Notes under the pieces: generated by a model
What the model saw: only the letters and a program-made list of their open reading frames with translations
Databases searched by the model: none
What the model was told of the DNA's origin: nothing
In this document: positions 1-40,020 of the stretch, piece after piece
Numbering within the stretch: position 1 is the stretch's first letter
How the letters are laid out: each line of letters starts with the position of its first letter
DNA from: a virus
Strand: one strand, 5' to 3'
Length of the DNA stretch: 40,020 bases
Virus record (IMG/VR): IMGVR_UViG_3300048033_000384
Coordinates: 1 to 40,020 of that record
Made by a program: the position numbers and the translations under genes

Positions 1-119
1 AGATCCAGCATGGAAGTAGAGTCATCTTCATACTCATAGTCTTCTGGATACATTTCCATGAGCGCCCGAAGTTCAGATTCGTATAGAGCCTGTTCCTCTT
101 CTTCAGTCATCTGGTCCAT
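1..119 (-). CDS. Small acidic phage protein, 3' end outside window
   Basis: Only the first 39 residues are visible. The start is ATG at 119-117, overlapping the stop of the preceding gene as TAATG, which suggests translational coupling. The visible part is very acidic (runs of Glu and a DYEYEDD stretch) with no membrane segment. It follows the portal gene in the packaging operon, where scaffold-like acidic proteins are often found, but the fragment is too short to name. An internal Met at residue 4 is an alternative start. Function unknown. Confidence 0.6.
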   Translation of the reverse strand, partial: MDQMTEEEEQALYESELRALMEMYPEDYEYEDDSTSMLD

Positions 120-334
120 TATTCTGCTCCCTTCAACACTTCATCACGAAGCGTCTTGAAACGTTTAAGTTCTGAGATTGCACCTTGGATTTCCAGAATA
201 CGGTTGTAGTCCTTCTGTCCTTCAAGATTGTCACGGTGTTGTTGAATACGTGCGTTCACATATTCCTGCAGCCTGTCCATCTGGTCTTTGTCGTTCACCA
301 GAGGGAGTAGGCTTCTGTACTGCTTTTGATCCAT
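119..334 (-). CDS. Small coiled-coil protein downstream of portal
   Basis: This 71-residue protein is highly charged and predicted helical: residues 15-65 are rich in Gln, Glu, Arg and Lys with Leu/Ile spacing that suits a coiled coil. No signal peptide, membrane segment or cysteine motif is seen. It starts 6 nt after the portal stop and its stop overlaps the next start, so it belongs to the virion operon. Short helical ORFs beside portal genes are common in podoviruses of marine bacteria. I do not recognise a named family; a chaperone or minor virion role is a guess. Confidence 0.65.
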   Translation of the reverse strand: MDQKQYRSLLPLVNDKDQMDRLQEYVNARIQQHRDNLEGQKDYNRILEIQGAISELKRFKTLRDEVLKGAE

Positions 335-340
335 GTAGTC

Positions 341-2503
341 TTAGCCTTGCTGTGGGCCTTGTTGAGAAGCCTGTTGCTGTTGTGGCTGGTTACCCCCATT
401 GTCGCCCCCTCCACCGCCTGTGAAGCCCTCTGCGTTAGGCTCAGGGGCATTGCCAGGTGCAATGTTACCGCCACCTGTTCCAGTGGGATCATCAGGGCTA
501 GGTGCGCCACCTTGTTGTGGTGGCTGCTGACCTTGCGGGGGTTGTGGCATCAATGCTTGGATCTCTGCCATCATTTTAGCCTGTATTGCGGCCTCACGCT
601 GGTCGTTAAGGATCTTGTCTTCGTCTAGGTCCATAGACGCTGCTAGTTCACGCAGGATGTAGTCGTATTTCACAAACGGCTGCATCGCAGGGTTCTGTGC
701 CATCTGCATGAACTGGATTAGGCGCTGGGAACGGATCTCATTGCGCATCAAGCTTTCCGTGCCACGAGCCTTAACTTCTAGATCACCCTTCGCCATATCT
801 TTGTCGAAGTTGAACTGCATGTTGAAACTGAACAGTGAACGCCCAAGAGGTGACAGTAGGTAGTCATCGATGTTACGCACTACAGCCTTAATGTTCTGTG
901 CGGCTGCACCCATCAGCATGGACATACCTGCGGCGGTACGGCCTACCCCTGTGATGCCCCCTTGCCCATGACTATAAGACGGAATGCCTGTGGCCTCGTC
1001 TGCAAGCTGTCGGCTCTTGTCGAACATCATCAACAATTCTTGTGATACGTTAGGGAACTTCGTCCCGAAGATAGCCTGTCCTGGTGCGCCTGCCTGACGA
1101 CGGAACACCTTGCCTGGGTAGATCTCCATATCCTGTCCTGGGACTAGGTTAGTCTCATCTACCTCAATCAACAGGTTACCTGATAAGGCACCGTTATCTA
1201 CAGCCATGCGCATGAAGCCGTTCATCAACAACTGCGTGTCTTCCATGTTCTCGGCTACACCGATACCGAAGAAGCTGTAGGGGTTTAGTTCGTATGGCAC
1301 CGCATGGTAAGGAATACGCATCGGTGTAAAAGGGTTAAGCACAAGGCGCAGGATCTGCCCGTTACATACCCAAGCATTCACTTGGATTTGATCACGATCC
1401 TCATACTCTGATGGAATTTCGATGTCTGCTTCTTCAGCTAGTTCGCTATCTAGGATACCCCAGTATTCCATTACCTCAAAACGCTCTACTGCGTCTGTAT
1501 TGGCGTTATCTTCTAGTGCATCTTCCCAGTATTCACGCACATAGCTAGAACCGTACTCAATCGCCAGTTCAATGCTTTCATCACGGAAATGTGGGCGTTT
1601 CTTTAGCGCTCTCATCTGAGAACGGTTCAAACGATGGCGCTGAACGGTATATTCCGCTTCAGACATGTTCCGTGCGTCAGGATCAGGATAGAAATCCCAA
1701 ATAGACACGTATTCTACTTTAGGGATAGTTTCATACAGCGGATCGTAGTTACCGTCTTCATCCCAGCGTGGATATTCTTTGTCGTGGGCGAATGGTCCTT
1801 TGATTACGCCTGTACCAAACAGACATGTCTCGAATGCTAGGGACCGTAGGTGCTTAGAGGCATTACTTTCCTCTAGCTGGTCGTGCATCTTGCGTTCCAT
1901 AAGCTGTGCCGCACGTCGTGCAGGCTCAAATGTGATAGAACCAGGAACTGTACCCGCATTCGCCTGCATTTCACCCTCTAATGGGGCTAATTTGTCCTTA
2001 TATACGCCTAAATCCTTAGCAATATCAGGACGGACGATAGAGGTCTTGGGTTTGTACTCTACGCCTACTTTATCCTTAACTTTGTCCGCAGTTAGCTCAT
2101 TCGGGTCAAAAGATACCGCATCTAGGACGTTATTAGGGTTCATACGAGGCTCAATGCCTACAGGAAACTTCGATCCTGCAAACAAAACGTCTACAACCTG
2201 TGCATATGCCGCCAGAACCTTGGTTTTAGTAACCTTAATAAATGCTTTTGACTTCTCTGTAGAGGTAAATTGCACATCAGGGCCATATAACCCCCTATAA
2301 TTGCGGTAGGACTCTAGCCAACGTGTCTCATCTGTCTGTCGGCGGTCCTTAGAACGCTGAAACTGTGTCTCAATGAACGATACAACGCCTGAATACTCAG
2401 CATTTTCCGCTTCAATGTCCCCATCTTCCTCTAAAGCGACTACTAGATCCATTTCTGTAGCGTCTTCAGGCTGAAGATCGGTTGGTTTGTCCATAAGTGC
2501 CAT
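341..2503 (-). CDS. Portal protein (head-tail connector)
   Basis: This 720-residue protein is the likely portal: the dodecameric ring at one head vertex through which DNA is packaged and ejected. Evidence is its size, its place directly after the large terminase (3-nt gap), and recognisable portal-like stretches such as YVSIWDFYPDPDARNMSEAE and PYELNPYSFFGIGVAENMED typical of long podovirus portals. The N-terminus (about 1-50) is acidic. The last 75 residues are a low-complexity Pro/Gln/Gly tail, probably disordered. The start at ATG 2503 has no clear Shine-Dalgarno sequence, so coupling to the terminase is likely; Met4 is an alternative start. Family assignment is by recognition, not search. 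Confidence 0.85.
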   Translation of the reverse strand: MALMDKPTDLQPEDATEMDLVVALEEDGDIEAENAEYSGVVSFIETQFQRSKDRRQTDETRWLESYRNYRGLYGPDVQFTSTEKSKAFIKVTKTKVLAAYAQVVDVLFAGSKFPVGIEPRMNPNNVLDAVSFDPNELTADKVKDKVGVEYKPKTSIVRPDIAKDLGVYKDKLAPLEGEMQANAGTVPGSITFEPARRAAQLMERKMHDQLEESNASKHLRSLAFETCLFGTGVIKGPFAHDKEYPRWDEDGNYDPLYETIPKVEYVSIWDFYPDPDARNMSEAEYTVQRHRLNRSQMRALKKRPHFRDESIELAIEYGSSYVREYWEDALEDNANTDAVERFEVMEYWGILDSELAEEADIEIPSEYEDRDQIQVNAWVCNGQILRLVLNPFTPMRIPYHAVPYELNPYSFFGIGVAENMEDTQLLMNGFMRMAVDNGALSGNLLIEVDETNLVPGQDMEIYPGKVFRRQAGAPGQAIFGTKFPNVSQELLMMFDKSRQLADEATGIPSYSHGQGGITGVGRTAAGMSMLMGAAAQNIKAVVRNIDDYLLSPLGRSLFSFNMQFNFDKDMAKGDLEVKARGTESLMRNEIRSQRLIQFMQMAQNPAMQPFVKYDYILRELAASMDLDEDKILNDQREAAIQAKMMAEIQALMPQPPQGQQPPQQGGAPSPDDPTGTGGGNIAPGNAPEPNAEGFTGGGGGDNGGNQPQQQQASQQGPQQG

Positions 2504-2506
2504 GTT

Positions 2507-4360
2507 TTAGTACCCAAATGTTGCGTCTGCAGGTCTGTAATTGTACTGAGGGACGCCTTGACCCCAATCAAAGGGGGATTTTGCTCGTGGTCGGCTCATA
2601 ATCCCGTATCTCAGGCTGTCGTAGGCGTGGTCAGAGGCATATCTGGGGTCGATATCGTCCGTACCTTTAGGATCTGAGGGGATTACAGGCAGATCTGCGA
2701 TGATCTGGCGACAGTTATTGAAGAAGATGATGCCTGCAAGTTCTGTATCTTCGTTAACCTTTAGTCTCTCATGTAGCTGGTTCTTCCCTGCTACCCTTGC
2801 CCCTGCGGTTCGATCACTAGGTCGCCATTTGCAACCTATTGCGACCATTTCTTCAGCTATACTAGGGCCGATTTGCCCTCTGTTATGCCAGCAACTACTG
2901 TCGAGTACGCCATATTGTATGCTTTCACCTGCTTCTGCTTCCATTACTGCAGCCGCTAGGTCTTTGCCTGTGTGCTTAGAGACATAAAGTTCACGGTAAA
3001 CGTACAAAGTCTCGTAGCTAGGGTCTATTGCGAACCAATGAACAGCAGAATAACTGCTATACCCATAGTCACATGAGCGAAAACGTCGCCAATCAGATGG
3101 AATATCAAAAGGCTCACATACATGAACGCTTTGTTTAAACTCTGGGAACGCTGCCCCATCCGCTATATTCCAATCACCTTCTAGTAGTTGGCGTCTTTGC
3201 ATCTCTGGTAGAGACAAAAGGTTGGCTTCGTACTGTCCACCTTCCATCAGATAAGGGTTATCTTTCAGGCTTGCGGGTATAAACTTGCGATAGAACAGCG
3301 GTTCACCCGCCTTCTCGTGTCCATCAGGATATGTTAGAGGATTACCGCTCTCTAAATCCGTTGCTACGAACCGTTTCCCTGAAGGAGATGGGTCGATAAA
3401 CATCTGTTTTACCCACTGATGGCCTGGACCCCCAGGGTTTGTAGTTGCCCTCATGTAGATCGGTAGGTCAGGATCAGTGGTCCGAAGACGAGATCTCATA
3501 TAGTTCCAAGCAAAAGGTGTAGGATGTTGGGTAAGTTCGTCGAATGCGATGTAGCTAAATGCTTGACCTTGGTAACGTAGAACATCCTCATCCCTTTCGA
3601 GATATGTCATCCATATTCTGGCCCCGCTTGGGAAGGTCCATTGGCTTTTCTTCTCCGCCCATTTCGCTCCTGGGTACGCTTTCGGATACAACTCCTGACT
3701 TTTCCATACAAGTTCACGGAGTTCATCGTTTGTCCTTCTAAGGATGAGTCCGTTGAAAGCAGGGTGACCAAAATATCGCATGGGATCTGCGAGTAGTCCA
3801 AAGCTTTTGCCGCCGCCTGCGCTCCCCCCATACAGGACTTCTCTTTCCGATGCCGCCAAAAATTCTGTTTGCGGCCCCTCATTTGGTGCAAAGATTACCT
3901 CATTGGTTTGTTGCTGTTGGGTTATTGAACTGAAGTCTAGCGTTTCTGAGATAGTCTCCTCTTCAGGAAGCTTCTCTGCTAGTTTCTTTTCCATCATCGT
4001 GTGAACACGCTTAGTGTCCGACATCTTACGACGGATAGCAGCCAACTCTTTTTCTTCTTTAGTCTTTGGCTGTTTCTTCTTAAAGGCCCGTGCATTGCGC
4101 TTCAGCACTTTGCTATCGGGTCTATGTTCTTCCCACAGGTTCTTTAAACCTTGGTGTGATATCTTGCGCCCAGCTTTCTCACTGAGCCATGCAGCGGTCT
4201 TCCGCTGACTGTAACCTTCTTCTAGGTGGTCAAAGGCTTTCTCAGCCCATTCCACCATCTCAGGATCGGGTACAAGAACTAGAGGATCGTCCTCACTGGC
4301 AACGTAAGCAAACGCTATTCGTGCTGTCTTGTTAGGTCTAGACTTATTCTTCCACGTCAT
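2507..4360 (-). CDS. terL: Terminase large subunit (packaging ATPase and nuclease)
   Basis: Motor that cuts concatemeric DNA and drives it into the prohead. With the start at ATG 4360 the protein is 617 aa. A Walker A loop GGSAGGGKS lies at 178-186 and Walker B IAFDE at 271-275. The C-terminal RNase H-like nuclease carries acidic residues at D431 (CDYGY), D487 (VLDSS) and D577/D581 (SDHAYD). The first 160 residues are a helical, basic extension with an HTH-like stretch, longer than in many TerL proteins. A longer reading starts at TTG 4381 inside terS and is less likely. The start overlaps the small subunit gene by 17 nt. Confidence 0.93.
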   Translation of the reverse strand: MTWKNKSRPNKTARIAFAYVASEDDPLVLVPDPEMVEWAEKAFDHLEEGYSQRKTAAWLSEKAGRKISHQGLKNLWEEHRPDSKVLKRNARAFKKKQPKTKEEKELAAIRRKMSDTKRVHTMMEKKLAEKLPEEETISETLDFSSITQQQQTNEVIFAPNEGPQTEFLAASEREVLYGGSAGGGKSFGLLADPMRYFGHPAFNGLILRRTNDELRELVWKSQELYPKAYPGAKWAEKKSQWTFPSGARIWMTYLERDEDVLRYQGQAFSYIAFDELTQHPTPFAWNYMRSRLRTTDPDLPIYMRATTNPGGPGHQWVKQMFIDPSPSGKRFVATDLESGNPLTYPDGHEKAGEPLFYRKFIPASLKDNPYLMEGGQYEANLLSLPEMQRRQLLEGDWNIADGAAFPEFKQSVHVCEPFDIPSDWRRFRSCDYGYSSYSAVHWFAIDPSYETLYVYRELYVSKHTGKDLAAAVMEAEAGESIQYGVLDSSCWHNRGQIGPSIAEEMVAIGCKWRPSDRTAGARVAGKNQLHERLKVNEDTELAGIIFFNNCRQIIADLPVIPSDPKGTDDIDPRYASDHAYDSLRYGIMSRPRAKSPFDWGQGVPQYNYRPADATFGY

Positions 4361-4727
4361 TCTGTTTCGGAGGTAGAACAAACATACCGCCGCCTTTAGC
4401 TTCGACTTGTACCTGCTCTTTTTTCACTAGCCCTGTGCGGTCCAATACTTCCCGTGCCGCTGAAATTGCGTTCCGTGCGCCCAGCGCAGAGGGATCGTCT
4501 AATACATCCACAATACCGAATGCTGCCTTCGGTGCGTTCATAGCCAACATCATAGACGCACGGTCAATGATCTCATCCCGTAGACTACTTACAACTTCGG
4601 ATGTCTTAACACTGTCAGAATAACCTGCTTCACGCATCGCCGCACGGATATTACCACGGGCATCCCCCATCAGGGCGGTTAGGAAGGCTTCCTGTTTATC
4701 TGTGTATTTACGTGGGGTATCGCTCAT
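4344..4727 (-). CDS. terS: Terminase small subunit-like protein
   Basis: This 127-residue protein is the probable DNA-recognition subunit of the packaging motor. Residues 5-60 (KYTDKQEAFLTALMGDARGN followed by an AAMREAGYS helix) form a helix-turn-helix typical of small terminases, in which a T-x-K-Q-x-x-F opening precedes a recognition helix. The rest is helical and could form the oligomerisation core. It lies just upstream of terL and overlaps it, and its start overlaps the preceding stop as ATGA. Assignment rests on motif and synteny; sequences of this family vary greatly. Confidence 0.75.
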   Translation of the reverse strand: MSDTPRKYTDKQEAFLTALMGDARGNIRAAMREAGYSDSVKTSEVVSSLRDEIIDRASMMLAMNAPKAAFGIVDVLDDPSALGARNAISAAREVLDRTGLVKKEQVQVEAKGGGMFVLPPKQNDVEE

Positions 4728-5017
4728 TTCATCATCAACCTTTGTTCCAGATGCTGAATAGTAGCTTCAGCCCGTGCTAGTGATGCCTTCAATTCTGATA
4801 CTTCACGTAGCAACTGTTCTTTGTCTTCTAAAACCTTGTCCAGCTTCAGAGACAGGCGATCTACCTGCTCTTTCAGTGTCTCCTGAAATTCTGCACGTTG
4901 ATTACTATCTTCTTGGTCTGCCTTAAAACGATGCTCTGCACGTTTAGCTAAATAGGTCCACAGACCACCTGCAGACACCAACGCTACAATGATAGGGACT
5001 AACTGATCAGTGGACAT
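4724..5017 (-). CDS. Single-TM coiled-coil protein, possible spanin-like
   Basis: This 97-residue protein has an N-terminal hydrophobic helix (about 5-23, VPIIVALVSAGGLWTYL) followed by a long charged coiled coil (about 35-93). That architecture fits an inner-membrane spanin-type lysis protein or a membrane-anchored virion factor. The start at 5017 overlaps the upstream membrane protein gene by 11 nt, and its stop overlaps the terS start. A separate, better Rz/Rz1-like pair exists at 34.2-34.7 kb, so a second spanin is not required. Membrane topology is visible; function is inferred. Confidence 0.6.
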   Translation of the reverse strand: MSTDQLVPIIVALVSAGGLWTYLAKRAEHRFKADQEDSNQRAEFQETLKEQVDRLSLKLDKVLEDKEQLLREVSELKASLARAEATIQHLEQRLMMK

Positions 5018-5483
5018 CTACGAATCTCTTATGTTCTAGGATCTGTCTGTGGACTAGGTTCGCTAGATAAAGGCTCCACCCCGCTAACCAAATCAATGCC
5101 GCTGCGTGTGCCACCTCATCTACTGTTGTCATGGGCATATGAGCCATAGGCCGTACTGCCTGCTCCATCCCATTAGCTGTAGCCGTGAAGTAAACATTCT
5201 CCATTGGCTTTGGGGGTTCGTACATCATGTACTGAAACAGAACGATCATGCTCAACACAAAGTCTGCCAGTAACGTGTACTTCAAAATAATACGGGGTAA
5301 CCAAACTGTTGCAAAAACAACAAGCAGGCTCATTGTACCCCATGCACAAATCAGAGTAGTTTCTACATGAGTAACAAACATACCTGCCATAATCAGACCG
5401 CACATAGCACAGGCTAGATGCTGGGCAGGGCCGTTAGCATTCTTTACCTTTTCAAAAGTACCGTGCAGTCCATAGGCTTGCAT
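5007..5483 (-). CDS. Multi-pass membrane protein, holin candidate
   Basis: This 158-residue protein has about four hydrophobic segments (roughly 23-40, 46-61, 67-88 and 125-145), so it is an integral inner-membrane protein. There is no recognisable enzyme motif. Small multi-TM proteins next to packaging genes are often holins, and the overlapping downstream gene encodes a TM plus coiled-coil protein, so a lysis role is possible. It is longer than most holins, however. The ATG at 5483 overlaps the stop of the 43-aa basic protein as TAATG. Function not proven. Confidence 0.6.
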   Translation of the reverse strand: MQAYGLHGTFEKVKNANGPAQHLACAMCGLIMAGMFVTHVETTLICAWGTMSLLVVFATVWLPRIILKYTLLADFVLSMIVLFQYMMYEPPKPMENVYFTATANGMEQAVRPMAHMPMTTVDEVAHAAALIWLAGWSLYLANLVHRQILEHKRFVDVH

Positions 5484-5614
5484 TACTTCTTGCCTTTTTT
5501 CTTAGGCCAGCCCTTTTGCATATCCTTGTACGCTTTATCGCTGACAGTGCTATTCTTCTTAGAACGAGAAGTGCCTGCCTTCTTACGCTTGTTCATATTT
5601 TTAACTAGGGACAT
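5483..5614 (-). CDS. Lys/Arg-rich 43-aa protein
   Basis: A very short gene encoding 43 residues, mostly Lys, Arg and Ser (KKAGTSRSKKN, then WPKKKGKK at the end). The start ATG at 5614 is supported by a GAGG Shine-Dalgarno 6 nt upstream; Met7 at 5596 is an alternative. The stop overlaps the next start as TAATG, so the gene fits tightly in the operon. Such basic peptides could bind nucleic acid or condense DNA in the head, but no family is recognised. Confidence 0.6.
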   Translation of the reverse strand: MSLVKNMNKRKKAGTSRSKKNSTVSDKAYKDMQKGWPKKKGKK

Positions 5615-5644
5615 AATAACCTCAAATGATGATAGGATCTGGGC

Positions 5645-5884
5645 CTACCATTTCTTGCAGGACCAATAACGGGCTGTGAACTTATCCTTCGCTGTCTTAC
5701 ACTTGTGTCTTGCACGGAAAGACTTACGGCGTTCAGGATTGCTCTTCTTGATACGCATGTCAGGATCACCGAAGCGAATAATCTTCTCTTTGCCATCCTT
5801 ACACGCCTTAACAACAAACTTCTTAGGGCCGTCTGGTGTACGACGGGGTTTGTTGCATTTCATCTTTGATTTATCGATAGCCAT
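5645..5884 (-). CDS. Conserved phage basic Cys/Trp protein
   Basis: This 79-residue basic protein begins MAIDKSKMKCNKPRRTPDG. Two blocks look like a family found in many large marine phages: NKPRRTPDGPKKFVVKA near the N-terminus and SFRARHKC...ARYWSCKKW at the C-terminus. Three cysteines (CNK, RHKC, WSCK) and a His could bind a metal, but this is inference. The start at ATG 5884 overlaps the previous stop as TGATG; a longer frame to 5956 would run into the upstream gene and is unlikely. Its function is unknown to me; it may be a minor virion or DNA-binding protein. Confidence 0.75.
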   Translation of the reverse strand: MAIDKSKMKCNKPRRTPDGPKKFVVKACKDGKEKIIRFGDPDMRIKKSNPERRKSFRARHKCKTAKDKFTARYWSCKKW

Positions 5885-6336
5885 CAAAAACCTACAAAAT
5901 AATAATACAGGCCTGCACCTAAACCGCCCCAGATAACGACTACGATGAATATCCAAGCTAGGATTTCTAGGAGTTCCTGACGTTCTTTCTCACGCTGCTT
6001 AATAGCGTCCTTACGGGCCTTACGAGCTTTAGCCTGATACTCCACCCAAGCGTCGTACATCCCAGGCCTTCCGTACAATCTCATATGGGACTGTAGTTGA
6101 GCCTTTTGCTGATTAATCTTTTCAAGTGCTAAGAACTCTTCGAAGTCCGTAGCATCCTTGCCCAACATCTTATTTAGTGGGTTTTTCTTCTTTGCTTCTG
6201 CTTTTGCCTTCAGGTCTTCTTCGGCAGACACAAATGATGCTATAGATTTGCCAACATCAGCCAACTCTCTAGAATTAGCGATTGCCTGTTTGATGACCCC
6301 GAATGCGGCATTGGCAGCGGCTAACTCCGCTAACAT
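5884..6336 (-). CDS. C-terminally membrane-anchored helical protein
   Basis: This 150-residue protein has an Ala-rich amphipathic N-terminal helix (about 1-40), a charged middle with RLYGRPGMYDAW, and a hydrophobic C-terminal anchor (about 125-147, ILAWIFIVVVIWGGLGAG). Related proteins with an RPGMYDAW-like core are familiar to me from marine myo- and podoviruses, without known function. It is transcribed with the surrounding small virion-region genes and overlaps its downstream neighbour by 1 nt. A membrane or tail-tip-associated role is possible. Confidence 0.7.
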   Translation of the reverse strand: MLAELAAANAAFGVIKQAIANSRELADVGKSIASFVSAEEDLKAKAEAKKKNPLNKMLGKDATDFEEFLALEKINQQKAQLQSHMRLYGRPGMYDAWVEYQAKARKARKDAIKQREKERQELLEILAWIFIVVVIWGGLGAGLYYYFVGF

Positions 6337-6347
6337 CCCCGTATCCC

Positions 6348-6545
6348 CTACGCAGCCTCACCTGCTTTTACTGGTACACAACGTCCCTTAGCGGCTTTGC
6401 CCTGACTACTCAGAAAGTCCACTACTTGTTGAACTTCTTCCGTGCAGGCAACTTCCGAATGAAACGCTTCAGTACGCACCAAAGAGTCACAGCTAACGGC
6501 GGCAGGATTAGTACAGCCGATGACTACTGCAACCCAGAAAATCAT
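6348..6545 (-). CDS. Small Cys-rich secreted or lipoprotein
   Basis: This 65-residue protein has a short hydrophobic N-terminus ending in VVIGC (Cys11), which resembles a minimal lipobox, followed by a soluble part with three more cysteines (about 19, 34 and 56). The motif FLSSQG...KGRC occurs in similar small phage proteins I recall. The start overlaps the stop of the 48-aa gene upstream (ATGA), supporting it as real. An outer-membrane or periplasmic lipoprotein is plausible, but the signal is short, so a plain membrane anchor cannot be excluded. Confidence 0.6.
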   Translation of the reverse strand: MIFWVAVVIGCTNPAAVSCDSLVRTEAFHSEVACTEEVQQVVDFLSSQGKAAKGRCVPVKAGEAA

Positions 6546-6688
6546 TTCTTATGTGGCATACCACCACAATTCATGCCTGGCTTACCTTTAGTCATGTAGC
6601 CGCCCATGTTCATCTTACCGCCTTTAGGTGTTGCCTTCTGCGTCGGCTTACAGGACGCACCAGCATTCGCCTTATTCGTCTTCCCCAT
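6542..6688 (-). CDS. 48-aa Gly/Lys/Met-rich protein
   Basis: A short gene for a 48-residue basic protein starting MGKTNKANAGAS and ending in repeated Gly-Gly-Met/Tyr motifs (GGKMNMGGYM, NCGGMPHKK). Similar tiny Gly/Lys/Met-rich proteins recur in marine phage genomes in the virion region. It has two cysteines. The ATG at 6688 lies within the end of the upstream gene (17-nt overlap), and its stop overlaps the next start. Function unknown; DNA- or membrane-surface binding is a guess. Confidence 0.6.
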   Translation of the reverse strand: MGKTNKANAGASCKPTQKATPKGGKMNMGGYMTKGKPGMNCGGMPHKK

Positions 6689-6911
6689 AGTCTTCTTCCC
6701 TATCTATGTAATGATCTGCTCGTTCTACCTTCGTGGCTGCTTCCTCTGTCTCAAAGAACTCTGCATAACCACGGAATATTAGATTCTCATCATCTGCCTG
6801 ATCCTGAGTGATCAAACCTTCATCAACCAGCAGATCTACGATATCTTCTAAAGGCAGGACTTTTCCTGTCGCCTGTTGAATTGCTGCACGGATGTAGATG
6901 AGATTTACCAT
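6672..6911 (-). CDS. Small acidic protein, first gene of the left virion operon
   Basis: This 79-residue protein starts MVNLIYIRAAIQQATGKVLP and ends in a strongly acidic tail (REEDYGEDE). The N-terminal half looks like a compact helical domain similar to small proteins found in cyanophages and related marine phages. The start lies 31 nt downstream of a good sigma70-like -10 element at 6942-6947. No strong Shine-Dalgarno is seen, so translation may begin close to the 5' end of the transcript. I do not recognise a function. Confidence 0.65.
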   Translation of the reverse strand: MVNLIYIRAAIQQATGKVLPLEDIVDLLVDEGLITQDQADDENLIFRGYAEFFETEEAATKVERADHYIDREEDYGEDE

Positions 6912-6941
6912 AGGATACCATAAAGTAACCCTATGCCTTCT

Positions 6942-6971
6942 ATTGTAACATCAGCACAGGGATAAAGTCAA
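6942..6971 (-). promoter_or_regulatory. Sigma70-like promoter of the left virion operon
   Basis: On the minus strand TTGACT (6971-6966) is followed after 18 nt by TACAAT (6947-6942), close to consensus. It points into the 6911-to-1 gene block. A small dyad CACCT-TATT-AGGTG (6972-6985) abuts the -35 box and could be an operator. Upstream, GGGGT (6994-6998) and ACCCC (7006-7010) form a weak hairpin without a clear U-run. The 6912-7052 gap holds nothing else I can support. Confidence 0.65.
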
Positions 6972-7052
6972 CACCTTATTAGGTGGCATTTTAGGGGTAG
7001 ACAAAACCCCAAACAATTGCTATAATTTAAAAGCTGCCGCAGGCGGTAATAC

Positions 7053-7193
7053 CTATAGCCAGATCCTACTGTAGATCTCACCACGGCTAATACCGATATC
7101 GGCTAACTCCTTATCAGTCATTCTCGTTAACAGAAGGTAGTCCGCCTTCTTCTGCTGATGTTCTTGGATGTAAGTTAGTAGTTTCTTTAGCAT
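7053..7193 (-). CDS. DUF1127 (YjiS-like) small protein
   Basis: This 46-residue protein reads MLKKLLTYIQEHQQKKADYL, then LLLTRMTDKELADIGISRGE and a short tail. The LTRMTDKELADIGISRGEI core is the hallmark of DUF1127, a family of tiny basic proteins in alphaproteobacteria, some of which bind RNA and act in stress responses. A strong Shine-Dalgarno (GGAGG, 6 nt before the ATG at 7193) marks a genuine start. It overlaps the 3' end of the endonuclease VII gene by 80 nt in another frame. In a phage it may modulate host RNA metabolism; that is inference. Confidence 0.75.
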   Translation of the reverse strand: MLKKLLTYIQEHQQKKADYLLLTRMTDKELADIGISRGEIYSRIWL

Positions 7194-7677
7194 TATAATC
7201 CTCCATTCTACTAAGAGTATTATAACACCAATCAGCTAAGTGTTGTTCTGACATTTCTGCAATGCCGTTATTCGTTTTCAGATAAGCTATAGCCCGAAGC
7301 AGAATAGCAGGATCATCCTTCAACTTACCTAGGCCCATATTACAATCGTCACACAGGAAACCTCTAAACTCTCCTGTGCTATGATCATGATCTAACCGCC
7401 ACACCGTCTTACGGCTTCCGCCTTTACCAAAGTCCGACCTAAGATCATGCCCTTTAGTCCCACAGACAGAACAACAATGATTGATATCAGGATAAGGGTT
7501 CTTCTGCTTTAAATTACTCAGTTCAGAATGATATGCCTTCAAACAAGGCTTACAGTAGATATGAGCCTTAGAAGTCTTCACAAAGCTATCACCGCACTTA
7601 CTACACCGTGAGTGCGGTTTTTCTTTGTCCAACTCTTTCGGCAAACCTTCACCGAAAAGATGTAGCTGGTTAATCAT
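7114..7677 (-). CDS. Endonuclease VII-type Holliday junction resolvase
   Basis: This 187-residue protein likely resolves branched DNA before packaging. The recombination endonuclease VII signature is clear near residues 94-118: LDHDHSTGEFRGFLCDDCNM followed by GLGKLKDD, i.e. DHDH, RG, LCxxCN and LG. Upstream, CSKCGDS...YCKPC and CSVCG form zinc-ribbon pairs, as in this HNH-like ββα-metal family. The last 26 codons overlap the DUF1127 gene in another frame. The start at 7677 overlaps the preceding stop (8 nt). It sits between virion and cassette regions rather than with the other DNA-processing genes. Confidence 0.88.
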   Translation of the reverse strand: MINQLHLFGEGLPKELDKEKPHSRCSKCGDSFVKTSKAHIYCKPCLKAYHSELSNLKQKNPYPDINHCCSVCGTKGHDLRSDFGKGGSRKTVWRLDHDHSTGEFRGFLCDDCNMGLGKLKDDPAILLRAIAYLKTNNGIAEMSEQHLADWCYNTLSRMEDYNAKETTNLHPRTSAEEGGLPSVNEND

Positions 7678-7990
7678 CAGAGATGTTAAACAAATCCGAT
7701 ACAGCGTTAGTGCTGTCCTCTATAGTCCCGCCAACCGTCCGCAGACGTTCAGCCTGACGACTTAACTCATGCGCAATAATATAAAGCTGGTTATACGCAT
7801 AGCTATCACGATACTCCTCAATCAGGGCATCAACCACACCCTCTAGCGGAATCTTAAAATCATAGCCCTCATCTTCATCGCTGATAAAAACCGTAGGGAC
7901 AATGTTACATACGCCATGAGGATCTACCTCTACATTAGCGTCCACCGTTAACCGCAGACTTACGTCCTGCTCGTCATAAGTGTCTGTCAT
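7670..7990 (-). CDS. Acidic hypothetical protein
   Basis: The 106-residue protein starting MTDTYDEQDVSLRL at 7990 is acidic, with a predicted β-rich N-terminal half (VDANVEVDPHGVCNIVPTV) and a helical second half containing YNQLYIIAHELSRQAERLR. No catalytic motif or membrane segment is visible. A longer reading from 8062 would place the start upstream of the -10 element at 8033-8038, so the internal Met is preferred. It is the first gene behind the promoter at 8033-8061 and overlaps the resolvase gene by 8 nt. Function unknown. Confidence 0.6.
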   Translation of the reverse strand: MTDTYDEQDVSLRLTVDANVEVDPHGVCNIVPTVFISDEDEGYDFKIPLEGVVDALIEEYRDSYAYNQLYIIAHELSRQAERLRTVGGTIEDSTNAVSDLFNISDD

Positions 7991-8032
7991 ACTTCTGCTC
8001 TTCAATGACAATACAGCCGAAGCTGTGACCCC

Positions 8033-8061
8033 AATATAACAACGCCACCTAACTATGTCCA
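8033..8061 (-). promoter_or_regulatory. Sigma70-like promoter with overlapping 14-bp shared motif
   Basis: On the minus strand TGGACA (8061-8056) and TATATT (8038-8033) are separated by 17 nt, a good promoter for the 7990-to-7053 genes. A 14-bp motif, CACCTAACTATGTC on the plus strand at 8046-8059, overlaps the -35 box; the identical motif sits at another promoter at 38407-38420. It has partial dyad symmetry (ACnTA..TAnGT), as expected of an operator. Confidence 0.6.
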
Positions 8062-8067
8062 CTATTA

Positions 8068-8117
8068 ACTTTGCAAATTTACAGTTACCAATCCAAAACT
8101 TTGCAAACTTTGCTAAA
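8068..8117. repeat. ACTTTGCAAA repeats with palindromic TTTGCAAA cores
   Basis: Two exact copies of ACTTTGCAAA (8068-8077 and 8098-8107) lie exactly 30 bp apart, about three helical turns, and a degenerate third copy, ACTTTGCTAAA, follows at 8107-8117. TTTGCAAA is a perfect 8-bp palindrome. They sit just upstream of the promoter at 8033-8061. Repressor or activator sites, or origin iterons, are possible readings. Confidence 0.5.
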
Positions 8118-8274
8118 GGAACTTGCCAGCTTACGATTTTGGTCCAGCAGGGAGTGCCTGTGGAAGGGCAGGTTTACGGGTTACAAAATCCCAATCTCGG
8201 GTAAGATCTGTATACGCTAACGGTAGGGAGGGGGGCGGCACTCGCAGGGGGCGCAAGTGTGGCTAAATCCCTAT

Positions 8275-8352
8275 AAATAAAGGCTTTTCTAGCGGTATTC
8301 TATAGCCTGATAACGTTTAGTTATAAGCCCCGACAGCTTAAAGCCCTTATTT
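8275..8352. repeat. AT-rich imperfect inverted repeat
   Basis: AAATAAAGGCTTT (8275-8287) is matched at 12 of 13 positions by the inverse of AAAGCCCTTATTT (8340-8352), with a 52-nt loop. Related strings (CTATAAAtAAA) recur at 8271 and near 8360. The AT-rich setting would suit a melting region, but no DnaA-box was recognised. Confidence 0.4.
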
Positions 8353-8465
8353 CTAAGGCTATAAAATAAAAAGTTTATGTAACAAGTTGAGATTCGGTTT
8401 TAGCCTATGGTTTAGCCGCCGCCGTGTGAACCGTTGCTTAGTTTATAAAACGATAGCGGGGGCCG

Positions 8466-8661
8466 CTTCGGTGCATGCTTTGGCCCTATAGATTGGCGCT
8501 ACCTTCGGCCCCGTGGCTTCGGTTATCTGTCGGCGGCTATGGCTTCGGCATTGTGGCAGGGGCTAGGGGCTTCGGCTTTCACGCTGTCGGCTATACCGCC
8601 GCCAATCCTAGCGCCCTTGTAAGCGGGGCAGGAAAGCCGCAAGGCTTCGGCGGCTATGGTT
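8466..8661. repeat. GGCTTCGG-rich tract
   Basis: Within about 200 nt the string CTTCGG recurs at least six times, mostly as GGCTTCGG, mixed with GTCGG(CGG)CTAT units. Repeats are irregularly spaced, so this is not a CRISPR array. On the minus strand they read as Ala-Glu-Ala-type codons, similar in flavour to the adjacent cassette genes, so the tract may be a decayed coding region of the cassette. An open plus-strand frame here lacks a ribosome-binding site. Confidence 0.4.
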
Positions 8662-8671
8662 AACACTAGGC

Positions 8672-8697
8672 AAAAGAAAAGCCCCGTTGCAGGGGCT
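8672..8697 (-). terminator. Intrinsic terminator of the accessory cassette
   Basis: On the minus strand AGCCCC-TGCAAC-GGGGCT forms a 6-bp stem followed by TTTTCTTTT. It lies 25 nt downstream of the last cassette gene (stop at 8722), as expected for a Rho-independent terminator. The CCCCTGCAAC string recurs in another intergenic hairpin at about 10038-10057. Confidence 0.7.
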
Positions 8698-8721
8698 AAT
8701 CTGTCGGCTATATGGCGGGGC

Positions 8722-8922
8722 TTATTCCGCCCCCTCTAAATCGTCAATCCATTGCGGTTCTGTTGCTTCGGTTATTTTGCTAACGGCGGCACAATGCAAC
8801 TTATCTTGCCCCCGTATTAAATCCCGATAGTTAGCGTTTGCGTGTTTTTCGCTTTCGTGAAGTGTAAAGAAATCTTCCAGGCGGTTTTGTCCGTGGTTAA
8901 TTGTCCAGGCTAATAGAAACAT
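8722..8922 (-). CDS. Cassette small hypothetical protein (66 aa)
   Basis: A 66-residue protein starting MFLLAWTINHGQNRLEDFFT, probably soluble despite a hydrophobic first few residues, ending in an acidic DDLEGAE. The start at 8922 is preceded by the cassette leader and its GAAAGGAAA Shine-Dalgarno-like sequence (box A variant with CACACTAACC). It is the last gene before the terminator at 8672. Codon choice (GCC, CGC) is like its cassette neighbours and unlike the flanking phage genes. No family recognised. Confidence 0.6.
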   Translation of the reverse strand: MFLLAWTINHGQNRLEDFFTLHESEKHANANYRDLIRGQDKLHCAAVSKITEATEPQWIDDLEGAE

Positions 8923-8953
8923 ATGTTTTTCCTTTCGGGTTTAGGTTAGTGTG
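8923..8953 (-). promoter_or_regulatory. Cassette leader box A (variant)
   Basis: On the minus strand CACACTAACC is followed by CCGAAAGGAAA and then the ATG at 8922. This is a variant of the leader seen exactly at 9975-10007, 10463-10491 and 11429-11457. The GAAAGGAAA part provides the ribosome-binding site. The role of the CACAC part is unknown. Confidence 0.5.
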
Positions 8954-9021
8954 CTAAGGGCAATGAAAAGGGCAGCGAATAACGCCGCCGCCCCAATCAT
9001 ATCAATAATAAAATTGCGCAT
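8941..9021 (-). CDS. 26-aa single-TM peptide
   Basis: A tiny ORF encodes 26 residues, MRNFIIDMIGAAALFAALFI followed by ALSTLT, almost entirely one hydrophobic helix. It begins 2 nt after the DUF932 stop codon, so it would be translated by coupling, and ends inside the leader of the next gene. The Shine-Dalgarno is weak. Small TM peptides in phage accessory regions can act in exclusion or lysis control, but nothing specific is seen. Confidence 0.4.
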   Translation of the reverse strand: MRNFIIDMIGAAALFAALFIALSTLT

Positions 9022-9023
9022 TG

Positions 9024-9974
9024 TTACGCCGCCAAACGCTGGAAAGCTTCGGTGCGAATTATCCCCGCAATTTCTCTTTCCCGCTTGTCTAGTGTTTCTG
9101 CCACGTTATCCGCCGCCGCCGAATTGCGAACGCCGAAGGCTTCGGAATTATGGCTAGAATAATAAGTAAGGGCAGAATACAAAGCCCAAACCGTTGCGCC
9201 CCGTGTTTCGGCTTCTATTTCGAATTGTTGCATCATAGCTTTAACACGGCGTCCCGACATTCCCGCCGCTTCTAGTGTGGCTTCGGCTTGTTCTGCGTTT
9301 ATTTCTTTCCTTGCCCACGATTGCCAAACATGCACACGATCAAGATATTTTGCCGCTTCGGTTTCCAAAAAGCCGCCAAGCTTTTGCGGATTGAAACCCG
9401 CCGTGTGGCGATAGGCGCTTGTTTCAAATTCACCTATAACCATGCCGTTTGTGCAAATCAGATCATAAGCCCCTGCAAAGCCCCGAATTGATGAACCGCC
9501 GAAGCCGTTAACAATACCAATGCGGAATTTTAATTGTGTGCTAGATCCGCTTAGCTGTCGGATATCCGCCCCCAATGCGGGAAAGGTATATTCGAAGCGG
9601 GTATATTTGCCGCCCTTGCTTGTGAACTCTTTCAATTCGATATCTTGCAAAGCGTAGCGGGGAAGGGCAGCTTCGGCGGCTTCGGCAACGGTTGCTTGCA
9701 AATCGTTATTTTGCACAATTGCGTATTTATCGCCCACAATTGAAAGCGGGGCGTTTGTGTCGGTGCGATAGATTAGCCGCCCAATGTTTTCTGATAGCGT
9801 TTGCATATCTTGCGGCATATCCAAGCGCCCCCCGCTTGCGTCGTATTGCAAGGGCATGGTTGCGGCTTGGAACGCCGTTTTATCTAGCGGCGGGAAAAGC
9901 GGCTTGTTTTCTTTTGCGGCTATTGCTTGCGCTAGGCTTACAACGTTAGCGGGGATGTGTGAAAAACTATTCAT
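9024..9974 (-). CDS. DUF932 phage/plasmid-like protein
   Basis: This 316-residue protein belongs by recognition to DUF932, a family found on phages and plasmids with no firmly established biochemical role. Indicators are the middle region GIVNGFGGSSIRGFAGAYDL followed by ICTNGMVIG (the conserved C-T-N-G-M), and the N-terminal part with RTDTNAPLSIVGDKYAIVQN. No membrane segment is seen. It starts behind an exact cassette leader (CACACAAAAC ... CCGAAAGGAAATAAA, then ATG 9974). Codon use differs from the core phage genes, suggesting acquisition from a plasmid or another phage. Confidence 0.82.
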   Translation of the reverse strand: MNSFSHIPANVVSLAQAIAAKENKPLFPPLDKTAFQAATMPLQYDASGGRLDMPQDMQTLSENIGRLIYRTDTNAPLSIVGDKYAIVQNNDLQATVAEAAEAALPRYALQDIELKEFTSKGGKYTRFEYTFPALGADIRQLSGSSTQLKFRIGIVNGFGGSSIRGFAGAYDLICTNGMVIGEFETSAYRHTAGFNPQKLGGFLETEAAKYLDRVHVWQSWARKEINAEQAEATLEAAGMSGRRVKAMMQQFEIEAETRGATVWALYSALTYYSSHNSEAFGVRNSAAADNVAETLDKREREIAGIIRTEAFQRLAA

Positions 9975-10007
9975 TTTATTTCCTTTCGGATTGGTTGGTT
10001 TTGTGTG
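9975..10007 (-). promoter_or_regulatory. Cassette leader box B
   Basis: On the minus strand CACACAAAACC (from 10007) is followed by CCGAAAGGAAA and the DUF932 ATG at 9974. Just upstream GCTAGG (10011-10016) and CCTAGC (10025-10030) form a 6-bp hairpin, and a larger C-rich hairpin (GCCCC...GGGGC) fills 10036-10058. No canonical promoter is evident in the gap 10008-10068. Confidence 0.55.
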
Positions 10008-10068
10008 ATTGCTAGGCGGTAAGCCCTAGCCCAATGCCCCCGACGTTGCAGGGGCTAAGGGCTAAGGC

Positions 10069-10287
10069 CTAGCGCAATGCGGCAAAGTCCCCTTTTGCAA
10101 AAGCAAGCGCCCGCTGGCGATATGTTTCCGCAAGGGCGGCGTTTGTTCCGTCCCGTTCATTGCGTATTGATTGAATAAGCCGCTTTGCCTCATTACGGGC
10201 ATAAATGCGGCTTAACTGGCGTTCCGAATTGCGGAATTTCAAATTGTTTCTAAGGCGGTGCAATAAATGCTTTTCAAAAGTTGTCAT
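10069..10287 (-). CDS. Cassette basic helical protein (72 aa)
   Basis: This 72-residue protein starts MTTFEKHLLHRLRNNLKFRN and is strongly basic and helical (Arg/Lys/His-rich through residue 50), with an Ala-rich end. A nucleic-acid-binding role is possible but no motif is recognised. The start at 10287 directly follows the stop of the 57-aa gene (TAA at 10291-10289), with a GGGGGG stretch as possible ribosome-binding site. A longer frame to 10428 overlaps that gene and is rejected. Codon use matches the cassette. Confidence 0.6.
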   Translation of the reverse strand: MTTFEKHLLHRLRNNLKFRNSERQLSRIYARNEAKRLIQSIRNERDGTNAALAETYRQRALAFAKGDFAALR

Positions 10288-10288
10288 A

Positions 10289-10462
10289 TTAAAGCCCCCC
10301 GAATTGTGCATCATACGCCGCCGCCTTGATTGCGTCGGCTTGTTTCTTATTTGAAGCCGCACGAATAAGGGCGGCAACGGAACGCAAAAAGGCGGCTTGG
10401 TTGCCCACATGCAAGTGATACGTTGCAACCGCTAGGGCTTTTGTTTGTGCTTTTGTCATCAT
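10289..10462 (-). CDS. Cassette Ala-rich protein (57 aa)
   Basis: This 57-residue helical protein starts MMTKAQTKALAVATYHLHVG and is rich in Ala, Lys and Gln, with no cysteine or membrane segment. The start (ATG 10462 or 10459) is fixed by the exact cassette leader with CCGAAAGGAAA 3-6 nt upstream. The longer frame from 10528 would be translated through that leader and is unlikely. It forms a pair with the 72-aa gene downstream. Function unknown. Confidence 0.6.
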   Translation of the reverse strand: MMTKAQTKALAVATYHLHVGNQAAFLRSVAALIRAASNKKQADAIKAAAYDAQFGGL

Positions 10463-10491
10463 ATTTTCCTTTCGGGTTTCGGTTTTGTGTG
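10463..10491 (-). promoter_or_regulatory. Cassette leader box C
   Basis: Exact copy of CACACAAAACC followed by GAAACCCGAAAGGAAA before the ATG at 10462. A small GGGG/CCCC hairpin lies directly upstream (minus strand), the same order of hairpin, CACACAAAAC, purine-rich ribosome site and ATG as at the other copies. Confidence 0.55.
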
Positions 10492-10514
10492 GCGGGGACA
10501 ATCGCCCCCTGCCC

Positions 10515-10548
10515 CTTGTTAATGCCATAACTAAGCGCCATTAACAAG
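10515..10548. repeat. Perfect 10-bp inverted repeat, operator-like
   Basis: CTTGTTAATG (10515-10524) and CATTAACAAG (10539-10548) are perfect inverted repeats with a 14-bp spacer; a further CATTAA follows at 10549-10554. It lies about 50 bp upstream of the 57-aa gene start and could be a repressor operator or an RNA hairpin. The rest of the 10549-10615 gap is AT-rich with no gene. Confidence 0.5.
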
Positions 10549-10615
10549 CATTAATTGCGCCCCGTTAAATATTGGCTTTATAAAAGTAAAGATAATACCC
10601 AATACCAAAACACGA

Positions 10616-10643
10616 AAAAGCCAAGGATTAAATAAAGGCTTTT
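10616..10643 (-). terminator. Probable terminator after the Cys-rich cassette gene
   Basis: On the minus strand AAAAGCC and GGCTTTTT pair across a 14-nt loop, immediately after the stop codon of the 10643-11428 gene, with the U-run formed by the 3' stem itself. Moderate strength. Confidence 0.45.
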
Positions 10644-11428
10644 CACGCTATAGCCCCCGCCGTTGCTATTGCGTCGGCTTTTCTTTTGCTTACGCCGTGG
10701 GCAGGAAAAGCAACAATTGTTTCACGTTGCTTTTGACATAGGGCGCAAGATTTACAATTGATCGAATCGGAATATGTGGCAGGGCAAACAACAACACGCC
10801 GCCCCGCTTTGGTTGTTAGCCCTAGGGCTTCGATTCTTTCCTTGTAAGCCGCCAAGCTTTCCAGCCATTGCACAATGCCCTTTTCCTTTTTGTGGCGGCG
10901 TTCATATTCTAGCGGGGCAACCGTAACAACGGGGCCGCAATCGGTGGCGGCTAATTCGTCGGCGTGGTCAAAATTGTTGCCGCTTAGGTTAATTGTGAAG
11001 CCTAGCAAATTTGCGGCTTTTATTTGCTGTCGATTGTCGGCGTGTTGTGGGTTGTAATGGGTATATGTGAAACCCCGCTTTCCCTTGTTAGCTAAAACAA
11101 GCCCCCGCAAGCTTTCGGCGTCAATTCTTTCGGCGTCGGTTGCGTCGGGGACTAAATCGCCGCTTTGGTTGTGTCGCCACAATGCGCCAAGCGGCAAAGC
11201 GGCAACGCTATTTAAAAAGCCCTGCCATAGCTGCCCCGCTTTCCCTTCCGTCACCTTGCGCCAAAATAAACCAAGCGGCCCCGCTTCGGCATAGCACCCC
11301 GCCCCCTTTAATGGGCAAGCGTCGGGGCATGTGGCGGCGGTGCTAGTGCTAACGGGGATTGGCCCCGTTTTAATATTGCGGCTTTTTAGTGTGAGATTAA
11401 AAAACATTGCTACGGCGTCGGTAAACAT
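10643..11428 (-). CDS. Cysteine-rich plasmid/phage protein (DUF7227-like)
   Basis: This 261-residue protein has two cysteine clusters: CPDACPLKGAGCYAE near residues 34-48 and CPATYSDSINCKSCALCQKQ near 219-238. The opening SRNIKTGPIPVSTSTAATCP resembles a family of Cys-rich proteins on phages and plasmids (I recall the label DUF7227; the number needs checking). The clusters suggest an iron-sulfur or zinc site. It begins behind an exact cassette leader at 11429-11457 and shares the cassette's codon use. A distant relation to radical-SAM-like phage proteins is possible but not shown. Confidence 0.65.
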   Translation of the reverse strand: MFTDAVAMFFNLTLKSRNIKTGPIPVSTSTAATCPDACPLKGAGCYAEAGPLGLFWRKVTEGKAGQLWQGFLNSVAALPLGALWRHNQSGDLVPDATDAERIDAESLRGLVLANKGKRGFTYTHYNPQHADNRQQIKAANLLGFTINLSGNNFDHADELAATDCGPVVTVAPLEYERRHKKEKGIVQWLESLAAYKERIEALGLTTKAGRRVVVCPATYSDSINCKSCALCQKQRETIVAFPAHGVSKRKADAIATAGAIA

Positions 11429-11457
11429 GTCTCTTTTCCTTTCGGTTGTTTTGTGTG
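11429..11457 (-). promoter_or_regulatory. Cassette leader box D
   Basis: CACACAAAAC (from 11457) followed by AACCGAAAGGAAAAG and the ATG at 11428. A short hairpin (GGGC...GCCC, minus strand) precedes it. This is the first cassette gene, so a promoter should lie upstream in 11458-11655. Confidence 0.55.
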
Positions 11458-11655
11458 AAGGGCGGTTATGTGGTAAGCCCTGCCCCGAATAAATCCGAAA
11501 GAATCCCCCCTTGCAAGCTTTAATTCTGCCATTTTACAAAGCTTTTCTGCAGCGCTTTCTCCGCCACCCTCTAAGTCCTACCAGTATGGGGATATGCGCA
11601 CATATGCCTATATATAAGGGTGTAGTATGCGTTTGACGTGCGAGTAGTTTTAAAC
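11458..11655. other. Upstream region of the cassette
   Basis: No gene is seen. It should contain the promoter of the leftward cassette, but no element close to consensus stands out. A dyad ATATG-CGCA-CATAT lies at 11592-11605 within an AT-alternating stretch (CTATATATAAGG), which may be an operator or a curved segment. Two related strings, CAAGCTT and AAAGCTT, occur at 11513 and 11538. Confidence 0.35.
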
Positions 11656-11731
11656 AAAAAAACCCCCCGACCACGGAGGGAGTCGAGGGGCTGCGCTAGT
11701 GAGTTTGCACAGGCAGGGAGGTAACTGTGCT
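11656..11731 (-). ncRNA. Candidate small RNA with two C-rich hairpin loops (cuckoo/CcsR-like)
   Basis: A promoter (11738-11766) precedes about 76 nt that end in an intrinsic terminator, all on the minus strand and without an ORF. Hairpin 1 pairs GCACAG (11730-11725) with CUGUGC (11712-11707) and exposes UUACCUCCCUGC. Hairpin 2 pairs CCCCUCGAC (11690-11682) with GUCGGGGGG (11671-11663), loop UCCCUCCGUG, followed by seven U residues (11662-11656). Alphaproteobacterial cuckoo RNAs such as CcsR of Rhodobacter have two hairpins with CCUCC-rich, anti-Shine-Dalgarno loops. The fit is structural; expression is unproven. Confidence 0.62.
11663..11690 (-). terminator. Intrinsic terminator (3' hairpin of the small RNA)
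   Basis: Nine-base-pair stem (one G-U pair) with a 10-nt loop, followed by seven U residues. It reads on the minus strand only; no T-run follows on the plus strand. It also insulates the cassette from leftward transcription coming from the integrase side. Confidence 0.8.
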
Positions 11732-11737
11732 AAGGTG

Positions 11738-11766
11738 ATACTAGCAAAACTTTTTATTGGGTGCAA
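11738..11766 (-). promoter_or_regulatory. Promoter of the candidate small RNA
   Basis: TTGCAC (11766-11761) and TAGTAT (11743-11738) on the minus strand are 17 nt apart. The predicted transcript start near 11731 is the first base of the hairpin region. It is divergent from the integrase gene. Confidence 0.55.
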
Positions 11767-11781
11767 GTGTTATTTTATTGC

Positions 11782-11830
11782 TTGACTGTAACTATGCCAC
11801 TTTGTTAGGCTCATACCTATCACACAAAAC
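11782..11830 (+). promoter_or_regulatory. Integrase upstream region with leader box
   Basis: TTGACT (11782-11787) is a good -35 element but the -10 is poor (TAGGCT at 18 nt). GCCACTTTGTTAGG (11796-11809) shares 12 bp, GCCACTTTGTTA, with the region upstream of the SSB-like gene (19465-19476). CACACAAAAC (11821-11830) equals the cassette leader box, followed here by GGAGA as ribosome site before ATG 11841. Confidence 0.45.
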
Positions 11831-11840
11831 GGAGACAGAT

Positions 11841-12917
11841 ATGGCTAACAAGGTAAAGTACCTACAGACCAAGCGCCTGCGCTCTGGACAGGTTAAATGG
11901 GCGTTTAACCCGCCTTTATACCTGCAAGAAGCTATTGGCGCTGTTTATGAGCAATACAATGACAAGTCTGATGCAGTTATGCGATGCCTAGAGGCAGACA
12001 AGTTATTTCAGGCTTATCGTGCGAGTAAAAAACCAGAGCAGTTAGACCCTTCATCGGTTTCTGCCCTGATCAATACCTACAAAAGCACCAAGTCATGGAT
12101 GGACCTAAAGCCTAACAGCCACCGCACCTATGAACAGCTACTTAACGGCGTCCTGTGGCGTCGCATCGGCAAGCACAAGCATTCTTTCGGCAACATGCAG
12201 GCCAATAATGTGAGTAACATGGATGTAGAGCATTTGTATCAGCAGTTATCGTCTGACGTGTCAGTACATCGGGCCAGACACACTGTTAAGGTGCTAAAGC
12301 GGATATGGAATGTTGGGGAAAACCTCGGCAAAGTCCGTGGCAATCCCTTCCGCAGCATCGAACTAGGCTCAGAAGAGGTGTCTGACGTGATATGGAGAGC
12401 AGGTCAGGTCAAGCGCTTCATAGAGACTGCAGACGAGATGGGCTACTGGTCTATCGGAACCTTAGCAATGCTGTGCTACGACCTATGTCAGCGTCCTGGG
12501 GACATGCGACAGCTTACTTGGGGGACATTTGATGGTGAAGCCTTTGAGTTTCGTCAAGAGAAGACAGGCACCAAGATGTACATCACAGGCAGTGATCGTC
12601 TTATCGCCCGTATAGTTAAGCGGCGTAATGAAGGTGGCCCCGACGACTGTATTGTACGCTATGAGGCTACAGGTAAGCCCTACGACAATCGTATGTATAA
12701 TAAGATAGCAGCTAAGGTGCGTGAAGAAGCTATGCTGCCTTCAAAACTAACCCTGAAATGCCTGCGCCATACTGGTGCCACCGAATTAGGTGAAGCAGAT
12801 GCAACTGAAGATCAGATTGCGGCTGTCACAGGCCATAAGAGCCGCCAGATGCTTAACATCTACGTCAAGAAGACCAAGCGCATGGCAGAACAAGCACAAA
12901 TGAAGAGGTTTGGATGA
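11841..12917 (+). CDS. int: Tyrosine-family site-specific integrase
   Basis: This 358-residue recombinase would integrate and excise the phage. The catalytic domain (about 185-350) shows Arg218 (CQRPGD), a Lys in EKTGTK (241/245), the box II string KCLRHTGATEL with Arg309, His332 in TGHKS, and the nucleophile Tyr341 (LNIYVKK). The first residue of the usual HxxR is Lys306 instead of His. The N-terminal part (about 72-170) is a helical core-binding domain. Start ATG 11841 has GGAGA 6 nt upstream. It lies about 1.4 kb from a tRNA-derived att core at 14312-14356. Confidence 0.92.
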   Translation: MANKVKYLQTKRLRSGQVKWAFNPPLYLQEAIGAVYEQYNDKSDAVMRCLEADKLFQAYRASKKPEQLDPSSVSALINTYKSTKSWMDLKPNSHRTYEQLLNGVLWRRIGKHKHSFGNMQANNVSNMDVEHLYQQLSSDVSVHRARHTVKVLKRIWNVGENLGKVRGNPFRSIELGSEEVSDVIWRAGQVKRFIETADEMGYWSIGTLAMLCYDLCQRPGDMRQLTWGTFDGEAFEFRQEKTGTKMYITGSDRLIARIVKRRNEGGPDDCIVRYEATGKPYDNRMYNKIAAKVREEAMLPSKLTLKCLRHTGATELGEADATEDQIAAVTGHKSRQMLNIYVKKTKRMAEQAQMKRFG

Positions 12918-13075
12918 GCAGTGTTAATAAAGCACGTCGTGAATTTGAGCGGGAACTAACCCGCATAACAGGTAAGCCCTCACAACAGGTAACAGAGCGG
13001 CTAATAGATCTGATCCGTGAGGTCAGAGATGAATTGAGGAAGACAGATGCAAGCAGAACTACCACTAAGTCTTGA
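12914..13075 (+). CDS. Basic helical protein after integrase (53 aa)
   Basis: A 53-residue, Arg/Glu-rich helical protein (MSSVNKARREFERELTRITG at the start) whose ATG overlaps the integrase stop as ATGA, indicating coupled translation. By place and charge it could be an excisionase (recombination directionality factor), as such genes are small, basic and next to int, but no winged-helix motif is recognised. It overlaps the next small gene by 29 nt. Confidence 0.55.
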   Translation: MSSVNKARREFERELTRITGKPSQQVTERLIDLIREVRDELRKTDASRTTTKS

Positions 13076-13205
13076 ATTGGAACTACAGGAAATGGGGTTG
13101 CTGAATGTACAGCATGAAGAGTTGGACGATCCTGTCCACACACCTACCCGTGAATACAAGTTTCGTATGCCCACCTTTGATGAAAACGGAGAACCAGAGT
13201 TTTGA
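13047..13205 (+). CDS. Small acidic protein (52 aa)
   Basis: A 52-residue protein starting MQAELPLSLELELQEMGLLN and ending DENGEPEF. The start is supported by GAGG seven nt upstream of ATG 13047. It is acidic with no motif or membrane segment. It overlaps its neighbours on both sides in an operon of tiny genes between int and thyX. Function unknown. Confidence 0.5.
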   Translation: MQAELPLSLELELQEMGLLNVQHEELDDPVHTPTREYKFRMPTFDENGEPEF

Positions 13206-13303
13206 AGACATGTAAGGATTGTCACGATGTGGCGCACGTATTTTGGCAGCGAATGTGGTTGTGCTGCACATGTGGGTGGAAGCGAATGAAGAGTGAAATA
13301 TGA
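13202..13303 (+). CDS. Mini zinc-ribbon protein (33 aa)
   Basis: A 33-residue ORF begins with TTG at 13202, overlapping the previous stop (TTGA), and ends overlapping the thyX start (ATGA). It contains CKDC and CTCG pairs separated by 16 residues, the layout of a single zinc ribbon. Such tiny zinc ribbons occur in phages, often without known partners. The unusual start codon and size keep confidence moderate. Confidence 0.45.
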   Translation: MKTCKDCHDVAHVFWQRMWLCCTCGWKRMKSEI

Positions 13304-13980
13304 TTGATGTAACCTATATAAATCACATGGGCAGTGACCTATCTGTAGTGAATGCTGCCCGTGTTAGCTTCGGTAAGCAGAGTGAATGGCTTCCCCGTAT
13401 TCATGCAGGTGAAGAGAAGCAGCTACCGATGAAGGATCTGAAGCTGATCAAGTATCTGGCGAAGCACAAGCATTACAGCCCATTCGGGCATTGCTTTGCT
13501 TCCTTCCATGTGCGGTGTCCTATTTATGTACACGCCCAACTGGAGAAGCACCAATATCTGAGAGTCAATACCATCAGCCGTCGCTACGTGGACACACCAC
13601 CGACGTTCTATCTTCCTGATCCTTTCCGCTACAAAGCAGAGGACAAGAAGCAGGGCAGCACAGGCAATGCCAATGAAGCTGTGATGCATGATGGCTTTGA
13701 CCATGCCCTGGCAGATCATATGGAGCAGTCTAAGAAGCTGTACCTAGAAATGATAGACCGTGGAATCGCTCCTGAGTTAGCCCGTGGGTGGTTACCTCAA
13801 GCAGCCTTCACGGAATTTTATTGGAGCGGTAGCTTGGATGCTTTCTCTGCAATGTGTGCGCTGCGCTGTAAGCCTGACACGCAAGAGGAAAGCCGCACGG
13901 TTGCGGATCTCATTGATGATCAGATGATGACCCTTTTCCCTGTTAGCTGGGAAGCCTTACGGATGTATGAAGATGGTTGA
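13300..13980 (+). CDS. thyX: Flavin-dependent thymidylate synthase ThyX
   Basis: This 226-residue enzyme converts dUMP to dTMP using FAD, NADPH and methylene-tetrahydrofolate, supplying dTTP for phage DNA. The ThyX signature is at residues 83-96, KHQYLRVNTISRRY: the spacing and the S-x-R-Y end match the family motif RHRx7SxRY, but the first and third residues are Lys and Gln instead of Arg. The C-terminal ARGWLPQAAFTEFYWSG and ALRCK stretches are also typical. Start ATG 13300 follows a GAAGAG sequence. It cooperates with the RNR and MazG-like enzymes downstream. Confidence 0.92.
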   Translation: MIDVTYINHMGSDLSVVNAARVSFGKQSEWLPRIHAGEEKQLPMKDLKLIKYLAKHKHYSPFGHCFASFHVRCPIYVHAQLEKHQYLRVNTISRRYVDTPPTFYLPDPFRYKAEDKKQGSTGNANEAVMHDGFDHALADHMEQSKKLYLEMIDRGIAPELARGWLPQAAFTEFYWSGSLDAFSAMCALRCKPDTQEESRTVADLIDDQMMTLFPVSWEALRMYEDG

Positions 13981-14266
13981 TGTGATAGGGATAGAGAGCG
14001 TGGAAGATCACGACGATGGCAGTGCGACATTCACTGTCGTCGCTGATGAAAACGCACGTAGTTCGTTGGCGAATGAAGGGCTGAAACTAATCCTGTATTG
14101 CGCAGCAGCGAATATGGATCTACAATTAGTATATGACTTCATCGAAGACCACATCAGGTATAATAATGATGAAGACATCAGGCCAATGACAGAAGAGGAA
14201 AGGAATCGGGCAAAAGAAAGAGAAGAGAAAAACAAAGTTAACAATTCAAAATCTAAACTTTCATAA
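13967..14266 (+). CDS. Hypothetical acidic protein after thyX
   Basis: A 99-residue protein whose start overlaps the thyX end by 14 nt. The N-terminal half (VIGIESVEDHDDGSATFTVV) is a probable small α/β domain; the last 30 residues are a highly charged Glu/Arg/Lys helix. No membrane segment or catalytic motif. It is the last gene before the att site. I recall similar short acidic-then-charged proteins in marine podoviruses but no function. Confidence 0.6.
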   Translation: MKMVDVIGIESVEDHDDGSATFTVVADENARSSLANEGLKLILYCAAANMDLQLVYDFIEDHIRYNNDEDIRPMTEEERNRAKEREEKNKVNNSKSKLS

Positions 14267-14290
14267 ACTAAACTAAACCTCAGTTCAAAA

Positions 14291-14382
14291 AAGTATTACA
14301 TATCAAAGTCTTGGTTGCGGGAGTAGGATTTGAACCTACGACCTTCAGGTTATGAGCCTACCTAATACTTTATGTAATATTT
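14291..14382 (-). other. attP: attP: 3' part of an initiator tRNA-Met with flanking repeats
   Basis: On the minus strand 14356-14312 reads like the 3' part of tRNA-fMet: anticodon CAT (14354-14352), the variable and T-arm strings GAAGGTCG and GGTTCAAATCC, then a CCCGCAACCA end. The 5' half (acceptor and D-arm) is missing, so it is an attachment core, not a tRNA gene. Flanking it, AAGTATTACATA (14291-14302) is matched inversely at 14371-14382 (11 of 12) and again in part at 14363-14370, resembling integrase arm sites. The 14383-14532 stretch is otherwise non-coding and holds a lone TTGACG near 14459. Confidence 0.75.
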
Positions 14383-14532
14383 TCAACAGGTTACATCGTT
14401 TCCGTGTACGGGCGTAAGTTACTAGGCCCATAACTAAATGGCGTTACTATTACTTATTGACGCTCAATATTAAAAATGTAGGTTACACAAGATCGAATAC
14501 GTTTAGTTAACACCTAAGAACGGAGCAGTAAG

Positions 14533-14760
14533 GTGGATAACAAAACAATGCATACGCTAGAGAGCGTTGATAAATATATCACTCCAGTGATTTTCATGTG
14601 CGATATGTGCATGGGTTTAGTGCTGCGCAATCAGACCGCTGTGCTATTAACTTTCACTTACTACAACTCAGATTTCCCAGTTTATTGGGATGACGACGAC
14701 CTGAAGTCTTTTAAGTTTGTTAGGTGTTGTGAAAAGTGTGGAGAACCTGACCTTGTATAG
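14533..14760 (+). CDS. Small zinc-ribbon protein (75 aa)
   Basis: A 75-residue protein with CDMCMG near residue 23 and CCEKCGEPD near the C-terminus, together a likely zinc ribbon. GTG at 14533 is chosen as start because GGAG lies 7 nt upstream; the ATG at 14548 has none. It overlaps the primase gene and may be translationally coupled to it. Role unknown; nucleic-acid binding is possible. Confidence 0.6.
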   Translation: MDNKTMHTLESVDKYITPVIFMCDMCMGLVLRNQTAVLLTFTYYNSDFPVYWDDDDLKSFKFVRCCEKCGEPDLV

Positions 14761-15523
14761 TTTTAAAGACCAGTTACATATTGTGTCCCAAATTGAGACT
14801 CGTGAAGGCACAAAGACAACGATAGACTGCCCGTTCTGTGGCGGTAAGAAGAAATTTACAATAGACAAATACGACGGAAAGCTTTTGTGGAACTGCTTCA
14901 GGGCATCCTGCAACGTCCGTGGTTCCTATCAAGGGAGAAGAAGCGTTGAAGCCACCAAAGCGTACCTTTCTGGTCATGCAAATGAAAAACAAAAGACTAA
15001 GCATGTTCCAATACCTCAGATTACAACCAAACCAGAAAACCATGAACCTACGTGTGATTACCTCAGAGTGGTTAACAGTTGGGAAGCGTACCTAGCTGGC
15101 GATATAAAGGTCCGATATGCGCCTAAAGAAAATAGGGTACTCTTCTATAACAAAGAGGGTACAGGCGCTGTAGGTAGGTTCCTGGGGTCTAGTAAGTATA
15201 AGTGGTGGAACTATGGTGATTTGTCTGGTGGTATACATGTAGGAGATGGGGATCATGCAATCCTAGTAGAGGATGCCCCTTCTGCCTGTGCAGTATCGCA
15301 GCTTACGGGATATGTTGGTGTAGCTATTTTAGGTACAACATTGACAAAGCCATTACTTGCATCACTTAGTAAGTACACTGAAACAACATTAGTTCTTGAC
15401 AAGGATGCTAGTAGTAAGGCAGTGTTGTTAACCAGAAGACATTCTCAAATTGATAAACTGAGACTTACGGAGAAAGATCTTAAATGGATGAATGGCGATC
15501 AATTAGCAGCTGTACTACGGTAA
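14729..15523 (+). CDS. DNA primase (zinc finger plus TOPRIM)
   Basis: This protein of about 264 residues makes RNA primers for lagging-strand synthesis. The zinc-binding domain is at residues 34-61 (CPFCGGKKKF ... WNCFRASC: C34, C37, C56, C61), as in T7 gp4-type primases. The TOPRIM core follows near ILVEDAPSACAVS, with an acidic LVLDKDAS motif later. It has no helicase part; that is a separate gene at 16114. The start is uncertain: GTG 14729 and GTG 14738 are possible, with AGG before the first. It overlaps the upstream zinc-ribbon gene. Confidence 0.85.
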   Translation: MKSVENLTLYSFKDQLHIVSQIETREGTKTTIDCPFCGGKKKFTIDKYDGKLLWNCFRASCNVRGSYQGRRSVEATKAYLSGHANEKQKTKHVPIPQITTKPENHEPTCDYLRVVNSWEAYLAGDIKVRYAPKENRVLFYNKEGTGAVGRFLGSSKYKWWNYGDLSGGIHVGDGDHAILVEDAPSACAVSQLTGYVGVAILGTTLTKPLLASLSKYTETTLVLDKDASSKAVLLTRRHSQIDKLRLTEKDLKWMNGDQLAAVLR

Positions 15524-15702
15524 AGAGCCGTTACGCTTGGAGTTGGTTGCGTAATAAGGGCAACAACGGTAAACATAACCGTAGGGCTATTCGGTTTCTT
15601 TCTAAGTTCAGACCGCTTGGTGTGGGCGTTGCTATATACTGGATAAAAAAGAATAGTGACCTACAGAATCCACCTAGCGGCCCCCCACTGTTTTCCTTAT
15701 AG
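15484..15702 (+). CDS. Basic small protein overlapping primase end
   Basis: A 72-residue frame rich in Arg, Lys and Trp (SRYAWSWLRNKGNNGKHNRR) overlaps the last 40 nt of the primase gene in another frame and continues 180 nt past it. A GGAG lies 11 nt before ATG 15484, a bit far. The Pro-rich end (NPPSGPPLFSL) is unusual. It may be a small DNA-binding protein or a chance ORF. After it, 15703-15795 holds no gene. Confidence 0.4.
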   Translation: MDEWRSISSCTTVKSRYAWSWLRNKGNNGKHNRRAIRFLSKFRPLGVGVAIYWIKKNSDLQNPPSGPPLFSL

Positions 15703-15795
15703 CTGCCGATTATTCGCAGTTGATCCGCTGCGTTAACAAATATCCGTCGAAGCTAACCTAGTACCGACGTAAAACTAAAGGAAAAGGTATATACA

Positions 15796-15999
15796 ATGAA
15801 AGCTAGAGGAATCGTAGTATTAGATTACGATATCGAAGGCGGTTTTAAGGAAGCCGCTGAAGAGCAAGAGAGACTAGAGCAAGCAATTGCAGATATAGTC
15901 AAAGGTAACAAACGTGTAGTCTTCCATCAGGTAGACATGAAGGAACGGCGGGGAGATACCCCACCAGACATCACTAAGATGAAGTTCCGCACAAACTAA
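15796..15999 (+). CDS. Small hypothetical protein (67 aa)
   Basis: A 67-residue protein starting MKARGIVVLDYDIEGGFKEA, with a β-strand-like opening, an acidic helix and a polar end. The Shine-Dalgarno AAAGGAAAAGG lies 8 nt before ATG 15796. It stands as a single gene between primase and a strong terminator, so it may end a transcription unit. The opening IVVLDYDIEGGF resembles small regulatory or accessory proteins near phage replication genes, without firm match. Confidence 0.7.
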   Translation: MKARGIVVLDYDIEGGFKEAAEEQERLEQAIADIVKGNKRVVFHQVDMKERRGDTPPDITKMKFRTN

Positions 16000-16024
16000 A
16001 ACTACTCACGGTAAAAACAAAATG

Positions 16025-16053
16025 CCCCTGATCGAAAGATTGGGGGTTTTTTT
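16025..16053 (+). terminator. Strong intrinsic terminator before helicase
   Basis: CCCCTGATC-GAAA-GATTGGGG forms a 9-bp stem (two G-U pairs) closed by a GAAA tetraloop and followed by seven T residues. It separates the int-thyX-primase unit from the helicase-polymerase unit, so a new promoter is expected at 16054-16100, where TATAAC and TATAAA strings occur without a clear -35. Confidence 0.88.
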
Positions 16054-16113
16054 ATTTCTGTAAGGTGTTATCATCTGCACCCTATAACGCCAACTTATAA
16101 AATGGGAGCAGAA

Positions 16114-17334
16114 ATGGAATTACCATTACTAGCAACACTGCTTAACAATGGCACTTACAACGCCAATCAGAGCAGATTAAAGCGTTCCATCTTTTCAGAA
16201 GACATTGCAGGGATCTACGACCTTCTGAAGGACGCACATGAAAAATACCAGCATGATATAAAGCCTGATGATTTATACAGCCTGTGGCTGACGCATAACC
16301 CTGTAGCCACAGCCGCAGAGATTAACGACTTCCGTGACGTGGTTGATACGCTGAAGGGTGCAGATCCTCTATCGGACGATATCGCTTCTGACGTGATCGA
16401 AAGCCTATGGCGCAGACAGATCGGCTTAGACATATCCAACATGGGCATCAATATGGCGGAAGGTGATACCTCTGCTATGACCCGCCTAAAGGAGTTCCTT
16501 GCAAGCGTCAGCGATAACTACATGCCTGACGACTACGGTGAGCCAACCACAGATGACATCTATGAACTACTGGCTGAAACCTCTGATGAGAATCGCTGGA
16601 AGTTCAACATCGAAACTCTGTCCCGTCATGTCTACGGCATCGGTGCAGCAGAGTTTGGTATCGTCTTTGCCCGTCCTGAAACAGGTAAGTCTGCATTTGT
16701 TGTTAGCCTAATCGCTGGACCAGATGGTTTCTGCCAGCAGGGGGCCAAGGTTCTTTATCTAGGTAACGAAGAGAAGACTACACGGACAAAGCTACGGGCT
16801 ATCCAAGCCTGCAGTGGCATGACCCGTCCTGAGATAGCTGAACACCCAGACCTAGCCATGTCCATGTACATGAGTATACGTGATCGCCTTGTCATGAAGG
16901 ATACCCAGGAATGGGATCTGGATAAGATTGATGGTTACTGTGAGATCCATAAGCCTGACATCATCATCCTAGACCAAGCGGACAAGGTAAACATATCTGG
17001 TTCATACAACGCCAGCCATGAGCGCATCCGTGAACTGTACAGAAGCCTACGTGAATTAGCCAAGCGCCATGACTGCGCCCTGCTGGGTGTTAGCCAAGCG
17101 TCTGCTGACGCAGAAGGCCGCACCCGTATCGACTTCTCTATGCTGGAAGGCAGTAAGACAGGCAAGGCTGCAGAGGCAGACCTGATCATCGGCATCGGTA
17201 AACACAACGGCAACGGCGAGGACCAAGACCCTGATCACACACGGTTCTTAAACATATCGAAGAACAAGCTGAGTGGTTACCACGGCTGCATCATCTGTAA
17301 CATCCAACCAGAGATTAGCCGCTATGTGGAATAA
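16114..17334 (+). CDS. Replicative DNA helicase (DnaB/RecA-fold)
   Basis: This 406-residue helicase would unwind DNA ahead of the phage polymerase. The N-terminal 150 residues are a helical DnaB-like domain; the C-terminal RecA fold carries Walker A ARPETGKS (186-193, with Ala instead of the first Gly) and Walker B IIILD (283-287), then QASADAEGRT and SKTGKAAEADLIIGIGK. ATG 16114 is chosen over ATG 16102 because GGAG lies 5 nt upstream of it. The end overlaps the polymerase start by 11 nt. Confidence 0.9.
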   Translation: MELPLLATLLNNGTYNANQSRLKRSIFSEDIAGIYDLLKDAHEKYQHDIKPDDLYSLWLTHNPVATAAEINDFRDVVDTLKGADPLSDDIASDVIESLWRRQIGLDISNMGINMAEGDTSAMTRLKEFLASVSDNYMPDDYGEPTTDDIYELLAETSDENRWKFNIETLSRHVYGIGAAEFGIVFARPETGKSAFVVSLIAGPDGFCQQGAKVLYLGNEEKTTRTKLRAIQACSGMTRPEIAEHPDLAMSMYMSIRDRLVMKDTQEWDLDKIDGYCEIHKPDIIILDQADKVNISGSYNASHERIRELYRSLRELAKRHDCALLGVSQASADAEGRTRIDFSMLEGSKTGKAAEADLIIGIGKHNGNGEDQDPDHTRFLNISKNKLSGYHGCIICNIQPEISRYVE

Positions 17335-19459
17335 TATACTATCCTTAGACTTAGAGACTACGGTACAAAAGCTAGGCGGCAAGATAGACAACAGCCCTTA
17401 CCACCCTCTTAACCAGCTAGTCTCTGCACACTTCGCACTAAACCAGAACCCTGTTACCCACCTCGTATTCAATCATAATGAGAAGCCTATCCCTGACAGC
17501 CGACAGAAGCTGCAGGAAGCATTAGATAAGGCGGATCTGATTGTAGCGCACAACGCTAAGTTTGATATTGAATGGCTACTGGAAGCAGGCTTTGTTATCT
17601 CTTGCCCTGTCTGGTGTACCTACATAGGTGAGTATGTCTTTGCCAGAGGTCAACGACAGAAGCTGTCACTGAAAGATACGGCGGAGCGTCGTGATGTGAC
17701 ACGTAAGAAGTCTGACCTGGTTGATGAACTATTCAAAAGCGGCACAGGCTTTGAAGCTATGCCGTTGGACATCGTGCTGGAGTATGCAGAAGCCGATGTG
17801 ATCGCTTGTCGTGAGATATTTCATCAGCAATTGGAAGACCTGAAGCAAGAAAAGAACATCTCACTACGCAGTGTTATCGATCTGATGAACGATATGCTGA
17901 CATTTCTTGTGGAGATACAGCGAAACGGCGTGAAGATTGACCGCAAGGCTCTAAACCGCATCAAAGATGAGTTTACGGCTGAACAAGAGCAGTTAATCAA
18001 GCGTTTAGAGCAGATTGTAGAGGATGTAATGGGGGATACGCCTATCAACCTCAATTCTGGCGCTGATATGACCAAAGTTGTGTATTCTCGTGTGGTTATT
18101 GACCGTGACAGGCATATAAAGGTCTGGAACATTGGCGTCGATAGCAAAGGTAAGCCTTTATATCCGCCTAGGATGAATAAACCAGAGTTTAACAGGGCGG
18201 TACGGTCAACTACAAGCATTCTGAAGCGTACTGTCGCCATTTGCTGCAACACATGTGATGGCAGAGGAAAGATACAGAAGTTTAAGACTGTTACCCGCCA
18301 AAAGATGGGTAAGAAGTACAAAGTCGTCGGTGAACCGTACAAGAACTTATCCAAATGCGCCGACTGCAATGGCGTAGGTGCTTTCTATCAGGATACGGAT
18401 AAGACCGCAGGCTTGATGCTGACCCCTGATAACCCGTCCTATGCTTCTATCAATGGCTTCAAGACAGACAAAAACACCATTAAGCTTTTGATTGCACAGG
18501 CCAAGCGCAAGAAGAATGAGGTGGCGGTAGAGTTCCTGACTAAGATCAGTAGGCTCAATGCTATCAACACGTATCTCGACTCATTCATTGCAGGCATAGA
18601 GAACTGGACCAGAGCAGATGACATTCTGCACACACAGTTCAACCAGTGCATCACAGCTACTGGTCGCCTGTCTTCCACATCGCCCAACCTACAGAACATG
18701 CCGAAGCGTGGCTTCCCTGTGCGTGAGGCTATGGTGAGTAGGTTTGAAAACGGTCTGGTGATTGAGGCGGACTTCAGTGGACTAGAGTTCGTCATGGCGG
18801 GAGAATTATCCCGTGACCCACAGATCATCTCTGACGTGTTGAACGGTAAGGATCTGCACAAGCAGACTGCCTCTATCATCTATCAGTGTGAAGTGTCAGA
18901 GGTAACCAAGGATCAACGTCAGAGTTCTAAGGCGTACAGCTTTGCCCCTATTTATGGCGGCATCGGCGCTGGAGAGGAGCCGCATGTCCAAGCCTATTTC
19001 GAAAAATTCTTTGATATCTACAAAGGGCTAGGTGCATACCACCAAAGATTAGCAGGTGGTGTACTAAAAGATGGTCATGTTCATATCTTCTCTGGAAGAC
19101 AATTCTTCTGGCCTGATGTACGGCGGACACGCAATAAGCGTACAACGTACTACACACAGATAGTGAACTATCCTGTACAATCCGCAGCCACAGCAGACAT
19201 TGTTCCGTTGTCCTGCATTCGTGCATACCGAAAATTTCAGGAATTAGACTTAAAGTCTAAGCTAGTCCTGACAGTGCATGACTCAATCGTAGTAGACACC
19301 CACCCTGACGAAGAAGAACAGGTCAAAGACGTACTTCGTTGGGCTATGGAAGGCGTTACTGAAGAGGCCGAAAAGCTATGGGGCTACTCCTTTGCGCTGC
19401 CTCTAAAGATTGAAATTTCATACGGCAAAAACTGGTTGGATCAGGTCGAATATGATTGA
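17324..19459 (+). CDS. Family A DNA polymerase with inserted DnaJ-type zinc finger
   Basis: This 711-residue replicative polymerase has a 3'-5' exonuclease with D9/E11 (LDLET), D81 (HNAKFD) and D158 (YAEADV). Polymerase motif A is ADFSGLEF (D483), motif B R532-x3-K536-x7-Y544-G, and motif C HDS (H652, D653). Between the halves lie CNTCDGRG (308-315) and CADCNGVG (345-352), a partial DnaJ-type zinc finger. That insertion is a known mark of HMO-2011-type marine phages. The start ATG 17324 lies inside the helicase end; an upstream frame to 17273 is rejected. Confidence 0.95.
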   Translation: MWNNILSLDLETTVQKLGGKIDNSPYHPLNQLVSAHFALNQNPVTHLVFNHNEKPIPDSRQKLQEALDKADLIVAHNAKFDIEWLLEAGFVISCPVWCTYIGEYVFARGQRQKLSLKDTAERRDVTRKKSDLVDELFKSGTGFEAMPLDIVLEYAEADVIACREIFHQQLEDLKQEKNISLRSVIDLMNDMLTFLVEIQRNGVKIDRKALNRIKDEFTAEQEQLIKRLEQIVEDVMGDTPINLNSGADMTKVVYSRVVIDRDRHIKVWNIGVDSKGKPLYPPRMNKPEFNRAVRSTTSILKRTVAICCNTCDGRGKIQKFKTVTRQKMGKKYKVVGEPYKNLSKCADCNGVGAFYQDTDKTAGLMLTPDNPSYASINGFKTDKNTIKLLIAQAKRKKNEVAVEFLTKISRLNAINTYLDSFIAGIENWTRADDILHTQFNQCITATGRLSSTSPNLQNMPKRGFPVREAMVSRFENGLVIEADFSGLEFVMAGELSRDPQIISDVLNGKDLHKQTASIIYQCEVSEVTKDQRQSSKAYSFAPIYGGIGAGEEPHVQAYFEKFFDIYKGLGAYHQRLAGGVLKDGHVHIFSGRQFFWPDVRRTRNKRTTYYTQIVNYPVQSAATADIVPLSCIRAYRKFQELDLKSKLVLTVHDSIVVDTHPDEEEQVKDVLRWAMEGVTEEAEKLWGYSFALPLKIEISYGKNWLDQVEYD

Positions 19460-19485
19460 CTAACGCCACTTTGTTATGCCATACT
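19456..19485 (+). promoter_or_regulatory. Possible promoter between polymerase and SSB-like gene
   Basis: TTGACT (19456-19461) spans the polymerase stop codon, and CATACT (19480-19485) follows after 18 nt. GCCACTTTGTTA (19465-19476) between them is identical to a string upstream of integrase (11796-11807), and CACTTTGTTAGG recurs at 38442. Confidence 0.5.
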
Positions 19486-19513
19486 ATAAGTCCACTTAAA
19501 GAAGGATCATAAT

Positions 19514-20362
19514 ATGAACGATCTCGTAAATTTTGAGAGCAGCGATCTAGCAGAGTTAGCTGACATCCTAGGCACAGAAGTAAGTGGTGGCGGCAGTTCC
19601 GATACTGTCCGTGTACCAGAACTACGTGCTAACTCCCGTACCCGTGACAAGGCCACAAAGAAGGCTATTCCAGAGGGGACACTATACCTGACGAACATGG
19701 ACAAGACGTTTTACGCAGAAAGCGCTACGTTCCGTCCGTTGGCCGCACACATCCAATACTTTCATTGGGATGACGTAGATGGGCAGCGCAAGCTAATATC
19801 TAAATCCCGTGCAGTTAAGAATATGCGTGAAGAAGCCCGTGACACCCGTGGCGGCATTGCTTGCGGTATGCCTGATTGGGAACGCCGTAAGGAAATGGGC
19901 CGTGAAGAACAGGCTAAGTGGCGCTCTATGCAGCACCGTGTAATCCGTGGCTTGGTCACCATGACAGGCAAGACAGCCGATGGCGAAGAAATCACAGTGG
20001 AGAACCAGCCATGTATTATGTTCCACAAAAACAGTACATACGCAGGCTTCTGGAACGGCTTCATGAAGAAGCTCCCGAAGGGACGCCACCTGCACGAGTA
20101 TCAGGCGACAATGACGACAGAGTACAACGAGAACGGTTCTGTAACGTGGTACACTTTCAATTACGATGTGGACCTATCCTCAACACTACCTATTACACAG
20201 GAAGTATTTGATACTATGAAGGTGTTTGCTGATCAGATTAAGTCTGAGAATGCTTACGTTGACGGTAAATACTTCGATGCGTTGAAAGAAGGTGCTATTG
20301 ACCAAGGTGCTATCGATGCACTCGGTGATAGCCTAGACGACGACTTTGAGGACGTTGCGTAA
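19514..20362 (+). CDS. Probable single-stranded DNA-binding protein
   Basis: This 282-residue protein follows the polymerase gene and ends in a strongly acidic tail (DSLDDDFEDVA), as in phage single-stranded DNA-binding proteins whose tail recruits partners. The middle (SMQHRVIRGLVTMTGKTADG and the aromatic TWYTFNYDVDL) could be an OB-like β fold. ATG 19514 is preceded by GAAGGA. The stop shares one base with the next start. Assignment rests on place, length and tail; it may instead be another replication accessory protein. Confidence 0.6.
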   Translation: MNDLVNFESSDLAELADILGTEVSGGGSSDTVRVPELRANSRTRDKATKKAIPEGTLYLTNMDKTFYAESATFRPLAAHIQYFHWDDVDGQRKLISKSRAVKNMREEARDTRGGIACGMPDWERRKEMGREEQAKWRSMQHRVIRGLVTMTGKTADGEEITVENQPCIMFHKNSTYAGFWNGFMKKLPKGRHLHEYQATMTTEYNENGSVTWYTFNYDVDLSSTLPITQEVFDTMKVFADQIKSENAYVDGKYFDALKEGAIDQGAIDALGDSLDDDFEDVA

Positions 20363-21216
20363 TGCTTGAACCCCAACTTCATATGCTAGGGGATAAGCTG
20401 TCTAATGATGAGTTTGAGGGTCTACCAGATCCTCTGCCCATCATTAAAAAGCATCTAGCCTCATTAGAAGAGGCCTGGTTGCGACAACTATCTCCTAGGA
20501 AGGAAGATGGATTTCGTCTTCGTATGTCTAATGTGGGCAAGCCCGTATGCCAACTACAGATGGCTGCATCGGGTGCTGAACCAAAGCGGAAGACTTACAA
20601 CTTCAAGTCACAGATGATGATTGGCGATGCTGTAGAAGCTATCATGAATATCTATCTGGACATGGCAAAGGTTAATGTAACCAGTGCCAATGACGAAGTA
20701 GAGTTAGAGGTGGAAGGCCGCACTATCAAGGGTACAGACGACGTAGAGATAGATCATAAGGTCTACGACGTTAAGTCCTGTTCACCTTGGGCTTTTGATA
20801 ACAAGTGGCTGAAAGGCTACGAGGGATTAAGAGACAGTGACGACTTCGGCTACATTGGACAGCTAACGGGATACGCAAATGCAAAGGATAAGGATGTAGG
20901 CGGTTGGCTTGTTATGAACAAGTCGGACGGACGCATCGCAGTCGTAGAGGCGGATATTACGGAAAACGAAAAGAAAGCTAATCTTTTTGGAATCCAGTTT
21001 AATGTAAAAACCGTACAAGAGAACCACCCTTTCAAACGTATGTTTGAAGCGATACCAGATAAGTTCAGAGGCAAGCCTACGGGCATGAAGCGTCTGTGCA
21101 AATCTTGTGAGTTCTGCGACTACTTAAAGTCCTGCTGGCCTACTGCTGAGTATATGGCGCACCCAAAGAGCGAAGCGAAAAACCCACCCATGTATTGGTT
21201 CGTAAAGGATGAATGA
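20362..21216 (+). CDS. Cas4/RecB-like exonuclease (PD-(D/E)XK) with cysteine cluster
   Basis: This 284-residue nuclease probably degrades DNA ends or host DNA for recycling. The core shows GTDDVEIDHKVYDVKSC, with the Asp and the DVK that replaces ExK. Cysteines before the core (VGKPVC) and after it (CKSCEFC...SCW) resemble the four-cysteine iron-sulfur site of Cas4/AddB-type nucleases. In T7-like phages the matching role is the gp6 exonuclease. It starts one base into the SSB-like stop and overlaps the next gene as ATGA, so it is in the replication operon. Confidence 0.8.
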   Translation: MLEPQLHMLGDKLSNDEFEGLPDPLPIIKKHLASLEEAWLRQLSPRKEDGFRLRMSNVGKPVCQLQMAASGAEPKRKTYNFKSQMMIGDAVEAIMNIYLDMAKVNVTSANDEVELEVEGRTIKGTDDVEIDHKVYDVKSCSPWAFDNKWLKGYEGLRDSDDFGYIGQLTGYANAKDKDVGGWLVMNKSDGRIAVVEADITENEKKANLFGIQFNVKTVQENHPFKRMFEAIPDKFRGKPTGMKRLCKSCEFCDYLKSCWPTAEYMAHPKSEAKNPPMYWFVKDE

Positions 21217-21590
21217 TGGCGATCAAACCTTCGTCTGCAAAGGCTAAGGGGAGAAGGCACCAGCAATGGGTAAGAGATAAAATCCTAGAACTGTTTCCTA
21301 GACTGGAACCAGACGATGTTAGGTCAACTAGCATGGGCGCAGGCGGTGAGGACGTACAACTCAGCCCTGCGGCTAGGAAACTCTTTCCCTACTCCGTGGA
21401 ATGCAAGGCTCTGAAGAGCATCAGTGTCTACAAGTTCATGGAACAAGCTGAAGCCAACTGTCCTGACAAAGCAGAACCAATAGCAATCGTGAAAGCAGAT
21501 CGGCAGCGCCCGTTGGCGGTCATAGACGCAGAACACTTTTTTACTCTGATTGGAAACCTTAATGGTCGAACAAAAAATACCAGAAAATAG
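21213..21590 (+). CDS. PD-(D/E)XK-type small nuclease, resolvase-like
   Basis: A 125-residue basic protein with SAKAKGRRHQQWVRDKILEL at the start, GAGGEDVQLSPAARKLFPYS, then VECKALKS. The E..D..ECK pattern fits a compact PD-(D/E)XK nuclease, a fold used by phage Holliday junction resolvases and by restriction-like enzymes. Its ATG (21213 or 21216) overlaps the previous stop. A second resolvase candidate of a different fold is at 7114. No direct evidence for junction cleavage. Confidence 0.65.
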   Translation: MMAIKPSSAKAKGRRHQQWVRDKILELFPRLEPDDVRSTSMGAGGEDVQLSPAARKLFPYSVECKALKSISVYKFMEQAEANCPDKAEPIAIVKADRQRPLAVIDAEHFFTLIGNLNGRTKNTRK

Positions 21591-21888
21591 TATTAGGCAT
21601 ACGCTAACGGTGGACCCAGACAACGGCGAACTACGCATGTCTACAGAGGGCAATGTACCTGACAGCTTAGATCCTGATTATGCCAAAGCCCTGATTGATA
21701 TCAGCTTAGGTATTAATTCTATGCTGGATAACGGTCTGGAATATCTTGCCTTCATCGGTGGCGTTATGTCCGCATTAGAAGAAGTAATGGCAGACGAAGA
21801 TGAGATCGGCTTTGAAGCAGCAGACGAATTACTGGAAGCAATCAAGGACCGCAACGTAATCCCATTTGATAAGAAGAAGATGAACTGA
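21562..21888 (+). CDS. Acidic hypothetical protein (108 aa)
   Basis: A 108-residue acidic helical protein starting MVEQKIPENSIRHTLTVDPD, with DISLGINSMLDNGLEYLAF in the middle. No cysteine motif or clear membrane segment. It overlaps the preceding nuclease gene by 29 nt and shares a base with the DUF3310 start. ATG 21562 is used; the frame opens at TTG 21550. It may be a partner of the nucleases, but this is only proximity. Confidence 0.6.
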   Translation: MVEQKIPENSIRHTLTVDPDNGELRMSTEGNVPDSLDPDYAKALIDISLGINSMLDNGLEYLAFIGGVMSALEEVMADEDEIGFEAADELLEAIKDRNVIPFDKKKMN

Positions 21889-22157
21889 TGCATAGCCGTA
21901 ACCGTTTAAATGCGGAAAGCTATGTCACCCCTGACATGGTGGAACAGCCGCCTCATTACAACACCGCAGGCATCGAATGCATCGACGCAATGGCAGCAAT
22001 GGTAGAGGACAGTGATGTCTCTGCACACGTAGCCTACTGCTGGCAGAACAGTTTCAAATACCTATGGCGCTGGCCTTACAAGAACGGCCTAGAAGACCTG
22101 AAGAAGGCACGTTGGTACTTGGACCGCATGATCCAAAGTATGGAAGGGGAAGACTAA
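21888..22157 (+). CDS. DUF3310 protein
   Basis: An 89-residue protein with the DUF3310 signature: QPPHYNTAGIECIDAM near residue 20 and YCWQNSFKYLWRWPYKNGLE then DLKKARWYLDRMI at the end. This family is common in phages, sometimes labelled nucleotide kinase without good evidence. It sits between nuclease and MazG-like genes, suggesting a nucleotide-related role. The stop overlaps the next start as TAATG. Confidence 0.85.
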   Translation: MHSRNRLNAESYVTPDMVEQPPHYNTAGIECIDAMAAMVEDSDVSAHVAYCWQNSFKYLWRWPYKNGLEDLKKARWYLDRMIQSMEGED

Positions 22158-22582
22158 TGACCCCAGGTTTTGAATACTTTGACGACACTGCCGAAGCCCT
22201 ACGTGACCCCAATACCTATTTAGGTAAAACACCCTTGGATATGGTTCAGCATTTTGCACGAACATACGGTCAATCTATGGGTCACGCATGGGAAAAAGGC
22301 GCAGACAAAGACATGTTACGTGTCAGCCTAGTCACCGAAGAATACGAAGAGGTTTTGGATGCGATTACGCCTGAAAACCTTCTCAAGGAACTAGCTGATC
22401 TAGTCTACGTCACATACGGGTTCGCAGCCACATTCGGCTGGAACTTAGACGAGGCTGTTCGGCGGGTACATGCATCCAACATGTCTAAGTTGGGTGACGA
22501 CGGTCAACCTATCTACCGTGAAGATGGGAAAGTCTTAAAGGGGCCACACTACGAAGCCCCTGATCTGAATGATTTAGTTTGA
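22157..22582 (+). CDS. MazG-like NTP pyrophosphohydrolase
   Basis: A 141-residue protein likely removing pyrophosphate from NTPs or dNTPs, or tuning the alarmone/nucleotide pool. The all-α MazG motif is visible as VTEEYEEVLDA followed by ELADLVYVTYG, supplying the acidic metal ligands, then the LDEAVRRVHASNMSKLGDDG and KGPHYEAPDL end typical of phage versions. ATG 22157 overlaps the DUF3310 stop; the longer frame from 22064 is rejected. It precedes the ribonucleotide reductase gene. Confidence 0.85.
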   Translation: MTPGFEYFDDTAEALRDPNTYLGKTPLDMVQHFARTYGQSMGHAWEKGADKDMLRVSLVTEEYEEVLDAITPENLLKELADLVYVTYGFAATFGWNLDEAVRRVHASNMSKLGDDGQPIYREDGKVLKGPHYEAPDLNDLV

Positions 22583-22592
22583 GGGAACAACA

Positions 22593-24335
22593 ATGATAAA
22601 AAATGAATACGGGCCAACACTACCGATCTCTGAAGAGATCCATGCACAGAAGTATCGCTCTGAAGGGGAAACCTTTCGTGAGGCTATGACACGGGTAGCA
22701 GAGGCACTAAAAGACGACGAAGCACATTTCGAAAACTTCCGCACTATCCTGTATAACCAGCGCTTCCTGCCTGCAGGACGTGTACAGTCTGCTATGGGCG
22801 CACCACGTCGTGTGACACCTTACAACTGTTTTGTCTCTATGACGATTGAAGACAGCATGGAAGGCATCATGCAGGCGGCACGTAACGCTGCAAAGACTAT
22901 GCAGCTTGGTGGCGGTATTGGTTACGACTTTTCTACACTACGTCCACGAGGCGCATTGATCCGCAGCCTAGACAGCCGCTCTAGTGGCCCTATGAGTTTC
23001 ATGGGTATCTTTGATGCTATCTGTAAGACTATCTCTTCTGCAGGCCATCGTCGTGGCGCACAGATGGGGGTCTTGCGTGTGGACCATCCTGATATTGAAC
23101 AGTTCATCCGTGCTAAGAACAACAGCACAGAACTGACACAGTTTAACATTTCTGTTGGCGTAACAGATAAGTTCATGGAAGCGGTAAAGGCAGACGAAGA
23201 CTTTGACCTAGAGTTTGAAGGCCGTGTCTATAAGACAGTATCCGCTCGTGCGCTATGGGATGATATCCTGCGTTCTACATGGGATTGGGCAGAACCTGGT
23301 ATTCTGTTCATTGACCGCATCAACCGTAAGAACAACCTGCATTACTGTGAGTATATCGCTGCGACTAACCCATGCGGTGAACAGCCATTGCCGCCAAACG
23401 GTGCGTGTCTACTGGGTTCATTTAACCTGACTAAGTACATCGTACAGCATGATGGCAAGTACGTGTTCAACATGAACATGCTGAAGAACGACATTCCTCA
23501 TGTTGTCCGTGCGATGGATAACGTTGTAGATCGTGCAACCTATCCGCTGCCCGAACAGGAACAGGAAGCCAAGGACAAACGCCGTATGGGTTTAGGTGTA
23601 ACAGGCGTAGCAAACGCTATTGAGGCACTAGGCTTTGAGTATGGATCTGATGACTTCATCCGTGTGCTGGAAGAAATCATGGGTACTATCCGTGATGATG
23701 CATACCGTACATCTATTGAACTGGCGAAAGAGAAAGGTGCATTCCCTCTGTTTAGCCAAGAGTATCTAGCATCAGAGTTTGCTAAAACCTTACCTATCGA
23801 TATTCGTACAGACATTGCAAAGCATGGCATCCGTAACTCGCACCTATTGTCCGTAGCACCTACAGGAACAATCAGCTTGTCCGCAGACAACGTATCGTCG
23901 GGCATCGAACCTGTATTCTCGCTAGGCTATGACCGCACAATCCAGACGTTTGATGGGCCGAAGGTAGAGCGTGTTGATGACTATGGTTATCGTGAGTTTG
24001 GAACCAAAGGTAAGACTGCAGATGAACTGTCTGTGTTTGACCATGTACGAGTGCTGAACGTAGCATCACACTTCGTAGACAGCGCCTGCAGTAAGACATG
24101 TAACGTCGGGGATGATGTAACATGGGAAGAGTTCAAACAGGTCTACATGGACGCCTATGAAGGTGGTTCATCAGGCTGCACAACATTCCGTGCTTCAGGC
24201 AAGCGCTACGGCATCCTTAATGCTTCTGCATCAGAGGACATTGCGGAAGAACCAGAGGTCGAAGAGGACAACTTCATCGAAGAAGGTGGTGCTTGTTACT
24301 ACGATCCTGCCACTGGTTTGCGCAAGTGTGAGTAG
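22593..24335 (+). CDS. nrdJ: Class II (B12-dependent) ribonucleotide reductase
   Basis: This 580-residue enzyme reduces ribonucleotides to deoxyribonucleotides with adenosylcobalamin, without oxygen or a second subunit. The catalytic TNPCGEQPLPPNGACLLGS region holds C261 and Glu263; the partner Cys79 lies in TPYNCFVS, and the C-terminal pair C568/C579 (ACYYDPATGLRKCE) re-reduces the site. A glycine-rich APTGTISLSADNVSSGIEP stretch is also typical. No R2 gene is seen, in keeping with class II. The start follows GAGGG. It implies that the host makes or imports B12. Confidence 0.92.
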   Translation: MIKNEYGPTLPISEEIHAQKYRSEGETFREAMTRVAEALKDDEAHFENFRTILYNQRFLPAGRVQSAMGAPRRVTPYNCFVSMTIEDSMEGIMQAARNAAKTMQLGGGIGYDFSTLRPRGALIRSLDSRSSGPMSFMGIFDAICKTISSAGHRRGAQMGVLRVDHPDIEQFIRAKNNSTELTQFNISVGVTDKFMEAVKADEDFDLEFEGRVYKTVSARALWDDILRSTWDWAEPGILFIDRINRKNNLHYCEYIAATNPCGEQPLPPNGACLLGSFNLTKYIVQHDGKYVFNMNMLKNDIPHVVRAMDNVVDRATYPLPEQEQEAKDKRRMGLGVTGVANAIEALGFEYGSDDFIRVLEEIMGTIRDDAYRTSIELAKEKGAFPLFSQEYLASEFAKTLPIDIRTDIAKHGIRNSHLLSVAPTGTISLSADNVSSGIEPVFSLGYDRTIQTFDGPKVERVDDYGYREFGTKGKTADELSVFDHVRVLNVASHFVDSACSKTCNVGDDVTWEEFKQVYMDAYEGGSSGCTTFRASGKRYGILNASASEDIAEEPEVEEDNFIEEGGACYYDPATGLRKCE

Positions 24336-24338
24336 CCT

Positions 24339-24503
24339 ATGCGTGAAGCCTTCCGTCTAGGTTACGAAGCTTTCTTTGAGGGGGTGCTAGAATGCCCCTT
24401 CAGAGGAATGCTGAAAAAAGAGTGGGACAGGGGGTTTAACGCTGCATACAGCGACAACATAAGAGGCCGATATGTACAAAGTATTCAACAAGCGCACATT
24501 TGA
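24339..24503 (+). CDS. Ribosome modulation factor-like small protein
   Basis: A 54-residue protein starting MREAFRLGYEAFFEGVLECP, then FRG...KKEWDRGFNAAY. The GYxAFxxGxxxCPF...WxxGFxxA pattern is that of ribosome modulation factor and related phage proteins. In bacteria RMF dimerises ribosomes in stationary phase; a phage copy could affect host translation, or be a CrpP-type diverged protein. It begins 3 nt after the reductase stop and overlaps the next gene by 32 nt. Binding to ribosomes is inferred. Confidence 0.65.
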   Translation: MREAFRLGYEAFFEGVLECPFRGMLKKEWDRGFNAAYSDNIRGRYVQSIQQAHI

Positions 24504-24891
24504 CGATTACGACGTAGCTGCAAGAGAAAAAGCCAAGAAATTCTGGTATTCTCAGGGCTACGCCTGTGCCGATAATGACGATGAGTACGATGTGGATCTC
24601 GTAGTCGAAAAAGACCTAAAACGCTTCTATTGTGAGGTGGAAGTGAAGACAGTCTGGCACGGACAGGACTTTAAGTATGACAGTGTTCATATTCCTGTCC
24701 GTAAAGCCAAATTTTTGAAGAAACCGACGAAGTTCATGGTCTTCAACAACAGCCTGACAAGGGCGGCAATCATTAGCAGGAAGGACTTGTTGGATGCACC
24801 TATAAAAACGGTGTCCAACGTACATATACGGCACGGAGAACGCTTCTACGACGTTCCTGTTAGCCAAATCCTTTTCGTTAACACTCTATAG
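24472..24891 (+). CDS. Restriction-nuclease-fold hypothetical protein
   Basis: A 139-residue protein with EYDVDLVVEKDLKRFYCEVE then VKTVW: an Asp followed after a β-hairpin by E-x-V-K, the layout of a PD-(D/E)XK nuclease core. It is basic overall, with no zinc motif. Similar folds serve as phage endonucleases or as DNA-end binding proteins. It overlaps the RMF-like gene and precedes a small gene in the same unit. Activity not established. Confidence 0.55.
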   Translation: MYKVFNKRTFDDYDVAAREKAKKFWYSQGYACADNDDEYDVDLVVEKDLKRFYCEVEVKTVWHGQDFKYDSVHIPVRKAKFLKKPTKFMVFNNSLTRAAIISRKDLLDAPIKTVSNVHIRHGERFYDVPVSQILFVNTL

Positions 24892-24900
24892 GAGAAGAAC

Positions 24901-25116
24901 ATGAGTGAAGCAGTACAAAAGATCCTTGATGATGCAAAAGAAGCAGACTTTGAGGCCGCAACAGTTATTGGATTGACCAAAGAAGGTGGTATGATGGTTA
25001 CCACATCCGTCAATAACGTAGCTGTGTTACATTGGATGCTGAATAAAAGCATTTTTGATGTAAATGTCTTTGAAAGTACACCTAAACCTGTTGACCAGGA
25101 TTCTGAAAAAGAATAA
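24901..25116 (+). CDS. Small conserved hypothetical protein (71 aa)
   Basis: A 71-residue protein with VIGLTKEGGMMVTTSVNNVA then VLHWMLNKSIFDV, a β-α layout recalled from other marine phages, ending in an acidic tail. AGGAGA lies 6 nt before ATG 24901. It is the last gene of the plus-strand block, before structured non-coding DNA and a terminator. Function unknown. Confidence 0.7.
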   Translation: MSEAVQKILDDAKEADFEAATVIGLTKEGGMMVTTSVNNVAVLHWMLNKSIFDVNVFESTPKPVDQDSEKE

Positions 25117-25130
25117 CATATCGGTAAGTT

Positions 25131-25191
25131 GGCGGTGTGGTAACCGCCATCCTTTCGGAAGGGGCGTGGTAACCCTTTTCGGTTTTGTGTG
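25131..25191. repeat. Structured 3' region with a leader-box remnant
   Basis: GGCGGT-GTGGTA-ACCGCC (25131-25148) and CCTT-TCGG-AAGG (25151-25162) are hairpins; GTGGTAACC occurs twice (25137-25145, 25166-25174). On the minus strand CACACAAAACCGAAAAGG (from 25191) and CCGAAAGGATGG reproduce the cassette leader, but no gene of useful length follows. It may be the scar of a lost cassette unit. Confidence 0.45.
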
Positions 25192-25194
25192 AAG

Positions 25195-25221
25195 CCCCTC
25201 AGAGAAATCTGGGGGGTTTTT
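25195..25221 (+). terminator. Terminator of the plus-strand block
   Basis: CCCCTCAGA-GAAA-TCTGGGGGG forms a 9-bp stem with a GAAA tetraloop followed by TTTTTATTT. Its shape is nearly the same as the terminator at 16025-16053. Confidence 0.9.
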
Positions 25222-25231
25222 ATTTGCGCAT

Positions 25232-25266
25232 AAAAAAGCCCTGCAGATCGATGTGACCTACAGGGC
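25232..25266 (-). terminator. Terminator of the right-hand virion block
   Basis: On the minus strand GCCCTGTAG (25266-25258) pairs with CTGCAGGGC (25246-25238) across an 11-nt loop and is followed by six T residues. It faces the plus-strand terminator, closing both convergent units. Confidence 0.85.
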
Positions 25267-25291
25267 GTTAAGTTTTATGTCTTTGTTATGC

Positions 25292-28200
25292 TTATTCTGG
25301 CATAGCCTCATTCATCTGATCGTCAACAGGCAGACCTGCCCCGTACACACCACGTCCTAGATGCTTTGACATCAGATCAACTGCCTCTTCTACTTTGTCT
25401 GTTTCCACTAGGGCCATAACACGATCAAACTCTTCAGGGCTTGCAATCATGAGGTCTAATGTTTCAAGAACATCTGCCTGTATCCCTTTGCGGTAGTTTT
25501 CTGTCACCGCTTGGCTAACATTACGGGCAACAGTAGCTGTTGGGTTAAGAACACCAAACATAACGACGTTGAGGCGGTTCACAAACTTTTGAATTTGCTG
25601 ATCGTAAGCCGTATTTGAACCGAAGGTAGCCCCACGGCCTTGGCGACCTGTCAGTGCCAAATCCTGTACGTCCAACAGCGCCACAACCTGTGCAGCACGG
25701 GCAGGATTGTCTTGGAAAAGAAGGTCTAAGGACCGCAATACAGGCGAACTAGGATTTCGCAAGATATTGTCTATTTTGGCAGCGCTTACTTCTCTTGCCG
25801 CACCATCGGTGCCGCCATCAAACCTACGTGATGTCTTCAGGCTTTCCTTTAACCATGTCAGGTACTGTGCTTGAATACCTTCCTTGACCATAGGATCGCC
25901 TGTAGCATCAGCGGACCGTAGCAATTCCTCAATACGTGCAGGCGCTTCATTAGAGCGGAAGATTTCATCGAAGACAGCTTGCGGGTTAGACTTAACGGCA
26001 GGCAGGCTATCGATGTTAGATAGGAACTTAGATGCCGTATCCAGCTTCGCCTGTTTAACCGTCTGCACGTAGTTGTCGTGCGCAATCTTACGGGCTTTCT
26101 TGGCATCTATTAGTCCCGACTCTGCAGTACGCAATGTCTCCACAGTTTCTTGGAACAATTCTACGATAGCAGGATCTGTACGTTCCAATACACTTAGGTA
26201 AGGCGCAATGGCTTGTGTCAGTGCTGTACTATTAGCGCCTGTGCCACCCGCTAGGCTACGGTTAAGCATGTTCATCGTATGCCCTACCATAGCTTTAGCT
26301 AGTTCTGGGTTAGCCTCTATGCCTTGTGAGCCGCTATCTAGTGCGGCAATGAACGCATCTGTAGACTTTGTAACGGCGTTCGGGCCAACAGACATATTGT
26401 ACGCCTGCATACCCTTTTGATAGGCGTTAGCTAAACCTACAGGATCACCTGTCGCTGTATTCAGCTTAGGATTCACTTGCTTTGCAGCATTGCTGAAGTC
26501 GGACAACGCATCTGTCGCCAAGAATGTACCTGCATAATCTGCATACAGGTCTAGTGCTTCCCCGTAAGCGGGGTCAGCATTACGTGCAATTTCATCAATG
26601 CTACTTTTCAGGTTGATCAATGCAGATGCATCTTGTTGGCTATTCTTCAACGCCTGAATACGAAGTTCTATTTGCGGACGAATGCCTACAAACAAATCTT
26701 TAAACGTATTGCCGCCCTGTATAAGGCGTTCTAGCACCTCTCCAGGCTCCTCTCGTACACCCCCTACCATCTTAGGCCGTACCGCCCGTAGCAAAGCCGC
26801 TAGAGGGTCTTCTTTAAGGCTGGTTGTACTGATAGTGTCAAAGTCGTTTGTACGTGCGCCTGCTTCTTCAATGATGTCTATGATGTCTGTCATGGCAACA
26901 TCTACATCAGGCAGATTACCAAACGCCTGTTTGTACGCAGTACGTTTTTCTAGCCATGCTTTATAAAGCTGGTCGCCAGTAAGTCCTTCGAGTAATGCCT
27001 TTTCTGTTTGATCGGAGCCTAGAGCATTAGTCTGACGGGCCTCTTCTAGTGTTTCAATGATAGCATTCTGATTAGACGCCGCATCTAGTGCATCGTTTGC
27101 GGCATCCAGATCCATTAGGGCTGCATCTAGCCCTTGACGGGCTTCATCCACAGCACCTGCAATAGGCATGGCAATCTTGTCTGCACTACCCACTACTGCC
27201 GCATCGCCGCCTAGTTCTGTAGCCGTTGCGTCTAAAGCTTCATCAAAACCTTCTACAATGCCACGGTCTGCATTACGCACGGTTGTACTACCTGATGTAA
27301 CACGGCCTTGGCGTATGTCTGTCATTTTAGAGCGAATGGTTGTAGCCGTCTTTTTGACAAACTCTTCATACGCTTCGTCCGTCATAAGCGCTTGCTGCCA
27401 ACCATAGGCACGGCGCACATACTCCTCTGCGCCTTGATAAAGAGCGGTTGTACTATCTAGGTTGATTTCTGTGTTAGCTAAAAGTTCGGCACGGAAAGAC
27501 TTATTATCTTTCATTACCTCGCCCATAATCCTTGCACGTTCAGCAAACACTTCTGCAGGAACATCTGCTAGGTTAGGGTCTAGTTCTTTCAGTAGAAGCG
27601 CACCTAAGTCTCTATCACGGGCATTCTTTTGCAGCATCTTTAGAGGCACAAGCTTAGACACGACTTTACCGCCGCCCTTCGCCACTCGGCCTAATAAGGT
27701 AAGGCCAGCAGAGAATGCTACGTTGTCGGCAAAGTTTGCAAGATTACGGTTTTCTTCCGCATCAAACCCTAATGTCTCTACAATATTATCGCCAAACAAA
27801 GGTTCTGTTGTTTCAGGCGTAGTTGCCGTGGCCCCTAGGTTAGCACCTGTGCCGATGATCAGGGTCTTATAGAACACACGAGCGGCGTCGTATAATTCTT
27901 CTGGTTTTTTCTTTCCAACCTTGCCCCACTGCTTCGCCATATACGCTGCGACTTTAGGGGACACATTTAGTGTCTTCTCTAACTTAGTGGCGAGTCCTGC
28001 ACCACCTACAGAACCAACTAGGATAGAAACAATCTCTTGCCCAATCTCATCCCCTGCGTCTTCAGGCGGAACAGTTGGAAAGTTTTCTTTAACGTAGTCG
28101 GTTTCAGGATCTGTACCAATACGGACACCTGAGTCTTCTAAAGCTTCGTTAATACCTAGCGCATCTGCCCCAGCGCCAATGGCGTCGGTAATACCTTCCC

Positions 28201-28741
28201 CTACACGAGCAATACCTTTAGCTGCTTCTGCCACACCACCTGCAAGGATACGCCCTGTGCGTCCGCTTTCCTGTGATGATGGTCCTGGGACTACATACGT
28301 CTGGGTTTCCCCGTCTTCGTTAGTCACCTTCTGAGTACGCATATCCAAGCCAAAAGCTTCCGCAGTCTCAGATTTTTCGCCCCGCTGGTTATATAGTTCT
28401 TCGTTAGCAGAGTTTAACGCATCATAGAACATCTTACGCTTTTTGCTATCACCTGCTTCACGAAACGTAGGATCAGTCATTAGCTGCTGGTATATGGGAT
28501 GCTCTGGATCAATAGCCGAGATACCTGTCGCCTTAGCAATATTACCTATAATCCCATCACCTGGGGTATTGTAATAGTCTTCTGTGGTGTAAACATCACC
28601 TGCATAAGAACGATCTTCTTCCTCGGTATCTTCAAAGGGATCTTCAAGTGCCGCTAGAGCGGCCTCTACGTCAAAGTCCTCAGTAGAAGCCTCTTGTTCT
28701 TCTAGGGCTTTTAGAGCGGCGTTTATATCAAAATCTGCCAT
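25292..28741 (-). CDS. Large internal virion / DNA-ejection protein
   Basis: This 1149-residue protein is probably carried inside the head and released into the cell envelope during infection, like T7 gp16. Evidence is its great length, its place beside a second large protein with a transglycosylase domain, and a mixed acidic/helical make-up with glycine-rich hydrophobic segments (SILVGSVGGAGLATKLEK and TLIIGTGANLGATATTP) around residues 235-310 that could enter the membrane. The N-terminus has an acidic repeat (FDINAALKALEEQE, FDVEAALAALEDP). No enzyme motif recognised. It is the last gene before the convergent terminators. Confidence 0.7.
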   Translation of the reverse strand: MADFDINAALKALEEQEASTEDFDVEAALAALEDPFEDTEEEDRSYAGDVYTTEDYYNTPGDGIIGNIAKATGISAIDPEHPIYQQLMTDPTFREAGDSKKRKMFYDALNSANEELYNQRGEKSETAEAFGLDMRTQKVTNEDGETQTYVVPGPSSQESGRTGRILAGGVAEAAKGIARVGEGITDAIGAGADALGINEALEDSGVRIGTDPETDYVKENFPTVPPEDAGDEIGQEIVSILVGSVGGAGLATKLEKTLNVSPKVAAYMAKQWGKVGKKKPEELYDAARVFYKTLIIGTGANLGATATTPETTEPLFGDNIVETLGFDAEENRNLANFADNVAFSAGLTLLGRVAKGGGKVVSKLVPLKMLQKNARDRDLGALLLKELDPNLADVPAEVFAERARIMGEVMKDNKSFRAELLANTEINLDSTTALYQGAEEYVRRAYGWQQALMTDEAYEEFVKKTATTIRSKMTDIRQGRVTSGSTTVRNADRGIVEGFDEALDATATELGGDAAVVGSADKIAMPIAGAVDEARQGLDAALMDLDAANDALDAASNQNAIIETLEEARQTNALGSDQTEKALLEGLTGDQLYKAWLEKRTAYKQAFGNLPDVDVAMTDIIDIIEEAGARTNDFDTISTTSLKEDPLAALLRAVRPKMVGGVREEPGEVLERLIQGGNTFKDLFVGIRPQIELRIQALKNSQQDASALINLKSSIDEIARNADPAYGEALDLYADYAGTFLATDALSDFSNAAKQVNPKLNTATGDPVGLANAYQKGMQAYNMSVGPNAVTKSTDAFIAALDSGSQGIEANPELAKAMVGHTMNMLNRSLAGGTGANSTALTQAIAPYLSVLERTDPAIVELFQETVETLRTAESGLIDAKKARKIAHDNYVQTVKQAKLDTASKFLSNIDSLPAVKSNPQAVFDEIFRSNEAPARIEELLRSADATGDPMVKEGIQAQYLTWLKESLKTSRRFDGGTDGAAREVSAAKIDNILRNPSSPVLRSLDLLFQDNPARAAQVVALLDVQDLALTGRQGRGATFGSNTAYDQQIQKFVNRLNVVMFGVLNPTATVARNVSQAVTENYRKGIQADVLETLDLMIASPEEFDRVMALVETDKVEEAVDLMSKHLGRGVYGAGLPVDDQMNEAMPE

Positions 28742-28748
28742 TATATTA

Positions 28749-31274
28749 CTAGCCCCCTTGTTGAGATGATGTAGCCATTTTTAGTAGTCGTTTTCTAATC
28801 TCTGACTGCTGTTTAGGGCTATATTTAGAGTAGTCGTAAGTACCATCCTCGTTCTTTGCATCTAGCATAAGGGTCATAAACTCTTTATCTTCCATGTCGG
28901 TAAAGGATAAGACAGAATCTGAAGATGTAGTTGAATTTGCCCATCCGAAGTAGTCTGGTAGCAATCCATCAGGGTTTGTATTTTCGAATTTCTCTTTTGC
29001 AGTCCATAGATCAGAACCAAAAGACGCACCGTTTTCTATACCAAACTGTACTTGGCCTGACTCTCGCAAGGTAATTGCAGAAGACGTTGCATCTGCTAGG
29101 CGCTGACGGGCAAAGGTTTGTAGGTTCTGTTCAAAGCCTTCAATCCCTTTTCCTGCAAACATTGCACCACGGATGTTGTTATAGTCTTGGTTAGAGAAAC
29201 CATTACCTTCTTGCCCGAGCGCTTTACCCGCAGCAAACACGTAACGAACCATTGCAGCGCTGAACTGTTTATAGGCGTTTGCTTCATCTGCATTATCGAA
29301 GTTACGACTATCGATGTAAGCATTCATTTTACCTAACAGAGTGCCTTGATCCATCTCTGCATTAGATCCTTCACCTAGAAGGTTAAACAAGGCTTCCGCT
29401 TCCTGTCTTGCGCCGACCAAGGCAGACTGTGTTGCGCCGACTAAGGTTAGGACAACAGGATTTTCTCTAGCCATCTCTGCTAATTCATAGCCCTGTATTG
29501 TAACCTCTGACGCTGCCTGCATCTTATTTCGCTGGGCTTTAGTTTGTACGGACACAGAGTTTAGACCGCTTTCGATCAGAGCAACGCTTTCTTCAGTGTC
29601 TACTGCAGTTACTGCATCCTTAGAAACGCTTTCACCATCATTGGGGTCAATAGGGATATAGTTTCCGTCTTCACCCTGACGTGCTGCAATACGCTTACCG
29701 TTTGTCATGATGTAAAGGATCTCTTGGCTTGGTTTATCGCCTAATCCTTTTGCCGCTTCTAGCCCCTGTCTTAGTGAAGGCTCTTCGCTCTTAAACCATG
29801 CCTCCGCAGCTTCACGGTCTTCCTTGACCGTAGAAGAACGCATACGAGAATATTTCGCATACATAGCGGCGTAGTCGCTGTCAGTAAGCTTACTATTCTT
29901 TTTGGTATCTGTGAATGCGCTAGACCCGAAGGATTCGACTTGATTAGCTAGTTCTTCTTTACCCTTACGGCGTAAGTCTTGTGCAATACCTAAATAGTTG
30001 TCTTTTGTTAGATCAGCGAATTTAAACTCTGGTTCCATGTCGGGGGCATCAATAGCAAAGCTTGGGGACATGTCTCCTTCAGACGCTTCCCCTACACCAC
30101 GAGTGGTTGTGTCATCTAGGTCACCAAACTTCTTAGCATAGTCTGCTAGGCTGTTACCTTTAACACCGCTACCGCTGTCGTCGGGGTTATACTCGCCATT
30201 GCTTTCAAGGTAGCGCTTCATGCCACCATTACCGCCTAAGTGCGCCATAGCGATCATACCCGAACGGGTAATAGTTACACCGCCGATAGTCTGTCCTATA
30301 TACTTCTCTAGGTTATTTCTGTCGATGTAAGCATCAATGTCGTCAAAGTGCCAATCCGCAATCTTTTCCTGCTCTTCTTCCGACATCTCTTTTAGCTGTT
30401 CAACAGTGTATGATGTGCCGTTGGCTTGGTTGTAGTCGTCTAGGCGACCCTGTCCTATCTGATACAAACCTACGTGGTCTTTACCATCTTCCTTGTTGAA
30501 GTCTACGGCATCTGTCTTACCGCCGCTTTCACCTGCACGTAAAGCAGAACGAACACCCGTAGCCTTGCCTGTGCCTAGGATTTCACTCATCTGCTTATTG
30601 GCAGAATCACGGAAATCGCCTGCTGTTTCGATACCTTGCTTACTTAAGGTCTTATCTGTTTTATCTTCAATAGCCGTACGCATTTGTGCATCAATACCTG
30701 CAGGATCTGGGAACATCTCTGAGTCCCCTGGATTTGCTTTGGGATTGCCTAATGCACGGCGGGTAGAATCCAAAGCGGTATCAACACTAATACCGTCACG
30801 GCGTAGTAACGGTCCCTGCATTGGGCCTACTTCTGTAATCCGCTTGTTAAGTTCAACGAATGCCGTACTCGCATCAGCAAAGTTATCATCATACGTTTTC
30901 ACATGATCTACAGCGTACTGGATAAAGTTAGGGTTCGTATGATCTCTCCCATTCTCTTTCAGTAGTTTTTTAGCCTTCGCAAGACGGTCCTTTTCTACAC
31001 GCTCTTGTTCTTTAGCATCCGCTAGTGCCTGTTCTAACCGAGCCTTGCGCTCTTTTTCTAGTTCCTGCGCTCTTAGCCGTTCTTCATCTGCAAGCTTATC
31101 ACTACGATTACGGTCATATCGTGCTTGCTCAGAACGCTCTGCCCGTGCCGCTCTCATTGACTCGGAGAATGATCCTGCAAAGCCATCAGCAAACATATCG
31201 AAGCCGCTTTTAGCAGGGCGACGATAGTCTAGCTCACCGCTTGCGACTTTAGCTTGTACGTCACGCCAACCCAT
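28749..31274 (-). CDS. Internal virion protein with lytic transglycosylase-like domain
   Basis: This 841-residue protein likely opens a local hole in peptidoglycan for DNA entry. Residues about 235-390 resemble a goose-lysozyme/SLT fold: Glu249 in RAGESGG as the candidate acid, GLYQIG at 269-274, and AMAHLGGNGGMKRYL later. The N-terminal 100 residues are a basic/acidic coiled coil (SEQARYDRNRSDKLADEERL). The rest is helical. It starts overlapping the stop of the 176-aa gene (TAATG). T7 gp16 carries a similar domain, but here it is on the smaller of two large ejection-type proteins. Confidence 0.75.
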   Translation of the reverse strand: MGWRDVQAKVASGELDYRRPAKSGFDMFADGFAGSFSESMRAARAERSEQARYDRNRSDKLADEERLRAQELEKERKARLEQALADAKEQERVEKDRLAKAKKLLKENGRDHTNPNFIQYAVDHVKTYDDNFADASTAFVELNKRITEVGPMQGPLLRRDGISVDTALDSTRRALGNPKANPGDSEMFPDPAGIDAQMRTAIEDKTDKTLSKQGIETAGDFRDSANKQMSEILGTGKATGVRSALRAGESGGKTDAVDFNKEDGKDHVGLYQIGQGRLDDYNQANGTSYTVEQLKEMSEEEQEKIADWHFDDIDAYIDRNNLEKYIGQTIGGVTITRSGMIAMAHLGGNGGMKRYLESNGEYNPDDSGSGVKGNSLADYAKKFGDLDDTTTRGVGEASEGDMSPSFAIDAPDMEPEFKFADLTKDNYLGIAQDLRRKGKEELANQVESFGSSAFTDTKKNSKLTDSDYAAMYAKYSRMRSSTVKEDREAAEAWFKSEEPSLRQGLEAAKGLGDKPSQEILYIMTNGKRIAARQGEDGNYIPIDPNDGESVSKDAVTAVDTEESVALIESGLNSVSVQTKAQRNKMQAASEVTIQGYELAEMARENPVVLTLVGATQSALVGARQEAEALFNLLGEGSNAEMDQGTLLGKMNAYIDSRNFDNADEANAYKQFSAAMVRYVFAAGKALGQEGNGFSNQDYNNIRGAMFAGKGIEGFEQNLQTFARQRLADATSSAITLRESGQVQFGIENGASFGSDLWTAKEKFENTNPDGLLPDYFGWANSTTSSDSVLSFTDMEDKEFMTLMLDAKNEDGTYDYSKYSPKQQSEIRKRLLKMATSSQQGG

Positions 31275-31801
31275 TACTGCATCTCCTCTTCATCTTCTTC
31301 TACTTGCCCAAGCATTGCAGCCTGTTCATCCTCAGATGCTTCCATAGCGGGTGACATAAAGCCTTCAGCACCGTCAGGGCTGTCTACAACTTCTACAACT
31401 TCGTCTTCTTCATCGTCTTCAAATATACCCAGCGCCATCTTTAAGGACGTAGGCGTAATAGGCTGACGGTTCTCGTCTTCAACGCCCATCTTGTATTTGA
31501 TGTCGTTAGTCTTAGCGATGATTTCGATGTAACGGGCTAACGGGCCTGCCATTAGGATAGCTAGGTCAATAGGGAATTTACCTTTGGCAATACCTTGCAT
31601 CAGCATCGCAGAAACAACCGTAGTGATAGGCAAACCTATCTCTAGCATAGAGTAGGTCAATTCTGCCTGCTCTTGTTCCTGCAGCTTGTTCATCAGGTAT
31701 TCTACGCCATCGTCATATTCAACAATTTCAGGCGGACGGTGCCAAGGGTAGTTACGAACATCACTGGTAAAGTTCTCACCAGGAATAGGAGCATCAAACA
31801 T
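31274..31801 (-). CDS. Virion-region protein beginning MFDAPIPGENFTSD
   Basis: A protein of about 175 residues opening MFDAPIPGENFTSDVRNYPW then HRPPEIVEYDDG, an N-terminus I recall from conserved marine-phage virion-region proteins. A hydrophobic helix (GLPITTVVSAMLMQG and DLAILMAGPLARYIE) fills the middle and the C-terminus is very acidic (EDDEEDEVVEVV, QVEEDEEEMQ). Starts at 31810 and 31849 are possible; 31801 fits the recalled family start. It is a likely small internal virion or ejection protein, by place. Confidence 0.7.
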   Translation of the reverse strand: MFDAPIPGENFTSDVRNYPWHRPPEIVEYDDGVEYLMNKLQEQEQAELTYSMLEIGLPITTVVSAMLMQGIAKGKFPIDLAILMAGPLARYIEIIAKTNDIKYKMGVEDENRQPITPTSLKMALGIFEDDEEDEVVEVVDSPDGAEGFMSPAMEASEDEQAAMLGQVEEDEEEMQ

Positions 31802-31991
31802 CTTCAGCATCGTCTTCCATCTCCTCTTCTTCTGGATCAAAGTCGCCATCTTCTATGGCCTGCTCATATGCATCGAAGTAGGCAGGGGTATAAAACAGTT
31901 CCCCTTCCTCTTTTGTCTTAGCAAACTCTTCTGCTATTTTACCGTCTAGGAAAGCCTTGATGGACTTCACTACTGCTTCTTCAAACTTCAT
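31794..31991 (-). CDS. Small acidic protein of the ejection block
   Basis: A 65-residue protein starting MKFEEAVVKSIKAFLDGKIA and ending in a Glu/Asp-rich tail (PEEEEMEDDAEDV). The start at 31991 lies 21 nt after the stop of the 746-aa gene. It overlaps the next gene by 8 nt. The opening helix and acidic end resemble small scaffold or ejection accessory proteins, but no family is recognised. Confidence 0.65.
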   Translation of the reverse strand: MKFEEAVVKSIKAFLDGKIAEEFAKTKEEGELFYTPAYFDAYEQAIEDGDFDPEEEEMEDDAEDV

Positions 31992-32012
31992 TGCGGTAAC
32001 TTCCTTTTCTTA

Positions 32013-34253
32013 TCACAGCTTCAGGATTTTCATCCAATCAAGCCCACCAGCTACTGTGCCTAGGATATTGCCTAGGAAGCCGAATAAACCGCCGCCGCTG
32101 CTGCTGCTTGCTTGTTGTGAAGCCTGTGCTTGGATTTGTGCCACCAGAACCGCACGATCACGGTCTGCTTCGTTCTCCGCTGTTTTCCACAGGTAATCTA
32201 GCTGCGAGTCTACACGGTCCCACATGCGGTTTAGGCTTTCCTGTGACAGATCTAGTAGGTTTTTAACGTCAGTAGATGCAGCATCAAACTTCATCTCTGT
32301 CTCTGTCTCTACGACAGTCTGACGCCACTTAGCGTTAGATAGATCGATGTTGTACTGCATATCTGCGTAGAACTGATCACGGTCATTTTCGATACGTGCA
32401 TTAAACTCTGCAGCATCGTTAATCTCGCCAACGTTAAACCGTTTCATTTCGTTGGCGGCTAAGGCTGTTGCCTCATTCGCTCTCATCGCTAGTCCGTCGT
32501 AGAACTTCTGCATATCGTTTGCAGCTTCGGCAGAGAACAAGCGTTCTGCATTCTTAGCCTTTATGTCCTCAAACAGGGCGTCAATAGCCGCTTTCTTGTT
32601 GATGACTTCGGCCTGCTGTTCATTCTCTAGGTTTTGCAGATCCATAGTGAAGAATGTCTGCGCATTCTGGATAGCTGCAGCTTCACGGGCATCCATGTTC
32701 GCTAGTTCGAACTTAGACAAAACATTGGCTTTGTTGATGAATGCCTCTTGGCGATTGTCTAGGTTCTTGATGGTTAGCGTCTGGAAGAACGAAGCTTCTT
32801 TCTCGGCAATGCCTAGGGTGCTTTCCATCATAGCATTGGACAGGGCTGCAACCGCCGCTGTACCTGTCATGCCTTTAAAGGCGATAGACTTCTGGACATT
32901 ACGGGCGGTAGACTGCGCCCATGTAGGGATCTTTGGATTGCCCTGCCCGTCTTTAAATTCTGCAGAGATAATCTTCATCTGCCCTAGGATTGTAGACTTG
33001 GCATCGGTGTAGTTACCTTCGCCTAGCTTATCCGCAAGCAAACGTCCTGCCACGGTAGAGGTATCGATGATACGGCTGATGTCTTGCGTAGCGTACTGGT
33101 TTAGCGCCTCGCCTACATAGTTGGTTGTACCGTCTTCGTTAGTGCCTGTAGCAGCGCCTTTCATATCGATGGTGAAACCGTCTGCATCTACTAAAGCTGC
33201 ATCTTTGACTTCGCCTGTAACAGGATCAACCATATTATCGGGATCACGTACTTCGTCGCCAATAAGTGCAGCGTTGTAAGTTTCTGCGTCTGCCGCATCT
33301 GGTGCAACCGTAGAAACAGCACCGTCTACCTCTGTAGCACTGTAGCTAGGATCGCCGCTATTGTTAAATACGTCCTTAGTGCCGTCGATGCTCGTACCTT
33401 CAGCATCAGCGTTCATAGTAGGTACTAGGTCACTTAGGTTAATGCCTTTACCATCTAAGTAAGCTTTAGGGTCTGCTAGGAGGGCTTCGATATCGGCATT
33501 AGACGCATCCATGCCCGACTCACGTAGAAGTTCTGCTAGGGCTTCTTCGTTATAGTTGCCTAGTGCCTCTTGCTCATTGACTGCCTGTGAAACACTCAGG
33601 GCATCCGCAAGGGTTTGATCATCATTATTGCCGCTGTTGCGTAATTCTGCTATTCGCCCGTAGTCTGTCCCGTCTACAGGTTTTCCGTTTTCGTCTACCT
33701 TAACAGTACCGTCTTCGTTAGCTGCAATATCGTAAGGAAGCCCTAGGAAGTTGTAGGAATAATATGAACCGTCTTCTCGGGTGTATACTGCGGTACGTCC
33801 ATACAAAGAGTAGGAGTCTGTATCTTTAATGCCGCCTAGCCATTCAATAGCCTTGCCATACGTCGTGTTTGTCAGAAACCCTGAATGGCCCTCTACAGGT
33901 ATTTGCCCTGATGCAACTCCTGGGTCGTCATAGCTTCCCACAACCGTTGTAACGCTACCGCCATCATCGTTGTGGGTTACGACTATATTGTTGTCATTGT
34001 TATTGGGATCATCATCAATGTCATTCGCTGTAACAGTGGGACGGTTTCCGCTGATAATATTGTAGTCTTCATCAATGACGCTATCAGGCGGATAAGCTAA
34101 AACACCACCTGGGCCTTTGATCCCCATACCACCACGGCTACGCAGAAGCTGTTCTTCTTCAGCGTTAATGTATGCCAGCATGTGAGGCTGCCCCATGATA
34201 GAGGCATAGCGAGGGGCTTCATTGCTCTGCTTTGTACTCTTATCCTTAGCCAT
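32013..34253 (-). CDS. Large virion structural / internal protein (746 aa)
   Basis: This 746-residue protein has an acidic, Asn/Asp/Gly-rich first half with a TYGKAIEWLGG and YYSYNFLGLPYDI region, and a helical Ala/Gln/Glu-rich second half (about 470-700) ending in a Ser/Gly hinge and a hydrophobic GGGLFGFLGNILGTVAGG. Such a coiled second half with a hydrophobic end suits a virion protein that inserts into the envelope. It overlaps the outer-membrane spanin gene by 8 nt. No catalytic motif is seen. Length and neighbours, rather than homology, support the call. Confidence 0.65.
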   Translation of the reverse strand: MAKDKSTKQSNEAPRYASIMGQPHMLAYINAEEEQLLRSRGGMGIKGPGGVLAYPPDSVIDEDYNIISGNRPTVTANDIDDDPNNNDNNIVVTHNDDGGSVTTVVGSYDDPGVASGQIPVEGHSGFLTNTTYGKAIEWLGGIKDTDSYSLYGRTAVYTREDGSYYSYNFLGLPYDIAANEDGTVKVDENGKPVDGTDYGRIAELRNSGNNDDQTLADALSVSQAVNEQEALGNYNEEALAELLRESGMDASNADIEALLADPKAYLDGKGINLSDLVPTMNADAEGTSIDGTKDVFNNSGDPSYSATEVDGAVSTVAPDAADAETYNAALIGDEVRDPDNMVDPVTGEVKDAALVDADGFTIDMKGAATGTNEDGTTNYVGEALNQYATQDISRIIDTSTVAGRLLADKLGEGNYTDAKSTILGQMKIISAEFKDGQGNPKIPTWAQSTARNVQKSIAFKGMTGTAAVAALSNAMMESTLGIAEKEASFFQTLTIKNLDNRQEAFINKANVLSKFELANMDAREAAAIQNAQTFFTMDLQNLENEQQAEVINKKAAIDALFEDIKAKNAERLFSAEAANDMQKFYDGLAMRANEATALAANEMKRFNVGEINDAAEFNARIENDRDQFYADMQYNIDLSNAKWRQTVVETETEMKFDAASTDVKNLLDLSQESLNRMWDRVDSQLDYLWKTAENEADRDRAVLVAQIQAQASQQASSSSGGGLFGFLGNILGTVAGGLDWMKILKL

Positions 34254-34497
34254 TTAGCTGTTCCCTCTCACTTTCACACCGTCTGATACGGTCCCGTAGT
34301 TTTGCATAATCTGTGATTGCCATTGGTATTGCTCCATACTCTTGCGGTAGAGCGTCCAATTCATCTGCTAGTTCGTTGTTGTACTCAGGCGAATATTGAA
34401 CCAAAGGCGGACAATACACCTCCACCTGAGTTCTATAGACCGTCCCTGCGCAACCGCTCAGTAAGGTCATTCCTGCTAGTAGGGTTAAAGTCTTCAT
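34246..34497 (-). CDS. Outer-membrane spanin (Rz1-like lipoprotein)
   Basis: An 83-residue lipoprotein with signal MKTLTLLAGMTLLSGCAG; the lipobox LLSGC gives a lipidated Cys at about residue 16. The periplasmic part is short and polar. Its first 65 nt overlap the end of the inner-membrane spanin-like gene in another frame, the classic Rz/Rz1 arrangement, and both follow the endolysin gene. Start ATG 34497 is the Met that opens the signal; a longer frame to 34557 lacks a signal. It would fuse the membranes at lysis with its partner. Confidence 0.8.
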   Translation of the reverse strand: MKTLTLLAGMTLLSGCAGTVYRTQVEVYCPPLVQYSPEYNNELADELDALPQEYGAIPMAITDYAKLRDRIRRCESEREQLNG

Positions 34498-34672
34498 GTT
34501 CCGCCATCGCTTTGTAAAAATCTGCGGCCTTGTCTCGGGCCTGTAGTTCGTCGGCAAGAACTTTGGTCTTTTCTATCTTCTTCCCATCTTTGCGCCCTAG
34601 GACGTACAGAATAGGTAGCAGGACAGCTAAAGCCCCGATGATGTAGGTCTTGATCTTGCCGACGATAAACAT
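34433..34672 (-). CDS. Inner-membrane spanin (Rz-like)
   Basis: A 79-residue protein with an N-terminal membrane anchor (about 7-26, IKTYIIGALAVLLPILYVLG) and a charged helical periplasmic part (KKIEKTKVLADELQARDKAA). It begins within the endolysin stop (TGATG) and its 3' end overlaps the Rz1-like lipoprotein gene by 65 nt. Size, topology and overlap make an i-spanin likely. It is somewhat shorter than lambda Rz. Confidence 0.78.
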   Translation of the reverse strand: MFIVGKIKTYIIGALAVLLPILYVLGRKDGKKIEKTKVLADELQARDKAADFYKAMAEHEDFNPTSRNDLTERLRRDGL

Positions 34673-35403
34673 CAGTGAACGCCCTCTTTGTGATCCTTAA
34701 ACCGTGCGTAGGCTGCGAGTGCGATGCCGCCTAACGCACACAACAAAAAGATTGTTTTCATGCTGTCAGAGTAAGGGACTAGAGCTTCTATCTGCGGTGT
34801 GATCTCGCCTAGGGCTGTAGCTGCGCCAGCGATACCTGCGCCTGCCATCGTCTTGGACTTAGCAAGAGGCTTCTGCGCTGTGGCCTCTACACGCTGTGGG
34901 CCGATAGGACCGCCATCATCTGCAGGTAGTTTTGCATCAGATGAGAAGATTGCGGCTTCTGCAGCACGGCGGCGTGTTAAACCTTTAAGTGGAGTAAGCT
35001 TTCCGTTAACCCGTGCTTTGTTCCAGCGCATAATCTGTTCAGGAACATCGTCGTACTGGCCCATGTTAAGCTTTTTCAGTAGCGTAGAACTGCGGAAGTT
35101 ACCGCCGCCTAAGTTGAAAACAAACGACACCAGAGCATCGAATTGTCCTTGTGTCAGAGGCACGGTGACGTACTGCTTAACAATATCCGCATGTTCACGG
35201 ATCTCGTGCATAAGCTGTAGTTCTGCCTCTTCTTTGGTAATCTTCATTCCAGAGCGGACGCCTTTGGTTACGCCGTAACCGATGGTCCATTTGCCAGCAG
35301 GACAGCGATAGCTGCTTATCATTCCGTCTGGCTGTACACGGTGTAGACCTTCAAATCGTTTGATCAGGTCCACACCTTCTTTTGATATGTGTTGTGGGTG
35401 CAT
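34672..35403 (-). CDS. Endolysin, GH24 muramidase with C-terminal TM tail
   Basis: This 243-residue enzyme cuts peptidoglycan at lysis. The T4-lysozyme/GH24 pattern is Glu18 (FEGLH), Cys34 with Thr40 (CPAGKWTIGYG) and, later, FDALVSFVFNLGGGNF and LTRRRAAEAAIF. Unlike a plain lysozyme, residues 186-234 add a Gly/Ala-rich stretch and a hydrophobic helix (TIFLLCALGGIALAAYA), a probable C-terminal membrane anchor or built-in holin-like segment. The gene lies 1 nt from the 857-aa structural gene and is followed by spanins. Confidence 0.88.
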   Translation of the reverse strand: MHPQHISKEGVDLIKRFEGLHRVQPDGMISSYRCPAGKWTIGYGVTKGVRSGMKITKEEAELQLMHEIREHADIVKQYVTVPLTQGQFDALVSFVFNLGGGNFRSSTLLKKLNMGQYDDVPEQIMRWNKARVNGKLTPLKGLTRRRAAEAAIFSSDAKLPADDGGPIGPQRVEATAQKPLAKSKTMAGAGIAGAATALGEITPQIEALVPYSDSMKTIFLLCALGGIALAAYARFKDHKEGVH

Positions 35404-35404
35404 A

Positions 35405-37978
35405 TTAAACCGTTTGGCTAAAAGGTGACATGAAACCTGACGTTTGAACGTTAGGCTCTCCCTCTCGTGGGTTTGCCTGCATTGCAGGACTTAAGTTACC
35501 CATTGAAACACTAGCACCAGGCATTGACTCTAGGTTTGCTAGATCTCCCAATGCCTTATTAATGTTGATAACGTTCTGCCCGATGGCAGTCCCCGTGTTA
35601 TCGAAAGCACGTAGTAGAAGGTTACCATTATCATCCACAGAACGTCGGATGACGTTACCTTGTTCGTCTACGCTTTCTTGAATCAGTTCTCCTGTGTCAG
35701 AGAATGCACCATTCATTTGATAGAACTGTTGGCGCATACCCATATCCAGTTCTGTCATTTGTGATGCTACACCTGCTAAATCCTTAACCTGCGTATCCAT
35801 GACGTTAGATGTGGTATCGAAGCCAGAACCAATCTGCTCTTGTGTAGCCTGTAGCTGAGACATTTGCTCATTGTTCATCTCAGTCATCAGACCTTCTTGA
35901 TCCGTAAGCCCTTGCTGTACACCAGCAAACCCTTGCTCAATCTGACCGCTGATAGTGTTAAGCTGATTGACGCCCTGCATAACATCAGTAACGTTCAAGC
36001 TTGTTTCACCTATCAGGTTACCCTGTGCATCAAACTTCTTCTGGATCATGTTACCATTGGCGTCCATTTCACGCTCAATAGTGTTGCCCATAGCATCTTG
36101 GCCTGTACGGATTAGGTTACCCTGTGCATCGAAGGCACCAGAGATCTCCTGCATCTGAGCCTTTTGCTGCTCGGATAGGCCATCCATGTTAAGACCCATC
36201 GTTAGAAGCTGTTTACCTTGATCTGACAGAGTAGCATTCTGTGCATCAAAGCCTACAGACAGCGCCTCTGCATTAGCATCTAGCTGTCCACCTAGCTGAC
36301 CTGCGATCTGGTTTTGCAGATTTGTCTGCGCTTCGTTAGCTTGGTTCAGGGTATCAGTGATGTTAGTCTCTGTGGTGCCAATAAGCTGTCCCTGTGCATC
36401 AAACTTGTTGGTGATTAGGTTACCCTGATCATCAATCTGGTTGGTCAGGACATTGCCCATCTCATCCACAGTCTGACCGATTAGGTTGCCCTGATCGTCA
36501 AAGGCACCCGCCACTGTCTCAAAGCTTGCCGCCATGTTTTCATCTAGGCCGCTAATCTGTGAGCCTAGTTCAAGCAGGGATGAAGCATTAACATCTAGCG
36601 TCTGGTTCTGTGCATCGAAGGCATCTACCAACACTTCGTTGATGTCTACACCCTGTGCCGCAAGATCTGCAGACAGGTCGTCATACATGCTTGCAAGTTC
36701 AGTATCAAAGCTATCCGTGACAGTATCTTCGAAGGCACTGAAATCACCTGTGATGGTATCGCCAACAGCCTCGATTTCATCCTGAGTTTCTTTAAAGCCT
36801 TCGCCCATGTCTTCATCGACAGCCTCAAAGCCGCCTTCAACAGTCTCGCCTAAACCAGTAAAGCCTGTGTCAATAGCATCGTCTGTATCAGAAGCATAAC
36901 CAGAAACAGCTTGGGTGTACTCACCTAGATCATCACGTAGGTTTTCGTAAGATGTCTCTTGACCATCTAGGATATTAGAGCGCTGTTCACGAGCCGTGTC
37001 TTGGTCGTCGTCATAACGATCTACATAGTCGTCAAAGTTAGATACAAACCCTTCTTGGCCTTCTTGTACGTCGCCCAGAGTACCAGAAAGATTGTCGTAG
37101 TAATCGGCTTGGTTATCGCCCATCGTACCTAGATCATCTAGGATAGTATCACGGCTGTCTTGTGCGCTGTCATTCAGATCCTCACGGCTTTCCTGTGCAT
37201 CATCAAAACCTGTATCCAGAGTATCGTCTACGGTATCAAAACGGTCTGCACTTGCATCCGCTAGATCATCTAATGAGCCGCCTAGACCTTCTGTATTACT
37301 GTCAATCTCGTCTGCCGTTGTCTGTACGTCGGTGACCTGATCAGAGACACCGCCTATAGAGTCATCAACGGTGTCAAAACGACCGCCCATATCTGAATCT
37401 AAAGTATCAATACGGCTGCCAATGTTGCTTTGGATATTGGTAGACTGCTGCCCTAAATCACGGGTAAGATCTCCAAACTGACTGGTAACATTGCCAAACT
37501 GGTCTGTAAGGTTTTGGTTCTGATCGGTGAACTCTTTGTATAAGCCTGTGTCAGACACAGAAGAAGGAAGGCCTACAATGTTTCCCATCATACCTTGGGC
37601 ATCGTCTGCTGTTACAACACCATCGCCGTTAATATCATAACGTAGATCTGCTTCTTTCAGCCCCTGTGCCATCTTGAGGGCTTCAAGACCATCTGACATC
37701 TGCGGTCCATCCCCAAAGGCACTAAAGTCATAGTCATAGCCCTTCTGCCCAATCGCACCGCTGATATTACTCATAGCAGTGTCTTGATTATCTAAACGCC
37801 CATACATCGTGTTATAAGCATCGCTGGCTTCAGACCGCTGTGCATCCAGAGAAGAGGCAATGTTGCCTTGGTTCTCTTTAATAGTGCCTTGGTTGTCGTA
37901 CAGGGATTGGTACTGATCGTCGCCTAAGCCTGTATTTGTTACGTTTGTGACTGTATCGCCACCGCCGCCACCGCCCAT
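35405..37978 (-). CDS. Large repeat virion protein with EF-hand-like loop
   Basis: This 857-residue acidic protein opens with a Gly run, and carries a calcium-loop-like DINGDGVVTADD at 115-126. The middle is heptad-like with recurring FDTVDD motifs; from about 490 on, units of the form FDxQGNLI...VDEMGNVL...KFDAQGNLIG repeat at least three times, and AFDAQN-type motifs recur. It is a probable tail or head-fibre-type virion protein. The HlyC-like gene ends 1 nt upstream, raising the idea that this is the acylated substrate. No homologue is named. Confidence 0.7.
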   Translation of the reverse strand: MGGGGGGDTVTNVTNTGLGDDQYQSLYDNQGTIKENQGNIASSLDAQRSEASDAYNTMYGRLDNQDTAMSNISGAIGQKGYDYDFSAFGDGPQMSDGLEALKMAQGLKEADLRYDINGDGVVTADDAQGMMGNIVGLPSSVSDTGLYKEFTDQNQNLTDQFGNVTSQFGDLTRDLGQQSTNIQSNIGSRIDTLDSDMGGRFDTVDDSIGGVSDQVTDVQTTADEIDSNTEGLGGSLDDLADASADRFDTVDDTLDTGFDDAQESREDLNDSAQDSRDTILDDLGTMGDNQADYYDNLSGTLGDVQEGQEGFVSNFDDYVDRYDDDQDTAREQRSNILDGQETSYENLRDDLGEYTQAVSGYASDTDDAIDTGFTGLGETVEGGFEAVDEDMGEGFKETQDEIEAVGDTITGDFSAFEDTVTDSFDTELASMYDDLSADLAAQGVDINEVLVDAFDAQNQTLDVNASSLLELGSQISGLDENMAASFETVAGAFDDQGNLIGQTVDEMGNVLTNQIDDQGNLITNKFDAQGQLIGTTETNITDTLNQANEAQTNLQNQIAGQLGGQLDANAEALSVGFDAQNATLSDQGKQLLTMGLNMDGLSEQQKAQMQEISGAFDAQGNLIRTGQDAMGNTIEREMDANGNMIQKKFDAQGNLIGETSLNVTDVMQGVNQLNTISGQIEQGFAGVQQGLTDQEGLMTEMNNEQMSQLQATQEQIGSGFDTTSNVMDTQVKDLAGVASQMTELDMGMRQQFYQMNGAFSDTGELIQESVDEQGNVIRRSVDDNGNLLLRAFDNTGTAIGQNVININKALGDLANLESMPGASVSMGNLSPAMQANPREGEPNVQTSGFMSPFSQTV

Positions 37979-37979
37979 A

Positions 37980-38402
37980 TTAAAACTCCTTGGTATGAAC
38001 CTTGTCAGGCTGTTTGAATCGACGCCAGTTTGCAGGAACCCGTTGACCTAGAACTGACTGTGAATGTTGCATCATGCCTCGCATGATTTTTAGCGAATGA
38101 CCGTAAGGTGCTATAAAATCTATGCCCCAAAGCTGATATCGATCATCGATTGCATCAGGACGTTTCCATACCTCTTCGCCAGGCATCCAACGCTCTGATA
38201 GAAATTCGTCGGCCTCTTCCTCAGTAAGCCAAGCCCATGTAACAAATCCGACAGGCTTATTATCCTGGTAGTACAAATAGGCTTTGTTATGGATTAATGG
38301 GAAGAGGCAGTAGTGATTAAACTCGACTAGAGTATAGAGCCTATGATCATCTGATTGGTTGAAGAGATATAGGCAATCCAGAACAGTGTTTCTGTTCTTC
38401 AT
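37980..38402 (-). CDS. HlyC-like toxin-activating lysine acyltransferase
   Basis: A 140-residue protein aligned by eye to HlyC, which moves fatty acyl chains from acyl carrier protein to lysines of RTX toxins. Catalytic His20 (SDDHRLYTL) and Asp95 (WGIDFIAPYGHS) match HlyC His23 and Asp92, and DNKPVGFVTWAWLTEEE matches the central DNKPV...SWA stretch. Length is near the HlyC norm but the C-terminus is short. It lies 1 nt from the 857-aa repeat protein, and no RTX toxin is in view, so acylation of a virion protein is a hypothesis. Confidence 0.82.
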   Translation of the reverse strand: MKNRNTVLDCLYLFNQSDDHRLYTLVEFNHYCLFPLIHNKAYLYYQDNKPVGFVTWAWLTEEEADEFLSERWMPGEEVWKRPDAIDDRYQLWGIDFIAPYGHSLKIMRGMMQHSQSVLGQRVPANWRRFKQPDKVHTKEF

Positions 38403-38406
38403 TGCG

Positions 38407-38420
38407 CACCTAACTATGTC
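38407..38420. promoter_or_regulatory. Copy of the 14-bp shared operator-like motif
   Basis: CACCTAACTATGTC is identical to 8046-8059. Here it lies downstream of the -10 box and just before the HlyC-like start (ATG at 38402), where a bound protein would block transcription or a 5' leader could form. Confidence 0.5.
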
Positions 38421-38434
38421 TATGGGATGTAATC

Positions 38435-38464
38435 AGTATAGCACTTTGTTAGGGGCTAATGCAA
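38435..38464 (-). promoter_or_regulatory. Sigma70-like promoter of the right virion block
   Basis: TTGCAT (38464-38459) and TATACT (38440-38435) are 18 nt apart on the minus strand, heading into the HlyC-like gene and the structural genes below. CACTTTGTTAGG (38442-38453, plus strand) lies between the boxes and recurs at the integrase upstream region. Confidence 0.65.
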
Positions 38465-38469
38465 GTATT

Positions 38470-39009
38470 TTATGCAGCATCTACCACTGCTTGTGGTGTA
38501 GCATCAACAACAGCCTGAGCCGCTGCACGTTCTTCGTTGTCCACTGTGATAAGCGGGTTCTCAATGGTTTCCTCTGTAGGCTCTGCCATAGGATCATCCT
38601 CAGAGTACACCATGCGTGTGACTGTAGGCTCAACAGGTTCAATGGCTGTCTGCACGATGACTTCCATCATCACGTCTTCCATTTCCATTGTTTCTTCGTT
38701 GAACACCTGCTCACCCGTAGGCTGCATCTCAGTGACTTCTTCACGACCATCTGCAACGATGTATTGTGCTAGTCGGGCCACTGCTACACGGTAGTCTGCA
38801 AGCTGTTGGTTGAACTGCTTCTCGTCTGCCGCTGCCTGTAGGTCTTCTGGAATATCACCGTCAAAGCAATCTGCGCCTTCAGCAATGATTGCGTCTAGTA
38901 CTTCCTGATAACGACGATTAGATGGCCTAACTGGTATGGATAAACCATCGTCTGTATCTATGCTGTAAATGCCTACGTCTGTGTGGTGCATCTGTATTCT
39001 ATAACTCAT
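38470..39009 (-). CDS. Acidic protein next to tail fibre
   Basis: A 179-residue acidic protein starting MSYRIQMHHTDVGIYSIDTD, with a DGLSIPVRPSNRRYQEVLDA region like small proteins found beside phage tail fibres, and an Ala/Val-rich low-complexity end (AAAQAVVDATPQAVVDAA). It could be a fibre-assembly chaperone or a fibre-associated subunit. Both neighbours are 2 nt away or separated only by a promoter. Not assigned to a named family. Confidence 0.6.
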   Translation of the reverse strand: MSYRIQMHHTDVGIYSIDTDDGLSIPVRPSNRRYQEVLDAIIAEGADCFDGDIPEDLQAAADEKQFNQQLADYRVAVARLAQYIVADGREEVTEMQPTGEQVFNEETMEMEDVMMEVIVQTAIEPVEPTVTRMVYSEDDPMAEPTEETIENPLITVDNEERAAAQAVVDATPQAVVDAA

Positions 39010-39011
39010 AA

Positions 39012-40020
39012 TTAAAGCTCCGCATCTAACTTTATTCGTGCAGTTGTGTCATTGCTTATGTAAATCCAACCGACACCACCAGACGTATATCCTGTACCTG
39101 TGAAACCTAATTCAACTGCATCATAACCGCTTGAGCCGCTACCAATACTTAACGTCGAAATATTTATGCCAGTACCACCCTGCTGGAACCTAATGCTACC
39201 ATTTGAGGTTAAGTCTGGTATGTCACGCATAGAGGTAGGTAAGTGTAAGATTGCACCACCCGCTGTTGTGGATGTGGCAAAACCAATGGCCACTCGACGA
39301 TAAGCACTCTCACCACCGATAGATTGATAATACCGCTGGCACAACGCCAGTTCTTCCCCATAGGATCGGTGTTCAAAAGGCGTGGCGACTTTGCCTAGTT
39401 CTAGTTGGGCTTCGGTAAATTCAATGTAGTCACCAGTATTTACGTCAGTGCCACCATCTGTAGTTGAGGTTATTTTAACCCTTATATCAAGGCTAGTTGC
39501 TGTTGACGGAACAACAAAAGTGCCACTAACAAGCTGCTCCTGACCTGCGCCTGTGTATTTAACATACCCAAAGGTTGTTCCGTCTGCCCTAAGTATTATT
39601 TTTGCCTCAGGCGAATTTGAGGTTATTTTAGCCGATACTGTAATCTCTTTACCTGCAAGTACAGAAACATCTTCTATCCTTTGAATAAAACCAATGTATC
39701 CAGATGACGATGAAGATGTAGCTACTGCTTTTAACTTTCCCGAAGATAAGCTCGCATCTCCTGAAATTGCAGTAATGTTTGTAAGCCAACGATCCGTATG
39801 CTCATACTCACCATTACCTATTCCAGTAACAGGAAGAACACCACGTTGATTAATAATGTGACTACCATTAATGATCCAGTTCCTACGCCCTGCACCAATT
39901 AGGTTAAACTGTTCCTGTGGTGTCTCAGCACGAAGCATAGCCTCGCCAGCTATACCTGTGGGTTTGTCTAGTTCTGCCAGCTTTTCTCTTACGTTAATGG
40001 CTGGCTTAGATACGTTGACT
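39012..40020 (-). CDS. Tail fibre protein, N-terminus outside window
   Basis: The open frame continues past the window end, so the ATG at 39938 is internal and about 335 residues are visible. EKLAELDKPTGIAGEAMLRA, then ETPQEQFNLIGAGRRNWIIN, form a fibre-shaft or link region. A β-rich, Ser/Thr/Gly-rich C-terminal part follows with carbohydrate-binding-like features and LELGKVATPFEHRSYGEELA, which is familiar from phage tail-fibre receptor domains. It likely binds the host surface. The missing start lies upstream on the minus strand beyond 40020. Confidence 0.8.
   Translation of the reverse strand, partial: VNVSKPAINVREKLAELDKPTGIAGEAMLRAETPQEQFNLIGAGRRNWIINGSHIINQRGVLPVTGIGNGEYEHTDRWLTNITAISGDASLSSGKLKAVATSSSSSGYIGFIQRIEDVSVLAGKEITVSAKITSNSPEAKIILRADGTTFGYVKYTGAGQEQLVSGTFVVPSTATSLDIRVKITSTTDGGTDVNTGDYIEFTEAQLELGKVATPFEHRSYGEELALCQRYYQSIGGESAYRRVAIGFATSTTAGGAILHLPTSMRDIPDLTSNGSIRFQQGGTGINISTLSIGSGSSGYDAVELGFTGTGYTSGGVGWIYISNDTTARIKLDAEL

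Follow-up and report, generated by a model that had tools for sequence, protein, structure and literature searches.

Alphaproteobacterial cuckoo RNAs, such as CcsR of Rhodobacter, are composed of two hairpins with CCUCC-rich loops and act in stress responses, and the criteria of this family include an RpoHI/RpoHII-dependent promoter. The cuckoo/CcsR RNAs, like alpha-r14/NfeR1, expose an anti-Shine-Dalgarno (anti-SD) motif in unpaired regions of hairpins whose stems vary freely, and NfeR1 represses ntrB by covering the ribosome binding site (RBS) (PMC10746234). RBS coverage is likewise predicted for the double-hairpin RNAs of Burkholderia (RF02278) and for NmsR of Neisseria, which are very short and carry CU-rich unpaired stretches (PMC5688073). 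CU-loop RNAs of this functional kind are known from bacteria; the variant described here is an anti-SD-loop small RNA (sRNA) gene in phages, located beside the integrase gene.

A small RNA unit divergent from the integrase gene

The window, by which we mean the whole 40-kb virus record of 40,020 nucleotides analyzed here, encodes among others an integrase, thymidylate synthase, a DnaB-like helicase and PolA-type genes. Its tail-fiber gene (39012-40020) appears to be truncated where the record stops, and since the start of this gene and the adjoining tail-structure genes of relatives are missing, the record is probably a fragment. The window integrase most resembles those of the Roseobacter phages CRP-235, CRP-212 and CRP-3 (41-48% identity), and the RBS ACGGAG lies directly 5' of its ATG. 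The sRNA unit is the divergent neighbor of this gene (Table 1).

Table 1. Features of the sRNA unit and of associated genes in the window
Feature	Position	Strand	Details	Basis
Predicted sRNA promoter	11738..11766	-	TTGCAC (11766-11761), 17 nt, TAGTAT (11743-11738)	Sequence; comparison with relatives
Predicted sRNA transcript	11656..11731	-	About 76 nt	Fold; unit conserved in 59 distinct related loci
Hairpin 1	11707..11730	-	24 nt; GCACAG 11730-11725, loop UUACCUCCCUGC 11724-11713 with CCUCCC at 11721-11716, CUGUGC 11712-11707	Fold; covarying stem; kept loop motif
Single-stranded linker	11693..11706	-		Fold
Predicted intrinsic terminator	11656..11692	-	GC-rich hairpin 11692-11661; seven T at 11662-11656	Sequence; T-run in relatives
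Probable integrase promoter	11782..11810	+	TTGACT, 17 nt, TTAGGC; weak -10 box	Sequence
Tyrosine integrase	11841..12917	+	ATG at 11841	PHROG_1 integrase, E 7e-32
DUF1127 protein (CcaF1 family)	7053..7193	-	46 aa	PF06568 over cut-off, E 1.4e-8; ORF

The initial annotation had described a minus-strand promoter and two hairpins, the second being a terminator with seven U residues, and the letters read as claimed. The predicted transcript, the start of which we place 7 nt past the -10 box, also folds as described there (-28.3 kcal/mol, z about -2.5 to -2.8) and has no ORF of at least 60 aa in its interior. The promoter boxes are sigma70-like by sequence and stand back to back with the probable integrase promoter, at the place of which a plus-strand TTGAC is also seen in relatives. 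The terminator hairpin bears the CU-rich loop CCCUCCGU, and opening of its weak closing pairs yields the UCCCUCCGUG reported initially.

The window genome by itself is not conclusive, since a strict consensus promoter scan of this genome alone did not list the sRNA promoter and the spacing of the two motifs is common by chance; an exact two-motif pattern search of IMG/VR gave 31 hits, all unrelated or due to chance on inspection. Rather, it is the comparison with relatives that raises the unit above chance, through its kept position, stems that are longer than those in shuffles and a single descriptor match per matching genome.

Conservation of the unit in related phages

IMG/VR scans with the integrase and an integrase profile, together with the cultured phages CRP-235, CRP-3 and CRP-212, provided 77 phage loci (59 distinct) with enough DNA upstream of the integrase gene. 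In nearly all of these, a minus-strand promoter, a hairpin and a terminator are found at a similar distance from the integrase start, with most relatives having a -35 box that starts with TTG, a spacing of 16-18 nt and a position about 71-96 nt upstream of the integrase gene. The T-run at the 3' end is present on the minus strand in 57 of the 59 distinct loci. As judged by promoter and U-tract, the transcribed strand is the minus strand; single-sequence fold energies favored neither strand over the other.

The stem of hairpin 1 is rewritten completely between lineages, with 20 distinct stems among 24 hairpins, yet pairing is kept, as seen for GCACAG/CUGUGC in the window, GCACGG/CCGUGC in L033 and GUAGAC/GUCUAC in CRP-235, as well as for GUAGGC/GCCUAU, GUAGUC/GACUAC, GUGAAC/GUUCAC and GAAGCA/UGCUUC in further lineages. 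Despite these changes, the loop retains CUCCC, usually as CCUCCC(UG) or CCUCCCUG. The stem around the motif averages 7.2 bp, compared with 3.7 bp in motif-keeping shuffles, which is a fairer figure than the 143 of 144 paired cells, because the hairpins were picked by pairing and this count arises partly by construction. Recurrence of the unit in related phages with compensatory stem changes, which the initial annotation had proposed as a check, is thus borne out.

CUCCC occurs in 51 of the 59 distinct loci and is mostly unpaired in 49. Its seat varies, being between two hairpins in CRP-3 and in the terminator loop or linker in the L037/L061 clade, which indicates that an exposed motif is kept more strictly than its exact location. 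Two copies of CUCC(C) are found in 24 of the 59 distinct loci, the second residing in the linker or terminator loop. With respect to the two anti-SD-like loops proposed initially, the first is conserved, but the second is not: CUCC is absent from the terminator loop of the window's nearest relatives (L033/L034), where it reads UCCCCAAG, and therefore represents a local feature. Loci L091-L098, L110 and L111-L114 have no CUCCC, yet retain the hairpin and terminator. L111, L113 and L114 carry at this place, upstream of the integrase gene, a variant of ~150 nt that has additional hairpins and whose C-rich loops lack CUCCC.

A strict descriptor, which required a stem of at least 6, CUCCC in the loop and a terminator shortly after and which members with a different motif seat such as CRP-3 escape, gave a single match per genome in seven complete or long genomes, in every case the integrase-side unit. 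No match was obtained in the sRNA-less relatives CRP-1, CRP-207, CRP-738 and HMO-2011, and control motifs gave one site in all genomes together.

It is highly improbable that the hairpins constitute an attachment site, an operator array or a mere terminator instead of an RNA gene. The hairpins do adjoin the integrase gene, and operator-like repeats are present near promoters in some relatives; however, attP of CRP-3 lies between published primers at 2829 and 3662, more than 2 kb away from the sRNA motif at ~316, which led us to reject the attP reading, and a terminator alone does not explain a conserved promoter and a covarying 5' hairpin with a constant loop.

The coding sense of the window contains GGAGG 4 times where 40 are expected from codon shuffling, and the coding DNA of genome G007 contains none where 45 are expected. 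Since these genomes are otherwise strongly depleted of CCTCC/GGAGG, the persistence of the motif in the loop is a sign of selection. Strong depletion of both GGAGG and CCTCC in coding DNA was observed in most HMO-2011-type phages examined, with or without the sRNA. The sRNA was rejected as the cause of this avoidance, since CRP-1, HMO-2011 and CRP-738 lack it and are equally depleted, and since in most genomes the depletion extends to both strands.

The conserved position, the rewritten but paired stems, the constant loop and the single descriptor site together identify the unit, at the level of sequence comparison, as a real and conserved sRNA gene of phages that had not been annotated before and that bears an anti-SD loop. 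At the gene level it displays what defines the anti-SD loop class, namely a conserved CU-rich unpaired loop within a short RNA gene with its own predicted promoter and terminator. The carriers are HMO-2011-type marine phages, which are abundant ocean viruses with alphaproteobacterial hosts, so that the initial proposal of a phage-borne sRNA with an anti-SD hairpin loop gains support from relatives infecting this host class. A limited search of open papers and Rfam found no description of such a gene for these phages. Neither the integrase profile nor a 261-aa gene, used as queries against 85,000 genomes, revealed a prophage, and a scan for close relatives with the adjoining 261-aa gene gave no matches.

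Comparison with known RNAs and the phage DUF1127 protein

An Rfam scan of the window gave no match at curated thresholds, and a match to the human lncRNA ST7-OT3_3 (E 0.093) was taken as chance. The most similar family, and the best sensible resemblance in several separate lineages, is anti-hemB of Burkholderia (RF02837), with full-length sub-threshold matches of 19-31 bits (19.7 for the window, 28.9 for L033 and 31.1 for L116, all below the gathering threshold of 49.5). The overall layout is shared, comprising a 5' hairpin with the CCUCCCUG loop, a linker and a terminator, whereas the stems, the host class (beta) and the genomic context are distinct. No significant match was obtained with the model of the double-hairpin RNAs (RF02278), which, as for NmsR, are bacterial and not phage RNAs.

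The initial annotation had assigned the RNA to a cuckoo-like type. The chromosomal alpha-r14 RNAs present CCUCCUCCC in three hairpins, whereas the phage sRNA presents CCUCCC in a single copy beside the integrase gene. The model of alpha-r14 (RF02344; gathering threshold 58.8), which is related to cuckoo RNAs, reached 14.5-22.8 bits in relatives and gave no match in the window. The window loops UUACCUCCCUGC and CCCUCCGU are without CCUCCUCCC, and the relatives keep CUCCC/CCUCCC. Cuckoo/CcsR RNAs occur in multiple tandem copies, and CcsR shares an operon with a DUF1127 gene. In contrast, the descriptor scan gave a single copy of the phage sRNA in the genome, and the DUF1127 gene of the window is 4.5 kb away from the sRNA, with no CCTCC/CTCCC beside that gene. 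Membership in the family is therefore contradicted by the motif, the copy number and the lack of an adjacent or co-transcribed DUF1127 gene, and the RNA should no longer be called cuckoo-like.

A reading in which the sRNA belongs to the host cuckoo/CcsR sRNAs, or mimics them, and works with the phage DUF1127 protein appears improbable to us. The CCUCCC loops and the alphaproteobacterial hosts would fit such a role, DUF1127 is encoded in most of these phages (17 of 23 HMO-2011-type or related records, the window among them, whether or not the sRNA is present), and the RNA-binding DUF1127 protein CcaF1 takes part in CcsR sRNA maturation in Rhodobacter (PMC10253847). The frequency of DUF1127 among these phages keeps the idea alive that the sRNA mimics or titrates host RNAs. 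However, besides the differences in motif, gene arrangement and window match to alpha-r14, DUF1127 is present in sRNA-less relatives and missing from some sRNA-bearing genomes (G006 and G009). Strict co-occurrence was rejected on these grounds, and with DUF1127 not beside the sRNA and tracking it only loosely, a partnership between the two is hypothetical.

Potential targets of the exposed loop

We consider it probable that the phage encodes an independently transcribed sRNA of ~75 nt, the exposed CUCCC loop of which blocks RBSs in trans, chiefly those of host mRNAs. Transcription would initiate at a dedicated sigma70-type promoter, which stands back to back with that of the integrase gene, and end at a dedicated intrinsic terminator, and the 5' hairpin would present the conserved CUCCC, usually CCUCCC(UG), for pairing with GGGAG/GGAGG of RBSs, thereby stopping translation initiation. 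We infer this pairing from known CU-loop sRNAs (alpha-r14/NfeR1, NmsR and the Burkholderia double-hairpin RNAs), which behave in this manner. The likeliest targets would be a few host mRNAs; in several lineages, the phage integrase mRNA would recur as a further target. Target predictions within the phages found no target common to all lineages, and an RNAduplex ranking without accessibility was dropped as too noisy.

The integrase mRNA could also be the principal target, such that the divergent transcript pairs with the integrase RBS, holds integrase translation low and thereby chiefly autoregulates lysogeny, which we regard as rather unlikely. GGGAG or GGAGG is present in the integrase RBS of 8 of 15 genomes, compared with 53 of 735 other genes (7%; odds ratio 14.7), and no gene other than integrase was found to have a GGAGG RBS in G006 and G009. 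Native pairs of sRNA and integrase RBS outperform swapped or permuted ones (p about 0.008-0.014, values that kinship of the loci makes optimistic), and pairing extends over 7-10 bp in some lineages, involving ACCUCCC in L106, GUCCUCC in L056 and AGCCCUACUU in L037. By contrast, L033, L040, L067 and L100 show only weak pairing or none, and in the window pairing is modest, with CUCCGU stemming from the non-conserved second loop. Furthermore, the RBS enrichment is not seen in the window's own clade and is slight in cultured phages, and in most genomes integrase is not the top target (mean normalized rank 0.31, last in G003). Given the relatedness of the phages and the little signal in the window clade and cultured phages, the integrase mRNA remains a candidate target, and blocking of chiefly host RBSs remains our preferred reading.

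Silencing of late genes, notably through the tail-fiber mRNA, seems very unlikely. The tail-fiber RBS of CRP-235, CRP-3 and CRP-212 reads CAGGGAG, a 7-nt match complementary to CUCCCUG, and tail fiber ranks as top, second or third target in several genomes. However, CAGGGAG is constant where the loop changes (G007 and G009) and differs where the loop is constant (G001, G004 and G006), and it falls within the last part of the preceding coding sequence, so that some other constraint may act on it. This target was rejected for the absent covariation and likely coding constraint, and the match is probably a coincidence.

A broader role can be envisaged, although we regard it as doubtful, in which the sRNA back to back with integrase belongs to the lysogeny switch of HMO-2011-type marine phages, with loop and integrase RBS co-evolving, and may also rewire host translation together with the CcaF1-like DUF1127 protein of the phage. 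With a conserved integrase-linked riboregulator, most integrase-bearing lineages sampled would possess a gene not annotated before, and it would offer an RNA handle on the choice between lysis and lysogeny or on the reprogramming of host translation.

Repeated elements near the unit

Just past the sRNA terminator, the window contains a conserved 14-bp element, ACTCGCACGTCAAA, at 11645-11632 on the minus strand. In relatives this element often occurs as a pair ~200-260 bp apart that flanks a small ORF and is followed by an AT-rich stretch; sites are located at 15469/15685 in G003, 46216/46464 in G004, 43776/44022 in G006, 1818/2075 in G009 and 205/52696 in CRP-235. It is possibly a regulator site or promoter-like. 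A second, operator-like sequence, TTAGGTGGC(A/G)TT, is found at intergenic promoters, at 6979 (+) and 8052 (-) in the window and at 15791 (-) and 15837 (-) in G003. In phages of the L078/L104 type it lies within the spacer of the sRNA promoter and also in the integrase promoter, and its presence in both divergent promoters hints at one shared regulator.
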